Source: Acinetobacter populi (GTDB lineage Bacteria; Pseudomonadota; Gammaproteobacteria; Pseudomonadales; Moraxellaceae). Taken from it: DNA of 64,000 bases. This document shows, piece by piece, positions 1 through 64,000 of this stretch. Where the stretch lies: NCBI RefSeq assembly GCF_002174125.1, contig NZ_NEXX01000004.1:186001-250000 (forward strand), written 5' to 3'. The translations under genes were made by a program, and so were the position numbers. Positions within the stretch are counted from its first letter, which is position 1. The number at the start of each line of letters is the position of its first letter. The notes below the pieces were generated by a model. The model was not told the origin of the DNA. It did no database searches and saw nothing but the letters and a program-made list of their open reading frames with translations.

Positions 1-1
1 G

Positions 2-67
2 AATTTGGGCCTAGCTCGTCCAGAAAATCAATATGTTCTACAAAAGCAACAACACAAAGTATCTTAA
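2..67 (+). CDS. C-terminal tail of a probable DszA/NtaA-family flavin monooxygenase (partial)
   Basis: Reading from base 2, an open frame runs into the window and stops at 65-67. Its last residues include GLARPENQY. A LGLxRPxxxY-like tail is typical of the end of NtaA/SnaA/DszA-type flavin-dependent (LLM class) monooxygenases. The stop lies 17 bp before the nitroreductase start, so the two are probably co-transcribed. The assignment rests on about 20 residues and is an inference. It fits the sulfur-related genes further along. Confidence 0.4.
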   Translation, partial: NLGLARPENQYVLQKQQHKVS

Positions 68-84
68 ATAAGAGAGAAAATACC

Positions 85-687
85 ATGACTAATATTCGCC
101 AATCCAACCACGATATTGAAGATTTTTTCTTACAACGCTGGTCGCCTCGTAGTTTTAGTGCAGCAACAATTGATCAATCTACCCTCCAACAACTATTTGA
201 AGCAGCTCGCTGGGCACCTTCGGCATGGAACTCACAGCTCTGGCGGTTTATTTATGCACGTAAAGATACACCACATTGGGACAATATCTTTAGTACATTA
301 ACTGAATATAATCAATCTTGGGCCAAAGATGCATCGGCATTAATCGTAGTAATCTCAAAAACCAACTTTTTAGTTCCAGGACAAAACACTGAGCAGGAAT
401 TACGTAGTCATGCATTTGATACTGGAGCCGCATGGTCACATTTAGCCATACAAGCCGATCTAAAAGGCTGGAAAACCCATGCCATTGGTGGTTATGATCA
501 AGATCAGGTACGTCAAAATTTGGCTATTCCCGAAAACTATGCCATACAGGCGATTATTGTTATTGGTAAACAGGGTAATAAAAAAAATCTGCCCGATCAT
601 CTTCAATCTCGTGAATTTCCAAGTACTCGGCACCCAACTGAGCAATTTACTTACGAAGGTAAATTTTCAGTTGAAACATCATTTTAA
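85..687 (+). CDS. Nitroreductase-family flavoprotein
   Basis: This 200-residue protein has the FMN-dependent nitroreductase fold. An N-terminal RWSPRSF segment (residues 18-24) and the downstream AARWAPSAWNSQLWRF stretch form the usual FMN-binding arginine/serine region. The length matches small single-domain members. Family members reduce nitro groups, quinones or free flavin with NAD(P)H, and the substrate cannot be told from sequence. It follows the end of a probable flavin monooxygenase and precedes an aldo/keto reductase by 18 bp. A role as flavin or quinone reductase for the neighbouring oxygenases is possible but unproven. Confidence 0.85.
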   Translation: MTNIRQSNHDIEDFFLQRWSPRSFSAATIDQSTLQQLFEAARWAPSAWNSQLWRFIYARKDTPHWDNIFSTLTEYNQSWAKDASALIVVISKTNFLVPGQNTEQELRSHAFDTGAAWSHLAIQADLKGWKTHAIGGYDQDQVRQNLAIPENYAIQAIIVIGKQGNKKNLPDHLQSREFPSTRHPTEQFTYEGKFSVETSF

Positions 688-705
688 TTATTTTAGGAAT
701 ACGTA

Positions 706-1755
706 ATGCGATATAAAAAATTAGGCAAAACCGAGATAGACGTGAGCATTATCGCACTAGGTAGCATGACTTGGGGTGAACAAAATACCGAGCAAGAAGC
801 ACATGCACAACTAGATTATGCCACGGATCAAGGTGTTAATTTTATTGATGCGGCAGAACTCTATCCAGTTCCGCCAAAACCTGAGACTCAAGGTTTAACC
901 GAAAGCTATATTGGAACATGGTTAGCAAAATCACAACAGCGTGACAAAGTTATTATTGCCAGTAAAGTTGCAGGGCCATCATCAGCAAATGGCGGGACAG
1001 ACCATATCCGTGAAGGTAAGAGCCGCCATAATCGAGCCAATATTGAGCAGGCATTACACGATAGCTTAAAACGCTTGAAAACTGATTATGTTGATTTATA
1101 TCAATTACATTGGCCTGATCGAAGTACCAATTTTTTTGGTAAATTAGGTTATCAACATCATGATGATGAAAATGCTACCCCAATCCTGGAAACATTAACT
1201 GTTTTGGATGATTTGGTCAAAACAGGAAAAATTCGTCATATTGGTTTATCTAACGAAACACCATGGGGCATATCACAATTTCTACATCTTGCAGAAAAAT
1301 ACAATCTTACTCGGATTGTTTCTATCCAAAATCCATATAATTTATTAAATCGTAGCTTTGAAATTGGTAATGCAGAAATTGCCATTCGGGAACAAGTCGG
1401 CTTATTAGCTTATTCACCTTTGGCTTTTGGACATCTGACAGGAAAATACCTCAATGGTGCATTACCGGAAGGTGCAAGGGTAACAAAATGGCAACGTTTT
1501 AGTCGTTATAAAAGTAAAAATGCAGAAAAAGCCACTCAATTATATGTCGATCTAGCCAAAGCCCATAATTTAAATCCAGCACAATTAGCATTGGCATATA
1601 TTAATCAACAGCGTTTTGTTACTAGTAATATTATTGGGGCAACCAATTTAGAGCAACTAAAAACCAATATTGATAGTATTAACGTCGACTTATCTGAAGA
1701 GATACTTTTGGAAATTGATAAAATTCACCAACATTATCCAAATCCAAGTCCATAA
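706..1755 (+). CDS. Aldo/keto reductase (Tas-like)
   Basis: This is a 349-residue NADP(H)-dependent aldo/keto reductase of the Tas/YghZ-like branch. The start MRYKKLGKTEIDVSIIALGSMTWG is shared with Tas. The catalytic tetrad region is visible: D49 and Y53 in FIDAAELYP, the K in IIASKVAG and the H in YQLHWPD. The C-terminal cofactor segment with SNIIGATNLEQL is present. It begins 18 bp after the nitroreductase and is probably in the same operon. The substrate is unknown. A hairpin about 30 bp after its stop probably ends the transcript. Confidence 0.88.
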   Translation: MRYKKLGKTEIDVSIIALGSMTWGEQNTEQEAHAQLDYATDQGVNFIDAAELYPVPPKPETQGLTESYIGTWLAKSQQRDKVIIASKVAGPSSANGGTDHIREGKSRHNRANIEQALHDSLKRLKTDYVDLYQLHWPDRSTNFFGKLGYQHHDDENATPILETLTVLDDLVKTGKIRHIGLSNETPWGISQFLHLAEKYNLTRIVSIQNPYNLLNRSFEIGNAEIAIREQVGLLAYSPLAFGHLTGKYLNGALPEGARVTKWQRFSRYKSKNAEKATQLYVDLAKAHNLNPAQLALAYINQQRFVTSNIIGATNLEQLKTNIDSINVDLSEEILLEIDKIHQHYPNPSP

Positions 1756-1783
1756 ATATATTTAATTCATTTTAGACATCACA

Positions 1784-1813
1784 CTATATGTTTTATAAAA
1801 ACAAAACATATAG
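1784..1813 (+). terminator. Hairpin after the aldo/keto reductase
   Basis: A perfect 11-bp inverted repeat (1784-1794 with 1803-1813, loop of 8) lies just downstream of the aldo/keto reductase stop. The stem is AT-rich and is followed by A-rich rather than T-rich sequence on this strand, so termination would be weak or factor-assisted. Confidence 0.4.
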
Positions 1814-1943
1814 CGTGAATAAATATAAAAAAATAGATCCCTTAATATATTTTATGCATTTTATATCAATTATTATTATTTTTTAAATACAAATTAAATC
1901 TATACAATCATTTTATTATTTTCAATATAGGAATTATATTATT

Positions 1944-2159
1944 ATGACTATTCAAGCAATTAATGTACGCAATCAATTCAAAGGTATTATTAAAGAAATT
2001 ATTGAAGGTTCCGTTGTAACAGAAGTGGATGTTGAAACACCTGCCGGATTATTTACCTCAGTGATTACTACCCGTTCAGTAAAAGACTTAGATTTACAAA
2101 TAGGTAATGAAGTTGTTGTACTCATTAAAGCAACCGAAGTGTCTTTGGCAAAACTATAA
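1944..2159 (+). CDS. Molbindin/TOBE-domain small protein (Mop-like)
   Basis: This 71-residue protein consists of one TOBE/Mop domain. It has the N-KGII-KEI-GSVVTEV pattern and the closing NEVVVLIKATEVSLAK motif of molybdate/tungstate-binding molbindins. Such proteins store or buffer oxyanions in the cytoplasm, and the same domain occurs at the C-terminus of ModC-type ATPases. It sits 25 bp before a separate ABC ATPase that has no TOBE domain of its own. The two could work together, or the pairing may be historical. An AT-rich leader of about 130 bp precedes it. Confidence 0.8.
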   Translation: MTIQAINVRNQFKGIIKEIIEGSVVTEVDVETPAGLFTSVITTRSVKDLDLQIGNEVVVLIKATEVSLAKL

Positions 2160-2184
2160 TCCATAATAGAAAGGTAAATTTATC

Positions 2185-3012
2185 ATGGCAAAGTCATTAG
2201 GCGCAGTGTCAATAAAAAACGTCAGTAAATTTTATCGGCAAAAAAACAATCAACCTTTACCTGTACTACATCAAATTTCCCTCGATATACAACCAGGTGA
2301 GTTTATTAGTATTGTAGGAAGTAGTGGCTGTGGCAAATCAACATTATTACGTTTATTGATCGGATTGGAACAAGACTTTTCTGGTCAAATTTTAATTGAT
2401 GGTAAGCCTATTGCAGGAGCTAGTCTGGAAAGAGGAATTGTATTTCAGGACCACCGTCTATTTCCTTGGTTAACGGTGCGAGAAAATATTCGGGTTGCGC
2501 TACAAAATAGCCCTTTAAGCCGTGATGAGCAGGATAAAACCATTGATGAACATATTGAACTCGTTGGTTTAACAGCATTTCAACATGCTTATCCCTCACA
2601 ACTTTCTGGTGGTATGAGTCAACGTGTTGCCATAGCCCGAGGATTGGTCAACCGTCCTAAAATTCTACTTTTAGACGAACCATTTGGTGCGTTGGATGCA
2701 CTGACCAGAGCAAAGTTACAGCAAGAACTACAACGCATATGGGAAACTGAAAAAATCACCATGATCATCGTAACCCATGATATTGAAGAAGCAGTATTTT
2801 TAGGAGAACGTGTGGTGGTAATGCAACCCAATCCTGGCATCATTAAACATATTTTGCCTGTTGATGTACCACATCCAAGACATCGGGAAGACTTTAGACT
2901 TAACAATATCAAGAATGAAATTCTCAAAGATTTTAGTCAATTTTCTTCCGAAGAATTACACTCCCTTGAGTTAACTCGCCGTAAGTTTAATGAATATCAA
3001 TTTTCGGTATAG
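2185..3012 (+). CDS. ABC transporter ATP-binding protein, SsuB/TauB type
   Basis: This is a 275-residue ATPase of the nitrate/sulfonate/taurine importer family. It has Walker A GSSGCGKST, Q-loop FQDHRLFPWL, signature LSGGMSQRVAIARG, Walker B ILLLDEPFGALD and the switch histidine in VTHDIEEAV. The FPWLTVRENI Q-loop region is characteristic of SsuB/TauB/NrtD. No matching permease or binding protein follows; the next gene is convergent and belongs to another ABC family. Its partners are presumably upstream of the window or elsewhere. AGAAAGG before the ATG is a good ribosome-binding site. Confidence 0.9.
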   Translation: MAKSLGAVSIKNVSKFYRQKNNQPLPVLHQISLDIQPGEFISIVGSSGCGKSTLLRLLIGLEQDFSGQILIDGKPIAGASLERGIVFQDHRLFPWLTVRENIRVALQNSPLSRDEQDKTIDEHIELVGLTAFQHAYPSQLSGGMSQRVAIARGLVNRPKILLLDEPFGALDALTRAKLQQELQRIWETEKITMIIVTHDIEEAVFLGERVVVMQPNPGIIKHILPVDVPHPRHREDFRLNNIKNEILKDFSQFSSEELHSLELTRRKFNEYQFSV

Positions 3013-3071
3013 TTTCTCTTGCCGATTCAGCATTTTATGAAGTAACTAACTAAATTTTAATTATAAAAAAT

Positions 3072-3105
3072 AAAAGCACTGACGAAATATCCGTTCAGTG
3101 CTTTT
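3072..3105. terminator. Bidirectional intrinsic terminator
   Basis: An 11-bp perfect stem (3072-3082 with 3095-3105) is A-rich on its left edge and T-rich on its right. It can therefore terminate both the SsuB-like gene (plus) and the LivF-like gene (minus), which converge here. Confidence 0.85.
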
Positions 3106-3127
3106 ATCATCATAATAACGCAGTAAT

Positions 3128-3871
3128 CTAAGCCGTTTGCCCCAAATAAGCCCTTTGAATTGCGCCTGTTTCATATAGCGCTTTGGTTTGTCCGGATAAG
3201 CGAATTACTCCATTTTCAATCACGTAGGCATTATCGGTATAATCCTGTGCCAACTGGATATTCTGTTCTGCAACCAGAAAACTCATCCCTTGCTCTGCCC
3301 GTAAATTGCCAATCAATTCAAAAATCTCGTGGCTGATTTTAGGTGCCAGTCCCATAGAAGGTTCATCGAGTAAGATTAGTTTGGGCTCCGTCATCAAAGC
3401 CCGACCAATTGCCAGCATTTGTTGCTCACCGCCAGAGGTATATCCGGCCAAAGTATTTTTCTTCTCTGCCAGACGTGGAAAATAATGATAAACTTGTTGC
3501 AATGCCTGCTGTAATTTTGCTTGTGATGGCCGATGGATAAAGCCGCCAGTCAGTAGATTTTCTTCTACACTCAGATGGGCAAAGCAATGTCGACCTTCAA
3601 GTACCTGTACCAAACCTTTTTTGACAATATCACTGGGATTCTGTCCAAGAATGGACGCGCCCTGATAGATAATTTCTCCACGATAAATCTGACCATTCTC
3701 AGCCGCAATCAACTGCGAAATTGCTTTGAGTGTGGTACTTTTGCCTGCACCATTTGCGCCCAGCAATGCCACAATTGCCCCTTGTGGCACAGCCAGACTC
3801 ACCTGCTTGACGGCTAAAATACTTTGGTCATAGACTACCTCAATGTTCTGTACATCAAGCAGTATGGTCAT
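3128..3871 (-). CDS. Branched-chain-type ABC transporter ATPase, LivF-like
   Basis: This 247-residue ATPase is of the LivF subfamily of hydrophobic-amino-acid transporters. It has Walker A GANGAGKST, signature TSGGEQQMLAIGRAL, Walker B LILLDEPSMGLAP and the ending typical of LivF (VIENGVIRLSG). It is the last gene of a six-gene minus-strand operon: AMP-ligase-like, LivG, LivH, LivM, binding protein, LivF. It starts 15 bp after the binding-protein stop. LivF and LivG form the ATPase pair that powers the LivH/LivM channel. Confidence 0.93.
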   Translation of the reverse strand: MTILLDVQNIEVVYDQSILAVKQVSLAVPQGAIVALLGANGAGKSTTLKAISQLIAAENGQIYRGEIIYQGASILGQNPSDIVKKGLVQVLEGRHCFAHLSVEENLLTGGFIHRPSQAKLQQALQQVYHYFPRLAEKKNTLAGYTSGGEQQMLAIGRALMTEPKLILLDEPSMGLAPKISHEIFELIGNLRAEQGMSFLVAEQNIQLAQDYTDNAYVIENGVIRLSGQTKALYETGAIQRAYLGQTA

Positions 3872-3886
3872 AGCGATTACTCCCTA

Positions 3887-5293
3887 TTAGCTTTCCGTGG
3901 CACAATCACGGATGGTAATGCCTTGTTCTTTGGCATATTTTTGTGAAGATTCTTCAATAATGGGACGCAATAGTGCTCGGTCTGCCTGCACCCAGTCACT
4001 GATCACATTCCACTTTGTGCCATCCCATTGCTGAAAACGTACTGCACCGCCACCTTCATGATCTTCACATGACAATTTTAAAGGCTGCACCAAACCATAA
4101 GCACCCAATTCTTTTAGACGTTCATCAGTTAAATGAATATTTTCAAAGCCCCAGCGTACTTCCTCACCACTCAGTGGACGATGACCAAATTTTTCTTGCG
4201 CCACACGTACCGCTTCCACATTCAAAATCCCGTTAACAACACCTAGGTTATAATTCACCGTACCAAACTGTTTCGGATCTTTTAGATCAGATTGCCCTTT
4301 ATCCACCACAAGGCTTTTGATTTGTTGTAAGACAGGAAAATTGGTACCTGATGGATGCGTAGTAATCGAAATAAAGCCTTTGGACGCATCACCCGCTGGC
4401 GCAGCATCTTCTTCAGAATTCGACCAGATATTGCCAATAATTTTATCCGCGGGATAACCGACTTTTTGTGCAGTTTTTAAGGCCACAGGGTTCATCACGC
4501 CAAATCCACGTAAGATTACCCAATCAGGTTGAATGCGACGAATATTTAACCACTGTGACTGCTGTTCATTGCCGGGATGCGGCACTTCGATATGCGTCAC
4601 GCTAAAACCATATTTCTTCGATAAAATATCAATCACCGGAATGGTTTCTTTACCATAAGGTGAACCATGGTACAGCACCACAATTTTTTTGCCTTTTAGC
4701 TGATCCAATCCACCACTTTGTTGTCCCAGATAATTAATGATGGCTGAGACTTCACTGTAGGGATTAAGCTGTAAGGGGAATACATAAGGAAAAACCCGGC
4801 CATCGGTAGAATCGGTACGCCCATGGTTAATGGTAATTAATGGCAGTTTATCCTGCGTTGAGCGCTCCAGCGTGGCATAAGCAATCCCGACTGACAAAGG
4901 ATTAGTTGCAGCGGCAGGTGCACCATTCAGGCCTTTTTTCAAACGCTCATAACACTCTACACCTTTTTCCACCACATATTCGGTTTCACATTCCGACCAC
5001 ACCAGCTTGACACCATTAACACCGCCCTGTGCATTAATGGCTTTCATATAATCAATAAATCCGCCGAAAAAGCCCGTTCCCGCTGCTGCATAAGGACCAA
5101 CCCGATAACTTTGCAAAGGAAAATACTGAGCATTTTGATCGGACAAGGTGCTTTGAGCCCCTGTTGCCGTGTCTTGCTGCGCCTGTACTGGCTGCTGTTC
5201 ACTGGTCTTTTTATTGCTGGTTAAAAGCACGATCAAAATTAAGATCAGTGCAATCACCGCTAGCCAAAACCATAAAGATTTAAATAGTTTCAT
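3887..5293 (-). CDS. ABC transporter substrate-binding protein, Liv/amide family
   Basis: This 468-residue periplasmic-binding-protein-fold protein (type I, LivK/AmiC-like) has YRVGPYAAAGTGFFGGFIDY near its start and a long Venus-flytrap body. The N-terminus is unusual: one hydrophobic helix at about residues 8-27 is followed by SNKKTSEQQ, with no lipobox and no obvious signal-peptidase site. The protein may therefore stay membrane-anchored. It is longer than LivK (about 370 residues). It lies between LivM and LivF. The ligand is unknown; relatives in clusters with an AMP-ligase are suspected to take up aromatic or fatty acids. Confidence 0.88.
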   Translation of the reverse strand: MKLFKSLWFWLAVIALILILIVLLTSNKKTSEQQPVQAQQDTATGAQSTLSDQNAQYFPLQSYRVGPYAAAGTGFFGGFIDYMKAINAQGGVNGVKLVWSECETEYVVEKGVECYERLKKGLNGAPAAATNPLSVGIAYATLERSTQDKLPLITINHGRTDSTDGRVFPYVFPLQLNPYSEVSAIINYLGQQSGGLDQLKGKKIVVLYHGSPYGKETIPVIDILSKKYGFSVTHIEVPHPGNEQQSQWLNIRRIQPDWVILRGFGVMNPVALKTAQKVGYPADKIIGNIWSNSEEDAAPAGDASKGFISITTHPSGTNFPVLQQIKSLVVDKGQSDLKDPKQFGTVNYNLGVVNGILNVEAVRVAQEKFGHRPLSGEEVRWGFENIHLTDERLKELGAYGLVQPLKLSCEDHEGGGAVRFQQWDGTKWNVISDWVQADRALLRPIIEESSQKYAKEQGITIRDCATES

Positions 5294-5315
5294 CGCATAC
5301 CTTTTAAAAAAATAA

Positions 5316-6386
5316 TTAATAACGTAACGGCCATGTTCTCAGTCGTTGATATGCATTGCGGCATAAACGGCTTAGCCCTTCTGGCTCTTTAATCAGAAAA
5401 TAAATAATCAAAGCCCCAAAAATAATTTTTTGCAGGTTTTGTAATAACGCTTGATCAATCGCTTGACCAAAGACCGCCTGACCTAAAATGCTGAGCACAA
5501 TCGGCAATAGCACGATAAAAGCGGCACCGTAAAAACTGCCCGCCAGACTGCCTAAACCACCAATAATGATGATGAATAAAATTTGAAAAGAACGATTCAG
5601 ATCCAGACCATTGGCTTCAATCGTTCCCAGATAAGCAAATGCCCACAACGCGCCTGCAATCCCCAGATAAAACGAACTCACGGCAAATGCGAACAATTTG
5701 GTCCGTCCAACAGGAATACCCAATGTGGTCGCTGCTGTTTCCATATCACGTACTGCACAAAAATTACGTCCATATTGGCTCTGGATTAAATGCCGCGCTA
5801 CTACGGTGAGAAGTACGACAATGCTTAAAGTCAATAAATAATGTCCGACCGGACTATTTAAGGAATATCCTAAAATCTCTAATCGAGGTGCAGTGATCAC
5901 GCCCGAAGCGTTATGATTGGTAAACCAGCCATATTGGGTAAATAACCAGGGCACAAAAAATTGTGCAGCCAGTGTCGATACAATCAGATAAAAGCCTTTG
6001 ATCCTTAGACTTGGCAAGCCAACCAGAACACCAAATAATGCAGCAATCACACCACCCAGAAAAATACTGAGTAATAAGGGTAATTGTGGAATTCGTAGCT
6101 CAAGGTTATAGGTGGCAAATGCCCCAACTGCCATAAATGCCGCCGAACCCAAAGACAATTGTCCGGTATAGCCAGTGAGAATATTAAGTCCCAGACCTGC
6201 AAGTGCCAGCACCAGATAAGGCACAAGAATCGCATTAAATAAATAATCCGAACCGACAAAAGGGACAAAAACAAAGGCAATCAATAAGGCAAATAAAAAC
6301 AGAATACGATGTTCTTTTAAGCGAAAAATACGCTGTTCATCTTGATAATGCTGAGTAAATTGTCGTGCCTGACTAAATAAAAACAT
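5316..6386 (-). CDS. Branched-chain-type ABC transporter permease, LivM-like
   Basis: This 356-residue polytopic inner-membrane protein of the LivM family has repeated hydrophobic helices from residue 25 to the end. It carries the hallmark GLGLNILTGYTGQLSLGSAAFMAVGA motif region near residues 63-88 and IIGGLGSLAGSFYGA near residue 275. A hydrophilic lead of about 25 residues precedes the first helix. It starts 3 bp after the LivH stop and pairs with LivH to form the translocation pore. Confidence 0.92.
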   Translation of the reverse strand: MFLFSQARQFTQHYQDEQRIFRLKEHRILFLFALLIAFVFVPFVGSDYLFNAILVPYLVLALAGLGLNILTGYTGQLSLGSAAFMAVGAFATYNLELRIPQLPLLLSIFLGGVIAALFGVLVGLPSLRIKGFYLIVSTLAAQFFVPWLFTQYGWFTNHNASGVITAPRLEILGYSLNSPVGHYLLTLSIVVLLTVVARHLIQSQYGRNFCAVRDMETAATTLGIPVGRTKLFAFAVSSFYLGIAGALWAFAYLGTIEANGLDLNRSFQILFIIIIGGLGSLAGSFYGAAFIVLLPIVLSILGQAVFGQAIDQALLQNLQKIIFGALIIYFLIKEPEGLSRLCRNAYQRLRTWPLRY

Positions 6387-6389
6387 GTG

Positions 6390-7271
6390 CTAGACCCTCT
6401 CTACCTGTTGCTGTCCAAACAAACCCGTTGGACGTACCAATAAAAAGAGTATGGCAAGCACATAAGGAAACCAGTTTTCAAGCCCAGAGCCGATGATGCT
6501 ACCCAGATAAATTTCTGCCAGTTTCTCGGTTGCACCAATAATCAAGCCCGCAACAATAGCGCCTGAAATTGAGGTAAAACCGCCAATAATCAGTACAGGT
6601 AAAGCCTTAAGTACCACCAGTGACAATGAGAACTGCACACCTAGACGTGCGCCCCACAACAAACCTGCGACCAGTGCAACAAAGCCTGCAACGGTCCACA
6701 CCAGAATCCAGATTCTATTTAAACGAATCCCGACAGACTGTGCAGCCAATGGATCATCTGCAACGGCCCGCAAGGCAATACCAAAACGGGTTTTACTAAA
6801 TAGCAGCGACAAAATAATCACCAGACTGCCAGCGATTGCTGTAGCAAATAAATCAAATTTACTCAGCATGATGCCAAACAAATTAATCGGCGCATCGGAA
6901 ATTCCAAGATCCAAACCATGAACCTGTGTGCCCCAGACAGTTTGTGCCAGACCTTCGATGATATAGCTCAAACCCAGTGTGGCCATAAATAAAGTCATCA
7001 CCGAGCGATTGATCAAATGCTTTAAAATCAAGGCATCAATCAGTAATACCAGCAAAAAAATCACCAGCATGGTCGCAATAAATGCCAGCACAAATGGCAC
7101 ACCACGTTCGGTCAAATTGACAAAGGTCAATGCCGAAAACAGTACCAACGATCCTTGAGCAAAATTAAACACGCCCGATGCACGATAAATCAGCACAAAT
7201 CCGATTGCCACCAGTGAATACATCACCCCAGCAAGTGTGCCACCCAGCAAAACCTCTAAAAAAAATGACAT
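6390..7271 (-). CDS. Branched-chain-type ABC transporter permease, LivH-like
   Basis: This 293-residue permease has about eight membrane helices and the LivH signatures LLGGTLAGVMYSLVAIGFVL at the N-terminus, FNFAQGSLV at about residue 36 and SGAIVAGLIIGATEKLAEIY near residue 240. Length and order fit LivH. It begins 9 bp after the LivG-like stop within the operon, so subunit stoichiometry with LivM, LivF and LivG is complete. Confidence 0.92.
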   Translation of the reverse strand: MSFFLEVLLGGTLAGVMYSLVAIGFVLIYRASGVFNFAQGSLVLFSALTFVNLTERGVPFVLAFIATMLVIFLLVLLIDALILKHLINRSVMTLFMATLGLSYIIEGLAQTVWGTQVHGLDLGISDAPINLFGIMLSKFDLFATAIAGSLVIILSLLFSKTRFGIALRAVADDPLAAQSVGIRLNRIWILVWTVAGFVALVAGLLWGARLGVQFSLSLVVLKALPVLIIGGFTSISGAIVAGLIIGATEKLAEIYLGSIIGSGLENWFPYVLAILFLLVRPTGLFGQQQVERV

Positions 7272-7280
7272 GCTAAACCC

Positions 7281-8102
7281 TCATATTTTTAATTCATTCG
7301 AGTGGGAAGGCGTGACATCAACACGTTGTACCCCAAGATAGGCACTCAATACTTCCGGATGCTGCTGAATATGCTGTGGCGTTCCATCGGCAATTTTTTT
7401 ACCGTAATCCAGCACCACAATATGGTCTGAAATCTCCATCACCACAGCCAAATCGTGCTCAATCATCAGTACAGTAATGCCGAGCCGTTGATTTATTTTT
7501 TTTACAAACTCGGCAATACTTTGTTTTTCTTCATGATTCATGCCTGCCATCGGTTCATCAAGGAGCAACAGTTTCGGTTCAGCAGCCAGTGCTCTAGCCA
7601 GTTCAACCCGTTTTTGCAAACCATAGGACAAGGTACTTACCACCTTGTCGCGATATTGTTGTAGATTCAGCAATTTCAGGATTTCTTCAACTTTTAGGCG
7701 TTGTAAATCCTCATCCTGTTTACTCCTAGGTAAACGTAAAATTGCACCAAGCACGGAATAACGACTTTTTAACACCCGACCAGTCAGCACATTATCCAGC
7801 ACCGACATATGCTTAAATAAGGCCAAATTCTGAAAGGTTCGCGCGATCCCCAGATATGGTGCATGCTTTGCCTTATATTGTTTAAGTGCTTTACCCGCAA
7901 AAATAATCTGCCCAGCCTGTGGTCGATAAATCCCATTAATAATATTAATTACTGAACTTTTACCGGCCCCATTGGGACCGATCAAGGCACAAATTTCCCC
8001 TGTGCGCACCTGAAAATTCAATTTTTTCAGGACTTGAGATGCTGCAAACGATAGATCAATATCTTGTAGCTGCAAAATTTCCTGTTGTATTCCACCAGAC
8101 AT
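7281..8102 (-). CDS. Branched-chain-type ABC transporter ATPase, LivG-like
   Basis: This 273-residue LivG-type ATPase has Walker A GPNGAGKSS, Q-loop FQNLALFKHM, signature LSYGLQKRVELARALA and Walker B LLLLDEPMAGMNHEE. LSYGxQ instead of LSGGQ is normal for LivG. It begins 10 bp after the stop of the AMP-ligase-like gene, so translational coupling is likely. Confidence 0.93.
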   Translation of the reverse strand: MSGGIQQEILQLQDIDLSFAASQVLKKLNFQVRTGEICALIGPNGAGKSSVINIINGIYRPQAGQIIFAGKALKQYKAKHAPYLGIARTFQNLALFKHMSVLDNVLTGRVLKSRYSVLGAILRLPRSKQDEDLQRLKVEEILKLLNLQQYRDKVVSTLSYGLQKRVELARALAAEPKLLLLDEPMAGMNHEEKQSIAEFVKKINQRLGITVLMIEHDLAVVMEISDHIVVLDYGKKIADGTPQHIQQHPEVLSAYLGVQRVDVTPSHSNELKI

Positions 8103-8112
8103 ACAGATTCTC

Positions 8113-9276
8113 CTAATGTATTGTTATTGTGGAAGATGATGCGAGGTTTAATGACATCGTAGAGGTCATGGCCTGCCATGCTGCATGTTGGCCCCAGTGT
8201 TGTAACTGAATACCCAATGCCTGATAAAATTGTGCTGTTTGATCAGATACCGGTTCTCCTACGATCAATGCAGTTTTTAACTGTGAGAATCCCAGCTCTT
8301 CTAAAATCGCCTGTTTAAACAATGCAAATACCAGTCGCTGTATCAAAGATGGTGTACGTTGTTGTCCAATTTGCTGAATTGCAGCCTGATACTGATGAAA
8401 TAGCCATGAATCGGATTTTGGTAAGCGTGCCAGGATCAGTTGTTCTACCCGTTCATAGGTTTGTTTGGTACCCAGCACCAAACTCGGTGAAATCACTTGC
8501 CGATCCTGATCGCGTGTTTGTAATGACTCCGGGATATTCAAACAAAAACCGGCATATAACCATGCCGACCATAAATAACGAATATGCCCAACACTGGAAA
8601 ATGCACGTGCGATAAAAGCCTGTTCTGTTGCCTCAAGCTGATAGGCATCTACTAAGCGCTGCGCTTCTTCAATTAATTCCTGATGCGCGTAATACACCCG
8701 AAAACGCTGTCCATCTTCAACTTTTTCAAAACTAAATGCGGTTTGCGTCAAGGGTGTACGAATTTGTTTGAATTCAATCTGATGCTGTGGCTTTAATTCA
8801 GAAAATAAAGTTTTAAGATCAACAATATATTCATGATCAAATGCGCTTAAATTATTTTGTTCAATATAAAAAATATATGTCGGATGATAATTCAAAGAAG
8901 CCAACGGACTGAGTTGTTGCAACTGCTCAACCAGTACATAATCAGGCTGTAAAATATTTAAATCCTGATGGAGTTGTACCGCATCCAGCTCTTCTGCGGC
9001 TTGATCCAGTAATTGCACCCGACCACCTAACGCCTGTACCGCAATACTGATTGCCACCACCTCTACATTAGGGGAACTGGCGATAAAAAAGGTCTGGTCT
9101 TTTTGAAAACCATAGAGGGTTAAAGCCGATGCATAGCGCTGGCTCATCTCCAGTAATTGTTGCCATGACCATTGCCGCCACAAACCCAGTTGCTTATGGC
9201 GTAATGCGATCGCATGCGGACGTACCTGTGCATGATATGCCAATAATGTAGCAAGGCTTTGAAGGTGATCTGACAT
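8113..9276 (-). CDS. Degenerate AMP-ligase-like protein heading the Liv-type operon
   Basis: This 387-residue protein resembles the N-terminal half of long-chain acyl-CoA/AMP-forming ligases that often head this kind of Liv operon. The family-like WSWQQLLEMSQRYASAL region and the GGRVQLLDQAAEELD segment are visible, and it ends just after the place of the A5 motif (LQHWGQHAAW instead of a YGQTE-type sequence). The ATP-gripping SGTTGxPKG loop is missing, and there is no C-terminal subdomain with the catalytic lysine. The frame is open with no sign of recent breakage, and LivG follows after 10 bp. It therefore looks like a maintained non-catalytic derivative. The start at 9276 is chosen because GAGGGGAA lies 10 bp upstream; a longer TTG-started reading is less likely. 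Confidence 0.65.
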   Translation of the reverse strand: MSDHLQSLATLLAYHAQVRPHAIALRHKQLGLWRQWSWQQLLEMSQRYASALTLYGFQKDQTFFIASSPNVEVVAISIAVQALGGRVQLLDQAAEELDAVQLHQDLNILQPDYVLVEQLQQLSPLASLNYHPTYIFYIEQNNLSAFDHEYIVDLKTLFSELKPQHQIEFKQIRTPLTQTAFSFEKVEDGQRFRVYYAHQELIEEAQRLVDAYQLEATEQAFIARAFSSVGHIRYLWSAWLYAGFCLNIPESLQTRDQDRQVISPSLVLGTKQTYERVEQLILARLPKSDSWLFHQYQAAIQQIGQQRTPSLIQRLVFALFKQAILEELGFSQLKTALIVGEPVSDQTAQFYQALGIQLQHWGQHAAWQAMTSTMSLNLASSSTITIH

Positions 9277-9352
9277 CGTGTAATACTTCCCCTCACAGGA
9301 CAAAACCTGTTTTGGTTTTATCCATTTAAAAATAAATATTACTGTGATGTTT

Positions 9353-9368
9353 TCAATTTATATGCCAA
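9353..9368 (-). promoter_or_regulatory. Sigma-54-type -24/-12 promoter for the Liv-like operon
   Basis: Read on the minus strand this is TTGGCATATAAATTGA. It has GG and GA dinucleotides separated by 10 bp, matching the sigma-54 core TTGGCAC-N5-TTGC except for a final A. The predicted start is about 12 bp downstream, which leaves a leader of roughly 65 nt before the AMP-ligase-like gene. A near-identical copy lies at 12863-12878. Confidence 0.65.
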
Positions 9369-9440
9369 CTAAAATTTATATATTTTTCATATTGTTATAT
9401 TTAACTCTCAAAGGCAATTTGCATACTATTTATGCCGTAT

Positions 9441-9467
9441 TGTTGAACTGTTGTTGTAAGGGCAACA
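9441..9467 (-). promoter_or_regulatory. Probable activator-binding site (shared UAS)
   Basis: TGTTGAAC (9441-9448) is followed after 3 bp by the palindrome TGTTG-N6-CAACA (9452-9467). It sits 73 bp upstream of the sigma-54-like element of the same promoter. The same arrangement, with the same 3-bp spacer, recurs at 12950-12976. This is the expected place for a sigma-54 activator (enhancer-binding protein). The protein itself is not in the window. Confidence 0.55.
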
Positions 9468-9663
9468 TTAAAATCTGAAAGTCCTAACGGATATTATCGT
9501 GTTATATGTCCACGCCAGATATTTCATCTAAGTGTAATTTTATGATCAAGAATTTATAGCTAAGATAGAACAACATGAAATTTCTTTGGCGAATAAATTT
9601 AACTCTGCCATATAGTCGATAAGATAGTGGGATTTAGAAGCATATGAGTAAATAAACAATAAA

Positions 9664-9694
9664 ATGGAGATTTATACATATCACAAATCTCCAT
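9664..9694 (-). terminator. Terminator of the MFS gene; rest of the 9304-9802 gap
   Basis: The 10-bp inverted repeat ATGGAGATTT/AAATCTCCAT (9664-9673 with 9685-9694) is followed on the minus strand by TTTTATTG, about 110 bp after the MFS stop. It can end transcripts from the MFS gene before they enter the Liv-like promoter. Apart from this and the sigma-54 promoter region I see nothing coding in the roughly 500-bp gap. Confidence 0.6.
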
Positions 9695-9802
9695 CATTTT
9701 AACCTATACATGACAGCCTAAAAGGTGTGAATCATACTGGAATAATGTTCTTGTCCAACAGTAATCCATCTGGTCATCAAAAAAACATAAAGTTAACTGA
9801 TA

Positions 9803-11269
9803 TTAATCAGGGATCGCATGCCCTACGATTTTTTTATCCAGATCTTTCTCAATCACTGCATCGACATCCTGTTTTGTAGGTTCATATTTAATTAAGAAAC
9901 CAATAACAATAACCGGTACAATTGCGAAAATAGAAATGATCAAAAAGACATCAGTTTTATAATTTGCCATCCAGATTGGCAATACAAACATTGCGATTGC
10001 TTGCGCCACCCCAGTTACCGCACGATTAAATCCGACACCCACGCCACGAATGGATGCAGGATAGGCCATGGTAGGATAGACCATCATTTGAGCGCCAGGA
10101 CCAAAACCTTCCGAAAACAACCATAGTCCCAACATACCGATCGCGAGATAAAGCAAGACAGAATTTGCCGGCTGTCCAATCCATGCCAAAACAACAAGTG
10201 CGATGAACTGCAAAACGAATCCTGCCAGCAAAACATGCCGCGAAGTAAATCGACTCGCAACATAAACACCCAATAAACCACCTGTAAAGGCAAATAGAAG
10301 ATTTAGCCCCAACGTCGTAGAAATTGTGGTTAATACATCTGTATGGAAAAATCGGCTTAAAATAGACGGCAAGAAAAATGCAATAGTGGTGTATTGAAAG
10401 GCTACTGAAATATGAATCACGATAGAGACGATAGTCCGAGATAAATATGTCTTGTTAAATAAAACTAAAAAACCTTCTTGTTGGCGTTCAATCTGCTTCT
10501 TCTCTACCCGGGCAACATTGGCATGGGCATTAATATGATAGGACTCGCGCAACACTTTGGCAGCCCCTGCCAGATCACCTTGATTGGCCAACCAAATCGG
10601 CGACTCAGTCAAATATTTACCCCGAATAAAAATAATCAACAATGCAGGTACCGCACCAAAAATCAGAGATGCTCGCCATAGCCAATTAATATGTTCAGGT
10701 GGAAGTAAAAAATACAGCGCAAGGACAATACCAAAACACACTGAAGATGCTGCATACCACATCGGGCACCATGCCGCTAAACGTGCCGCTTTATTACTTT
10801 TGCCACTAAATTTTGAAAACTCGGATAAATAGGACATAGCAACTGGTAAATCCACCCCAACACTAATGCCCATAATAAATCGTGCCAGAATTAGTACCCA
10901 TACATTTGGTGCAAAACCAGCCACAATGGCAGCAATTACGAATAACACCATATCTGCCATGAATACGCGATAACGGCCGATCTTATCTGTCAGCCAGCCA
11001 CCAAGAATATTCCCAACAATGGTACCGCATATGATTGCCGATGCGACGACACCGGTCATTACCGGTGTTAAGGAAAATTCCTCCACCACCTGATCAATAC
11101 CAAAAGATAAAGTGGTTAGATCATAGGCATCAATAAATACGCCGATTAATGCTAACCAAATCACTTTATTACTTTTGCCCTGCCCGGCAAACTTTGACAC
11201 CAATGACGATACATCATTGGGGCTATTAATTTCATAGCGTTGACTTTCTAGTTCAGATACGCTGCTCAT
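9803..11269 (-). CDS. MFS transporter (sugar-porter-like)
   Basis: This 488-residue major-facilitator permease has 12 predicted helices and a long hydrophilic N-terminus of about 38 residues. The A-like motif GGWLTDKIGRYRVF follows helix 2, and a GYRxxxP-like central region (WRASLIFGAVPALLIIFIRG, then ESPIWLANQG) is typical of the sugar/organic-acid porter group. The transported compound cannot be read from sequence. It lies 171 bp downstream of the DszC/SfnB-like gene on the same strand and may supply substrate to it. The gap contains an 8-bp inverted repeat (11311-11318 with 11343-11350) of unknown role. Confidence 0.88.
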   Translation of the reverse strand: MSSVSELESQRYEINSPNDVSSLVSKFAGQGKSNKVIWLALIGVFIDAYDLTTLSFGIDQVVEEFSLTPVMTGVVASAIICGTIVGNILGGWLTDKIGRYRVFMADMVLFVIAAIVAGFAPNVWVLILARFIMGISVGVDLPVAMSYLSEFSKFSGKSNKAARLAAWCPMWYAASSVCFGIVLALYFLLPPEHINWLWRASLIFGAVPALLIIFIRGKYLTESPIWLANQGDLAGAAKVLRESYHINAHANVARVEKKQIERQQEGFLVLFNKTYLSRTIVSIVIHISVAFQYTTIAFFLPSILSRFFHTDVLTTISTTLGLNLLFAFTGGLLGVYVASRFTSRHVLLAGFVLQFIALVVLAWIGQPANSVLLYLAIGMLGLWLFSEGFGPGAQMMVYPTMAYPASIRGVGVGFNRAVTGVAQAIAMFVLPIWMANYKTDVFLIISIFAIVPVIVIGFLIKYEPTKQDVDAVIEKDLDKKIVGHAIPD

Positions 11270-11440
11270 AACACTATCCTTTTTATCTCTATATCAAGAC
11301 ATCACAAAACCGAGAAAAATATTAAGTTTTTTAATGGATTACTTTTCTCGTGGGAGAAATAGATAAGCGAGGCATGGATCATTACAGTTGAATACCAATC
11401 ACCATAGGCCAGCTTTATTTTTAATATGCGATGAAGATGA

Positions 11441-12736
11441 TCACGCCGTAGCACGCTCTAGCTTAGAAACATCACCAATCCGCCATTGATACGGTGGCAA
11501 TGTCCCATTCACACTAAAGTCACCGATAATCCGTTCTTTGAACACGCGAGGATTATGGGATGATAAGGTTCTAATATTGCGCCAATACCGATCAAAACCT
11601 AAGCGTTTATCCGTTGCTGATGCGCCCAGTGCATCGAATAAAATGGTGGAAGCATTTAACAATAAAGAGGTAATGACAGATTGCGCCTGTGCACTTTCTA
11701 GCTCTGCCAAAACATTTTGTTGTTGTTCGTGATATAAATCATCCCTAAGCGCGGCAAGATAAGTACGTTGCAAACTTTGCGCAACTTTCTCTACCAGCAC
11801 ACCTGCGGTATAAGCAGCACTGCGAATTTGTCCAATGATTTGTAAAATTTGCGGATCATTTTTAATAAATTGTGAATTGGCATGGCTATAATTTCGTGTT
11901 CTGTTATTCACCGTTTGGGAAACATGACGTGTTGCCGCATGCCCTACACCCGTTATGATGGCCAATTGCACCAATTGATAAAATGCTGCTGAATATTTAA
12001 ACCGCACATCATTTGGTAGAATTTCACGGGCATCTACCAATACATCATTAAAAAAAGCCGTGCCACTCGCAGTTAACTGCTGTCCAAAACCATTCCAGTC
12101 ATCAACAACAGATACACCTGCGGCATATCTGCTGACCAAGACCGAAGCAGATTCACCTTGCAAATCACTGATCCCGACTTCAATCCAATCCGCAAATAGA
12201 CTCCCCGTAGTATAAAATTTTTGCCCGCTAAGTCGGATTGCACCTATTTCATCTTTATATACATGGGTCTGAAATTGGTTTTGATCTTCCTTGCCCCCCT
12301 CAGACCAAGCACTCCCAATAATTTCTCCTTTTGCCAATCTGTTTAGCCAACGTTGTCTAAACTCCTCATCTTTTGAAACTAGAATATCTTCGGTAAAACC
12401 AAAATGTACCCGTAATATTTGCGGTAAATTCGAGTCGGCTTCTGCCAGTTCACTAATGAGTTTAAATAGTTCAGGAATGGTTGCATCAAAGCCACCATGA
12501 TGTTTTGACAAACGTAAACGAGTAAATCCACTCTCTTTCAGCCATTGAATCTGTTCAAAAGGTAAAATATGCTCAACTTCCCGTTGTAAAGCCTGTTGCT
12601 GAATACGAGCAAATACCGGACGAAAATGTTGTGCAAGTGCTTCATAACGAGAAGTGGGTGCTTCCCCCCAACCGCTTGTATTGGGATCTAAATTCAGGTT
12701 TGGCGCAAGCGTAGTGGTATGACCTGACTGTGTCAT
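11441..12736 (-). CDS. DszC/SfnB-type flavin-dependent monooxygenase (acyl-CoA dehydrogenase fold)
   Basis: This 431-residue protein has the acyl-CoA dehydrogenase fold in the branch of DszC and SfnB, which use reduced FMN and oxygen on organosulfur compounds. An N-terminal helical domain carries LRLSKHHGGFDATIPELFKL. The middle beta-domain carries GSAWSEGGKEDQ and LSGQKFYTTGSLFADW. The C-terminal helices end with YRYWRN-like RYWRNIRTLSSHNP. The base glutamate of true acyl-CoA dehydrogenases is not evident. The sigma-54-like promoter upstream is consistent with SfnR-type control known for Pseudomonas sfn genes. The exact substrate is unknown. Confidence 0.82.
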   Translation of the reverse strand: MTQSGHTTTLAPNLNLDPNTSGWGEAPTSRYEALAQHFRPVFARIQQQALQREVEHILPFEQIQWLKESGFTRLRLSKHHGGFDATIPELFKLISELAEADSNLPQILRVHFGFTEDILVSKDEEFRQRWLNRLAKGEIIGSAWSEGGKEDQNQFQTHVYKDEIGAIRLSGQKFYTTGSLFADWIEVGISDLQGESASVLVSRYAAGVSVVDDWNGFGQQLTASGTAFFNDVLVDAREILPNDVRFKYSAAFYQLVQLAIITGVGHAATRHVSQTVNNRTRNYSHANSQFIKNDPQILQIIGQIRSAAYTAGVLVEKVAQSLQRTYLAALRDDLYHEQQQNVLAELESAQAQSVITSLLLNASTILFDALGASATDKRLGFDRYWRNIRTLSSHNPRVFKERIIGDFSVNGTLPPYQWRIGDVSKLERATA

Positions 12737-12862
12737 AATAATAAATTCCTCTTTATGATAATTGCCATGATTTAAATCCAGATATGATCAATTCTGATAA
12801 TTTTCGATCATCAATGTCGGTAAATCATGGAAAAAGCCGAAATAAACTGTCAACTAATATTG

Positions 12863-12878
12863 TCAATTTATGTGCCAA
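12863..12878 (-). promoter_or_regulatory. Sigma-54-type promoter for the DszC/SfnB-like gene
   Basis: On the minus strand this reads TTGGCACATAAATTGA, a full TTGGCAC -24 element with TTG at -12. It differs by one base from 9353-9368 and shares the flanking ACTAAAATTTATATA on the upstream side. It lies about 127 bp before the start codon. Confidence 0.68.
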
Positions 12879-12949
12879 CTAAAATTTATATAATTTTCAA
12901 TATATTAAAAATTTCACACATCATAATTTGCATCTAAATGCCATTTGTT

Positions 12950-12976
12950 TGTTGAACTCATGTTTTGTCAGCAACA
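12950..12976 (-). promoter_or_regulatory. Probable activator-binding site (second copy of shared UAS)
   Basis: TGTTGAAC (12950-12957), a 3-bp spacer, then TGTTT-N6-CAACA (12961-12976). It lies 72 bp upstream of the sigma-54 element, against 73 bp in the Liv-like promoter. The rest of the 12737-13120 gap shows only AT-rich leader sequence for the divergent antiporter gene. Confidence 0.55.
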
Positions 12977-13120
12977 TTCGGTATGCTAATTCTCTGGATT
13001 GAAGATAGTTTGGATATTATTTTTACTGCCGATCAATATGAAGCGACTAATTAAAAAGATTTTATGAATTTTAGCCTTGCAAACCGTAGTAAACTAAAAG
13101 TGATGTAATTTTTCTCGTAT

Positions 13121-14965
13121 ATGCTTATGCCAATGCTCGTACAAATCACTATTTTTATTGCTGCGGCGCTGATTCTGGTGCCATTCGGTAAACGTATTGG
13201 TATCCCAACCGTTTTGGGATATTTGTTTACTGGTATTTTGCTTGGCCCCAGTGTATTCAATATCGCCAATGATCCTGACGAGATAATGAAACTGGCTGAA
13301 TATGGGGTCATCATGCTGATGTTCCTGATTGGTCTGGAACTGCGTCCGCAACGGCTCTGGCAAATGCGTCAATCTATCTTTGTACTGGGTGGCTTGCAAA
13401 TGGCCGTAACCGGTGGTGTGCTGATGCTACTGTTATGGTTATTTCTGCCCTTTTCTTTTTCTACCAGTTTTGTGGTTGGCTTTGCACTGGCCTTATCTTC
13501 TACGGCTTTTGTCTTGCAATTACTGCGGGACCGACAACAATTAAAAAGCTTTTACGGGCAACAATCATTTGCTATTTTACTGTTTCAGGATATCGCAGCA
13601 ATGGTGTTATTGGCATTGATTCCATTGCTCGCCGGTCATCAAGGTGCACATCATGGCATTGCCTATTTTGCCGCAGTCATCGCAACATTTTCAGGTTTGT
13701 TTTTATTTAGCCGTTATATTTTACGTCCCCTGTTTCGCTTTGTGGCAAAAAGTGGGGCAACCGAATTACTCACTGCGGTCGGTTTATTTATCGTACTGGC
13801 AGTGGTGGTGCTCATGGATGCGATTGGCATCAGTACAACTTTAGGCGCATTTTTAACGGGTGTCTTACTGGCAGATTCCGAATTTCGTCATGAACTTGAA
13901 GGCAGTATTCAACCCTTTAAAGGCTTATTACTCGGTCTATTCTTTATGACCGTCGGCATGGGCATTAGTCTGAATATTATTATCGAACAGCCCTTGTTAA
14001 TTATTGCCGGGACGTTTGCCCTGATCCTGATCAAGCTAGTGTGCGTCACTTTAATTGCCTATTTGCGACAGCATCGCCTAGCCAATAGTTTTCGTCTTGG
14101 TGTTGCATTGGCGCAAGGCGGTGAATTTGCCTTTGTAGTATTTAGTGTCGCCGCATCAGAGAAAATGATCAGTGCTGCCATGCTGGCACCGCTCACGCTC
14201 ATTGTGACTTTTTCCATGATGCTAACCCCAGCACTATTTGCCATTCTGGATCGCTGGATCGAACCTGTATTTGCCAAACATGAACACAGCAAACAATATG
14301 ATGAAATACCGCAACATGAAAATCATATCGTGGTTGCCGGTTTTGGCCGCTTCGGACAAATTGTTTCCCGTATTGCCCATTTACATCATGTTCGCTTTAC
14401 TGCCATTGATAATAATATCGACAATATTGACTTTGTCCGCAAATATGGTGGCAAAGTCTATTATGGCGATGCAACTGTTCCAGAAATTTTACATTCCGCC
14501 GGATTATCTTCGGCACGTTTACTGGTCCTTGCCATTGATGATGTAGAGGATTCCATGAATATCGCACGTCATATTCGCCTTTATCATCCAGAACTGCCTA
14601 TTCTGGCACGGGCACGGGATCGTCATCATGTGTATTTATTACGTGAACTCGGCATCACCCATATCTGGCGGGAAACTTATCTGTCGGCACTTGCCATGGG
14701 TGAACAAATGCTGCTCTCACTCGGCACAGATCCACAACTTGCCAAAAAACATATTCAACAATTTTTTGAATATGATGAACAGCTATTACAACGCCAGCAA
14801 GGCATCTATGCCGATCCGCAAAAATTGCTTGAATCCAATCGGGATATGCTGCATGAACTTGAAAACCTGTTTGAAAATGATGAATTTGTACAAGAAAAGA
14901 ATCTGGCTGAAGAAACATTCTCTGGCAATCCAGATCAACCCAAAACCTCTGATCCATCAGCATAA
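13121..14965 (+). CDS. KefB/KefC-type cation:proton antiporter (CPA2)
   Basis: This 614-residue protein has an N-terminal membrane domain of about 12 helices (residues 1-385) with the CPA2 signatures VLGYLFTGILLGP and IGLELRPQRLWQMR. A cytoplasmic RCK/KTN domain follows from about residue 395 (HIVVAGFGRFGQIVSRI), with the GxGxxG nucleotide-binding turn and the acidic strand end FTAIDNN. Such proteins exchange K+ or Na+ for protons under nucleotide or thiol control. No KefF/KefG-type ancillary oxidoreductase gene is adjacent. Three ATGs (13121, 13127, 13133 region) compete as start and none has a strong ribosome-binding site. Confidence 0.88.
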   Translation: MLMPMLVQITIFIAAALILVPFGKRIGIPTVLGYLFTGILLGPSVFNIANDPDEIMKLAEYGVIMLMFLIGLELRPQRLWQMRQSIFVLGGLQMAVTGGVLMLLLWLFLPFSFSTSFVVGFALALSSTAFVLQLLRDRQQLKSFYGQQSFAILLFQDIAAMVLLALIPLLAGHQGAHHGIAYFAAVIATFSGLFLFSRYILRPLFRFVAKSGATELLTAVGLFIVLAVVVLMDAIGISTTLGAFLTGVLLADSEFRHELEGSIQPFKGLLLGLFFMTVGMGISLNIIIEQPLLIIAGTFALILIKLVCVTLIAYLRQHRLANSFRLGVALAQGGEFAFVVFSVAASEKMISAAMLAPLTLIVTFSMMLTPALFAILDRWIEPVFAKHEHSKQYDEIPQHENHIVVAGFGRFGQIVSRIAHLHHVRFTAIDNNIDNIDFVRKYGGKVYYGDATVPEILHSAGLSSARLLVLAIDDVEDSMNIARHIRLYHPELPILARARDRHHVYLLRELGITHIWRETYLSALAMGEQMLLSLGTDPQLAKKHIQQFFEYDEQLLQRQQGIYADPQKLLESNRDMLHELENLFENDEFVQEKNLAEETFSGNPDQPKTSDPSA

Positions 14966-15020
14966 TAAAGACTTGAGATTTTCTGATTTGCCACTATATA
15001 AAGCCTAAATGGAGAAATTT

Positions 15021-15893
15021 ATGTCTGATATCCGCCAACGCTTTTATATCTATGATTGTCCTGTTCGTGGTGAAGTTGTGCATTTAAAACAAGCGCTAAA
15101 AACAATTTTGGCACAACGTGATTACCCGCAAGCCATTAAAGTGCTGTTGGGAGAAATGTTGGTTGCCAGCAGCTTACTGGCGAGTACGTTAAAAATTAAG
15201 GGACGTTTAAGCATACAAATCCAGAGTACTGGTACATTGAAATGGGCCATGGCCGAGTGTAATCATCTCGGTGAAGTACGGGCGTTGGCAGAATTTGAAC
15301 AAGATCCACGCTTTGTAGAAGCAGTCGATAGCAGTGTGGCCTTATCTAGTCTGGTAGGCGGCGTATTATTTATCAATATTGAGCCCGATGTAGGCGAACG
15401 CTATCAGGGCATTGTTCCGCTTGAACATGCCACATTGGCGCAATGTCTGGTGCAATACTATGATTTGTCTGCACAAATCCCAACACGAATTGTATTGGCA
15501 AGTTCTGAAGAATCGGCAGGTGGTTTGCTTATTCAGCTTTTACCGCGTACCGAGGAAGAACAAGAAAGCGTTGATAGCGACTTATGGCCACGCTTAACCA
15601 TGTTGACTGAAACCCTAAAAGCAGAAGAGTTGATTTCCCTGCCTGCTCAGGAAATTCTTTATCGTTTATATAATGAAGAAGATGTCCGTTTACCAGACAG
15701 TGAAGTCCTGAGCTTTGGCTGTACCTGTTCCAAACAACGTTGTGCCAATGCCTTAATTCAAATTGGTGAAGAAGCAGTTAAGGAAACCCTGCTTGAGCAA
15801 AACCCGATAGAAATGCACTGTCAGTTCTGTAATAGCAGATATACCTTTAGCGCAGAAGAAGCCTTGGGATTATTTGGACGACATGTCAGTTAA
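15021..15893 (+). CDS. hslO: Hsp33 redox-regulated chaperone
   Basis: This 290-residue Hsp33 is a holdase switched on by oxidation. The C-terminal zinc centre is complete: CTC in FGCTCSKQRC and the CQFC pair about 30 residues later (the CxC-Xn-CxxC pattern). The substrate-binding N-domain (residues 1-180) matches the family length. The start at 15021 is preferred because GGAG lies 7-10 bp before it; a start 12 bp earlier would put that site inside the gene. Confidence 0.95.
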   Translation: MSDIRQRFYIYDCPVRGEVVHLKQALKTILAQRDYPQAIKVLLGEMLVASSLLASTLKIKGRLSIQIQSTGTLKWAMAECNHLGEVRALAEFEQDPRFVEAVDSSVALSSLVGGVLFINIEPDVGERYQGIVPLEHATLAQCLVQYYDLSAQIPTRIVLASSEESAGGLLIQLLPRTEEEQESVDSDLWPRLTMLTETLKAEELISLPAQEILYRLYNEEDVRLPDSEVLSFGCTCSKQRCANALIQIGEEAVKETLLEQNPIEMHCQFCNSRYTFSAEEALGLFGRHVS

Positions 15894-15940
15894 TTGTGAT
15901 TTGTTGATCACATGATGGTTAAGTCTTGAATTATCCCCTG

Positions 15941-15975
15941 CCCTGAATCACCTTCCAGATTCAGGGTTATTTTTT
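15941..15975 (+). terminator. Intrinsic terminator of hslO
   Basis: A perfect 9-bp stem CCCTGAATC/GATTCAGGG (15941-15949 with 15958-15966) is followed by TTATTTTTT. Confidence 0.9.
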
Positions 15976-16103
15976 ACATTTTTCATAACCTCACCAAAAC
16001 TTCCTCCTTTAAAATATTGCTTTATTAAAATATTCCTGCTTTAAAATAGCAGATGCACCCCCATATTTAACTTCAAACGAACATTAAATAGTGAATATAA
16101 ATT

Positions 16104-17054
16104 ATGGCAGAAAATTATTATCAAACCCTCGGTGTTGACCGTCATGCCAGTGCCGAGGAAATCAAAAAAAGTTATCGTAAACTTGCCCGAAAATATCACC
16201 CCGATGTCAGCAAAGAAGCCGATGCCGAGGAAAAAATGCAAGCCATCAATGTGGCTTACGACACCTTGAATAATCCTGAAAAAAAAGCCGAATATGACCA
16301 GATGCTGGATAATCCACAAGGTTTTGCTGGCTTTGGACAAGGTGCACAGGGACAAGGCGGCTTTGATGGTGCACATTTTTATCGTCAAAGTACAGGTGGC
16401 GGTGAACATGCTGATTTCAGTGGTTTTGAAGATCTATTTGGTCGCTTTGGCGCAGGTTTTGGTGGCAGTGGCAGCCGTCGCCAGCAACAGAGTTTTCAGG
16501 GTGAAGATCAACATGCAAAAATCGAAGTGGATTTAGACGTTGCCTATACTGGCACCACCCAACAAATCACTTTGCAAATTCCAACCTATAATGCCCACGG
16601 CGAACCTGAAATTCAGCGTAAAACCTTACAGGTTAAAATTCCAAAAGGTATGAAAGAAGGCCAGCAAATTCGTTTGTCTGGACAAGGTCAAGCTGGGATC
16701 AATGGCGGTAAAGCTGGTGATCTTTATATTGAAATTCAATACAAAGAAGATAAACGTCTTTATGTCGAAGGGGCAGATGTATATACCACTATCGATGTCA
16801 GTCCTTGGGAAGCAGCACTTGGCGGACAAGTTGAAGTGAATACACCGGCAGGTCGTTTACAAATCAACTTACCGGCCAATGCCAAAAATGGGCAACAATT
16901 ACGCTTAAAAGGCAAAGGTATTCCCAATAGCAAAGAAGCCGGTAACTTATACCTGATCATTAATATTGTGTTGCCTACTGCACAAAATGACCAACAAAAA
17001 CAAGCCTATCAACAATTAGCCCAAGCGTTTAACGCCTATAACCCACGAGCATAA
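16104..17054 (+). CDS. cbpA: CbpA-like DnaJ-family co-chaperone
   Basis: This 316-residue DnaJ-type protein has a J domain at residues 5-70 with the HPD triad at 32-34. A Gly/Phe-rich linker runs from about 75 to 130, and two C-terminal substrate-binding beta domains follow (about 135-300). The zinc-finger domain of DnaJ is absent, as in CbpA, and the length agrees. It stimulates DnaK ATPase and in E. coli also binds curved DNA. The next gene encodes the CbpM modulator 11 bp downstream, which supports CbpA over a generic DnaJ. Confidence 0.93.
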   Translation: MAENYYQTLGVDRHASAEEIKKSYRKLARKYHPDVSKEADAEEKMQAINVAYDTLNNPEKKAEYDQMLDNPQGFAGFGQGAQGQGGFDGAHFYRQSTGGGEHADFSGFEDLFGRFGAGFGGSGSRRQQQSFQGEDQHAKIEVDLDVAYTGTTQQITLQIPTYNAHGEPEIQRKTLQVKIPKGMKEGQQIRLSGQGQAGINGGKAGDLYIEIQYKEDKRLYVEGADVYTTIDVSPWEAALGGQVEVNTPAGRLQINLPANAKNGQQLRLKGKGIPNSKEAGNLYLIINIVLPTAQNDQQKQAYQQLAQAFNAYNPRA

Positions 17055-17065
17055 AGGAGTTTCCC

Positions 17066-17386
17066 ATGAGTAAAATCACCATTCGTGAGATCCAGATTCC
17101 ACATGTTTGTGACAGTGAAATTGTGGACCAACACAGTAGCCTGAATTTCATCCAATTTGTTCAGGCTTGCGGACAAGATGAATCCTGGGTCTTTCAACTA
17201 TTTGAATACGATATTTTATCAAGCCCCAATAATGATCCAAAACACTATCAATTTTTAGGTGAGGATCTGGCTCGGGCACGCAAAGTCTACCGCCTGCAAC
17301 GTGATTTTGATGCCAGCTTCCGCGCAGTTGCAGTGATGCTGGATCTGATTGATGAAGTTCAGCATTTGCGCAAACAATTACGCTAG
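17066..17386 (+). CDS. cbpM: CbpM-like modulator of CbpA
   Basis: This 106-residue protein is of the MerR-like CbpM family, which binds the J domain of CbpA and blocks its co-chaperone activity. Typical features are the IPHVCDSE opening, FEYDILSS, and LARARKVYRLQRDFDASFRAVAVMLDLIDEVQHLRKQL, an amphipathic helical end. It is coupled to cbpA (11-bp gap, AAAGGAG before the ATG). Confidence 0.92.
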   Translation: MSKITIREIQIPHVCDSEIVDQHSSLNFIQFVQACGQDESWVFQLFEYDILSSPNNDPKHYQFLGEDLARARKVYRLQRDFDASFRAVAVMLDLIDEVQHLRKQLR

Positions 17387-17402
17387 TCCTTTGATTTTAT
17401 CC

Positions 17403-17433
17403 AGACCCAATCCTTCACTTTGAGATTGGGTCT
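17403..17433 (+). terminator. Terminator of cbpA-cbpM
   Basis: A perfect 10-bp stem AGACCCAATC/GATTGGGTCT (17403-17412 with 17424-17433) lies 16 bp after the cbpM stop, followed by GTTCTCGATTT. The weak T-tract lowers certainty. Confidence 0.7.
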
Positions 17434-17573
17434 GTTCTCGATTTAAGTCAAACCATAGAGTCTAATAATAACTTCAAAATCATCTTTTTTATTTTTAAGA
17501 TAAACGACTTTAAAAGTGACCTATGGATTGAGGTTCATAGCAGTCATTAAACTCTTTGTAGATATCGCCTCAT

Positions 17574-18747
17574 TTAATGAATTTTATTTAAATCAATTTT
17601 TTGATTTTGAGATAACAACTCGGGAATACTACGCTGGCTTGTGCCCATCAGCCGTTTCCGTCTAAAAATATACATCAGGATCAATGTGGTCAGAATCATG
17701 GTCATCACCATAAACCAGAAACCAGAAACCATATGGATTTTTTAAACCGGGAATAACTTCAAAATTCATCCCATAAATCCCCGTTAGCAAAGTAAGCGGC
17801 GAGAAAATTGCGGTAATAATGGCTAAAATCCGCATGTTTTCATTGGTCTGATTGGCAATTGCAGAAAAATGTAAATCTATCGCCGTTTTAATCATCGCTT
17901 CCAGACGAGTAACATGTTTTTGTACCCGTTCCACATGACTTAATAGATCATGCACACGAACCAAGGTAATATCCTGACTTTCTAGAGAAAACTCACCTGT
18001 TAACTGGCTTTGGTTTTCCATAATATCATCCCGTAATTCCTGCAAGACATCGATCTGTTCTTCACACAAATATTCAATTTGCTGCAAGGCCATATTTTCC
18101 TGAAACAGATCCTGCCACTGGGTAAATCGTGCTGAACTTTGCAATAGCTGGTTTTGCCAGAATGTTACCCGCTGGGTTAAAGGTAAACGAATATCCAGAT
18201 AACGATCAATCACCACATTTAACAATCGTAATGTCAGATCCAATGGTGAACTGGGTAAACGTATATTCTTTCCGAGTTGGCTAATATCCTTATCCAACAT
18301 ACTGTTTAAACGATCTACATATTGTTTGGTCGCCAAATTACGGGAATCTCTGACACTAATCAAATAGTAGGGAGAAATACAAAAACTCATCGGTGTGGTT
18401 AGTAATTCCGCCGGATTTAACATTTTTATTTTGTCATCATGATCGGGTTGTGGCACTTGCTTAAAACCATCTTCAGGCGTGACCAGTTTGCGAAAGATTA
18501 ATAAATCATAATCTTCAGTCGTATCATAATTGGAAGGATGATCAATATTACAAATATCTTCAATATGGTATTCATTCATCATCAAATGGGTCTGTGCATA
18601 GACCTGTTGCTGCCATTGTTCGGGATGTTCCAGATCATCCAGCGTACACTCCAGCCAGACAAAGACCAGTTGTTTATTTTCCAAAGGTTTAGAACTCAGG
18701 AAAATCACCTGCGATTCTGAATGAATATAAAAATAATATTGTTTCAT
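17574..18747 (-). pseudogene. corA: CorA-family Mg2+/Co2+ channel, frameshifted before the last membrane helix
   Basis: The open frame 17662-18747 gives 361 residues: a cytoplasmic N-domain, a long helix, TM1 (about 307-325) and the pore signature GMN at 326-328. It should continue into TM2 but instead ends in a hydrophilic DDHDSDHIDPD tail. Removing one copy of a 7-bp tandem repeat (17715-17728) restores FWFMVMTMILTTLILMYIF and a basic tail. That frame runs to a stop at 17574-17576, giving 388 residues with a normal CorA ending. Without TM2 the pentameric channel should not assemble correctly. The gene is therefore probably inactive here, or can switch by repeat slippage, or the extra copy is an assembly error. 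Confidence 0.8.
17708..17728. repeat. 7-bp tandem repeat inside corA
   Basis: Three consecutive units, CCATAAA, CCAGAAA and CCAGAAA (plus-strand sense), lie at 17708-17714, 17715-17721 and 17722-17728. The second identical unit shifts the corA frame, because seven is not a multiple of three. Confidence 0.85.
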
Positions 18748-19000
18748 GTCTGCATCAAAGGCTCATAATGAAGGATAAGAAAATACGCATCCGATTGTTA
18801 TTTAAGTGATCGCCTAAAATCACTATAACTGATTTTTAGTTTTAGTCATGTTTAATTTTGCTGTCATATTATAGCATAAAACCATAAAAAATTTAAGGAA
18901 TAAAATTGAACGATCTGTTTACACAATCAACTCGTAATCCTGCCAAATAAGCTGATAATAAAATTGAAAAGAATGGTTTTAACAACAAGCAGGTGAAAAT

Positions 19001-19219
19001 ATGTTTCCGGAATACCGTACTTTGATTAGCAAATTAAAACAGGAAGATGCCCATTTTTCCAAAGTATTTGATGAACACAATGCGATTGATCATGAAATCA
19101 TTCGCCTAGAACAAAGTCCTGTGACCAGTGGGCTGGAGGAAATCGAAACACTCAAAAGACAAAAACTGAAATTAAAAGATGAACTGTATGTCATGCTAAA
19201 GCGAGCAGATCAAGCGTAA
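19001..19219 (+). CDS. YdcH-family small coiled-coil protein (DUF465)
   Basis: This 72-residue all-helical protein has the DUF465 pattern: F-x-EYRTLISKLKQEDAHFSKVFDEHN then LKRQKLKLKDELYVMLKRA. The function is unknown. Length and sequence match E. coli YdcH. AGGTG lies 5-9 bp before the ATG. It stands alone between the corA gene and dctA and ends at a bidirectional terminator. Confidence 0.88.
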   Translation: MFPEYRTLISKLKQEDAHFSKVFDEHNAIDHEIIRLEQSPVTSGLEEIETLKRQKLKLKDELYVMLKRADQA

Positions 19220-19246
19220 AAAAAGCTGCCATCTGGCAGCTTTTTT
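19219..19246. terminator. Bidirectional terminator between ydcH-like and dctA
   Basis: A 12-bp perfect stem AAAAAAGCTGCC/GGCAGCTTTTTT (19219-19230 with 19235-19246) with a 4-nt loop has A- and T-tracts on both sides. Confidence 0.92.
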
Positions 19247-19248
19247 AT

Positions 19249-20559
19249 TTAGTCATTTGTGACGTTATGCTGTTTCAGGGTACGATCAAGCTGTTCCTTG
19301 TCCAGTGCCTTATCCCATCGTGCAACAACAATCGTTGCACAGGCATTTCCGACCAGATTGGTCAATGCACGACATTCAGACATAAAACGGTCAATCCCTA
19401 GAATCAATGCCATACCTGCAACCGGGATATCCGGAACTACGGATAAAGTAGCCGCAAGGGTAATAAAGCCAGCACCAGTAATCCCTGCCGCACCTTTTGA
19501 ACTTAACATTGCAACCAGCAAGATGGTAATTTCCTGCATCAAGGTCAGCTCAATATTACAGGCCTGAGCAATAAATAATGCTGCCAGCGTCATATAAATA
19601 TTGGTACCGTCCAGGTTAAATGAGTAACCTGTCGGGATCACCAGACCCACCACAGATTTTTCACAACCGGCTTTTTCCATTTTCGCCATCAATGAAGGTA
19701 AAGCGGCTTCTGAAGAACTCGTCCCCAATACCAGCCATAATTCTTCTTTGATATAACGAATCAAATTGAGAATAGAGAATCCGTTATAGCGCGCAACAGC
19801 ACCCAGCACGATAAAGATAAACAGTAATGAAGTCACATAGAAGGTCACGATCAATAACATCAAGTTACCGATTGAACCAATACCATATTTACCAATGGTA
19901 AATGCCATTGCACCAAATGCCCCGATTGGTGCAAACTTCATCAGCATACCAACCAGAGTAAATACAGGCGAAGTCAGCTGTTGTAGGAATTCTACAATTG
20001 GACGACCTAGATCACCGGTTTTGGACAATGCCAAACCAAATAGTACCGCAACAAAAAGTACTTGCAGAATCTGACCAGAGACAAATGGGCTAACCAAAGT
20101 ATCCGGAATGATATTCATCAAAAAGCCAGTCACTGTAGATTCATGCGCCTTGGCAGCGTATTCATCCACTTTGTCACTATGCAATGTACTTGGATCAATA
20201 TTCAAGCCACTACCTGGCTCAACAACATTGGCAACCACTAAACCAATCACCAGTGCCAGCGTTGAGAAGGTAATAAAGTAGATCATTGCCTTACCAGTTA
20301 CACGACCAACACTGCCGATATTTTTCATCCCGGCAATACCTGTTACCACCGTGAGGAAGATTACCGGTGCAATAATCATTTTCACCAGTTTAATGAAAGC
20401 ATCACCCAGTGGCTTTAAACTTTCCCCAGTCTCTGGATAAAAATGCCCTAACAGGATCCCCGCTACAATCGCAAAAACAACCTGCACATAAAGAATTTGA
20501 TAAAATTTCTGTGGCTTTTTCGGGGTCTGATCCCCCGTAGAAGAAACATCTATATGCAT
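19249..20559 (-). CDS. dctA: Dicarboxylate:cation symporter (DctA/GltP family)
   Basis: This 436-residue symporter is of the DAACS family. It shows [23 protein letters not shown], the re-entrant-loop serine motif [13 protein letters not shown], and [20 protein letters not shown], all typical of DctA rather than eukaryote-like glutamate carriers. It imports succinate, fumarate or malate, or possibly glutamate or aspartate. The start at 20559 is preferred because AAGG lies 8 bp before it; an ATG 36 bp further upstream has no such site. A 313-bp AT-rich gap separates it from pnp, with no visible gene apart from the pnp terminator. Confidence 0.88.
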
Positions 20560-20809
20560 CTTATGCACCTTTTTCAAAAACTCTTTCCCTTGCATACAAA
20601 AGTCGTGCAGTTTATTGCGATAAGGGGAGAGAGTAGAAGTGTTAAAAAAATTTGCTGAATTTTACGTTATTTTTACCTGAATAAAACAAAGCTAGACTAA
20701 TGTCTAATAGCTCACACTTAAGTCTACATCAATATATTTTCATTATTTTTAATATAAATAAAACATATAAAACAATATTTTAAATAAAAAATATGGCAAA
20801 ATTATGGCA

Positions 20810-20845
20810 AAAAAAAGCGCCGATTCATTTAAACAATAAATCGGC
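20810..20845 (-). terminator. Intrinsic terminator of pnp
   Basis: GCCGATT (20819-20825) pairs with AATCGGC (20839-20845). On the minus strand the stem is followed by a run of T (20810-20816), about 65 bp after the pnp stop. Confidence 0.85.
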
Positions 20846-20908
20846 ACTTAATAAAAAGATTGCATCAAAATACTACAATGTAAATTTACATTTGATGCGA
20901 ACTCTTAC

Positions 20909-23017
20909 TTAGGCTTGTACTTGACCCTGCTGTGGAATGTCTTTCATGGTCAATTTAATACGACCACGGTTGTCTACATCCTGCACCTGAACCTGCAATT
21001 CCTGACCTTCAGTCAAGACATCTGTCACATTGGCAATACGCTCATTTGAAATTTGCGAAATATGTAACAGACCATCCGTACCCGGCATGATGTTCACAAA
21101 CGCACCAAATTCAACAATACGAATCACTTTACCTGTGTAGATTTTACCTGGTTCGATCTCTGCGGTCAGTGCCTGAATCTTGGCAACCGCAGCACTTGCA
21201 GAAGCTTTAGACTCACCAAAGACACGAACTGTACCATTGTCTTCGATATCAATCGCTGCACCAGTTTCTTCTGTGATTGAACGGATAGTTGCACCGCCTT
21301 TACCAATTACGTCACGAATCTTGTCTGGATTGATATTAATCACTTGGAAGGTTGGCGCGAACATGTTGATTTCTGGACGTGCACGGGAAATGACTTTATT
21401 CATTTCATTCAGGATATGCATACGACCTGCAAATGCCTGATTCAGTGCCACTTCCATAATTTCTTCGGTAATCCCTTCAATCTTGATGTCCATTTGCAGT
21501 GCAGTAATACCATTGGCAGAACCAGCAACTTTAAAGTCCATGTCTCCCAGATGATCTTCATCACCTAGAATATCCGACAATACAGCAAAACGATCACCTT
21601 CTTTGACCAGACCCATAGCAATACCTGCAACAGGTGCTTTCAACGGTACGCCAGCATCCATCAATGCCAGAGATGCGCCACAGACAGATGCCATGGAAGA
21701 TGAACCATTCGATTCTGTAATATCAGATACCACACGTAACACATAAGGGAAACGATCAACTGGTGGCAATACTGCTTGTACACCACGACGAGCCAAACGA
21801 CCATGACCAATTTCACGACGTTTTGGTCCAGATTCACGGCCTGTTTCACCGACAGAATATGCAGGGAAATTATAGTGCAACATGAAATTATCAGTTTTTG
21901 TACCTGATAATGTATCTACCATCAAGGCATCACGGGTATTACCCAATGTTGCAGTCACCAATGCCTGTGTTTCACCACGGGTAAACAATGCAGAACCATG
22001 GGTACGTGGCAAGACACCCACTTGTACATCCAATTGACGTACAGTTTTGGTATCACGACCATCAATACGTGGTTTACCAGACAGGATATTGTCACGCACG
22101 GTGCGATATTTTAAATCTTCAAACAGGAAATCGACTTCGTCTGCAATGCCGTCCACATCTTCTTCTGGAACGAACTGTGCAACTGCTTCGGCATGTAATG
22201 CATCTAGTGCTGCATAACGATCCTGTTTTTCTGCAATGGTATAAGCATCAGAAATTTTGGCTTCAAATGCTTGTTTTAACTTCTCACGTAATTCTTCGTT
22301 ATGCGCTGGTGCAACCCAGTCAGATTCCACCGCACCTGCGGCAGCAGCAAATTCTTTGATTGCCTGAATTGCAATTTGCATTTCATCATGACCAAACAAT
22401 ACCGCACCCAGCATTTGATCTTCAGACAATTCTTTTGCTTCAGACTCAACCATTAACACCGCAGTATCTGTACCAGCGACCACGAGGTCAAGGTCAGACT
22501 CTTTAAGTTGTTCATAGTTTGGGTTTAAAACATATTCACCATTGATCACACCAACACGCGCCGCAGCAATCGGACCACGGAACGGTGTACCAGCAATCGC
22601 TAATGCAGCCGAAGTACCCAGCATCGCAGCAATATCTGCATCCATGGTTTTATCAGAAGATACAACAGTTGCAGTCACCTGAATTTCGTTGTAATAACCT
22701 TCCGGGAACAATGGACGAATTGGACGGTCAATCAAACGGGAAATCAGTGTTTCGGCCTCTGAGGCACGACCTTCGCGTTTGCCATAACCACCCGGAATAC
22801 GCCCAGCAGCGTATTGTTTTTCTTGATAATTTACTGTAAGTGGAAAGAAGTCCTGACCTGCTTTTGCAGTCGGTTGGGCAACCACAGCAACCAGCACAGT
22901 GACACCGCCCATAGTGATGACAACAGATTTTGCCTGACGCGCCACACGACCTGTTTCAAGTACGACGGTATGTTGACCATATTGGAATTCTTTACGAATG
23001 ATATTAAACATTGACAT
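20909..23017 (-). CDS. pnp: Polynucleotide phosphorylase
   Basis: This 702-residue PNPase degrades RNA 3' to 5' by phosphorolysis as a trimer, in the degradosome or free. Domains in order are RNase PH 1 (about 1-145), a helical linker, RNase PH 2 with the active-site region GSGSx-like [14 protein letters not shown] (about 315-545), a KH domain with [17 protein letters not shown] (about 555-615) and S1 with [18 protein letters not shown] (about 622-690). It lies downstream of rpsO on the same strand, the classic rpsO-pnp order. AGGAAAC lies 8 bp before the chosen ATG; a second in-frame ATG 6 bp later would give the more usual MFNIIRKEF start. Confidence 0.97.
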
Positions 23018-23081
23018 GTATTATTGTTTCCTAAATTTTATGCTGGCTGAAGGCCCCTAAGGTTTGGCATTCCATCCACAA

Positions 23082-23104
23082 CATCATTTTTTAAGCAAAT
23101 GATG
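23082..23104 (-). promoter_or_regulatory. Hairpin in the pnp leader
   Basis: An 8-bp stem CATCATTT/AAATGATG (23082-23089 with 23097-23104), extendable by 3 bp across an internal loop, lies in the pnp leader. E. coli pnp is autoregulated through an RNase III-cleaved leader stem, and this position would fit, but cleavage cannot be inferred from sequence. Confidence 0.35.
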
Positions 23105-23160
23105 GGATGTGATGACAAAGCTTAGAAGCCGCTTCTTACCAGTCTTTCACAAGTTTTAAC

Positions 23161-23189
23161 ACAAAAAGAAGAGGCGTAATCGCCCCTTC
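23161..23189 (-). terminator. Terminator/attenuator between rpsO and pnp
   Basis: A 9-bp stem with one G-T pair (23168-23176 with 23181-23189, loop TAAT) is followed on the minus strand by TTTTTGT. It would end most rpsO transcripts; partial read-through into pnp is common in other bacteria. Confidence 0.8.
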
Positions 23190-23278
23190 TCATATCACCA
23201 TAGCTAACTTAAGCACAGCAGTAATACAATATAATGAATTTGGTAAAACACCTAGCATCAATGTATTACTTTTAGGTA

Positions 23279-23548
23279 TTAACGACGTAAACCTAATGCA
23301 CCGATCAACGCTGTATAACGTGCGTGATCTTTACCATTTAAGTAATCAAGCAATTTACGACGTTGGTTTACCATACGGATCAAACCACGACGACTATGAT
23401 GGTCGTGTTTGTGGGTTTTGAAATGACCTTGTAAATCGTTGATTTGTGCACTCAATAATGCAACTTGTACTTCTGGTGAACCAGTGTCGTTTTCAGCACG
23501 TGCAAATTTTGCAATAATTTCAGCACGTTGTTCGTTAGTTAAAGCCAT
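23279..23548 (-). CDS. rpsO: 30S ribosomal protein S15
   Basis: This 89-residue S15 is recognised by [15 protein letters not shown] and the RNA-binding core [15 protein letters not shown], ending ALGLRR. It binds 16S rRNA early in 30S assembly. The start at 23548 has GGAG 6-9 bp upstream and gives the universal length; the open frame extends 28 codons further but without homology. A gap of about 750 bp separates it from pyrE upstream. Confidence 0.98.
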
Positions 23549-23881
23549 CGTTTTCTCCGAGATGCTTAAAAATTCAATAGAAGCGATAAGATTAAGTTTT
23601 CCTGTTCTGGAAAAACTTTTGCCGTGCATCACTACAGCAAGCGCACTATTTTAAATGAATTTAACCATGAATGCAAAAACTAAAATTCAACTGGCTTGAG
23701 ATAGAAGATATGGTCTGCTCATTTGGACAGGATCATGGCATAGCGCAATGACATTTTGGTTAAAATAACACCACCTCTGAATAAAAGTATTTGTTTGTAT
23801 AAATAAAATTAATTTCAATGAAAGAATCACGACGGAGTCTTACAAGATTAGGAATATGTTAGGATTAACCTTCGGTTCGAC

Positions 23882-24017
23882 CTACTTTTCTTTCGGGAAA
23901 AGTAGGCAAAACCATTTGTCCGCTGCGAACTCGGTCAAATACCGCTAAAGAACAAGTTAATTGAAAAACATTGTCTTGCAAATAATTTGCTGACCTCGAA
24001 CAAGCAGCGGACGCTGC
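23882..24017. repeat. Dispersed-repeat-like palindromic element between rpsO and pyrE
   Basis: This noncoding stretch holds a perfect 10-bp inverted repeat CCTACTTTTC/GAAAAGTAGG (23882-23891 with 23898-23907) and, 100 bp on, the 14-bp palindrome GCAGCG-GA-CGCTGC (24004-24017). The sequence CCGCTGCGAACTCGGTC between them is more GC-rich than the surroundings. It resembles degenerate dispersed repeats seen in gammaproteobacterial genomes near 'TACTTTTCTTTCGGGAAAAG'. I recognise the style but cannot name a family. The flanks 23549-23880 hold nothing else I can identify. Confidence 0.45.
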
Positions 24018-24080
24018 TACGAAACCAATTTCTTCTACTCACCTTATCCCGGATTCACGCTAAAATATAGGTAAAAAATA

Positions 24081-24108
24081 GAACCTAAATATTTGCATAT
24101 TTAGGTTC
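24081..24108 (-). terminator. Second terminator-like hairpin downstream of pyrE
   Basis: A perfect 12-bp stem GAACCTAAATAT/ATATTTAGGTTC (24081-24092 with 24097-24108) with a 4-nt loop is followed on the minus strand by TATTTTTTACC. The pyrE transcript already has a terminator at 24230-24270, so this one may be a backup or the end of a small RNA. Confidence 0.55.
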
Positions 24109-24229
24109 GAGCTGCGCTGTTTATTGTTATTTATTTTTAGAATCACACAACTCTTTAGATCTACTAAAATATCTATTTAGATTTGGCGTTTAATATATCC
24201 TATCTTTTGATCGAAATCCTGCATAGAGC

Positions 24230-24270
24230 AAAAAGCCTATTCATGTGTAAGTTATCACTTACAAATAGGC
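24230..24270 (-). terminator. Terminator of pyrE
   Basis: An outer stem GCCTATT/AATAGGC (24235-24241 with 24264-24270) encloses an inner stem GTAAGT/ACTTAC (24247-24252 with 24257-24262), followed on the minus strand by TTTTTGC, about 30 bp after the pyrE stop. Confidence 0.85.
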
Positions 24271-24302
24271 AAGATTCCATCATTTTAACGATAAACAATC
24301 TA

Positions 24303-24953
24303 TTAAATACCGTATTGCGCACGATAAGCCTGCATTGCTGCGAGTGCCTGTGTTTCGCCTTTTGCATCAAGATAATCCATTAAATCTTTCATACTAATCA
24401 AAGCATGCACAGGAATATCCAGTTCTTTTTGAACTTCCTGAATCGCAGATAATTCACCCTGTCCACGTTCCTGACGATCCAGTGCCACCAGTACACCGGC
24501 AATTTCTGCACCGGCATTTTTAAGAATATTCACCACTTCACGAATGGCCGTACCCGCAGTAATCACGTCATCAATAATCCAGACTTTTTTACCTGCAACC
24601 GCAGCACCAACCAATACGCCGCCCTCACCATGATCTTTGGCTTCTTTACGATTAAAACCCCACGGCACACTTTTTTGATGATGCTGCATCAACGCAACTG
24701 CGGTCGCTGCAACAAATGGAATACCTTTATAGGCTGGACCAAAAATTACATCAACATGTTCACAATTGATTAATTGATCGGCATAGCCTTGCGCCAGTAA
24801 TGACAAGGCCTCGCCATCATTTAATAGCCCTGCATTAAAAAAATAAGGACTCACACGGCCCGATTTTAAAGTAAACTCTCCAAACTTAAGCACACCACGT
24901 GACAATGCCAAATCGATAAATGCCTGTGGATTAAATGTAGTTGTCGTGGTCAT
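24303..24953 (-). CDS. pyrE: Orotate phosphoribosyltransferase
   Basis: This 216-residue enzyme joins orotate to PRPP to form OMP in pyrimidine synthesis. The PRPP-binding motif [13 protein letters not shown] is at residues 124-136, the phosphate-binding [10 protein letters not shown] at 71-80, and the catalytic lysine loop [13 protein letters not shown] at 100-112. It is divergent from the Crc/ExoIII gene with only about 50 bp between starts, the same pyrE-crc neighbourhood as in Pseudomonas. Confidence 0.96.
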
Positions 24954-25000
24954 GCTATGCTCCGTATCTTTGAAATAACAAAATGAGGTTTAACCTGCGC

Positions 25001-25822
25001 ATGATACCAAAGGATCACTATCCGCGTGATGTAAAAATTCTTCGTGTGGTTTCAATTAACGTCAATGGACTACGTTCTTCTCATAAAAAAGGTCTGTTTG
25101 AATGGATTGAACAATCCGAAGCTGATGTTATTTGTATGCAAGAAACCCGCATCAGCGATCATCAATGGACTGATGCCTTTAAGCCCGAAGGCTGGTATGC
25201 TCACCTATTTCCCGCCGAACGTGCTGGTTATGCCGGTACAGCAATTTATAGCAGATTACCGTTTTTACATATTCAAGATGGATTAGGTTTTGATCTGGCC
25301 GATACGCAAGGTCGCTTTACCGTCGCCACCTTTGAGATTGGTCTAGAAAAACCGGTGGAAATTGCTTCATTATATTTGCCCTCCGGCTCATCAGGTGAAG
25401 AAGCACAAACCCGTAAGGATCATTTTTTAGAACAATATCAACAGTTATTAAAACAATGGCGGGATCAAAATCGTTCTATCATTGTCTGTGGCGATTACAA
25501 TATTGTGCATAAACGGATTGATATTAAAAACTGGTCTGGCAATCAGAAATCTTCTGGCTGTTTACCGCATGAGCGTGCCTGGTTAGATCATATTTATGAT
25601 GAATTAGGCTATGTCGATACCTTTCGTGTGGTACGTCAGGAAGCAGAATTATATTCATGGTGGTCAAATCGCGGACAGGCCCGTGCCAAGAATGTTGGTT
25701 GGCGGATTGATTATCAGGCTTGCTCACCGGATTGGAAAGACCGTACAGTCAATGCATGGGTCTATAAGGAACAATGGTTTAGTGACCATGCACCAGTGAT
25801 CATTGATTATAAAATTGCCTAA
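25001..25822 (+). CDS. crc: Crc/exodeoxyribonuclease III family protein
   Basis: This 273-residue protein is of the ExoIII/Crc endonuclease-phosphatase fold. Catalytic positions of ExoIII are retained: the metal-binding Glu in CMQETR, Asp-Tyr-Asn in CGDYNIV and the final SDHAPV histidine. In Pseudomonas Crc these are replaced, and Crc acts as an RNA-binding catabolite-repression partner of Hfq. The position next to pyrE and residues such as DIKNWSGNQKSSGCLPHERAWLD favour the Crc branch, so this may be a Crc relative that is still a nuclease. The name xthA is an alternative. The start at 25001 has GAGG upstream at a rather long spacing; the ATG at 24983 is also possible. Confidence 0.8.
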   Translation: MIPKDHYPRDVKILRVVSINVNGLRSSHKKGLFEWIEQSEADVICMQETRISDHQWTDAFKPEGWYAHLFPAERAGYAGTAIYSRLPFLHIQDGLGFDLADTQGRFTVATFEIGLEKPVEIASLYLPSGSSGEEAQTRKDHFLEQYQQLLKQWRDQNRSIIVCGDYNIVHKRIDIKNWSGNQKSSGCLPHERAWLDHIYDELGYVDTFRVVRQEAELYSWWSNRGQARAKNVGWRIDYQACSPDWKDRTVNAWVYKEQWFSDHAPVIIDYKIA

Positions 25823-25836
25823 TCAAACGCACGTTT

Positions 25837-25864
25837 TTCAGGTTATGCCTTTGCATAACCTGAA
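25837..25864. terminator. Hairpin between convergent crc and a hypothetical gene
   Basis: A 12-bp perfect stem TTCAGGTTATGC/GCATAACCTGAA (25837-25848 with 25853-25864) with a 4-nt loop lies between two converging genes. Neither side has a long T-run, but position and strength suggest a shared terminator. Confidence 0.65.
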
Positions 25865-25866
25865 TG

Positions 25867-26622
25867 TTAATATTGATAATCCTGCCGATATTTTTCCGGT
25901 ATTTGATACTGCTTGCCATCAAATTTTAATACAAAACTTTCCTGCCACTGTTTTCCATTCTGTGTTGTACAATGATCAAAAGTTTCCTGACTGCTTTGAT
26001 GTTTCATATTGGTTTTAACTTGTAAATCGGCAAAACCATTATGCTGTTTTTTTAGCACCTGAATACTGGATGTTTGCTTATACCATTCACCATAACAATT
26101 CATGTCCCACTCTCCACTGTCTTTCATCACCACCAATTGATCGAGTTGTTTTCGTTTTTGACCAAAATCATAAAGATTCAAAGTCGTTTGATAGTAAGGA
26201 CTAACACGCGAAGCATTTTGATAACTGATTCGTAAGCCGACAGCACGAAGTTTGGCATTTAATCGATAAGGGGCTGTATCTAGACGAATCTGATATAAAC
26301 CCACTGCATCAGAGATATAAATTGTCGGATCCTGATAGCGCCAAAGGACTTTGCGGGTTTGATCATTAATTGCCAGAAATATGATTTGAAAATCATATTC
26401 CAATTCGCTATCAAAGGTCAGTGGCTGCACTGCTGCCAGCAATGTCACCCCTTTTTGCTCAGGCATCGTATCACATGCCACCAGATTTCCCTGATCCTCT
26501 TGCTGAATCTGCTGCTGTGTTAAAATATACTGGATATCCACAGGCAACTGGCACAGATTTGCCATACTTGTATTCGAGAATATTACACCGCATGCCAATA
26601 GAATAAAACGTATGACGTTCAT
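25867..26622 (-). CDS. Secreted hypothetical protein
   Basis: This is a 251-residue protein I do not recognise. A signal peptide is clear: basic-poor MNVIRFILLACGVIFSNTSMA with probable cleavage after SMA (residue 21). The mature part has four cysteines (CQLP near 23, CDTM near 50, CYGE near 190 and CTTQ near 220) that could form two disulfides, and it is rich in Gln, Tyr and beta-strand patterns. It is probably periplasmic. It is transcribed alone, convergent with crc. Confidence 0.7.
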   Translation of the reverse strand: MNVIRFILLACGVIFSNTSMANLCQLPVDIQYILTQQQIQQEDQGNLVACDTMPEQKGVTLLAAVQPLTFDSELEYDFQIIFLAINDQTRKVLWRYQDPTIYISDAVGLYQIRLDTAPYRLNAKLRAVGLRISYQNASRVSPYYQTTLNLYDFGQKRKQLDQLVVMKDSGEWDMNCYGEWYKQTSSIQVLKKQHNGFADLQVKTNMKHQSSQETFDHCTTQNGKQWQESFVLKFDGKQYQIPEKYRQDYQY

Positions 26623-26806
26623 TGTTATACTCGTCTATTTTTTGTATCAATCTAGCATGCCAATTCTTTCCATGCATCTTTTTATTTGCATCAAAAATAC
26701 GATATTGCCAAAATTTAATATGCTTTATTTTCGACACAATTCACTCGATAAAATTACAGCAATATTGATCTAATAAAAACAATCCAATCTGTTCGCATCT
26801 AAAAAA

Positions 26807-26852
26807 TACTGTATATTTAATCATCTTCTTACTGTATGTTTAATCATCTTCT
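26807..26852. repeat. 23-bp tandem duplication in an intergenic region
   Basis: Two adjacent 23-bp copies (26807-26829 and 26830-26852) differ at one base. Each contains TTTAATCATCTTCT. They lie upstream of the UPF0756 gene and downstream of no gene on the plus strand. I see no protein-coding role. Confidence 0.8.
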
Positions 26853-26971
26853 TTATGAACTTACACACCTACTTTATTTGCCAGAAAAGACATCCTTCTC
26901 CCTGAAAGACTGGATTTTTGATAAAAATAGCGTAAACTTACTGCGCTTGCATTTTATCCGATGTAAGACGT

Positions 26972-27050
26972 ATTTAAGCCTAGACCCGATTGCTTAAATC
27001 ATTTGATCGTCCTGTAAGGCATAGGTAGTACCTCTACACAGTTTTACAGG
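26972..27050 (+). other. Possible structured RNA leader upstream of the UPF0756 gene
   Basis: This 80-bp stretch can form an 8-bp hairpin (26972-26979 with 26992-26999). A second stem CCTGTAA/TTACAGG (27011-27017 with 27044-27050) encloses a small palindrome AGGTA-G-TACCT (27023-27033). It lies in the 26623-27138 gap, about 90 bp before the next gene. No known riboswitch class is recognised. Confidence 0.3.
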
Positions 27051-27138
27051 GCTCATTTAGATTGTTGTTCCCGCCAAAAACACGATAAACTGCTCCATGG
27101 CAACATTTGCCCCCCTAGCATTTTTCTGTGATCGCCTT

Positions 27139-27594
27139 ATGTCCTTTTTAGCCACTCATTCAATCTCACTGTTATTACTGGTGTTTATTGCACTCGGTAT
27201 TCTTGGCAATAACCATTCGGTGACGATTGCAGCATGTATATTGCTTCTAATCCAACAAACGCCTTTGGTCCAGTATGCTCCGTTTATTGAGCAATATGGC
27301 CTAAAGCTGGGCATTGTCATTCTCACCATCGGTGTGCTGTCACCACTGATCAGTGGAAAAATCCAGACCGAAGATTTAATTCAGGTATTTACCCACTGGA
27401 AAACCTTTATTGCTGTGCTTGTTGGACTTCTGGTTGCATGGTTAGGTGGACGTGGGGCACATCTCATGACTCAGGAACCCATGGTTGTGACCGGATTACT
27501 TGTGGGAACAATACTTGGCGTTGCCTTTTTACGCGGCGTTCCAGTAGGGCCCTTAATTGCTGCGGGAATCCTGTCCTTACTGATCTGGAAATAA
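27139..27594 (+). CDS. UPF0756 (DUF441) membrane protein, YeaL-like
   Basis: This 151-residue inner-membrane protein of the UPF0756 family has four hydrophobic helices and the conserved pieces [49 protein letters not shown], closely paralleling E. coli YeaL. The function is unknown. The start at 27139 gives the usual family length; the frame is open to an ATG at 27097, which would add 14 residues without homology. Confidence 0.85.
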
Positions 27595-27683
27595 TCTTTC
27601 AAAAAATTAAATCCAATAAGCGTTTCTAAAGATTGGAAATTCTTTTATCATCATTTGTAAATCCTTTGACAATGATGATGCTT

Positions 27684-28040
27684 ATGACCATTCAACATTT
27701 ACATACCTCACAACGTTTTAGTGAAGCGACCATCCATCAGGGCACAGTTTATCTTGCAGGTCAGCTTGCTACTGATTTTTCAGGTGATATTACGCAACAA
27801 ACCAAAGAGACACTGGCAACAATTGATCAGTTTCTAGAGGATGCTGGCAGTAATAAAGCGCATATTCTCTCTGCAACCATCTATCTTAAACACATTGATG
27901 ATGATTATGATGCCATGAATCAAGTTTGGGATGAATGGCTTAAAGATGTTAAAGCCCCACCCCGTACTTGTGTCGAGGCAAAACTCTATCATCCTCAAGT
28001 ACTGGTTGAAATTACAGTGATTGCAGCAATTGCGCAATAA
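27684..28040 (+). CDS. RidA-family protein, YoaB-like
   Basis: This 118-residue protein of the YjgF/YER057c/RidA superfamily is closest in pattern to E. coli YoaB: MTIQHLHTSQRFSEATIHQG, AGSNKAHILSATIYL, MNQVWDEW, the substrate-binding arginine in PPRTCVEAKL and VEITVIAAI. Family members deaminate reactive enamines/imines, but the YoaB branch is uncharacterised. The start at 27684 fits the family; upstream in-frame ATGs would add up to 17 residues. Confidence 0.87.
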   Translation: MTIQHLHTSQRFSEATIHQGTVYLAGQLATDFSGDITQQTKETLATIDQFLEDAGSNKAHILSATIYLKHIDDDYDAMNQVWDEWLKDVKAPPRTCVEAKLYHPQVLVEITVIAAIAQ

Positions 28041-28123
28041 ATAGGTGATACGCTATTCACCTTGTATGCTTTTTCAGCGTTTAAAATATAAATGCGACCT
28101 TACTGACGGGAAGAATAGACATA

Positions 28124-29293
28124 TTGTTAAATAAAATCTTAAGCAGCATAAAAGCAATTAAATCTGATAATTACAATACAGCGATTATCAACTGGAATCC
28201 GTTAAGTCGCTGTATCTTGATGTTATTTTTAGCAATTTGTGTATTATCATTATGGTTAAGCTGGAAGTTTTTTATATTATTTAACCCAAAACTTTATCAA
28301 TACGTCAATATTGAACTTCTATATTTCCAAATCAAATTAAATATAGGCTTTATCCTGATGTTTGGGATATTGATTTATCTTTGTCGAAAGCTACGACATT
28401 CCTTAACTGCACAAAAAATCATGCCATTCATCTGCGTCGGAATGTTTGGTATTACCTTGTGTAGAGATGGCTATTTGATTGGCGTCCTTAGTCCTGCAAC
28501 GGCCATTGGTGCAATCAGCGTGATTTCCGTAGGATTAATTTTATTTGAACGTAAAGTAATTTATACTGCGCTGATCCCTAGCCTGATCTTTCTGGGCAGT
28601 ATTGTATATCTGACTCTTAATGGAAAAATCGCTTATGCACCACAATTTAATACTGCATCATCGATCACTTTTTTTCCATTTACCAATCAATTCTGGGTCT
28701 TTAGCATGCTGTTCTTTATGATTCCCATTGTTGTAAGCTGCTTTGTTTTACAGGAAATCATGCTTAGCCAATGGCGTCATCGAGAACAGATATTTAAGAC
28801 CTTAAGTACCATTGATCCTTTAACCGAACTATTTAATCGAAGAAGTATTTATCAGCAACTTGAAAAAATCGAACAGAATTTAATTTTTTCCACAGAATCA
28901 TATGGCATTATTTTACTTGATCTAGATTTTTTTAAGTCGATTAATGATTGTTATGGACATTTAGTTGGTGACAAGGTACTAATTCAGGTGGCACAGACAC
29001 TCCGGCAAAATGTTCGTCTCCACGATATTGTAGGACGTTATGGCGGGGAGGAATTTATCATGATCATCAATGATAACAATCAGATGCTGACCCGACATAT
29101 CGCAGAACGCTGCCGACACGCACTGAGTCAACTAAATCTGACCACAACCGATGGCCAAAACATTCTGATTACAGCCAGTTTTGGTATCGCATATTTAAAA
29201 TCTGGCACTTCTGTACAACAGGCATTGCATCATGCTGATGCCGCCATGTATCGGGCAAAATCTGCCGGACGCAATAGCATTGTATTAGCGTAA
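28124..29293 (+). CDS. Membrane diguanylate cyclase (GGDEF)
   Basis: This 389-residue protein has six or so N-terminal membrane helices (about 28-220) and a C-terminal GGDEF domain (about 225-388). The active site is GGEEF in GRYGGEEFIMI, and the inhibitory I-site RLHD lies exactly five residues upstream. It should make cyclic di-GMP from two GTP and be product-inhibited. The sensor part matches no MASE domain I can name. The start is TTG at 28124 with GGGAAG about 12 bp upstream. The gene end overlaps the convergent dsbD end by 9 bp. C-di-GMP could link to the polysaccharide locus, but nothing in sequence shows this. Confidence 0.88.
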   Translation: MLNKILSSIKAIKSDNYNTAIINWNPLSRCILMLFLAICVLSLWLSWKFFILFNPKLYQYVNIELLYFQIKLNIGFILMFGILIYLCRKLRHSLTAQKIMPFICVGMFGITLCRDGYLIGVLSPATAIGAISVISVGLILFERKVIYTALIPSLIFLGSIVYLTLNGKIAYAPQFNTASSITFFPFTNQFWVFSMLFFMIPIVVSCFVLQEIMLSQWRHREQIFKTLSTIDPLTELFNRRSIYQQLEKIEQNLIFSTESYGIILLDLDFFKSINDCYGHLVGDKVLIQVAQTLRQNVRLHDIVGRYGGEEFIMIINDNNQMLTRHIAERCRHALSQLNLTTTDGQNILITASFGIAYLKSGTSVQQALHHADAAMYRAKSAGRNSIVLA

Positions 29294-31162
29294 CCGGTTT
29301 AATAATGTTGTGGTATTAAATTCACCTGTTAAACGTAAATGCCGTTGCTCTTTTCCTTGAGCATCTAAAAATAGCACTGTCGGTGGCCCAAGGATTTGCC
29401 ATTCATTTAATAAAGCCTGTTGGCTCTGATCATAACGGCTTAAATCCAGTTTGATCTTGGTCATCGCTTGAAGTTTTTGCTGGACGTCTGGATTATGCCA
29501 AACATTCCGTTCAATCGGCTGACAGGCAATACACCAATCTGCATATAAATCGATAATGATAGGCTTTTGTTCAAGCCTTGCCTGTTTCAAGGCGTGATTA
29601 AACTCGGCTTGGGTGGTCACCACCTGCCAAATTTGCTGTTGCTGGGTTTGGTATTGCCAATATTGTGTCCCTTTCCAAATCGACAAACCAATTAAAATCA
29701 CCAGACATAGACTGGCAAGATAACGAATCCAGTGATGTGCCCGCAGCACAAGATAAGTCAAATAAAGGGCTAATGCGATGGCAACAAGCAATAAACACAG
29801 ATTAAAAACACCAATCGACAACAACGGACGGACAAAATACAGACTAAGCCCCAGCATAATAAATGCAAAAACATGCCGTACATAAATCATCCAGATTCCC
29901 GGTTTCGGGATCGCACGCTCACCAATCAAACTGAGTAAAATTAAAGGCACGCCCATCCCCAATCCGAGGGAGAATAATAATACTGCGCCAGCAAAAACAT
30001 TCTGACTTTGTGAAATATAAAGCAGCGTGCCTGCCAATGGTGCCGTCATACACGGGCCAACCAACAAAGCCGATAGCATGCCCATCAAGGCAGCGCCGAC
30101 CAACGTACCACCTTTTTGCCGTGATTGCAGTTGGTCAAGTTTATTTGACCAAGACTGGGGCAGTTTTAATTCAAATACACCAAATAAATTTAACGCAAAT
30201 AAGATAAAAATCGAACTAAATGCAATCAGTACAGCCGGCTGTTGTAGCCAACGCTGGAAATTATTACCTGCACTCGCCGCCATAATACCTAATATGGCAT
30301 AGACCGATGCCATGCTCAGCACAAAAATCAAGCTGATCAGCCCTGCTTTAACACCATTATGCTTACGAATCAACAAACTCGACAATATGGGTAACATCGG
30401 CAAGGAACAAGGCGTAAATGCCAGTAAACAGCCCAATCCCAAAAATAACAAAATACTCCAGAACAAGGACTGCTGATGTAACCGCGCAGACCATATTTCA
30501 TCTTGTGCCTGATGTTGTAAATCAGTTCCAGCATTGCTACCGATATTCGCCTTAGTCTCAGTTGTAATTGCTGTTTGTGGTGTTTGACCTTGCTGATCGG
30601 TAGCAGTAGTTTGGGTAAAAACTGACGGCTGGGAAGATTGGAATAAACCATGTTGTCTGCTTTGTTGGGAAGCGGAATCAGCCAAGATCACCAGCCCGTC
30701 TTGATCAGTCTGAAAATCTGCCTTGCTAATCGGATAGCACAATCCTTTTTCTGCACAGCCTTGGTAGGTCACCTGATAATGTTGATTGGGTTGCACCTGA
30801 ATATTAAAGGCAACCGTTTGATAATAGACTTGTGTATCACCAAAAAATGCATCATGTTTGGCTTTTGCCGGGGGCAATTCCAAAGCCAAAGCCTGTTGTC
30901 CCTGATGGACAGCAAATTGATGTTGATATAGATAATATTCTGGCGCGATTTTCCACTTCAGTTCAACCTGTGACTGACTCAGGGACTGGGCATCAAACTG
31001 AAATGCCTGATCACTTGGCAAAAATTGCTGTTCTGCATGTGTGATCTGCAAACCGGTGATCATCAGTAGTATAAAAATGGCGGTCTGCACACCAGACCAC
31101 CATTTTAATCCACTTATGCAACTGCTATCTGGACACCCAGAAAATGTGGAAACATTCGTCAT
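29285..31162 (-). CDS. dsbD: Thiol:disulfide interchange protein DsbD
   Basis: This 625-residue inner-membrane electron carrier passes reducing power from cytoplasmic thioredoxin to periplasmic DsbC/CcmG. All three modules are present: the N-terminal periplasmic domain with cysteines in GCAEKGLCYP; an eight-helix core with FTPCSLPMLP and LLVGPCMTAP; and the C-terminal thioredoxin-like domain with WCIAC at about residue 541. The membrane anchor or signal helix is preceded by about 25 polar residues including MTNVSTFSGCPD, so the true start may lie at a later codon. It ends overlapping the diguanylate cyclase gene. Confidence 0.94.
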   Translation of the reverse strand: MTNVSTFSGCPDSSCISGLKWWSGVQTAIFILLMITGLQITHAEQQFLPSDQAFQFDAQSLSQSQVELKWKIAPEYYLYQHQFAVHQGQQALALELPPAKAKHDAFFGDTQVYYQTVAFNIQVQPNQHYQVTYQGCAEKGLCYPISKADFQTDQDGLVILADSASQQSRQHGLFQSSQPSVFTQTTATDQQGQTPQTAITTETKANIGSNAGTDLQHQAQDEIWSARLHQQSLFWSILLFLGLGCLLAFTPCSLPMLPILSSLLIRKHNGVKAGLISLIFVLSMASVYAILGIMAASAGNNFQRWLQQPAVLIAFSSIFILFALNLFGVFELKLPQSWSNKLDQLQSRQKGGTLVGAALMGMLSALLVGPCMTAPLAGTLLYISQSQNVFAGAVLLFSLGLGMGVPLILLSLIGERAIPKPGIWMIYVRHVFAFIMLGLSLYFVRPLLSIGVFNLCLLLVAIALALYLTYLVLRAHHWIRYLASLCLVILIGLSIWKGTQYWQYQTQQQQIWQVVTTQAEFNHALKQARLEQKPIIIDLYADWCIACQPIERNVWHNPDVQQKLQAMTKIKLDLSRYDQSQQALLNEWQILGPPTVLFLDAQGKEQRHLRLTGEFNTTTLLNRLR

Positions 31163-31172
31163 AAGTTAAATC

Positions 31173-31958
31173 TTAAAATAAATAAGCCACACCTAATCCT
31201 GCATTCAATCTCGGATTTTCACGATTAAAGCTATAACCAATGGATGCATCCAACTGTAAATTATCTTTTACTGACCAGATTAAACCATTGTTTAAGATCG
31301 ATTCTTTATGCTGACTTTCCTGTTTACGATAAACATATTCGGAGAAGCCAGATAAGTTTCCTACAATCTTATATTGTAATGAAGGAATCGCCGACCAAGC
31401 GAGATCACCGTCCTGATAATCATAGTACATGGTCATTCCAGTACTTACACTATCATTGAACTGATAACTAATGGCCGAACCCAAAGTATAGATTTTTTTA
31501 TCAACCGTAAACTCATCATCACCATTGGCAAGATTAACCTGTGCCAATAATGCCCATTTAAAGGCATCATCATGGGTATTAATGGCTTTTTTAAGCCCCA
31601 GCGTGACATCACCAACACCATGCGTTTCACTACTGTTCGCACCGAGTTTTTCTTTTTGCCAGATCGGACCATCCCAGCCTACACGAAACTCAACATCGGA
31701 ACCAAGACCAATACGGGCCAGCATATCACCCTGTACAGTAAGCACACTATGTTTTTCGCCATCTACCGAATAATCATCATAGCTTGCACTTGGCAAGGAT
31801 TGCTCCCATGCCAGATGACCTTGCGGGACAATATCAGTTCCCAATCCTGCACCAGGACGGTCAAAACCAAAAGCATCCGCATTGCTAATCTGGCTAATCA
31901 ATCCAGCAGCAAGAATTGCTGTAGTCTTCGCGACAATATTTTTCATAGGCATCATCAT
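31173..31958 (-). CDS. Outer-membrane beta-barrel protein (phenol MetA-pathway-like family)
   Basis: This 261-residue protein has a signal peptide (KNIVAKTTAILAAGLISQISNADA region, cleavage after ADA) and a beta-barrel pattern of alternating aromatic strands ending in VAYLF, the terminal-Phe signature for BAM assembly. The sequence style (DRPGAGLGTDIVPQGHLAWEQ, GVGDVTLGLKKAI) matches the 'MetA-pathway of phenol degradation' transporter-like family. The substrate is unknown. It lies 10 bp upstream of dsbD and 3 bp downstream of the ankyrin gene, so the three may be one operon. Confidence 0.75.
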   Translation of the reverse strand: MMMPMKNIVAKTTAILAAGLISQISNADAFGFDRPGAGLGTDIVPQGHLAWEQSLPSASYDDYSVDGEKHSVLTVQGDMLARIGLGSDVEFRVGWDGPIWQKEKLGANSSETHGVGDVTLGLKKAINTHDDAFKWALLAQVNLANGDDEFTVDKKIYTLGSAISYQFNDSVSTGMTMYYDYQDGDLAWSAIPSLQYKIVGNLSGFSEYVYRKQESQHKESILNNGLIWSVKDNLQLDASIGYSFNRENPRLNAGLGVAYLF

Positions 31959-31961
31959 ACA

Positions 31962-32501
31962 TTACATTTCTTTTGACATTTTAGCATCATTATCACGAAG
32001 TAACTCGAGTGTTGCACGTTCTTCTGGCAAAGCATCATTCCAGTCGATTTCATCATAATCACAATCAAACCATAACTGACTGATTGAGCTTAAAATTGTT
32101 AAATCCTGATCATCAATAGTATTCGGATTAACACCTTGTTGTAACAAACGTTGTACTATCGGTACACAAGCAGCACTGGCTGCATCCCAAAGTGGGCCAT
32201 AAAACTCTTCACTATCCCACAAATGCAAATTGGCCTTGGCTGCGATCAAGGCCTCTAAAATATCCTGATAGATTTGTAATTGTTGCTGTTTTTCTGCATC
32301 AGAAAATGGTTGTCCAGCTTCATAGGCTTCACAAATACGTTCCCACCACACAAATAAACCATCACATAAAATTGAGATCGGTGGGCCTTTTTCTGTATCA
32401 ATAAAATTTGGGTCCAGACCTTGTGCCAATAATGCCTGTATCGTGGCAAGATCTAATTGTTCGATACTCTGTACGAATTGTTGCTGTTGTGAATTTAACA
32501 T
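31962..32501 (-). CDS. Ankyrin-repeat-like small protein
   Basis: This 179-residue soluble protein has at least two ankyrin-type repeats: DLATIQALLAQGLDPNFID (about 17-35) and VPIVQRLLQQGVNPNTIDD (about 113-131). A longer spacer contains WWERICEAYEAG. There is no signal peptide, so it is probably cytoplasmic and protein-binding. The function is not known. It is first of a tight minus-strand run with the outer-membrane protein and dsbD. Confidence 0.75.
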   Translation of the reverse strand: MLNSQQQQFVQSIEQLDLATIQALLAQGLDPNFIDTEKGPPISILCDGLFVWWERICEAYEAGQPFSDAEKQQQLQIYQDILEALIAAKANLHLWDSEEFYGPLWDAASAACVPIVQRLLQQGVNPNTIDDQDLTILSSISQLWFDCDYDEIDWNDALPEERATLELLRDNDAKMSKEM

Positions 32502-32624
32502 ACAGATATTACCTAGATAAAAAGAGCAGTCTAATTCATCACTATCGATCTGCCTAGTGCCTTATTTGCCAATGCCCCACATCACGTAAATGCAAACTGT
32601 ACTACTTGAAAATTTTACGCACAC

Positions 32625-32648
32625 AAAAAGAGCATAAATGCCCTTTTT
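32625..32648 (-). terminator. Terminator of the HPF-like gene
   Basis: AAAAAGAGCAT (32625-32635) pairs with ATGCCCTTTTT (32638-32648) with one mismatch and a T-run on the minus-strand side, about 20 bp after the stop. Confidence 0.7.
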
Positions 32649-32666
32649 ATGTGCCAAACTTATATA

Positions 32667-33020
32667 TTATGATGCATCATCTTCAACCCATTCAGGTTTT
32701 GTGCCCCGAAGTGGTTCGCGCTTAGCAAAGACTTGTTCAATCCCACGTTTTAATTTATCAATTGCACCATGAATGGCCTGATCAATATTGGCCGCTTTAT
32801 GGGTCACTGCAACAGGTTTTAATCCTGCTGGCCGGGCTTCAATCATACAACGTTTGTCTTCGTCTCCCCCCTTGTCACCATTAATATCACTTAAGTGCAC
32901 TTCAAAATGCGTAATTTTTTCGCTATAGCGTTGAAACTCTTGTTTTAATTCGGTTCTCACATAATCAATCAATCGATCACTACTGTTAATGTTCTTATCT
33001 GTACGGATTTCAATATTCAT
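32667..33020 (-). CDS. HPF/RaiA-type ribosome-associated protein
   Basis: This 117-residue protein has the S30AE fold: MNIEIRTDKNINSSDRLIDYVRTEL, then a beta strand FEVHLSDINGDKGG and the conserved CMIEARPAGLKPVAVTHKA and VDQAIxxAIDKLKR-like helix. Relatives bind the 30S decoding centre and slow or store ribosomes. It is longer than HPF (95) and has an acidic C-tail like short RaiA proteins. Alone on its transcript, with AGGGAC before the ATG. Confidence 0.85.
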   Translation of the reverse strand: MNIEIRTDKNINSSDRLIDYVRTELKQEFQRYSEKITHFEVHLSDINGDKGGDEDKRCMIEARPAGLKPVAVTHKAANIDQAIHGAIDKLKRGIEQVFAKREPLRGTKPEWVEDDAS

Positions 33021-33276
33021 AAATAATGTCCCTCTTTCTCTCTAACTTAGCTAAGAATCATTTACATTTTTAGCTTGCGCCAAAATGCGATTGTTGTACA
33101 CCAACAAACTGTAATGAACTTGTAACCTTGCTTACCACAAGCGTTCATAACAATCTAAGTCTTTCAATTCTTTTATACATCAATTAGATAACTTGTCAAT
33201 GTACAATTTTTTTATTCAATCTCGGCATAAAACATGCTTAACTTCTTTTTACGTAGCATTGTTTCAGGAAATTGTA

Positions 33277-34248
33277 ATGCAAAGTTCATACTTACGTGGA
33301 CAAGACTTAATCGATGATATTTTAAAAGCACCTTATTCTCGTGATTTGATTGGCTATCATGGACAACTCCCACAGGTTCAATGGCCAAATCAGGCCAGAG
33401 TTGCAGTACAGTTTGTACTGAATTATGAGGAAGGTAGTGAAAATCATATTGAACATGGGGATGCAGGTTCAGAACAATTCCTATCGGATATTATTGGTGC
33501 CGCAAGTTATCCTGCCAAACATATGTCGATGGATTCCATGTATGAATATGGTTCTCGTGCAGGGTTCTGGCGGATTCATCAGGAATTTGAAAAACGTGGC
33601 TTGCCAATGACGGTTTTCGGTGTAGGAATGGCACTGGTACGTAATCCTTATGTGGTCGAGGCTATTCAAAAAGCAAATTATGATGTGGTCTCACATGGAC
33701 AACGCTGGATTCATTATCAAGACATGCCAATTGCGCTAGAAAAACAATATATGGATCAGGCAATTTCTGTACTCGAAACATTATTCGGCCATGCACCCAT
33801 TGGCTGGTATACCGGACGGGACAGTCCAAACACCAGACAGCTTTTGGCAGAATTTCCCCAAATTCAGTACGATTGTGACCATTATGGCGACGACTTGCCT
33901 TTCTGGACGACGTTAACCAATAGTCACGGCGATACACAACCACATCTGATTATTCCTTATACGCTGGAAAGCAATGACATGAAATTTTGTTCACCAGGTG
34001 GCTTTAACAGTGGCGAACAATTTTTTCAATATTTAAAAGATGGCTTTGATGTCTTATATGCCGAAGGTGAAACTTCACCCAAAATGATGTCAATTGGTAT
34101 GCATTGCCGAATTCTTGGTCGTCCCGGTCGCTTTAAAGCACTGCAACGATTCCTTGACTATATCCAAAGCCGTGATCGGGTATGGATTTGCCGTCGTGGT
34201 GATATTGCCCAACATTGGCAGACGCATCATCCGTTTCAAGCACAATAA
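33277..34248 (+). CDS. puuE: Allantoinase of the PuuE (polysaccharide-deacetylase) family
   Basis: This 323-residue metal-independent allantoinase converts allantoin to allantoate. Recognisable parts are DLIGYHGQLPQVQWPNQARVAVQFVLNYEEG, the YGSRAGFWRI segment, GWYTGRDSPNTRQL and SIGMHCRILGRPGR. CAGGAAAT lies 6 bp before the chosen ATG; the 28 upstream in-frame residues lack homology. It is the first gene of a three-gene urate-breakdown operon. Confidence 0.92.
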   Translation: MQSSYLRGQDLIDDILKAPYSRDLIGYHGQLPQVQWPNQARVAVQFVLNYEEGSENHIEHGDAGSEQFLSDIIGAASYPAKHMSMDSMYEYGSRAGFWRIHQEFEKRGLPMTVFGVGMALVRNPYVVEAIQKANYDVVSHGQRWIHYQDMPIALEKQYMDQAISVLETLFGHAPIGWYTGRDSPNTRQLLAEFPQIQYDCDHYGDDLPFWTTLTNSHGDTQPHLIIPYTLESNDMKFCSPGGFNSGEQFFQYLKDGFDVLYAEGETSPKMMSIGMHCRILGRPGRFKALQRFLDYIQSRDRVWICRRGDIAQHWQTHHPFQAQ

Positions 34249-34267
34249 GTCTGTTTAAGGAATTTTC

Positions 34268-34771
34268 ATGAAACTTTCAGAATTTAATCAGCATGATCTG
34301 TCTGAAGCGGAATTATGCTTACAACATTGTGTCAATATTCCATCCTGGATTACGCAAATTAGCCAAGCTCGTCCATTTACCTCACAACAGGCATTATTGG
34401 CATTTGCAAAAAATCAGACGGATAGCTGGACCTGGCAAGAAATTAAAGCAGCTTTAGATACCCATCCACGCATTGGTGAAAAAAAGGCAGCAAAAGATTT
34501 ATCTAATCAGGAAGAGGCTTTTTCCAATCAGGAACAGGCCAATGTCCAGCTGAGTACAACCACCGAACAACAGCTTTTGCAAGGCAATATCGCGTATGAA
34601 CAAAAATTTGGCTATATCTTTTTAATTAAAGCAGCCGGTTTAACTGCCGAACAAATTCTGGCACAACTTCATGCGCGTCTTAATCATTCAGCAGAGCTGG
34701 AACAAACCGTCGTCAAGCAGAATCTGGCGGGTATTGCCCTGTTACGTCTTTCTCAAGCCGTCACCGAATAA
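34268..34771 (+). CDS. uraD: OHCU decarboxylase
   Basis: This 167-residue 2-oxo-4-hydroxy-4-carboxy-5-ureidoimidazoline decarboxylase gives stereospecific allantoin from urate oxidation. Family motifs: RPFTSQQALLAFA, the histidine in DTHPRIGEKKA, LSNQEEAFSNQEQA and KFGYIFLIKAAGLTAEQIL. It follows puuE by 19 bp and precedes the hydrolase by 9 bp. Confidence 0.94.
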   Translation: MKLSEFNQHDLSEAELCLQHCVNIPSWITQISQARPFTSQQALLAFAKNQTDSWTWQEIKAALDTHPRIGEKKAAKDLSNQEEAFSNQEQANVQLSTTTEQQLLQGNIAYEQKFGYIFLIKAAGLTAEQILAQLHARLNHSAELEQTVVKQNLAGIALLRLSQAVTE

Positions 34772-34780
34772 GGAATTTTT

Positions 34781-35107
34781 ATGAGCATTAGTACCCATAT
34801 TTTAGATACCAATCTTGGCAAGCCTGCCGTGGGAGTAAACGTAAAATTATTACATATTGATAGCAATACGCTACTAGGTGAAGGGCAAACTGATATTGAT
34901 GGCCGCCTAAAAGACTTCGGTGTAAAAGAATTTCCTGCTGGTATGTATCAACTGGTATTTGAGATTTTGCCTTATTTTGAACAGCTCGGCAGTAAAACCT
35001 TTTTTCCTCAGGTCTGTTTACAATTCTTTGTCGACCAACCTGATGAACATTATCATGTGCCGTTATTAATTAGCCCGTTTGCCTATTCCACTTATCGTGG
35101 TAGTTAA
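34781..35107 (+). CDS. uraH: 5-hydroxyisourate hydrolase
   Basis: This 108-residue transthyretin-like enzyme has the signature start ISTHILDTNLGKPAVGV and the diagnostic C-terminal YRGS. It converts 5-hydroxyisourate to OHCU, one step before UraD. Its catalytic His (in STHIL), Arg and final Ser tail are all present. The urate oxidase that feeds it is not in the window. Confidence 0.95.
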   Translation: MSISTHILDTNLGKPAVGVNVKLLHIDSNTLLGEGQTDIDGRLKDFGVKEFPAGMYQLVFEILPYFEQLGSKTFFPQVCLQFFVDQPDEHYHVPLLISPFAYSTYRGS

Positions 35108-35127
35108 AATTTTTCGGCTTATAAAAA

Positions 35128-35155
35128 AACCTCTGTTCAATCAGAGGTTCTTTTT
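35128..35155. terminator. Bidirectional terminator uraH/tsx
   Basis: AACCTCTG (35128-35135) pairs with CAGAGGTT (35142-35149). The stem has a T-tract on the right and a run of seven A on the left, so it serves both converging genes. Confidence 0.92.
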
Positions 35156-35197
35156 GGATGTATCATTTGATCAAACAATACAACTTTTCATACCTGA

Positions 35198-36064
35198 TTA
35201 AAAATGATAGTCAACGCGGAACATTGGTGTACTTGCTGTAGCACCTTCTCCGGCAGCACCTTTTTCATCATTACCAAATTTATTTTTCCAGTATTGATAT
35301 TCAAAGCCGGCACGGAAAGTTTTATCTTTTTTACCAACCAAAGAACTTAGGTCATACATTACCATGGCATCAATATTGGTTTCAGCTTTGGTATCACCAC
35401 CGTATTCATTTTTACCTTTATCGGCAATCCATAAGGCAAAACCCTCAAAAGATAGTGGCAAATCGCCAATTGGAACACCCCAGGTTAATTGTAATGCAGG
35501 ATGAGTATCATAGGTATAGCGATGTCCCAAACCTGTTGGCTCATTACTCTCCATTAAAGCAAGCACACTAAAATTCAGAAAACCTGGAACATCAAACATG
35601 ACTGTTGGCCCCACCACCCACATACGTTTTTTTGAACCATATGTATCGTTTTTCGTATTCCAGTCCAATCCACCAGTTAATCCCACACCACGAATAACAC
35701 CAGGATATGACAGATCTTTATTTATTACCTTACCAATATCCAAGGTATGGCGATAAACCACATAGGCTTCTTGTGTACCTTTATCTGTACCAATTGCTGG
35801 TTCGTCATTAGACTGCAATAAATCTACATTAAAGAAATTTGAACCATATTTATAACCACTGACATGAGTTAAGCTAAAAATCTGTTTTGTGATATCAATA
35901 CGGCTGCCATCTGCATTATTTTTGTAAGGTTCTGCGAATTTTGTACCATAACGCCAGCCAACCGATGTGTCACTCCATGTTGCAGCATTCGCAGCAGTTG
36001 CACCAATAAGTGTCAAAGCACCAATCATTAAAGAATGGGGAGAGAAAAAAGTACCTATCTTCAT
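35198..36064 (-). CDS. Tsx-like nucleoside-channel outer-membrane protein
   Basis: This 288-residue protein has a signal peptide (MKIGTFFSPHSLMIGAL...AANA, cleavage after residue 26 or so) and a barrel resembling the Tsx/'outer envelope' family: WSDTSVGWRYGTKFAEP at the mature start, aromatic-rich strands and a final FRVDYHF. Tsx lets nucleosides cross the outer membrane. Placement against urate genes suggests purine-related uptake, which is an inference. AAAGGA before the ATG at 36064 decides the start; an upstream extension of 34 residues lacks signal character. The 36065-36438 gap shows only its leader and the next terminator. Confidence 0.82.
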   Translation of the reverse strand: MKIGTFFSPHSLMIGALTLIGATAANAATWSDTSVGWRYGTKFAEPYKNNADGSRIDITKQIFSLTHVSGYKYGSNFFNVDLLQSNDEPAIGTDKGTQEAYVVYRHTLDIGKVINKDLSYPGVIRGVGLTGGLDWNTKNDTYGSKKRMWVVGPTVMFDVPGFLNFSVLALMESNEPTGLGHRYTYDTHPALQLTWGVPIGDLPLSFEGFALWIADKGKNEYGGDTKAETNIDAMVMYDLSSLVGKKDKTFRAGFEYQYWKNKFGNDEKGAAGEGATASTPMFRVDYHF

Positions 36065-36393
36065 GGTGTTTCCTTTATATGAGATTAAAAAAACGCGACG
36101 CGCATGTTTGTGCACAATCAAAACAAGCAATGAAGACAACATTGCACCATGTCGATAACAATACATGCGTTTACTTTACAAACGAATGCAAAAAAGAAGC
36201 CAATTTTTAACATTACAATTAAAAAAATGAATCTGAAGAAATTTAATCTCTACTGAATGTCTAAAAGAGAATAGAAAGTTAAAAAAATGTGACAATTAAC
36301 ACAATTATTATTTTCAATCATTGCAATACTAAAAAGATAACAAATTGAATCATTAAAATATGGTCTAGCTAATAACAAAAATCTTTTATTTTT

Positions 36394-36425
36394 AAATACC
36401 CTATTTTGATAAAAATAGGGTATTT
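36394..36425 (-). terminator. Terminator of the Wzi-like gene
   Basis: A perfect 14-bp stem AAATACCCTATTTT/AAAATAGGGTATTT (36394-36407 with 36412-36425) with a GATA loop lies just past the stop. Confidence 0.85.
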
Positions 36426-36438
36426 TCTTGTTTAAAAT

Positions 36439-37935
36439 TTAATGTAAACCGATTGCCTTCAAGTCCAAGGGAAACTCCACCCCTACTGATACACCACTGT
36501 TATTACCCTTGAGGTCTGAATCACTGATCCATCCATTAATTTTTAACGGTACATCAGGCTTTAAATAATGCGACCAGGTAATATCCAATGCTTTAATCTT
36601 ATCACTTTCCGGAAAAGCATGATTAATCGATAAATTGGATTGGTTTACTTTGGTATATAAAACACGCCCATCAAGTCGGTTCATTGGGTCAAAACGGATA
36701 TGACCACCAACAGAATACATTTCACCATCACCACCTATGGCATGGGCTAATGGATAACCTTGCTGATAAAATCCATCGGTATATTGATGATGGTTATAAG
36801 AATATCCCCATACATCTCCATTCGTTTTGGTATCTGCCCATTCTGCATAAAGCTGATAAGGCATATTTTTATAGCTTGAAGAGAAATCCAGACCGGCTAA
36901 ATATAATTTTCTTGATGGTAATAGCCCAGATTCATCCTCGCCCACATATTGTGCATATAGACCAACTGGCACCTGAATTAAATTTACCAAATTCAATCGT
37001 GCATCGAATCCAGCGAGTTGGTTTGATGCATTTTTATCATTAACACAACCCTGATCATCACAATTATTATCTTTACCAATAATCGCATTCCAATATGCAT
37101 TGAAACTATTTGGTTGCCCTTTACCGCCGATTTGTATAGCTCTTGAAGCACCAAGCTCAAGATAAGGTAATGGACGGGCAGTCATGCGTAAACCTAAAAG
37201 TTTTGCATCAGGAACAGCCTTATAATCTTTTAGTTGTCCTGCAAATGCCTGATATTGCCACGGACCAATCCATGACAACCATTTTGTTTCAAATGCATCT
37301 TGCACAGCACGTTGTACTGTTACACCATATACAGGCCGACTAGCATCGCCACGAATCAGACTGCCATCATGACCAGGGCCCCACCAAGTTGGAATTTGCC
37401 CAGCAATTAACCATTGGTTCCAAAGTTTTCCAGCAAGATATGATCCTTCAACATTCACATCTTCCGAATTATCTACTTGAAGATCATGCTCAACATTGAC
37501 TCTAAGTTTTCCATCCCAATTCTCACTCCCAGCATTCAACTCCAAGCTTGCTTGATATTGTGCTTTTTGGGCGTCCCCAAATGTCTGAGGTAAATATTTT
37601 TGATCACTTTCTGCAAACAAACCTACTTTAAGCTGGTTATTATCAGTTTTAATGGCGTTTAGAACAGCGTTAACAACTTTCTGCTGTACTGGATTGGAAA
37701 TATTGGCTTGTGAGAGGGCTCGTTCAATTTCATCACCACTTAACGGCCAAGTTGAAGTACTAATGTTAATAACGCCTTGTTGATTCAACCAGATTAAATC
37801 TGTGGACAATGCCTTATTATTTACTATGATGCCTTGAGCCAAAGCCAAAGACGAAAAAGCACTGCTAATTATAATAGAGATTGCTATTACAGATTTTGTT
37901 TTTGAAAACATATCAGTAAGATCCAAATTTTTCAT
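36439..37935 (-). CDS. wzi: Capsule-assembly Wzi-family outer-membrane protein
   Basis: This 498-residue protein has a signal peptide (residues about 10-34, ending SLALAQ) and a large beta-barrel. Motifs typical of Wzi homologues are WGPGHDGSLIRGDASRP, FAGQLKDYKAVPDAKLLGLRMTARP and TWSHYLKPDVPLKINGW. Wzi holds capsule or polysaccharide at the cell surface. It is divergent from the initiating transferase gene with about 200 bp between, and so heads the polysaccharide locus. An earlier start (MKNLDLTD) is used; the ATG nine codons on would give a cleaner signal peptide. Confidence 0.86.
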   Translation of the reverse strand: MKNLDLTDMFSKTKSVIAISIIISSAFSSLALAQGIIVNNKALSTDLIWLNQQGVINISTSTWPLSGDEIERALSQANISNPVQQKVVNAVLNAIKTDNNQLKVGLFAESDQKYLPQTFGDAQKAQYQASLELNAGSENWDGKLRVNVEHDLQVDNSEDVNVEGSYLAGKLWNQWLIAGQIPTWWGPGHDGSLIRGDASRPVYGVTVQRAVQDAFETKWLSWIGPWQYQAFAGQLKDYKAVPDAKLLGLRMTARPLPYLELGASRAIQIGGKGQPNSFNAYWNAIIGKDNNCDDQGCVNDKNASNQLAGFDARLNLVNLIQVPVGLYAQYVGEDESGLLPSRKLYLAGLDFSSSYKNMPYQLYAEWADTKTNGDVWGYSYNHHQYTDGFYQQGYPLAHAIGGDGEMYSVGGHIRFDPMNRLDGRVLYTKVNQSNLSINHAFPESDKIKALDITWSHYLKPDVPLKINGWISDSDLKGNNSGVSVGVEFPLDLKAIGLH

Positions 37936-38162
37936 TTTCAGATCTTATCTTAACCGTAACAGTACAGCAACTTAATTTAAGAATATGCACACTTCTAAAC
38001 AGTAGTCCATTAAAAACATACAAAACATTAAAATTTCGACAAGAAACCAAGCTTTAAGAACTAAAAAATATAATCATAATGAATTGTATTTTATATAATT
38101 TTTAAAAATAACTTCAAAGTAAGCGAACAGTAGCATGTTTGATTTCAGTGTGTACTTCGAGT

Positions 38163-39215
38163 ATGATCTCATCTCATATAAATAAATTTATTATTATTCC
38201 TGAGATGAATGCTATCTTACACCTTGATACTAAGAATGCTGTATTAGTTGGTTCTTTTCCAATCACACTTGATAAAACATATCGCCATTTTTTCTCGAAT
38301 GTTAAAATTATAGGTTATTATGATGATGACGATCACAATATACAAGATATGCAATGTCCATATCTCGGGAATCTATATGCTTTACTTGAAGATATCAATA
38401 CAGAAAATATAGATGTTGTTTATATTAATCCTGAATCTATAATAATGATCAACGATATCATTGACCAATTAAAAAATACTACTTGTTCTATTATTTTGAT
38501 TTCAAATACTAATTGTCTCAACACTATTCATATCAGCACCAAAGACTATTTTTTATTAGATCCAAAACTAGAAAATGTAAATGATATCTTTTTAATCAAA
38601 TTATTTGATACACCATTTTATGGATTTAATCGTTTTATTAAGCGAGCAGAAGATATTATACTTTCTATAATAATTTTAATATTGATCTCTCCCATTTTGC
38701 TTACCGTAGCCCTTGCGATCAAACTGACCTCATCAGGTCCTGTATTATTTAAACAAACCCGCAATGGTCTAAATGGCAAACCCATTACCGTCTTTAAGTT
38801 TAGATCAATGAAAGTCATGGAAAATGGTCATGAAGTTAAACAGGCCACCAAAAATGATCCACGCGTGACCAAAGTTGGTGCTTTCATACGACGAACATCG
38901 CTCGATGAACTACCGCAATTTTTTAATGTACTATCTGGCAATATGTCTATCGTTGGGCCTCGCCCACATGCTGTATCACATAATGAGCAATATCGTGCAC
39001 TCATTCCAGGCTATATGTTACGTCATAAAGTTAAACCGGGCATAACAGGACTGGCACAAATCCGGGGCTGGCGAGGTGAAACAGATACACTCGATAAAAT
39101 GGAAAAAAGGGTCGAATGTGATTTAATGTATATCAAAAACTGGAGTTTATGGTTAGACATTAAAATCATATTCTTAACTATTTTTAAAGGTTTTATTAAT
39201 AAATCTGCATACTAG
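38163..39215 (+). CDS. Initiating sugar-1-phosphate transferase (WcaJ/PglC type), N-terminally short
   Basis: This enzyme should transfer a hexose-1-phosphate to undecaprenyl phosphate to begin each repeat unit. It has a Rossmann-like domain (NAVLVGSFP through VDVVYINPE), one membrane helix ([22 protein letters not shown]) and the catalytic core with [30 protein letters not shown] and [15 protein letters not shown]. WcaJ proteins are about 460 residues with four extra N-terminal helices. Here these are missing and there is no room for them before the divergent wzi gene. The start is uncertain: TTG 38139, ATG 38163 and ATG 38205 all lie in frame and none has a clear ribosome-binding site. The catalytic part alone can suffice in PglC-like enzymes. 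Confidence 0.85.
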
Positions 39216-39283
39216 ATTTATTTTCTAATATTCCATCAATATATTTTTTATTTAATTGCTCAATTCATAGGAAAAGTTTTGAT

Positions 39284-40705
39284 ATGGCAGCAAAAATTTT
39301 ACCAGTAATTATGGCAGGTGGTAGTGGCACCCGTTTATGGCCATTATCCCGCACACAATATCCCAAACAATTCTTAAAACTTTCTCCTGATGGTTATACT
39401 CTTTTACAAGCAACATTATTGCGTTTAAAAAATCTGGATTGTGCCGCTCCAATTCTAATCTGCAATGAAGAACATCGTTTTCTCGCGGCAGAACAAATGC
39501 GTGAAATCGGGATTCATGCCAAGATTATTCTTGAACCAGAAGGAAAAAATACTGCACCTGCAATTAGTCTTGCAGCACTTTATCAAACACAAACTGCTAC
39601 AATAGATTCTGATACCGTTTTGCTAGTACTGGCAGCCGATCATGTCATTACTGAGCAAGAAAATTTTGAACACAGTATTCAACAAGCTCTTGAGCTTGCA
39701 CAAAATAATAAACTAGTTACTTTTGGTATTGTACCCACACATGCTGAAACTGGTTATGGTTATATCGAAAAAGGGCAAGTTGAACTTTCAGGCTTTGTCG
39801 TAAAACGTTTTGTTGAAAAACCAGATGCAACAACTGCACAGCAATACCTTGATAGCCAGCAATTCCTATGGAATAGTGGCATGTTTATGTTTAAAACCGA
39901 TGCTTACCTAAAAGAACTGCAACATTATGCTGATGATATTTATACATCCTGCCTAGCAGCAATCAAAGAAACAAAACCAGATCTGGATTTTATCCGTATT
40001 GATAAAGAGGCATTTCGTCAATGCCGTTCTGAATCAATTGATTATGCAGTCATGGAACATACCCAAGATGCTGTAGTCGTACCCCTAGATGCCAATTGGA
40101 ATGATGTTGGCTCATGGTCTGCACTTTGGAATATCCAGACTAAAAATGATCAAGGTAATGTAATCCATGGTGATGTAATTACTGTGAATAGTCAGAACAG
40201 CTACATTTATGGAGAAAGTCGACTGGTTGGCTTACTTGGTGTGGAAAATCTAGTGGTAATTGAAACTAAAGATGCTGTATTGGTCGCAAATAAAGACAAA
40301 GTACAGGATATTAAAAAGATTGTAGAAAAATTAAAACAAGAAGGGCGAACTGAACATTATTGCCATCGTGAAGTGTATCGTCCATGGGGTAAATATGACA
40401 GTATTGATCATGCAGATCGTTATCAAGTCAAGCGAATTACTGTAAAACCGGGGCAAAAACTTTCAATCCAAATGCATCACCATCGTTCTGAACACTGGAT
40501 CGTGGTCAGCGGTACTGCCAAAATTCATAAAGGTAAAGAATCTTTTCTGCTCACAGAAAACCAGTCCACCTATATTCCCCTTGGTGAAATCCATGCATTG
40601 GAAAATCCCGGCAAAGTGCCATTAGAACTGATTGAAGTACAATCTGGCTCTTATCTTGGTGAAGATGATATTGTCCGTTTTGAAGATTTGTATGGGCGGT
40701 GTTAA
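39284..40705 (+). CDS. manC: Mannose-1-P guanylyltransferase / mannose-6-P isomerase
   Basis: This 473-residue bifunctional enzyme makes GDP-mannose from mannose-1-phosphate and isomerises fructose-6-phosphate. The N-terminal nucleotidyltransferase has [16 protein letters not shown] and the FVEKPD segment. The C-terminal cupin has REVYRPWGKYDSID, QMHHHRSEHWIVVSGTA and the final LGEDDIVRFEDLYGR. No phosphomannomutase (ManB) is present in the window. It follows the sugar transferase by about 70 bp and ends convergently with the glycosyltransferase block. Confidence 0.95.
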   Translation: MAAKILPVIMAGGSGTRLWPLSRTQYPKQFLKLSPDGYTLLQATLLRLKNLDCAAPILICNEEHRFLAAEQMREIGIHAKIILEPEGKNTAPAISLAALYQTQTATIDSDTVLLVLAADHVITEQENFEHSIQQALELAQNNKLVTFGIVPTHAETGYGYIEKGQVELSGFVVKRFVEKPDATTAQQYLDSQQFLWNSGMFMFKTDAYLKELQHYADDIYTSCLAAIKETKPDLDFIRIDKEAFRQCRSESIDYAVMEHTQDAVVVPLDANWNDVGSWSALWNIQTKNDQGNVIHGDVITVNSQNSYIYGESRLVGLLGVENLVVIETKDAVLVANKDKVQDIKKIVEKLKQEGRTEHYCHREVYRPWGKYDSIDHADRYQVKRITVKPGQKLSIQMHHHRSEHWIVVSGTAKIHKGKESFLLTENQSTYIPLGEIHALENPGKVPLELIEVQSGSYLGEDDIVRFEDLYGRC

Positions 40706-40715
40706 ATAACACTAA

Positions 40716-40735
40716 GGGTAATATTCACATTACCC
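40716..40735. terminator. Hairpin between manC and the glycosyltransferase block
   Basis: GGGTAAT (40716-40722) pairs perfectly with ATTACCC (40729-40735), with ATTTATTT on the plus side. It overlaps the last codons of the converging glycosyltransferase gene. Confidence 0.6.
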
Positions 40736-41527
40736 ATTTATTTCACATAAACACTTTTCATTTAGTTTTTTACGCTGACTATCATAAATCCACCCCCATT
40801 TATTAAAATACTGCCAAGCACTCTTTAAATGGGCTTTTAATAATGTTTTATTATTATATGATCCCTGTTCATGTAAATGAATAACTTTCGCTAAAGGATA
40901 GTACACACTCCCAAATTTTTCTGCACAACGACGGGAAAGATCAACATCTTCCATATACATAAAAAAACGCTCATCAAAACCATTCAATATAAGTAATGGT
41001 TTGGATTTAAATAACATAAAACAACCATGTAAATATGGTGTAAAAATGGGTTTTGACAGATCAAAATCTTTAAGTAAATAGTTTTGATCTAGTTTTTCTG
41101 CAAATTTTGGAGAAAACCGTCGAGCAAACAAATTTAATGGTGTTGGTAGTAAACGAGCACCATATTGGTTTTCACCATTTTCATAGATGATTTTAGGTAA
41201 AAATAAACTCTCAGGCCGAGTATCTGCAAAATTAATGAGACTTTCAAACTCATTTTCATCAAAGAAAATATCTGGGTTACATATTAAAAAATAATCGCTT
41301 TGCGCTGCATAAAGTTTAATTGCGAAGTTATGACCATAACCAAAACCATAGTTCCCTTCTGTTTTTAAATATATAACTTTTTCATGATTGAAATCTTTAG
41401 CCCAATCTGATTGATCATTATCAACTAAAATAATTTTTTGAATTACCGAGGTACAAAGCAAACTTGTTAAAGTTTGTTCTAAATCTTTGTAAGAATGTTT
41501 ATATATTACTATCGAAGCAATAACCAT
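40730..41527 (-). CDS. GT2 glycosyltransferase, rhamnosyltransferase (WbbL)-like
   Basis: This 265-residue GT-A enzyme lacks a membrane anchor. The nucleotide end is IIVDND-like IILVDNDQSD, followed by NYGFGYGHNFAI and the NPDIFF metal site. The acceptor end GCFMLFKSKPL...FDERFFMYMEDVDLSRRC is the WbbL/rhamnosyltransferase signature. Since rmlBDAC in the same locus make dTDP-rhamnose, rhamnose is the most likely donor. It is the last gene of the minus-strand cluster. Confidence 0.8.
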   Translation of the reverse strand: MVIASIVIYKHSYKDLEQTLTSLLCTSVIQKIILVDNDQSDWAKDFNHEKVIYLKTEGNYGFGYGHNFAIKLYAAQSDYFLICNPDIFFDENEFESLINFADTRPESLFLPKIIYENGENQYGARLLPTPLNLFARRFSPKFAEKLDQNYLLKDFDLSKPIFTPYLHGCFMLFKSKPLLILNGFDERFFMYMEDVDLSRRCAEKFGSVYYPLAKVIHLHEQGSYNNKTLLKAHLKSAWQYFNKWGWIYDSQRKKLNEKCLCEING

Positions 41528-41543
41528 TTTATAAACCTACCAT

Positions 41544-42563
41544 TTACTTATATTTTGATAAAACTTGGAGAGTTTGCCTAGCACAATTATCCCATGATAA
41601 ACTTTGAACATATTCCAAATTAGAGTTAATAATATCTGGAGAAACCCCACCATTGAGTAAATCAAAAATACCTTCTGCTATTGAATCAATGGATGTGGGA
41701 TCAATAAGAATTGCTCGATTTTCACATAGCTCCTTAATTGCTGTTGAATTACTTGTCAATACAGGAACTGAAAACTGCATTGCTTCCAAAGGCGGCAAAC
41801 CAAAACCTTCATATAATGAAGGATAACAAAAACCTAAAGCACTCTTATATAAGTGTCGAAGTTCACTATCAGATACATGACCAGTAAAAATGATGTCCTC
41901 AGTATCAATCTCATTAAAACCAACATCACTAAAAACGCGACTCACCCCTTTTTTCCCAACAATTACCAATTGAATTTCTGATTTCGTTTCCTTTTTATAT
42001 TGAATAAAAGCAGAAATTAGGCGCAAAAGATTTTTCCGAGGCTCCAAAGAACCTACACTTAATATATATGGCGGTAAATTTAAAAACTTATTTTCTTCTT
42101 GATCATTAAAGTTTCTTTCTACGAGATCTACTCCATTATAAATAACAGAAACTTGCTCTTCAGAAATATTTAAATGTTCAATAATTTTATTTTTAGAAAA
42201 TTCTGATATAGTAATAATATGCTTAACCTTGTGTGCCAATTTGGGTTGTAAAAATTTATACCACCATACAAATTTTGGATTCAACCATTCTGGGTGATCA
42301 AACGGAACTGTATCGTGTATTGTTACGACTTGATTCATGTAAGATAACGGACCAGTATTACTAGGGCACCACAATAGTTTTTGGTCTTTACATTGTCTCG
42401 GTAAAATGAACTGTTCCCAAAAATGTCCTTTTAAACCCGAAGCAAAATTTTCTTGAGGACTAATTGGTTGAATTAATGAGTCATTCCAATTATCAATGAT
42501 TTTTTTGGTATAACGCTGAACCCCTGTCGTGTGTCCAACTAAATTTCTAGTATTTAGATACAT
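41544..42563 (-). CDS. GT4 glycosyltransferase (probable mannosyltransferase)
   Basis: This 339-residue GT-B enzyme has the GVQRYTKKI opening (after RNLVGHTT), HDTVPFDHPEW, SVGSLEPRKNLLRLI and the GT4 end motif YEGFGLPPLEAM with E-x7-E spacing. Family members with this architecture commonly use GDP-mannose, which ManC in the locus would supply; this is inferred. It lies 10 bp after the polymerase gene. Confidence 0.82.
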   Translation of the reverse strand: MYLNTRNLVGHTTGVQRYTKKIIDNWNDSLIQPISPQENFASGLKGHFWEQFILPRQCKDQKLLWCPSNTGPLSYMNQVVTIHDTVPFDHPEWLNPKFVWWYKFLQPKLAHKVKHIITISEFSKNKIIEHLNISEEQVSVIYNGVDLVERNFNDQEENKFLNLPPYILSVGSLEPRKNLLRLISAFIQYKKETKSEIQLVIVGKKGVSRVFSDVGFNEIDTEDIIFTGHVSDSELRHLYKSALGFCYPSLYEGFGLPPLEAMQFSVPVLTSNSTAIKELCENRAILIDPTSIDSIAEGIFDLLNGGVSPDIINSNLEYVQSLSWDNCARQTLQVLSKYK

Positions 42564-42573
42564 TTTTAGATTC

Positions 42574-43770
42574 CTAATTTTCTAATCGTGATTTCTGACT
42601 ATAAATATATATTAATACAAAAACTAAAGCAGATGATGATGAAAAAAGAATAGCATTAATCATTGCACCACCTAACCATATACCTATAACACAACAATAT
42701 ACTATTAACCAAAGAACATTTTTTCTTTTTAAGTTATTAAAAAGAGGAAATAATGTTATTAATAATAAAATTATAAAACCTAACACACCAAACTGCATAA
42801 TTAAAGCTGGAATTTGCAATTCATATAAATATTTTGCAACATCACTTCTTATTAAATTTGGAATATAGTATCCAATACCATTTCCTAGTAGGGGAGAATC
42901 ATAAATAGCAGAAAATATACTGTTTTTCTGTATAACTCTTTCAATATCAGATACATCAACAGTTTTGCTATCAAATCTTAATAAAATCATTTCCTGTACA
43001 CTTTCTTGTAATAAAACTATAAAAATGAATACAGAGGATATAATTAAAGTTGCAATTGCTTTTTTAGATTTGAAATACAATAAGTTCGTAAGAATAATAG
43101 ACATCAAATAAGCTGCCCACTGATACCTTGACATAGTAATTAATGCAGAAAACGAAAGTGCAATAAATTTAATCAACATAAATTTATCAATTTTTTTTGC
43201 ATTATATATCTCTGTTAAAAGATAAAAAACTGCTACAGAAATAATTGAATCAGAAATATAATTAATTCTAAACAAAAAACCACCTGAAACTTCCAAAGTC
43301 ATAATTGCAGTATTTGTGTATTGTGCAATATTATTCATTAATTCTGAAATTGATACACCAAAAGCAAATCCATAAAAAAGTAAGATAAATTTCAAAATCC
43401 CTACAAAGGCAGCTGCACTAACAATGGAATTACTTAAAGATATCAAATTATTTCTAAAATAGAATATTAATAAATAAAAATATGTAAAGAAAATAAAAAT
43501 ATCTTTTGTTTGTCCCAACATTGAATTAGTATCAATTTCTTTAAACAAAATTGCATAAACTATCTCAAACATTAAAAAACAAATAATTGGTATCATACTT
43601 AAAAATGTTTTTGTAAGTATGTAACTTCTATTAAAAAGAATTAGATAAATTATAAATATTATTAAAATAACAAATTTAACATTGATGCCGAATAAACTGC
43701 CCGAAGGAAGAACTATATTCATCCACACTATTAAATGAGCCAAAAATGTTAATATAGTATCTTTCTTCAA
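42574..43770 (-). CDS. wzy: Wzy-type polysaccharide polymerase
   Basis: This 398-residue integral membrane protein has about 12 hydrophobic stretches and a large polar loop near 270-330 (RFDSKTVDVSDIERVIQKN, then SPLLGNGIGYYIP), the usual Wzy layout. The start is TTG at 43770 with AGGTG 6-7 bp before it. This avoids the 125-bp overlap with the upstream glycosyltransferase that an ATG at 43917 would create. It is extremely AT-rich. Wzy joins lipid-linked repeat units at the periplasmic face. Confidence 0.82.
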   Translation of the reverse strand: MKKDTILTFLAHLIVWMNIVLPSGSLFGINVKFVILIIFIIYLILFNRSYILTKTFLSMIPIICFLMFEIVYAILFKEIDTNSMLGQTKDIFIFFTYFYLLIFYFRNNLISLSNSIVSAAAFVGILKFILLFYGFAFGVSISELMNNIAQYTNTAIMTLEVSGGFLFRINYISDSIISVAVFYLLTEIYNAKKIDKFMLIKFIALSFSALITMSRYQWAAYLMSIILTNLLYFKSKKAIATLIISSVFIFIVLLQESVQEMILLRFDSKTVDVSDIERVIQKNSIFSAIYDSPLLGNGIGYYIPNLIRSDVAKYLYELQIPALIMQFGVLGFIILLLITLFPLFNNLKRKNVLWLIVYCCVIGIWLGGAMINAILFSSSSALVFVLIYIYSQKSRLEN

Positions 43771-43792
43771 AAAAATCACCTGAAATAAAATA

Positions 43793-44680
43793 TTACAACA
43801 ATATGAATATAATAAAGAAAAGAAATGATTGTAACCTTTTCTCTCCCAAAATGATAGTTGGAAGAACAACCTGAAAAGGAAAAAAATACGAGGGTAATGA
43901 ATAAAATTGATTTTCATTATAGTTTAAATTTTTCTTTACTTTTTCTACATTCAATTTAATTGATTTAAAATTTCGCTTTGATTTCTTAATTTTACCGATG
44001 AAACCATTTCCAGCCCCACCTACTGCATTGTTAGAATGCTGCCTGTATTTCAACGATTTATAATCATAGTAAAATAAACCATTATTCATATGAGCCTTAA
44101 GAGCCAACCATTGATCATGCATTGAAGCATAATTCGGTATAGGGAAACTCTCTTCTAAAAGCTTTCGGTTAAATAATGTTGAACAACCGTAAACTGTAGA
44201 TCGCCAAATTAGCATATTAGGCTTCATATTAGTGTATGGATTTAAATCATTATATTGATAGAAACTCTCTGCTATTATATTTCCATCTGAATCAATCAAT
44301 TCCAAATCAGTAAACATTAAAATGCTTTTCTTTGCATTATCTGCTTCAATTTTTTTAAAATTGTCCAACATTATATTAAGTCTATTTTCAACCCAGATAT
44401 CGTCTTGATCTGCTAGAAATATATACTGAGATTTTGAGAAACTTAGCGCTTTATTGAAATTTTCTACTATGCCGCCCTGTTTCTCGCAATTAACCAGTTC
44501 AATTCTTTTATCGAGACCTTGCATTTCTTTAATGATCTTTACAGTATCATCTTGTGAATAATCATCACTAATAATTAGAATCCAGTTAGTAAATGGCTGA
44601 GCTTGAATAGACTGAATTTGTTCACGAATATATTTTTCACCATTGTAAGTTGCCATGATAATATCTACACATTCAGTCAT
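43793..44680 (-). CDS. GT2 glycosyltransferase
   Basis: This 295-residue GT-A enzyme has IIMATYNGEKYIREQIQSI at the start, ISDDYSQDDT, and the metal-binding stretch FLADQDDIWVENR. The C-terminal 30 residues include a hydrophobic run (VVLPTIILGEKRLQSFLFFIIF) that may associate with the membrane. The ADQDDIW form occurs in rhamnosyl- and galactosyltransferases of capsule loci; donor undetermined. Gap of 1 bp to the preceding gene. Confidence 0.82.
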   Translation of the reverse strand: MTECVDIIMATYNGEKYIREQIQSIQAQPFTNWILIISDDYSQDDTVKIIKEMQGLDKRIELVNCEKQGGIVENFNKALSFSKSQYIFLADQDDIWVENRLNIMLDNFKKIEADNAKKSILMFTDLELIDSDGNIIAESFYQYNDLNPYTNMKPNMLIWRSTVYGCSTLFNRKLLEESFPIPNYASMHDQWLALKAHMNNGLFYYDYKSLKYRQHSNNAVGGAGNGFIGKIKKSKRNFKSIKLNVEKVKKNLNYNENQFYSLPSYFFPFQVVLPTIILGEKRLQSFLFFIIFILL

Positions 44681-44681
44681 T

Positions 44682-45575
44682 CTATACTCCTTTACGTGTT
44701 CCTATTAGAAAATTAGCCAAAGCCAAACTATTACACATAAAAATTGCTTTTAACAATAACACCTTATTAATTATTGCAAGTTCTGGAAAATCTTTTACTG
44801 TTTGTTGAACAGATTTTTTTAAGAGTACTTGTTCTTTGTACTCTTTATATTTATGTTTTAACATACTTCCTTTAACCGAATTAGCAATTACGCTATTATC
44901 GTGATATCTAAAATAATTCAGCTCTTCGGAACAATAATATACATCACCTTTTGATAAAATTTTGATCCAAATATCCCAATCTCCATTTGTTTTGAGGTTT
45001 GGAAGCGCACCTTCAAAAAAAATAAAGACATCTTTCTTAAATACTACACCACTCGCATTAGGTATTACATTTTTAAATAACATAAAATTCTTAATAAATT
45101 CCACACCACTCATTTCAAAAGATTTATTAAACAACTCTCCATTTTTCATAGAGTCCGTCCAAGTCTTCCAAGAACCGGTTCTTTCGTTTTTACTATTTAT
45201 ACGTGCAGATTGAGCATAAGCTATTACCAAATTTCTATTAAGAATAAATTTTTCAACCATTTTTTCTAAAAAAAACTTATCACACATATCATCAGATTCT
45301 GCTATCCAAATATATTCACCTTTAGCATACTTTAAAATTCCAGTATTCCATTGGTGAAATGTTGATCCTGAGTTTTTTCTATTAAAAATAATTTGGCTAA
45401 CTTTTGGATGGTTTCTATATTGCTCAATAATTTCTCTACTATTATCTGGGGAAACATCATCCATAATAATTAGTTCAAAATTATGATAAGTTTGTTGCAA
45501 TATACTATCTATTCTAAATTTTATAAATTTAGCATGGTTGTAGCTTGGGACAAGTATTGTTACCATAGGATTCAT
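44682..45575 (-). CDS. GT2 glycosyltransferase
   Basis: This 297-residue GT-A enzyme opens with TILVPSYNHAKFIKFRIDSIL, has MDDVSPDNSREII and the acidic donor site IAESDDMCDKFFLEKM, and NGDWDIWIKILSKG later. The donor is not determinable. It is 1 bp upstream of the next glycosyltransferase gene in the operon and is AT-rich like its neighbours. Confidence 0.82.
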   Translation of the reverse strand: MNPMVTILVPSYNHAKFIKFRIDSILQQTYHNFELIIMDDVSPDNSREIIEQYRNHPKVSQIIFNRKNSGSTFHQWNTGILKYAKGEYIWIAESDDMCDKFFLEKMVEKFILNRNLVIAYAQSARINSKNERTGSWKTWTDSMKNGELFNKSFEMSGVEFIKNFMLFKNVIPNASGVVFKKDVFIFFEGALPNLKTNGDWDIWIKILSKGDVYYCSEELNYFRYHDNSVIANSVKGSMLKHKYKEYKEQVLLKKSVQQTVKDFPELAIINKVLLLKAIFMCNSLALANFLIGTRKGV

Positions 45576-45580
45576 AATTT

Positions 45581-46372
45581 TTATGCCTTATTCAGTTTTA
45601 TTAAGTATATAAAAATCTTTCGCACCAATCTAATATTTAAAAATATATTTAAAAATGAACTACTTGTAACAAATTTTGTTGCACACAAAGTAGTATATAA
45701 TCTCATAGATTTTCTCTCTCTTTGTAATTCCATATATTTTTTAAAACCGTTGTGAAACGTTATATCGACTTTTCCTGCACTTTTATGCTCTATCAAAAAA
45801 TTAATAACATAACTATTTAAACCTAAATAATCTGCATTTTGACAAATATCTAGTCCATATAAATGAAATCCACTCAAATTATAACTACAGCTTATATTTC
45901 TTTTCATATTAATAATTATAAAGTTTTCATCTAAACATTTAACTTTTTGTGGTAATGGTCCTTGATCATGAAAACCATTTGGATCAATTATTTTTATAAA
46001 AACATCACCGAACTCATTCGCTCCTGCATTACCTGCAAGCACCCACAAAGGGTCTAAATCCTCTAACTCATTTAAACAAACCTCTAATTTTTTAAAATCA
46101 TCATATTTAAATATAATATCTTGATGACAAAATATTAAGTATTCTGCATCTGTGTTCTTAATTGCAAAATTAAATCCACTAAATCCATCAAACGTATTAT
46201 TTTTTTTATTATCAAAATAATTAAATTCAATATCTTCTCTATCAAAACCTGAATTTTTAGCACTTTCCACCATTTCTCTGTATTCTTCCATACGCGTGAC
46301 TAATGTATAAAACGCAATTTTTTTACTATATTTTCTTTCATAAGATACTTCTTTCATATTAAACTTATCCAT
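45581..46372 (-). CDS. Putative glycosyltransferase (Glyco_tranf_2_5-like)
   Basis: This 263-residue protein shows no standard GT2 opening, but FNFAIKNTDAEYLIFCHQDIIFKYDDF (H-Q-D in place of the usual DxD context) and GGAN-like WVLAGNAGANEFG resemble the small glycosyltransferase-like family with a CHQDI motif. The order in the operon supports a role in repeat-unit assembly. Moderate certainty. Confidence 0.65.
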   Translation of the reverse strand: MDKFNMKEVSYERKYSKKIAFYTLVTRMEEYREMVESAKNSGFDREDIEFNYFDNKKNNTFDGFSGFNFAIKNTDAEYLIFCHQDIIFKYDDFKKLEVCLNELEDLDPLWVLAGNAGANEFGDVFIKIIDPNGFHDQGPLPQKVKCLDENFIIINMKRNISCSYNLSGFHLYGLDICQNADYLGLNSYVINFLIEHKSAGKVDITFHNGFKKYMELQRERKSMRLYTTLCATKFVTSSSFLNIFLNIRLVRKIFIYLIKLNKA

Positions 46373-46390
46373 TAATATTTAAACAATTAG

Positions 46391-47629
46391 TTAGCTCTTT
46401 AACTTTGAAATTCTTTTAAGAAAAACAAGGAAAAGTACCAAAGAAACTATTGATTCTGTAATCACTATGGAAATAGCTGCACCGTATATTCCCCAAAAAT
46501 GTAGTAAAAGAAAAATATATGTAAGATGTAAAAAACCAGCATATATATAAATTTTACCTAATATTTTTGCTTCATCAATAACTATCAGTCCCCATTGCCC
46601 AAATAAAATTCCAAGACTGATTACTATAGGTAATAAAGATAGAATTTGAAGCACTCTATATGATTCATAGAACTCATTTCCGAATAAAATTGATACAATG
46701 ATTTTAGCAAATAAAAAAATGAATATAGATATACAAACTGCAAAACCCACCAAAATGATTCCAAACTTTTTTAACTTTACTAGATATTCATCTTTATTTG
46801 TAAAACTAGATAAGTGGGGAAAGATAGCCTGATGCATTGGGGTCATTAAAGACTGTGCTGTTGTAGTTACTTTATCAGCAGATGAATAAATGCCAATATC
46901 TTTTAAACTAACAAAGAAACTCATAATAAACGTATTCATTGTGGTATATACACTTGAACCTAAGTAACTCATAAAAATATATGAAGATTCTTTTGTGATT
47001 TTTTTTGCAAAAATATAATTTATTCTAGTGAATTTTGCTAAATTCAATTTTTTCACATAATACAAAGATATTATTCCAGAAAGAAGCAAACCTAAGCAAT
47101 TAAAAAACATTGCAAAATTTAGATCACCTTTATCTTTTACAAAAACAAATATTAATAATAGAGAAATTAATTTGGATAATGTTGTTGGCACTAAAAGAAT
47201 TGCCATTTTTTGAACCCCTTGAAATAACCAAATTGGATTCAAAACAGCACCTAACAATGAAATAAAACCTATATATAATAGTATTTTTATATTAATTAAT
47301 TGTGGAATAATCTGACAACATATAACTATTATTCCTATTACTATTAAAAGAAATAGCATTTTCATGAAAATTGTATGTGTATATAGTTTATTAATTTCCA
47401 TCTGATTTTCGGTCTGATATGCGATACTTATTTTTCTAGTAACCGTTAAATTAAATCCAAAATCAATAACCATCACTAAATAAAGAATAATTGCCTGCGC
47501 TAAAGACAACGCACCTATTCCAGTAGGTCCAAAAATCCTTGATAAATAAGGAATAGTAAGCAATGGGAAAATATAATTTGTACCTTGAATTAAAAAGAGT
47601 ACAAAAATATTTTTTCGAACTAAACTCAT
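46391..47629 (-). CDS. wzx: Wzx-type repeat-unit flippase
   Basis: This 412-residue polytopic protein of the polysaccharide transporter (PST) family has about 12 helices throughout and PYLSRIFGPTGIGALSLAQAI near the start. GLILFGQ-like GILFGQWGLIVID appears in the later half. It flips undecaprenyl-linked units across the inner membrane. It lies 17 bp downstream of rmlC, the first variable gene of the block. Confidence 0.88.
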   Translation of the reverse strand: MSLVRKNIFVLFLIQGTNYIFPLLTIPYLSRIFGPTGIGALSLAQAIILYLVMVIDFGFNLTVTRKISIAYQTENQMEINKLYTHTIFMKMLFLLIVIGIIVICCQIIPQLINIKILLYIGFISLLGAVLNPIWLFQGVQKMAILLVPTTLSKLISLLLIFVFVKDKGDLNFAMFFNCLGLLLSGIISLYYVKKLNLAKFTRINYIFAKKITKESSYIFMSYLGSSVYTTMNTFIMSFFVSLKDIGIYSSADKVTTTAQSLMTPMHQAIFPHLSSFTNKDEYLVKLKKFGIILVGFAVCISIFIFLFAKIIVSILFGNEFYESYRVLQILSLLPIVISLGILFGQWGLIVIDEAKILGKIYIYAGFLHLTYIFLLLHFWGIYGAAISIVITESIVSLVLFLVFLKRISKLKS

Positions 47630-47646
47630 ACTATCCCAATTCGAAA

Positions 47647-48225
47647 TTAATTAAAAATTTGTTTATTTGCAACTGCTTGCTTTAAACTCGCTGCCAAACG
47701 ATCTTTGTCCGTTAACTTTAACTCTAAGCCATCTTCTACAGGCCAATCAATTGCAAAGTCAGGATCATTCCAAACAATACTTCTTTCACATTCTTTAGAA
47801 TAATAATCTGTGGTTTTATATAAAAACTGTGTATTATCTTCAAGCGCAATAAAACCATGGGCAAAACCGGCAGGAATCCAGAATTGTTTATAATTTTCAC
47901 CAGTCAGCTCCACACCAACCCATTGTCCAAATGTTGGTGAGTTTTCACGAATATCTACTGCAACATCCCATGCTCTGCCTTGCACGACACGCACCAGTTT
48001 ACCCTGTGCATGCGGATTCAACTGATAATGCAAACCACGCAATACCCCTTTTTTAGAAAAAGAATGATTATCCTGAATAAACTGTGGCACTTCCAAACCA
48101 CGCTCCGTTAATGCCTGTTCAAATCCTTGCTGATTAAAACTCTCCATGAACCAGCCACGGTCATCAGCAAATACTTTTGGTTCAAAAATCAATAGATCTT
48201 TGATTTTGGTTTCTATAACATTCAT
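47647..48225 (-). CDS. rmlC: dTDP-4-dehydrorhamnose 3,5-epimerase
   Basis: This 192-residue cupin enzyme is step 3 of dTDP-L-rhamnose synthesis. It has FADDRGWFMESFNQ, the catalytic His in KGVLRGLHYQ, and PAGFAHGF, FLYKTTDYYSKECERSIVWNDP. Slightly longer than average (about 180). Confidence 0.95.
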   Translation of the reverse strand: MNVIETKIKDLLIFEPKVFADDRGWFMESFNQQGFEQALTERGLEVPQFIQDNHSFSKKGVLRGLHYQLNPHAQGKLVRVVQGRAWDVAVDIRENSPTFGQWVGVELTGENYKQFWIPAGFAHGFIALEDNTQFLYKTTDYYSKECERSIVWNDPDFAIDWPVEDGLELKLTDKDRLAASLKQAVANKQIFN

Positions 48226-48299
48226 TTTTTCATCTACTTTTTAATTACAATATAGCGTAAAGGAATACCTAAACATTATATTTAGGCATCAATAACAAT

Positions 48300-49196
48300 C
48301 TAGGCTTTTCCGGCATTTTCTTGATACAGCTTTAATAAATACTGACCATAACCAGTTTTTTTGAAGAACTCACCACGTGCTTTAAGTTGATCTGCATTAA
48401 TCCAGCCATTATTAAAGGCGATTTCTTCCAGACTAGCAACTTTTAAGCCTTGACGATTTTCAATGGTTTGTACGAATTGACTTGCTTCAAGCAATGAATC
48501 ATGTGTTCCAGTATCCAGCCATGCAAAACCACGGCCTAATACTTCTACACTCAATTCATTTTTTTGTAGATAGACATTATTCACATCGGTGATTTCAAGC
48601 TCGCCACGATGAGAAGGCTTAATGTTTTTGGCAATTTCTACAACACGATTATCATAGAAATATAACCCTGTTACTGCATAGTTGGATTTCGGCTGTTCAG
48701 GCTTTTCTTCAATACTTAATGCCTTACCTGCCGCATCAAAATCCACCACACCAAAACGCTCCGGATCATTGACATAATAACCAAATACGGTTGCCCCCGT
48801 TTCCTGTGCAGTGGCACGTTTTAGTTGCTCGCTAAAATGCTGTCCATAAAAAATATTATCGCCCAAAATTAGACATACGGGTGATTCGCCAATAAAGTCC
48901 TCACCCAGAATAAATGCCTGTGCCAAACCATCTGGAGAAGGCTGTACTTTATAAGAGAGTTTAATGCCAAGCTCTTCACCAGTACCCAAAAGTTTTTCAA
49001 AATTTGGCAAATCTTCTGGGGTAGAAATAATTAAAATTTCATTAATCCCTGCCAGCATTAACACGGACAATGGATAATAAATCATTGGTTTATCATAAAT
49101 TGGCAACAGTTGCTTGGAGGTTCCCATGGTAATTGGGTACAGGCGTGTACCAGAACCACCGGCAAGGATAATCCCTTTACGTTTAACTTGACTCAT
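48300..49196 (-). CDS. rmlA: Glucose-1-phosphate thymidylyltransferase
   Basis: This 298-residue enzyme performs step 1 of dTDP-rhamnose synthesis. [15 protein letters not shown] (residues 9-23), [27 protein letters not shown] and [16 protein letters not shown] are diagnostic. Start overlaps the rmlD stop by 4 bp (ATGA), indicating coupled translation. Confidence 0.97.
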
Positions 49197-50104
49197 AAAA
49201 TAATTTCTCCCAAGACGTGCTCAACGCCTGATGTCCAATGTGGTAAATGTAGCTTAAAATTGCATTGTAATTTGTCAGTATTCAATCTTGAATTCAATGG
49301 CCGTTTTGCTGGTGTTGGGTAAGCAGTGGTTACAATCGGATGCAATTTTTTAATCTGTAAGTCAAGACCTTTTGCTCTGGCAATTGCAAAAATATATTGT
49401 GCATAGGCAAACCATGAGGTTTCACCACTTGCCACCAGATGATAATGACCATGTAATTTATGTTGCTGGGCAGCTTCATGCGGTACATAAGCTGCAATGG
49501 CTTGCGCAGTGATATCAGCAATGAGTGCTGCACCCGTAGGTGCGCCAATTTGATCATCAATAACACTTAATTCATCTTTACTCTGCGCCAGTTTCAACAT
49601 GGTTTTAATAAAATTATGACCACGTGCCGCATAGACCCAACTGGTACGAAAATTAATAAATTTCGCACCACTTTGCTCTAAAGCAATTTCACCATCTCGT
49701 TTCGTTTGACCATAAATATTAATTGGCGCAGTACTATCATCTTCATGCCAAGCCGCTGCACCTTGTCCACCAAATACATAATCAGTTGAATAATGAATCA
49801 ATAAAGCATCAATGGCTTTACACTGCTCAGCTAAATGCTTAACCGCAAGGTGATTAATTAAATTTGCTTGCGTGGATTCACTTTCTGCTTTATCTACTGC
49901 TGTATAGGCTGTAGCATTGACCACAACATCAGGCTGGAACTGCTCAATGACTGTGGTAATCGCTGCAAAATTTGCAACATCACCACTCCATTGTTTTTTG
50001 CCATCAAGTTGACGATCCAAAGCTACCACCTCACCCAGTGGCTGCAATGATCGCTGTAACTCCCAACCTACCTGACCATTTTTACCCAGTAAAAGAATCT
50101 TCAT
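49193..50104 (-). CDS. rmlD: dTDP-4-dehydrorhamnose reductase
   Basis: This 303-residue Rossmann-fold reductase makes dTDP-L-rhamnose. It has [10 protein letters not shown] (GxxGxxG) at residues 8-17, the YxxxK catalytic pair in YGQTKRDGE and [10 protein letters not shown]. It overlaps rmlA by 4 bp and follows rmlB by 19 bp. Confidence 0.96.
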
Positions 50105-50123
50105 TCCTATTCCTCCACTTAAA

Positions 50124-51200
50124 TTAGGCTTGTTTAGTCTGGTATTGTTGTTTTACCCAATTTTGATACTCACCACTTTGTACTCGTTGCACCCAATCCT
50201 GATTATCTAAATACCACTGTACTGTCCTACGCAAACCTGTTTCAAATGTCTCAAGCGGCACCCAACCAAGATCCTGTTTGATTTTGCTGGCATCAATAGC
50301 ATAACGCAAATCATGTCCCGGACGATCCGTCACATAAGTAATTAAATCCTGATAATTTACAACCCCTTGCGGTTTATTTGGTGCAAGCTCTTCAAGCAAT
50401 TGACAAATCGACTTCACTACATCAATATTTTTTTGTTCGTTATGTCCACCAATATTATAAGTTTCACCTACTTTTGCCTCTGTCACTACTAGATATAAAG
50501 CACGGGCATGATCTTCAACAAATAACCAGTCACGAATTTGTGCACCATTACCATAGACAGGTAAAGGCTTACCAGCTAATGCATTTAAAATAACTAAAGG
50601 AATTAGTTTTTCTGGAAAATGATAAGGACCATAATTATTTGAGCAGTTGGTTAATACAACTGGTAAACCATAAGTACGATGCCATGCACGAACCAAATGA
50701 TCTGAACTGGCTTTACTAGCAGAATACGGAGAGCTTGGTGCATAAGAAGTCGTTTCGGTAAACAGATCCTCTATACCTTCCAGATCACCATATACTTCAT
50801 CCGTAGAAATATGATGAAAGCGAAATGCCTGTTTTTTATCGTCGTCCAGATTATTCCAATACTGACGTGCAGCTTCCAATAATTGATAGGTGCCAACAAT
50901 ATTAGTTTGGATAAAATCTGCAGAACCGGTAATTGAACGATCCACATGAGATTCTGCTGCCAAATGCATGACTACATCCGGTTGAAAATTAGAAAATAAT
51001 TCATCAAGTGCAGTACGATCACAAATATCTGTTTGTGAAAATTGATAACGTTGATGTTCTGCCACACTTGCTAAAGACTCCAGATTTCCAGCATAAGTCA
51101 ATTTATCTACATTTAACACGCTATGCGCTGTGTTATTTATAATATGACGCACAACCGCCGAACCAATAAATCCTGCGCCACCTGTCACCAAAAGTTTCAT
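50124..51200 (-). CDS. rmlB: dTDP-glucose 4,6-dehydratase
   Basis: This 358-residue NAD-dependent SDR enzyme is step 2 of the pathway. [10 protein letters not shown] (residues 7-16), [34 protein letters not shown] and [17 protein letters not shown] are all diagnostic, with a YxxxK catalytic pair. First gene of the minus-strand block. Confidence 0.97.
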
Positions 51201-51624
51201 AAATTACCTTTTCTTAGATAAAATAATTTTTAAGTAAAAATTTATTGCAGTCGCAGTATTCGATCGTTTCTGCAAAGCAAACTGATAAATAGTATAATCT
51301 ATAAAATAGTGAAACAACAAAAATTCAGTATAAAATACAGTTTATATGCAAGATATTTAGCATCGTTACACTGGTGATGAAAAATACTACAAAAAAACAA
51401 TATTCAATTTTTTATTTACAAATAAATAAAATTGCAATATTTTTCAACTATAAATATGTAAATAAAGGACTTCAAATTCTAAATAAAAATAATATATTTT
51501 TCAAAAAATATAATTAAAAGATAGTTACTTCACATCAAGCGTGACTGAAAGATGGATTTGTGTTGCAAAGCCATTTATAATTCAGATTATCTAACAACTT
51601 TAATTAGAATCATAGGGTTTCAGT
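51201..51624. promoter_or_regulatory. Divergent control region between rmlB and wza
   Basis: This 424-bp, very AT-rich spacer separates the two divergent polysaccharide transcription units. I find no JUMPstart/ops element and no convincing -10/-35 pair on either strand. AGGG lies 8 bp before the GTG start of wza. Confidence 0.4.
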
Positions 51625-52725
51625 GTGCTTCAAAAGAATCCAGCTTTACTACTACTCACTTCATGCATTATAGCCTTATCCGGTTGTGCAACTGCTCCCG
51701 GTTTGCAGACATATGATTTGCCAGAACAGGGTGAGTTTCGTACCGAGCAGGGTGCAGAAATTAATGTAGTACAACTCAATCAGAATAATATTCCATCAAC
51801 TGAAGCGATTACTCTGACATCTACAGCAGATATTTCTCAACTATTTCGTAATCAACATTATTTATATCGCCTAAGTCCGGGGGATATCCTCTCAATCCAA
51901 CTCTGGGCTTATCCGGAGCTTACACCGCCAATCACAAATGCAACCGATGCCAAAAGTATTGGTTTTCCGATTGACAGTAATGGCTATATTTCCCTCCCTT
52001 TAGTTGGTCAAATCAAAGCAGCAGGTAAAACTGTACCGGAACTTAATCAATTATTAAAAAGACAATTTTCCAAATATTTAAAAACGCCTGATGTAATCCT
52101 TCGTGTATTGTCTTATGAAGGTAATCGCTATTATGTCAATGGACAGGTAATGAAAAGTGGCCAATACACTTTGAATGATCAACCTATTAGTGTCTATACT
52201 GCACTCAGTATGGCAGGTGGTGTAAACTCCGAAACAGGAGATAATACCTCCATTCAACTCATTCGTAATGGAATGACTTACGATCTAAATGCCATTAATC
52301 TTGAAAAAAATGGCTATTCTTTACACAAATTACTGATTCAGCCGAACGATACAATCTATGTCAATACTAAACAAAATCAAAAACTTTATGTGATGGGAGA
52401 GTCCAATAATAGCCAAGCAGTCGCTTTACGCGATCAAGGCATGACTTTAAGTGATGTATTAGGCGAAAGTGCAGGCATTAACCCATACTCGGCTAGTGCT
52501 GCTCGTATCTATGTTATGCGCTCTGATTTACAAGCTCGAACTTCAACGATTTATCAATTAAATCTAAGTAGTCTTGGTAATCTGGCACTTGCTAACCAGT
52601 TCCAGATGCAAAAAAATGATATCGTTTATATTGATGCAACAGGTTTAACACGCTGGCAACGTATTATTAACCAGATTATACCGTTCTCAAGTGCCTTATA
52701 TTCATTTGATCAGCTAGGGAAATAG
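51625..52725 (+). CDS. wza: Outer-membrane polysaccharide export lipoprotein Wza
   Basis: This 366-residue lipoprotein has a signal peptide and lipobox LSGC (Cys at about residue 21). Poly-export SLBB domains follow: LSPGDILSIQLWAYPELTP, RQFSKYLKTPDVILRVL, NGQVMKSGQYTL and QNQKLYVMGESNNSQ. It ends with a helix-forming RWQRIINQIIPF. Wza forms the export channel. Starts with GTG; co-transcribed with wzb (1-bp gap) and wzc. Confidence 0.94.
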   Translation: MLQKNPALLLLTSCIIALSGCATAPGLQTYDLPEQGEFRTEQGAEINVVQLNQNNIPSTEAITLTSTADISQLFRNQHYLYRLSPGDILSIQLWAYPELTPPITNATDAKSIGFPIDSNGYISLPLVGQIKAAGKTVPELNQLLKRQFSKYLKTPDVILRVLSYEGNRYYVNGQVMKSGQYTLNDQPISVYTALSMAGGVNSETGDNTSIQLIRNGMTYDLNAINLEKNGYSLHKLLIQPNDTIYVNTKQNQKLYVMGESNNSQAVALRDQGMTLSDVLGESAGINPYSASAARIYVMRSDLQARTSTIYQLNLSSLGNLALANQFQMQKNDIVYIDATGLTRWQRIINQIIPFSSALYSFDQLGK

Positions 52726-52726
52726 C

Positions 52727-53155
52727 ATGAAGATTGAGAATATACTGGTGGTCTGTGTTGGAAATATCTGCCGTAGTCCAATGGCAGAATATTTTTTAAA
52801 ACAAAAATTCCCAAATTTATCAATTAGCTCTGCTGGTATCTCGGGATTGATTGGACACCCGGCTGATGACAAAGCACTGCAATGTATGGATCGCTTAAAT
52901 ATTGATATGCGTTCTCATATTGCCAGAAAGCTAAACGCAGATTTAATTAAAAAAGCCGATTTAATTTTGGTGATGAGCAATAATCAACAGTCACATCTGG
53001 AAAAAACTTGGCCTTTTGCAAAAGGAAAAACCTTTCGCTTGGGACACTGGCAAAATCGTAATGTGCCTGATCCTTATCAGCATGATCAGGCTTTTTTTGA
53101 TCAGACTTGTCTTAATATTCAATCTTATGTCCAAGATTGGACATCACATATTTAA
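52727..53155 (+). CDS. wzb: Low-molecular-weight tyrosine phosphatase Wzb
   Basis: This 142-residue phosphatase has the P-loop CVGNICRSPMAE (C11 to R17 pattern C-x5-R) and the general-acid aspartate in VPDPYQ. It dephosphorylates the Wzc tyrosine tail and thereby controls polymer length and export. One base separates it from wza. Confidence 0.95.
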   Translation: MKIENILVVCVGNICRSPMAEYFLKQKFPNLSISSAGISGLIGHPADDKALQCMDRLNIDMRSHIARKLNADLIKKADLILVMSNNQQSHLEKTWPFAKGKTFRLGHWQNRNVPDPYQHDQAFFDQTCLNIQSYVQDWTSHI

Positions 53156-53176
53156 TTTAAAATAGTTGTATTCGCC

Positions 53177-55372
53177 ATGACACAAAACTCTCAAGCCCCA
53201 GATGATACGATTGATTTAAAGGAATTACTTTTTTACTTAATAGCCCAGTGGAAAATTATTACACTATGCATTATTTTAAGTTTAATTTGTGCATTACTTT
53301 ATTTACGGGTCGCATCTGATGTGTATTCTGTTGATGCATTAGTTCAGGTAGAAGAGGGTAAAAGTGCAGCATCTGCAGCATTACTTGGACAATTAGGGGA
53401 CTTAAGTAATAATCTTGGCGGAAAATCCGAAGCACAGGCAGAAATTGAAATTTTAAGCTCGCGCATGATTCTAGGTCGAGTGATTAAAGATCTCAATCTA
53501 GATATCCAGATTAAAGATAATCAGGATACCTTGCTCTCTCGCTTGATTACACCCGAAGAAAGTGTATTACAATATAACCCCAATGGCGTAACCTATCAAA
53601 ATAATCAGTCTTCTTTCCTCATTAAAAGTTTAAACGTGCCTGAATCTTATCAGGATAAAAAATTGATCTTAAAATTTTTAGATAGCAATCAATTTACAAT
53701 AAGTTACAAAGATGCGATTTTACTTAAAGGTAATTTAAATCAAAAAAATACGCTTAGCTCCTCTAGAGGTAAATGGATTGTTGAAATCCACTCACAAAAA
53801 ATCCCTCAACATGACTTTACGATTACAAAACAGGCTTTACCAACAGCGGTAAATTCAATTAGCAATGCTTATTCAGCTACTGAAAGAGGCAAAATGACAG
53901 GGGTGATTAGTTTAAATTATCAAGGTGAAGATCGAACCCACATTACTCAGGTATTAAACAATATTCTAACAGTTTACCATCGACAAAATATTGAGCGTAA
54001 ATCACTAGAGTCAGAGCAGACATTAGAATTTCTAAACAAAAAACTGCCTGAGTTAAAGCAACAATTGACACAAGCGGAAATTGTCTTTAATGACTTCCGG
54101 CAAAAAAATCAGACCGTAGATGTCACCGCTGAGTCTGAACTGTTTTTAAAGCAAAATATTGCACTAGAAACCGTAAAACTTGAACTACAACAAAAACAAG
54201 CTGAAATGGCTGCTAGATATACACCAGACCATCCCCTAATGGCCGAAATTAATTCACAGTTGAAAACAGTGAATGATAAAATAGCAGAACTTAAACAATC
54301 TATTAATCGTTTACCAGAATTACAACGTCGCTATATGCAACTGTATCGTGATGTAGAGGTTCAAACAGAACTTTATACGGAACTGCTTAAAAGTTATCAG
54401 CAACTACAGGTTTCTAAAGCTGGTGAAATCGGTAGTGTACGAATTATCGATACAGCAGTAAAACCTGTTAAGCCAATTAAACCAAGAAAACTAATTATTT
54501 TAGTACTTTCCATTTTTGTTGGTGGTTTTATTGGGATACTGATTGCCTTAATGCGTAATCTATTAAGAACCGGGGTCAAAGATGCTACTCAGATTGAAAA
54601 GGAAATGGATTTACCAGTTTATGCCACTGTACCTCGTTCGCCGATACAAGAAAGTCGTATTTCTGTTTTAAGAAAGAAAAAGACCTTGCCTATTTTGGCA
54701 GTAAAACATGGTGATGATATTGCCATTGAAAGCCTGCGTAGTATTCGTACTGCCATTCATTTTGCGCTGGAAAATGCAAAAAACAATATTATTATGATCA
54801 GTGGGCCCGCACCAGAGCTGGGTAAATCTTTTATTGCCACCAACCTGGCCACTATTTTTGCCCAGAATGGTAAACGTACATTATTAATTGATGCCGACTT
54901 ACGTCGTGGTTATATTCATAAATATTTTAATACCGATGCTTATCCGGGTATAGTTGAATATTTAACTGATGATGCAACATTAGAGCAAATTACCTATCAT
55001 TCTTCTGTAGTCGGAAATCTGTCTTTTATCAGCCGGGGTAAAAGCCCAAAAAATCCTTCTGAACTTCTGAGTTCACAAAAATTTAAAGATTTTCTAGAAC
55101 AACTATCAACACAATATGACTATATTATTATTGATACACCACCCGTACTGGCAGTGACTGATTCCATTATTATCTCACACTATGTTGGTATCAATCTGCT
55201 ATTGGCTCGTTTTGGCAAGACCAATATTAAAGAACTTGAATTAACGGTTAATCGTTTTGAACATGCAGGAAGCAAGGTTAATGGTATTATATTCAATGAT
55301 GTACAACGTAGTTCTGGTTCAAGCTATAACTATAATTATGCTTATGCCTATAAGTCTCATAAGGATGATTAA
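53177..55372 (+). CDS. wzc: Tyrosine autokinase Wzc
   Basis: This 731-residue inner-membrane protein has two transmembrane helices (about 16-45 and 437-458) around a periplasmic Wzz-like domain with coiled coil (about 280-400). The cytoplasmic kinase follows: Walker A GPAPELGKS, Walker A' LLIDADLRRG and Walker B DYIIIDTPP. The tail SYNYNYAYAYKSHKDD is tyrosine-rich, the substrate of autophosphorylation and of Wzb. It closes the wza-wzb-wzc operon. Confidence 0.96.
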   Translation: MTQNSQAPDDTIDLKELLFYLIAQWKIITLCIILSLICALLYLRVASDVYSVDALVQVEEGKSAASAALLGQLGDLSNNLGGKSEAQAEIEILSSRMILGRVIKDLNLDIQIKDNQDTLLSRLITPEESVLQYNPNGVTYQNNQSSFLIKSLNVPESYQDKKLILKFLDSNQFTISYKDAILLKGNLNQKNTLSSSRGKWIVEIHSQKIPQHDFTITKQALPTAVNSISNAYSATERGKMTGVISLNYQGEDRTHITQVLNNILTVYHRQNIERKSLESEQTLEFLNKKLPELKQQLTQAEIVFNDFRQKNQTVDVTAESELFLKQNIALETVKLELQQKQAEMAARYTPDHPLMAEINSQLKTVNDKIAELKQSINRLPELQRRYMQLYRDVEVQTELYTELLKSYQQLQVSKAGEIGSVRIIDTAVKPVKPIKPRKLIILVLSIFVGGFIGILIALMRNLLRTGVKDATQIEKEMDLPVYATVPRSPIQESRISVLRKKKTLPILAVKHGDDIAIESLRSIRTAIHFALENAKNNIIMISGPAPELGKSFIATNLATIFAQNGKRTLLIDADLRRGYIHKYFNTDAYPGIVEYLTDDATLEQITYHSSVVGNLSFISRGKSPKNPSELLSSQKFKDFLEQLSTQYDYIIIDTPPVLAVTDSIIISHYVGINLLLARFGKTNIKELELTVNRFEHAGSKVNGIIFNDVQRSSGSSYNYNYAYAYKSHKDD

Positions 55373-55398
55373 TTAAAATCATACTTAGATCAACTTAC

Positions 55399-55448
55399 TA
55401 AGCCATCATTGCTATTTCAATTGAAACAATGATGGCTTAATTATTTTA
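55399..55448 (+). terminator. Terminator of wza-wzb-wzc
   Basis: A perfect 13-bp stem TAAGCCATCATTG/CAATGATGGCTTA (55399-55411 with 55427-55439) is followed by ATTATTTT, about 25 bp after the wzc stop. The loop itself contains the palindrome TTTCAATTGAAA. Confidence 0.9.
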
Positions 55449-55514
55449 AAATCAGTGGATTAAATAAAATTTATATAGCAAACAGATAATCGGTCTTATT
55501 TTAACCAATTCACT

Positions 55515-55673
55515 CTATGCTTTATTGGTTTCTCGTCTAAACTCAGCAACAGCCCATCCCAAACATCCACCCAATAATGCAATAGGCAGTGTTTCGATTA
55601 AATAAAATTGCAAAAACAGTCCAGCCAAAAGAAATATAAGGCTGAAAATAGCAATATATAAGATACGTCTCAT
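55515..55673 (-). CDS. Small membrane hypothetical protein
   Basis: A 52-residue protein starting MRRILYIAIFSLIFLLAGL has two hydrophobic helices (about 4-20 and 27-42) and a charged EFRRETNKA tail. A longer reading from 55766 (83 residues) adds a polar lead. I do not recognise it. AAGG lies 13 bp before the chosen ATG, so expression is uncertain. Confidence 0.45.
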   Translation of the reverse strand: MRRILYIAIFSLIFLLAGLFLQFYLIETLPIALLGGCLGWAVAEFRRETNKA

Positions 55674-55790
55674 TTTGTAATCGTACCTTTTTAGGCCTGA
55701 AAACAAACACCTTAAGTGATTCGCACTTATTATAGAATTAGCCTTTTGTCTTAACAGATACTTCAAATAGCTTATTTAATTGCTAAATTC

Positions 55791-56450
55791 TTATTTTAAA
55801 AAACCATTCTGCGCCAAAAATGCCATACTAATGTTTGAGCTGTTATTTTGTTCTGCGGCTTTATTGCCAAGGATTAATCGTTCAAGATAACGGGCCAAAA
55901 TATCGACTTCAAGATTGACCTTAGTACCTAATTTCCATGTATGGATATTGGTTCTTTCGGCAGTGTGAGGAATCAAATTTAAACTTAATAAATTGCCACG
56001 TAAATGGTTAATCGTCAGACTAATGCCATCCACTGTAATCGATCCTTTTTCTGCCAAATATTTTGCCAGTTCAACCGGGGCCGTGACCTCAAAATAAAGT
56101 GAACGCGCATCCTGTCGCAATAAGGTGATCTCACCAATAGCATCCACATGTCCACTAACAATATGGCCACCAAAACGGGTTGTTGGTAGCATAGCTTTTT
56201 CTACATTCACCACTTGTCCAGTTTTCCAATCTGCCAAAGTCGTGCGATTTAGACTTTCTCTGGAGACATCTGCCGCATACCAATCTGAACCAAAGTCAAT
56301 GACAGTCAAACAAACACCATTGGTTGCAATAGAATCGCCTAAATGCACATCAGACATATCCATTGCAGTTTGAATACGCAGCCGCACATCACCACCAATA
56401 TTCTGAATATTTTCAACCTTCGCTAGACTTTCGATAATTCCGGTAAACAT
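55791..56450 (-). CDS. ribE: Riboflavin synthase, alpha chain
   Basis: This 219-residue enzyme dismutates lumazine to riboflavin. It has two homologous barrels, starting with MFTGIIESLAK and each with a GDSIATNGVCLTV or KGSITVDGISLTI motif and the VNVEKA/VNLEVD ends. The start at 56450 gives the canonical MFTGI; an in-frame ATG 24 bp earlier is unlikely. It follows a DNA methyltransferase gene by 63 bp in the rib operon. Confidence 0.95.
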   Translation of the reverse strand: MFTGIIESLAKVENIQNIGGDVRLRIQTAMDMSDVHLGDSIATNGVCLTVIDFGSDWYAADVSRESLNRTTLADWKTGQVVNVEKAMLPTTRFGGHIVSGHVDAIGEITLLRQDARSLYFEVTAPVELAKYLAEKGSITVDGISLTINHLRGNLLSLNLIPHTAERTNIHTWKLGTKVNLEVDILARYLERLILGNKAAEQNNSSNISMAFLAQNGFLK

Positions 56451-56513
56451 GAATGACGTCCCATTTTTAATCATGAAATGCTGTAAATATTTAGTTCCTG
56501 GCAGTTTGCCACA

Positions 56514-57809
56514 CTACCATAACGCCAACTGTGTATTGGGGCCGCTGGTATCCACGCCACCCAATTCTGCAAAATGATATAACTGTCCTAGTAATTGTCG
56601 CAATGGCGGTCCAGACTTTGCATGAGTATCGGTGATAACAATAAATTCCAGTACTCGGGCGCGCTCGGACTGACGCTGCTTACTGACCCGATAACGTGGC
56701 ACATCCTGAGTTAATAACATCACTTTACCACGTGCCAGATTGGCTTCGAGTAAATCAGTAGGCGCAATATTACCATCAGTACTGTAGCTGGTAAGAATAT
56801 AGCGTGCATTTATAGTTGCCAATAGTTTCTGGTAGGCTTCTTTGGCATGCTTGGAGGAGTTATAAGCACTTGGACGTTGTTTACGCCACGCACGATCAAT
56901 ACCGCTTTTAAAACCTTTGGTATCTGGTGAAGGCAAGTCCACTTGATCCCATAAAGTCAATGAATTTAAGACATGATAATTACTGCTATAAGCATGTTGA
57001 TTATATGGTGGATCAAGATAAGCCACATCCACTTCAAAATCTGTCATTTGATTGGCAAGATGCTGAGCATCTACACACCACATTTCTGCCTGTAAACGCG
57101 CGGGATCACCGATTTCACAAAATTTACTGGGCGTGAGCCAAAGCAAAGAATCAATGCGCTCCAAAGCTGTTTTGGTTTTTCCACCCCAGCCTTGATGAAA
57201 ACTCTTAAATACGCCGCTGGTATTACTGACAAAACTTGCCGAATATAATAATGGTGCCAGTAATGCACTCATTTCTACCGAATCAATTGCACCCTGTGTT
57301 TGCCATGTTGCAATCTGCTGACGAATGGCATCAATACGCATCCCATTACGACGTTTAAAGAACAGCCTATCCCGACTTGGATCATAAATATCATCATTAC
57401 GAGGGCACAGGTTATGCGTGACCCAGCCTTTGACCTCAGGTAAACGATTTAAATAATCAATTGCAGCCTGATAACCACCCAACTGTTTAAATTCGGGTGC
57501 TTCGACACATGCCAATAAGGCATGATTCAAGGCGTGACTATAAGGTTCCCAGTCATTGGCAATAACCCGATAACCATTCTGGCGAGCAAGCCGAGACACC
57601 ACGCCACTACCCGCAAAAAAATCGACAAATATAGGTGCAGCTTTGCCTTTTTTACGCTCTAGGGTACCTGTTTGTTCCAAGGCTTCTAAAATCAGGTGCA
57701 ATAGACGACGTTTGTTCCCCAGATAGGGTACAAGTTGATGAAATAAATACTCATCTGTAGTACGTGCAGCATGACGACGCTTATGATATACGGAGACTTC
57801 GGCAGTCAT
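56514..57809 (-). CDS. Orphan DNA adenine-N6 methyltransferase (D12-like, alpha class)
   Basis: This 431-residue protein has motif X PYLGNKRRLL (28-37), AdoMet motif I FFAGSG (64-69) and catalytic motif IV DPPYN (266-270), the alpha-class order. That predicts N6-adenine methylation; the recognition sequence is not readable. No restriction endonuclease is adjacent, so it is an orphan, and it sits between ribD (2-bp gap) and ribE. A. baumannii has a described orphan adenine methyltransferase (AamA) linked to surface motility; this could be its counterpart but I cannot confirm it. Confidence 0.85.
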   Translation of the reverse strand: MTAEVSVYHKRRHAARTTDEYLFHQLVPYLGNKRRLLHLILEALEQTGTLERKKGKAAPIFVDFFAGSGVVSRLARQNGYRVIANDWEPYSHALNHALLACVEAPEFKQLGGYQAAIDYLNRLPEVKGWVTHNLCPRNDDIYDPSRDRLFFKRRNGMRIDAIRQQIATWQTQGAIDSVEMSALLAPLLYSASFVSNTSGVFKSFHQGWGGKTKTALERIDSLLWLTPSKFCEIGDPARLQAEMWCVDAQHLANQMTDFEVDVAYLDPPYNQHAYSSNYHVLNSLTLWDQVDLPSPDTKGFKSGIDRAWRKQRPSAYNSSKHAKEAYQKLLATINARYILTSYSTDGNIAPTDLLEANLARGKVMLLTQDVPRYRVSKQRQSERARVLEFIVITDTHAKSGPPLRQLLGQLYHFAELGGVDTSGPNTQLALW

Positions 57810-57811
57810 GA

Positions 57812-58882
57812 TTACTCGTAAATAGGTTTTAGTCTTAAACGGACATCGGGATGGATTTGAGTAATTTCAAATAAATTTAAATTTAAACGCTGTTGCATGG
57901 TGCTAAACGAAAATTGATTCAGTGGGCGAGCAGTTTGGCCCAAATACATTGGTGCAATGTATTGAATCACCTCATCCACCAATTTCTCTGTCAAAAAACT
58001 ACTCACTAAAGTTGCGCCTGCCTCTACCAACACATCGTAAATTTGATACTGTGATTTAAGCAATCCTAGTAGATCAGTTAACGACTGGACTGGCAATTGT
58101 AGCACACCCAGCTTAGCTAAATCTTCACGATGTGGCGTCATCACCATCACAGTTTCAAGATTTTGTAAAACTTTGGCATCTAAAGGCAACCGACCTTGAC
58201 GATCCAGAATAATGCGATAAGGTTGAACAATCTGATTTAAATCAATATTTTCTAAATGTCTTACATTAAGCTGGGCATCATCGGCAAGAATCGTTGCAAT
58301 CCCGGTGATGACTGCCCCGCTAATCGCACGAAAATGCTGTACGTCCTGACGAGCTGCTTTCCCAGTAATCCATTTTGATTCACCTGATGCCATTGCAGTA
58401 CGCCCATCCAGGCTTGCAGCAATTTTTAAACGCACATAAGGCAATCCGCCAGCCATCACTTTAAGGAAACCACGGTTTAATTCTATCGCCTGCGTCTCAA
58501 GTACACCGACAATTGTTTCAATATCTGCCTGCTGTAAAATCGCTTGACCTTTACCTGCAACCAAAGGATTCGGATCCAGAGTTGCGATCACAACTCGGCT
58601 CACTTTGGCCTTGACTAAGGCTTCTGCACACGGTGGCGTACGACCATAGTGCGCGCAAGGCTCCAATGTCACATAAGCTGTTGCACCTTCAGCCTGTTCG
58701 CCGGCTTCAGTTAAGGCAAAAACTTCCGCGTGTGAGCCACCAACAGGCGCCGTAGCACCACGTCCAATTATCCTGTCATTTTTAACAATCACACAACCTA
58801 CAGCCGGATTAGGACGTGCACGATAAATTGCCGTTTTAGCTTGCGCTAGTGCCTCTGCCATCCATTTTTCATGTTCAGACAT
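57812..58882 (-). CDS. ribD: Bifunctional riboflavin deaminase-reductase
   Basis: This 356-residue enzyme has an N-terminal cytidine-deaminase-like domain with zinc ligands H51 (in HAEVFALTEAG), C76 and C85 (TLEPCAHYGRTPPCAEAL). The C-terminal reductase follows from about 145 (LPYVRLKIAASLDGRTAM). It performs two steps of riboflavin synthesis. It overlaps the nrdR stop by 1 bp (TAATG). Confidence 0.96.
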   Translation of the reverse strand: MSEHEKWMAEALAQAKTAIYRARPNPAVGCVIVKNDRIIGRGATAPVGGSHAEVFALTEAGEQAEGATAYVTLEPCAHYGRTPPCAEALVKAKVSRVVIATLDPNPLVAGKGQAILQQADIETIVGVLETQAIELNRGFLKVMAGGLPYVRLKIAASLDGRTAMASGESKWITGKAARQDVQHFRAISGAVITGIATILADDAQLNVRHLENIDLNQIVQPYRIILDRQGRLPLDAKVLQNLETVMVMTPHREDLAKLGVLQLPVQSLTDLLGLLKSQYQIYDVLVEAGATLVSSFLTEKLVDEVIQYIAPMYLGQTARPLNQFSFSTMQQRLNLNLFEITQIHPDVRLRLKPIYE

Positions 58883-59364
58883 TATTTACTTTGTCCTGAT
58901 GACGTATTCAATTCACGTTGCTGCATTTGCTCAATCTGTTTACGAAAAGCATCCACATTCTGAAAATCATGATACACCGAAGCAAACCGTACATAAGCGA
59001 CATGATCCAATACATATAGTGATTGCATCACAATTTCACCAATGGTCAGGGATTTCACATCACGTTCGCCCAAACGACGAATTTTCTGCTGGATATCTGA
59101 TAATGTTTCTTCAATCTGTTCCTGAGTAACAGGACGTTTTTGTAAAGCATGCATCAAAGAACGACGTAATTTTTGTTCATCAAAAGGTTCATTTTTGCCA
59201 TTTGACTTAATCACCCTTGGCATCACCACTTCATAGCTTTCAAAGGTTGTAAAGCGTTCCCCACATTTCGTACACTCTCGGCGGCGACGAATTTGTGCAC
59301 CTTGTGCAGCAAGGCGAGAGTCGATAACTTTACTATCAGGTGTATCGCAAAAGGGACAATGCAT
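58882..59364 (-). CDS. nrdR: NrdR transcriptional repressor
   Basis: This 160-residue regulator has a zinc ribbon with C3, C6, C31, C34 and an ATP-cone with [14 protein letters not shown] (about 60-130). It represses ribonucleotide-reductase genes when ATP/dATP signal. It is first in the nrdR-ribD-methyltransferase-ribE operon, as in many gammaproteobacteria. No NrdR box (tandem repeat) is obvious upstream of it. Confidence 0.96.
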
Positions 59365-59457
59365 GATTTAGCTAAACATCTATTTAACAGATGTCATAGT
59401 GTAGCAAAAAACTAAAAATGATAGAACGTGTATTCAGACTTAGCAACAATTCAGACA

Positions 59458-59489
59458 AAATAAAAGCAGCCTTACGACTGCTTTTATTT
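59458..59489 (-). terminator. Terminator of glnK-amtB
   Basis: A 12-bp perfect stem AAATAAAAGCAG/CTGCTTTTATTT (59458-59469 with 59478-59489) about 35 bp after the amtB stop. Confidence 0.9.
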
Positions 59490-59522
59490 CAATTATCGCT
59501 AACAATTATTTATTAAAGATTA

Positions 59523-61214
59523 TTATTCAACACGTTCGCCATGTTGGCTAAGATCCAGCCCCATACGTTCATCATCAACTTCTGCACGGATACCAACCAC
59601 CAGATCAATAACTTTCAGGATAATGAAAGTTAATACACCACTATAGACGATTGTAGCAACGACACCTTTGATTTGAATCCATAATTGTGTCATGACAGAA
59701 GCAGGCGCATCTGAACCCATAATAAATTCACTGGCAAAAACAGCGGTGAGCAATGCACCAACGATACCACCAATACCATGTAAACCAAATGCATCCAAAG
59801 CATCATCAGCTTTAAGAAGACGTTTAAGTCCAGTTACAGCCCAGAAACATACTACACCGCCAATCAGACCCATGACCAAACCACCGCCAACAGTCACAAA
59901 ACCAGCAGCAGGTGTGATGACAACCAAACCAGCAATCGCACCGGAAGCAGCACCCAGAGCCGAACCTTTACCACGTACAATACGTTCCGCAGCCAACCAT
60001 GATAATGCAGCAGCAGCAGCAGCAACCTGAGTCACAACCAGCGCCATACCCGCAGTACCATCAGCGGCATATGCACTACCACCGTTGAAACCGAACCAGC
60101 CTACCCAAAGAATACTCGCACCAACCAGTGTTAAAGTCAGGTTATGCGGTGCCATAGACTCTTTGCCAAGCCCCATACGTTTACCGATCATATAAGCGGC
60201 AACCAGACCTGCAACACCAGAGTTAATATGAACAACTGTACCACCAGCGAAGTCAAGTGCACCATCGCTGCCTAACCAGCCGCCACCCCAAACCCAGTGA
60301 CAGATTGGCGCATATACAAGCACAACCCAAAGTGCAGAGAAAATCAAGAAGGCTGAAAATTTCATACGTTCTGCGACAGAACCACTGATGATCGCAACTG
60401 TAATGATCGCAAAGGTCATTTGGAAGATTACATCGATAATTTCAGGAATACCATCAACGGTATCAGAGGAAATTCCCGCCAGCATGATCTTACTGAAATC
60501 ACCCATGAAGGCATTTCCTTCACCATAGGCAATTGAATAACCAATGATGACCCAGACCACACTCACAACCGCAGCAGAACCAAAGCTATACATCATGGTA
60601 GAAAGTACATTTTTTCTACGTACCATACCAGCATAGAACAGTGCCAAACCAGGTAATGTCATAAACAACACCAAAGCTGTTGATACGAAAATCAGCATGG
60701 TATCTGCTTTATCAAGTGGTGCTTTAGCTTCTTCAGCAGGGGCTGCTTCTGCGGTTGCTGCTTCATCAGAAGTTGCAGCAATCGGTGCGCTCGTATCATC
60801 TGCTAAAGTAATTTCAACTTTTCTAGAACTATTTTCATCACCAGCGACGATATCATCTGGTTTTTGTAACTCAATATTTGCATCTGCGACACCCGCAGCA
60901 ACCAATGCAGCTTTTACATTTTCTGCACGATCTTTGGCAATTTTTTTATTGGTCTCAGCATCACCTGTACTATCGACATAGCCACTGAGTTTAAATTTTG
61001 CGTCAGGATTTGCCTTGGCATAATCCACAACGGATTGAATATCTGTAGCCGAAACAGCCGTTTCACCTAAGCCAAATTCAACACTTGCTGGTTGAAAACT
61101 TGCCACTGTTGATGTTGCGACAGGAGTTTGTACCGTAGCGGATTCTTCTGCCCAACTTCCAACTGATGTAAACAGCGCACCAGTTAAACTGAGTGCTAAG
61201 AGCATTTTTTTCAT
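59523..61214 (-). CDS. amtB: Ammonium channel AmtB with an extra N-terminal OmpA-like domain
   Basis: This 563-residue protein starts with a signal peptide (MKKMLLALS...SWA). A periplasmic domain of about 44-136 matches OmpA/MotB-type peptidoglycan-binding domains: GYVDSTGDAETNKKIAKDRAENV and a final SRKVEI. The two residues that in A. baumannii OmpA contact diaminopimelate (Asp in GxxDxTG, Arg in DRA) are present as D81 and R96. An Ala/Glu-rich linker (137-168) leads into the Amt domain with the twin pore histidines H329 (GGTVVHINSG) and H479 (FGLHGIGG). Ordinary AmtB lacks this domain (about 430 residues). The start at 61214 has GGGG 6-9 bp upstream. Transcribed with glnK. Confidence 0.9.
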   Translation of the reverse strand: MKKMLLALSLTGALFTSVGSWAEESATVQTPVATSTVASFQPASVEFGLGETAVSATDIQSVVDYAKANPDAKFKLSGYVDSTGDAETNKKIAKDRAENVKAALVAAGVADANIELQKPDDIVAGDENSSRKVEITLADDTSAPIAATSDEAATAEAAPAEEAKAPLDKADTMLIFVSTALVLFMTLPGLALFYAGMVRRKNVLSTMMYSFGSAAVVSVVWVIIGYSIAYGEGNAFMGDFSKIMLAGISSDTVDGIPEIIDVIFQMTFAIITVAIISGSVAERMKFSAFLIFSALWVVLVYAPICHWVWGGGWLGSDGALDFAGGTVVHINSGVAGLVAAYMIGKRMGLGKESMAPHNLTLTLVGASILWVGWFGFNGGSAYAADGTAGMALVVTQVAAAAAALSWLAAERIVRGKGSALGAASGAIAGLVVITPAAGFVTVGGGLVMGLIGGVVCFWAVTGLKRLLKADDALDAFGLHGIGGIVGALLTAVFASEFIMGSDAPASVMTQLWIQIKGVVATIVYSGVLTFIILKVIDLVVGIRAEVDDERMGLDLSQHGERVE

Positions 61215-61240
61215 TCGTATCCCCAACCTCTTTGAATAAG

Positions 61241-61261
61241 TTGCTGATTTTCAATCAGCAA
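61241..61261 (-). promoter_or_regulatory. Hairpin in the glnK-amtB spacer
   Basis: TTGCTGA (61241-61247) pairs with TCAGCAA (61255-61261) in the 62-bp spacer. There is no T-run, so it is not a terminator. It may stabilise or process the glnK-amtB message; inference. Confidence 0.35.
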
Positions 61262-61276
61262 AAGTCATGCCATGTT

Positions 61277-61768
<492 letters not shown>

Positions 61769-61839
61769 TTAACTACCATATCAGCAAGATTTGTTGTATC
61801 TTGGAGGAAGATAAAACTTACAAATATAGGTTAAAGATC

Positions 61840-62073
61840 ATGACAGCAATGCTTGATACTTTTGTAGATGCGTTACGGGAACAAATAGCCACACCAAAAG
61901 CAGATCTGGAAAAAAATATTCGTGCACTACTCAATGAAATGGTATCTAAAATAGACCTTGTCTCTCAACAAGAGCTGGATCGGCAAAAAATCGCACTAGA
62001 ACAAGCCAATCTGCGTTTAAGTGCACTACAACAGCAACTAGATCAACTTGAAGATCGTATCAAACAGCTATAA
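61840..62073 (+). CDS. ubiK: UbiK/YqiC-family coiled-coil accessory factor
   Basis: This 77-residue protein has a hydrophobic-helical N-half (MLDTFVDALREQI...LNEMVSKIDLVSQQELD) and a C-terminal coiled coil (about 46-76) of the BMFP family. UbiK helps ubiquinone synthesis complexes with UbiJ. Start at 61840 gives the family length; 13 codons upstream are open but lack homology. Divergent from glnK. Confidence 0.87.
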   Translation: MTAMLDTFVDALREQIATPKADLEKNIRALLNEMVSKIDLVSQQELDRQKIALEQANLRLSALQQQLDQLEDRIKQL

Positions 62074-62134
62074 ATTGCCTTCTTTTTGATCAAAATAAAC
62101 TTTAATAATTAAAAATGCACCAATATGGATCAAT

Positions 62135-63619
62135 ATGAGTTTTGCAAAGATATATTCACGCAGCGTTTTGGGATTAAATGCGCCATTAATTGAAGTTGAA
62201 GTCCATGTAAGTCAAGGTTTACCAGCCTTGACCATTGTCGGTCTACCTGAAGCAGCGGTGAGGGAAAGTAAGGATCGGGTAAGATCAGCCATCATTAATA
62301 GTGGCTTTCAGTTTCCAAATAAACGTCTTACGATTAATCTTGCCCCGGCAGATTTACCTAAAGATGGTTCGCGTCTTGATCTGGCAATTGCTTTGGGCAT
62401 TCTGGTGGCATCAGGTCAAATTGATGAAAAAAATATAAATACGTTTGAATTTGTCGGTGAGCTTGCTCTAGACGGACAACTACGGGCAGTTTCAGGAATT
62501 TTAAGTATTGCCCATGCCTGCAAAATCTCTGGACATACCTTAGTCCTGCCGATGGATAATGCCAATGATGCATCATGTATTCGACCACTAAACGTTATTC
62601 CCACCGCAAATTTAAAACAGGTTTGTCAATTTCTTTGCCATACCATTCAAATCGAACCACATCAATATCAAATTCCCCCGCAGGAATTATTAAATCTCCC
62701 CGACCTCGCTGATGTTAAAGGTCAATTAAAAGCCAGACGAGCGCTGGAAATTGCCGCAGCCGGTGGACACTCTTTATTGTTTACCGGACCTCCGGGAACG
62801 GGTAAAACTTTATTGGCGTCCAGATTACCCAGTATCTTACCGCCATTATCCGATGAGGACAGTTTAGCTGTCGCCAGTATTTATTCGATTGCCAATATGC
62901 AGCATCCATTCGGGGTACGACCTTTTCGATCACCGCATCATACCGCTTCGGCAGTTGCTTTAGTAGGTGGGGGCTCACATCCCAAACCGGGGGAAATCAC
63001 TCTGGCCCATTTAGGTGTGCTTTTTTTGGATGAGTTGCCAGAATTTGATCGCAAAGTGCTTGAAGTTCTACGCCAACCGCTAGAATCAAAAGAAGTCGTG
63101 ATCTCACGGGCCTCCCGACAGGTTTGTTTTCCTGCCAATTTTCAGCTTATTGCAGCCATGAATCCCTGCCCCTGCGGTTATGCCTTTCATCATGATCAAC
63201 GTTGCCAATGTTCTGCCGATGCCATCAAACGCTACAAAAATCGCATTTCCGGACCGTTATTAGACCGTATTGACTTGCATATCGAAGTCCCGCCATTGTC
63301 TGCACAAGATTTACAACAGCAAAAGGCAGGCGAAAACTCGGCAACAGTAAGAAAACGTGTATTACAGGCGCATCACAAACAAATACAACGACAGGGTTAT
63401 TTAAACAACGAACTTTCTCCACAAGGTCTGGATCAGTTTGTTCAGTTGGATGTAATGAGCCAAAATATTCTGGCAGTTGCTCAACAAAAATTGCAGCTTT
63501 CAGCTCGCGCTTATCATCGAATTTTACGTGTCGCCAGAACCATTGCCGATTTAACTGGCAGTGAAACCATTTCCAGCATGCATATTACCGAAGCCCTTTC
63601 ATATCGCCCTACAAATTAA
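62135..63619 (+). CDS. comM: ComM/YifB AAA+ helicase-like ATPase
   Basis: This 494-residue protein has the ChlI/Lon-like domain (VEVHVSQGLPALTIVGLPEAAVRESKDRVRSA region, about 20-52), Walker A GPPGTGKT (218-225), Walker B FLDELPEF and a Mg-chelatase-type zinc-ribbon-like cysteine cluster CPCGY...CQCSADAI. ComM promotes branch migration during natural transformation in Vibrio and Acinetobacter. Length and order fit. Divergence from the following gene ends at a bidirectional terminator. Confidence 0.95.
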   Translation: MSFAKIYSRSVLGLNAPLIEVEVHVSQGLPALTIVGLPEAAVRESKDRVRSAIINSGFQFPNKRLTINLAPADLPKDGSRLDLAIALGILVASGQIDEKNINTFEFVGELALDGQLRAVSGILSIAHACKISGHTLVLPMDNANDASCIRPLNVIPTANLKQVCQFLCHTIQIEPHQYQIPPQELLNLPDLADVKGQLKARRALEIAAAGGHSLLFTGPPGTGKTLLASRLPSILPPLSDEDSLAVASIYSIANMQHPFGVRPFRSPHHTASAVALVGGGSHPKPGEITLAHLGVLFLDELPEFDRKVLEVLRQPLESKEVVISRASRQVCFPANFQLIAAMNPCPCGYAFHHDQRCQCSADAIKRYKNRISGPLLDRIDLHIEVPPLSAQDLQQQKAGENSATVRKRVLQAHHKQIQRQGYLNNELSPQGLDQFVQLDVMSQNILAVAQQKLQLSARAYHRILRVARTIADLTGSETISSMHITEALSYRPTN

Positions 63620-63678
63620 ATCAATACTGATATCTGTTTAATCATGAAATTAATTGAGAACTTATTATTTTATAATAA

Positions 63679-63705
63679 AAAAGCAGAACCTTATGTCCTG
63701 CTTTT
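63679..63705. terminator. Bidirectional terminator comM/torF-like
   Basis: AAAAGCAG (63679-63686) pairs with CTGCTTTT (63698-63705) with A- and T-runs on the two sides; it separates two converging genes. Confidence 0.8.
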
Positions 63706-63725
63706 CCTTATTGCATGATATGAGT

Positions 63726-64000
63726 TTAGAATGCGTAGCTTAAACCTAATACCACTTTGTTTTTCAGATCTTCATCAGAACGTGTTTTACCACCAATGAT
63801 ATAGTTCAGACTCCAATCAGCACCAGTTGTACCCAATGGATGACTTAAGCCCAGTGTTGCATGACGGAAATTAAATGTTTCTGTGGTATTTAAATCTGCT
63901 TCGTAATCGCCACTGTCTTTATAGTAATATAAGCCTACAGCCGCATTTAAAGTAAAATCTTTAGGTAAAGGATGAGAATAGCTACCCAGAATATAGGTAT
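63726..64000 (-). CDS. TorF-family putative porin (3' part)
   Basis: The frame runs on beyond the window; only the last 91 residues are visible. They alternate aromatic and polar residues in strands (DFTLNAAVGLYYYKD, WSLNYIIGGKTRS) and end VLGLSYAF, the terminal Phe used by the BAM complex. The pattern matches the TorF/Gcw_chp family of outer-membrane proteins. Exact function unknown. Confidence 0.72.
   Translation of the reverse strand, partial: TYILGSYSHPLPKDFTLNAAVGLYYYKDSGDYEADLNTTETFNFRHATLGLSHPLGTTGADWSLNYIIGGKTRSDEDLKNKVVLGLSYAF

Follow-up and report, generated by a model that had tools for sequence, protein, structure and literature searches.

The locus discussed here raises the question of why the ammonium channel of Acinetobacter populi should carry, ahead of its first transmembrane helix, a domain of the kind with which OmpA contacts peptidoglycan, and with it the questions of whether such a protein is real, where the domain came from and what it does. 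The window, by which we mean the whole stretch of 64,000 nucleotides that was analyzed, contains on its minus strand an unbroken frame that runs, stop codon included, from 59523 to 61214 and is translated from the ATG at 61214 into 563 amino acids. The original prediction had described a signal peptide, an OmpA-type domain, a linker and a complete AmtB, and this layout is borne out by Pfam matches of the whole protein to OmpA (PF00691; E 2.8e-9) and Ammonium_transp (PF00909; E 4.4e-117). The best reading of the fusion protein is a new architecture built from known parts. Its gene and the parts other than the added domain are laid out as follows.

59523..61214, minus strand: amtB-OmpA fusion gene, recognized by its open frame, by the Pfam matches to OmpA and Ammonium_transp and by the same architecture in Acinetobacter puyangensis (L002) and genome G014.
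61149..61214, minus strand: signal peptide, about residues 1-22, like the N-termini of orthologous AmtB, with cleavage after ...GSWA placed by eye.
60711..60797, minus strand: Ala/Glu-rich linker, residues 140-168, fast-evolving between the two fusions.
59526..60710, minus strand: AmtB channel, residues 169-563, recognized by PF00909, the alignment with 2nuu and the pore residues.

In the channel part, the match to PF00909 takes in residues 174-561 and covers positions 2-397 of the 399 in the profile, residues 165-561 align with 2nuu, a structure of E. coli AmtB (E 5.2e-124), and the equivalents of the E. coli pore residues are all present: the phenylalanine gate (F264 and F268), the binding-site tryptophan W309, D321 before the first pore histidine, the twin histidines H329 and H479, and W373. 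We take the roles of these seven residues in the pore to be those of their E. coli counterparts. The channel surely belongs to the Amt family, whereas the label AmtB is given by similarity, from the sequence likeness, the pore residues and the linkage to glnK, because the protein exceeds the cut-off of the NCBIfam Amt subfamily model TIGR00836 (438.5 bits against 343.3) but falls below that of the NCBIfam AmtB equivalog PRK10666 (486.5 bits against 657). It resembles E. coli AmtB (PF00909, TIGR00836) in channel alignment, pore residues and glnK linkage, and differs from AmtB of the E. coli type in that an OmpA module, about 100 residues long, stands between the signal peptide and TM1. Since the Pfam profile finds one PF00909 match in the genome, the fusion appears to be the only Amt of the cell. 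Directly upstream of the fusion, across a spacer of about 60 bases, lies a P-II gene.

61277..61615, minus strand: glnK-type P-II gene, its start ATG at 61615 read from the sequence (PF00543, E 2.9e-32, in a scan that covered 61280-61612 and left off the first methionine).

The order glnK then amtB is the usual one, and linkage to glnK is usual for AmtB, although not universal. At 61655-61670 on the minus strand, some 55 bases ahead of the start of glnK, the letters TGGCAC, five further bases and TTGAA were seen by eye, an element that we take to resemble a sigma-54 promoter with one mismatch in its -12 part; a pattern scan did not report it.

For an artefact of assembly, or of the joining of two neighboring frames, nothing was found to speak, and we regard it as excluded. 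The two outcomes named as refuting the original prediction, such an artefact and the lack of a Pfam match, were thus both looked for and neither was observed. Uninterrupted fusions of 563 residues and of the same architecture are encoded by A. puyangensis (NZ_OANT01000003.1, L002) and by genome G014 (L004), which is perhaps the same species; these two proteins do not differ from one another and show 96% identity to that of the window. The surrounding gene order is also common to A. puyangensis, where riboflavin genes, nrdR and glnK, through to a comM-like gene, lie on the two sides of the fusion as they do in the window, some of these neighbors being named presumptively.

The added domain gives a significant match to the OmpA family. 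Pfam places PF00691 at residues 55-116 with 37.7 bits against a curated cut-off of 27.2, the N-terminal 154 residues alone give E 3.2e-10 and 40.7 bits, and a profile specific to its subclass widens the bounds of the domain to about residues 34-138. Ordinary OmpA domains carry a GYG-type segment, usually C-terminal and of the form GYG..P...NRRV, which is absent here, the domain ending instead in KP...SSRKVEI. The same 'GYG..P' segment is missing from all 22 aligned modules of what we call the short subclass, which end in 'KP ... ARRVE' and have alanine or serine where ordinary domains have asparagine before the arginine pair. Short-type modules pass the Pfam OmpA cut-off where scanned, and the domain of the fusion seems not to be an ordinary OmpA domain that has decayed. 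The domain and its two key residues are placed as follows.

60801..61115, minus strand: short-type OmpA domain, about residues 34-138, recognized by Pfam, by the fold match and by the subclass profile (131.5 bits at G000:C7:246801-247115 in the window genome; the profile is made of 14 modules including that of the window, and this score and 13 other matches are partly circular).
60972..60974, minus strand: D81, the equivalent of the peptidoglycan-contacting aspartate of OmpA, from the alignment of 22 modules and four ordinary domains.
60927..60929, minus strand: R96, the equivalent of the peptidoglycan-contacting arginine of OmpA, from the same alignment.

An AlphaFold2 model of the domain, with 14 aligned modules as input, has a pLDDT of 77.8 and a pTM of 0.70; a prediction of the whole protein from the single sequence was poor (pLDDT 44) and was left out of the conclusions. 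For the domain model, Foldseek ranks highest 5u1h (E 1.7e-7), from the peptidoglycan-binding part of OprF, and 3td3 (E 2.1e-7), an OmpA-like domain from A. baumannii; OprF, OmpA and Pal domains are among the matches, and VIA-align gives Z scores of 14.7 (9uu2), 13.7 (3td3) and 13.6 (3td5, a stem-peptide complex). The predicted model points to an OmpA-like fold, in line with the OmpA-type domain of the original prediction. With the periplasmic domain of A. baumannii OmpA (3td3/3td5) the predicted domain has in common the fold and the Asp/Arg pair; it differs in an identity of 22-23% and in that the A. baumannii domain belongs to an outer-membrane protein.

Retention of the Asp/Arg pair had been part of the original prediction, and the alignment agrees. 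The D81 position is aspartate in 21 of 22 short-type modules and in the four ordinary domains, the lone exception being a serine in the reaction-centre cytochrome module, so that this aspartate is not universal in the subclass; the R96 position is arginine in all 22 and again in the four ordinary domains. By motif correspondence through the OmpA of the window genome itself, D81 and R96 match D268 and R283 in the OmpA of A. baumannii Ab169, two residues reported to be important for association with peptidoglycan (PMC6572160). A missing arginine in the RRVEI motif had also been proposed, with weakened binding as its possible consequence. The first arginine, R131, is in fact kept, as it is in 22 of 22 short-type modules, and it is the second that is changed, to lysine (K132), a change seen only in the two AmtB copies among the 22 modules aligned. 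The supposed weakening rests on a comparison with ordinary OmpA, and the motif of the short subclass is of the ARRVE type with R131 invariant.

The fusion is rare. A copy of the OmpA part more than 90% identical occurs in 2 of 175 Acinetobacter genomes, the window genome (G000) and G014, which rules out a genus-wide trait and contradicts the spread across the genus that had been envisaged; the other 14 OmpA-part matches in the genus are weak (32-46% identity) and lie inside other OmpA-family proteins. Whole-protein matches, among those listed, come from the same two genomes out of 149 from the genus. Spread across the family is likewise without support, since among the matches listed from 99 genomes only that of the window genome begins before residue 100. 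Among the matches listed from overlapping samples of the order (390 genomes), the class (369) and the phylum (398) there was no additional Amt-OmpA fusion. An Amt match spanning both parts with a related module should rank near the top there, and one whose OmpA domain is more distant would escape the search. Both domains were found in 10 of the 111 fetched loci with an Amt frame, all of them repeats of the two known fusion genes, and scanning every fetched locus by profile added no fusion to these two. Among six order-sample loci with open frames of 547-851 residues, five Amt frames were seen, each without an OmpA domain, and in L120 none was seen.

The nearest relatives, G078 and G056, encode an ordinary AmtB of 462 residues. 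When 36 AmtB channel domains are placed in a tree, the two fusions group as a single clade (100/98) next to G078 and G056 (the four together 100/100); the tree leaves out L002, which is identical to L004, and both it and the reading of N-termini cover those loci of L002-L047 that matched a motif, which L037 and L040-L047 did not. The fusions have 186 residues before the first-helix motif, compared with 82-93 in 34 other Acinetobacter AmtB, from which the OmpA module is absent. In these 34 (L005-L036, L038 and L039) the signal peptide is separated from the channel by roughly 40-50 residues of tail rich in Ala and Glu, and several Amt of other lineages have similar Ala/Glu-rich tails. The subclass profile found no short-type module beyond the AmtB copies of G000 and G014 in the four Acinetobacter genomes scanned, the sister genomes G078 and G056 having zero, and a donor among these four was thereby rejected. 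The window domain had no tblastn match in plasmids or in phages, and a CoxB module had none in plasmids. Because the subclass is absent from the four Acinetobacter genomes apart from the AmtB copies, the simplest history is a lateral gain of the module before the two species split, most simply a single gain located in the variable N-terminal tail. A loss in the sister pair G078/G056 is a possible alternative history that needs more steps.

A module gained laterally in a tolerant tail could be a passenger that does little, a reading with which the inference of the gain on one branch only and the variation of the N-terminal tail among the 34 other Acinetobacter AmtB are both consistent. We nevertheless find it improbable, as the OmpA part has changed at 3 of 96 residues between the two different fusion sequences compared and the linker at 10 of 29 (65.5% identity). 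The OmpA part has 13 synonymous and 3 nonsynonymous differences (dN 0.014), and since its dN/dS of 0.059 compares with 0.231 in the linker and 0.024 in the channel (dN 0.010), the module is clearly under purifying selection. Values of dS are uneven across the fusions (60711-61088; small counts), the linker reaching 1.04 where the OmpA part has 0.23 and the channel 0.42.

Short-type modules are found on other proteins as well. Against 24 chosen genomes, the subclass profile gave 23 matches of at least 100 bits in 19 genomes, the next best match scoring 65.5; nine of these modules are outside the profile and scored 100.5-142.4 bits, eight of the nine reaching at least 120. The proteins that carry short-type modules include the following.

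L132, L144 and L146: CoxB (cytochrome c oxidase subunit II) by Pfam, module C-terminal.
L145: CoxB, named by eye and not by Pfam, module C-terminal.
L151, L152, L185 and L186: H+-pyrophosphatase (HppA), module C-terminal.
L184: photosynthetic reaction-centre cytochrome (PufC), module C-terminal.
L124, L150 and L172, for example: small proteins with one apparent membrane helix.
L147: DUF2853 protein.

The subclass recurs, then, on energy-converting membrane proteins of other lineages, namely CoxB, H+-pyrophosphatase and the reaction-centre cytochrome. In the module tree, which like the residue counts covers 22 of the 23 modules (that of the H+-pyrophosphatase L186 was left out), the short-type modules separate from the four ordinary domains of the window genome (support 92/91), and the AmtB copies cluster with the four CoxB copies (96/99). 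The tree does not show that the AmtB module came from CoxB, because it carries a long-branch warning for the four ordinary OmpA domains and leaves the branching inside the AmtB-CoxB group unsettled. The CoxB modules include the nearest relatives of that of AmtB: three of them are the closest of all, at 46-50% identity, and the fourth, at 43%, is level with L147. They have in common with it the 'KP' motif and the missing GYG segment; the difference is that the module stands at the C-terminus of the oxidase subunit and at the N-terminus of the channel. H+-pyrophosphatase and the reaction-centre cytochrome represent the same short subclass on an energy-converting membrane protein, again C-terminal, with partner proteins different from that of the fusion and with more distant modules (30-41% identity for the four measured). 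According to the taxonomy of the search tool, the genomes with CoxB fusions lie outside the order of the window genome and within the same class; our guess is that they are Burkholderiales.

What, then, might the module do for an ammonium channel? We lean, with some reserve, towards a role in which the OmpA domain would bind peptidoglycan via D81 and R96 and so tether the AmtB trimer to the cell wall, a reading drawn from residue conservation and the predicted fold. In the mechanism that we propose, the variable periplasmic N-terminal tail of a glnK-linked AmtB would have been replaced by, or would have taken up, a short-type OmpA module that is a relative of the C-terminal one of CoxB. After cleavage of the signal peptide, each subunit of the assumed trimer would display one periplasmic OmpA domain on a linker of about 30 residues, D81 and R96 would bind peptidoglycan stem peptides non-covalently, and as many as three OmpA domains would fasten the trimer to the wall, limiting its lateral movement and leaving its ammonium conduction and GlnK control unchanged. 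To span the gap between inner membrane and wall, for which it is otherwise short, a linker of this length would have to be well extended. MotB and TagL, both among the structural matches of the domain model, likewise present an OmpA-like fold on a membrane protein; they are held in the inner membrane by a single helix each, serve as anchors for a motor and a secretion system, and are not channels. The module would be periplasmic if the topology is kept, because AmtB has an N-out topology, its N-terminus being periplasmic and its signal peptide cleaved according to a review (PMC10433425). The trimer, the binding of peptidoglycan and the tethering are what we infer, and the tethering suggested by the original prediction stands in this sense as a plausible role whose binding step would follow from the fold and the Asp/Arg pair. 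The related modules on other membrane proteins (CoxB, H+-pyrophosphatase, the reaction-centre cytochrome and the small one-helix proteins) count in its favor.

The binding site may, however, differ from the classical one, since the subclass has no 'GYG..P' segment and has alanine or serine in place of asparagine before the arginine pair. It is because part of the classical C-terminal segment is lacking that protein docking becomes the main rival: the module could be a folded periplasmic cap that stabilizes the trimer or docks another envelope protein and binds no peptidoglycan. Contacts between proteins are another use of OmpA-family folds, as in TolB/Pal (2hqs) and YfiB-YfiR (5eb1), both of which are among the Foldseek matches. 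We hold such a cap to be rather unlikely, given that the AmtB copies retain both D81 and R96, as do the short-type modules at the frequencies given above. The further suggestion that the domain senses the state of the wall or turgor, so that wall attachment or turgor would pull on the channel and alter conduction or GlnK binding, draws on the architecture only, a domain of wall-binding type linked to TM1. No evidence for it was found, nor any partner or signal in the analysis, and the fast-evolving, low-complexity linker would seem a poor transmitter of force; we judge sensing to be very improbable. Tethering is the role that we prefer, and if wall binding is real, the anchored AmtB trimer allows one to ask directly whether a nutrient channel that is held in place differs in its diffusion, clustering or GlnK control.

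The presence of the short-type module on cytochrome oxidase and proton pyrophosphatase as well suggests a possible wider theme of tethering among inner-membrane complexes. One could go further and see in the short subclass a transferable periplasmic anchor, attached several times to large inner-membrane complexes of energy conversion and transport and fixing them to the wall in general; the four complexes concerned would be cytochrome oxidase, proton pyrophosphatase, the reaction-centre cytochrome and the ammonium channel. We offer this only tentatively, as a generalization that we would sooner doubt than defend. In the open literature searched, no discussion of the tethering of inner-membrane complexes by such modules was found, and, by title and the start of the abstract, no description of an Amt-OmpA or CoxB-OmpA fusion, most subscription papers and preprints being outside the scope of the search; the main text of the review PMC10433425 contains neither 'OmpA' nor 'fused'. 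Both parts of the protein are known families, and the known Amt fusion that we met carries a different added domain: Ks-Amt5 of Kuenenia is reported to be an Amt fused to a histidine kinase (PMC5764959), whereas here it is an OmpA domain that has been added, at the N-terminus on the periplasmic side.

Elsewhere in the window, a gene at 56514-57809 on the minus strand encodes a D12-class N6-adenine DNA methyltransferase (PF02086, E 3e-25; PHROG 27806, E 1.2e-30). It sits between ribD and a gene that we take to be riboflavin synthase-like, an order also present in A. puyangensis L002.
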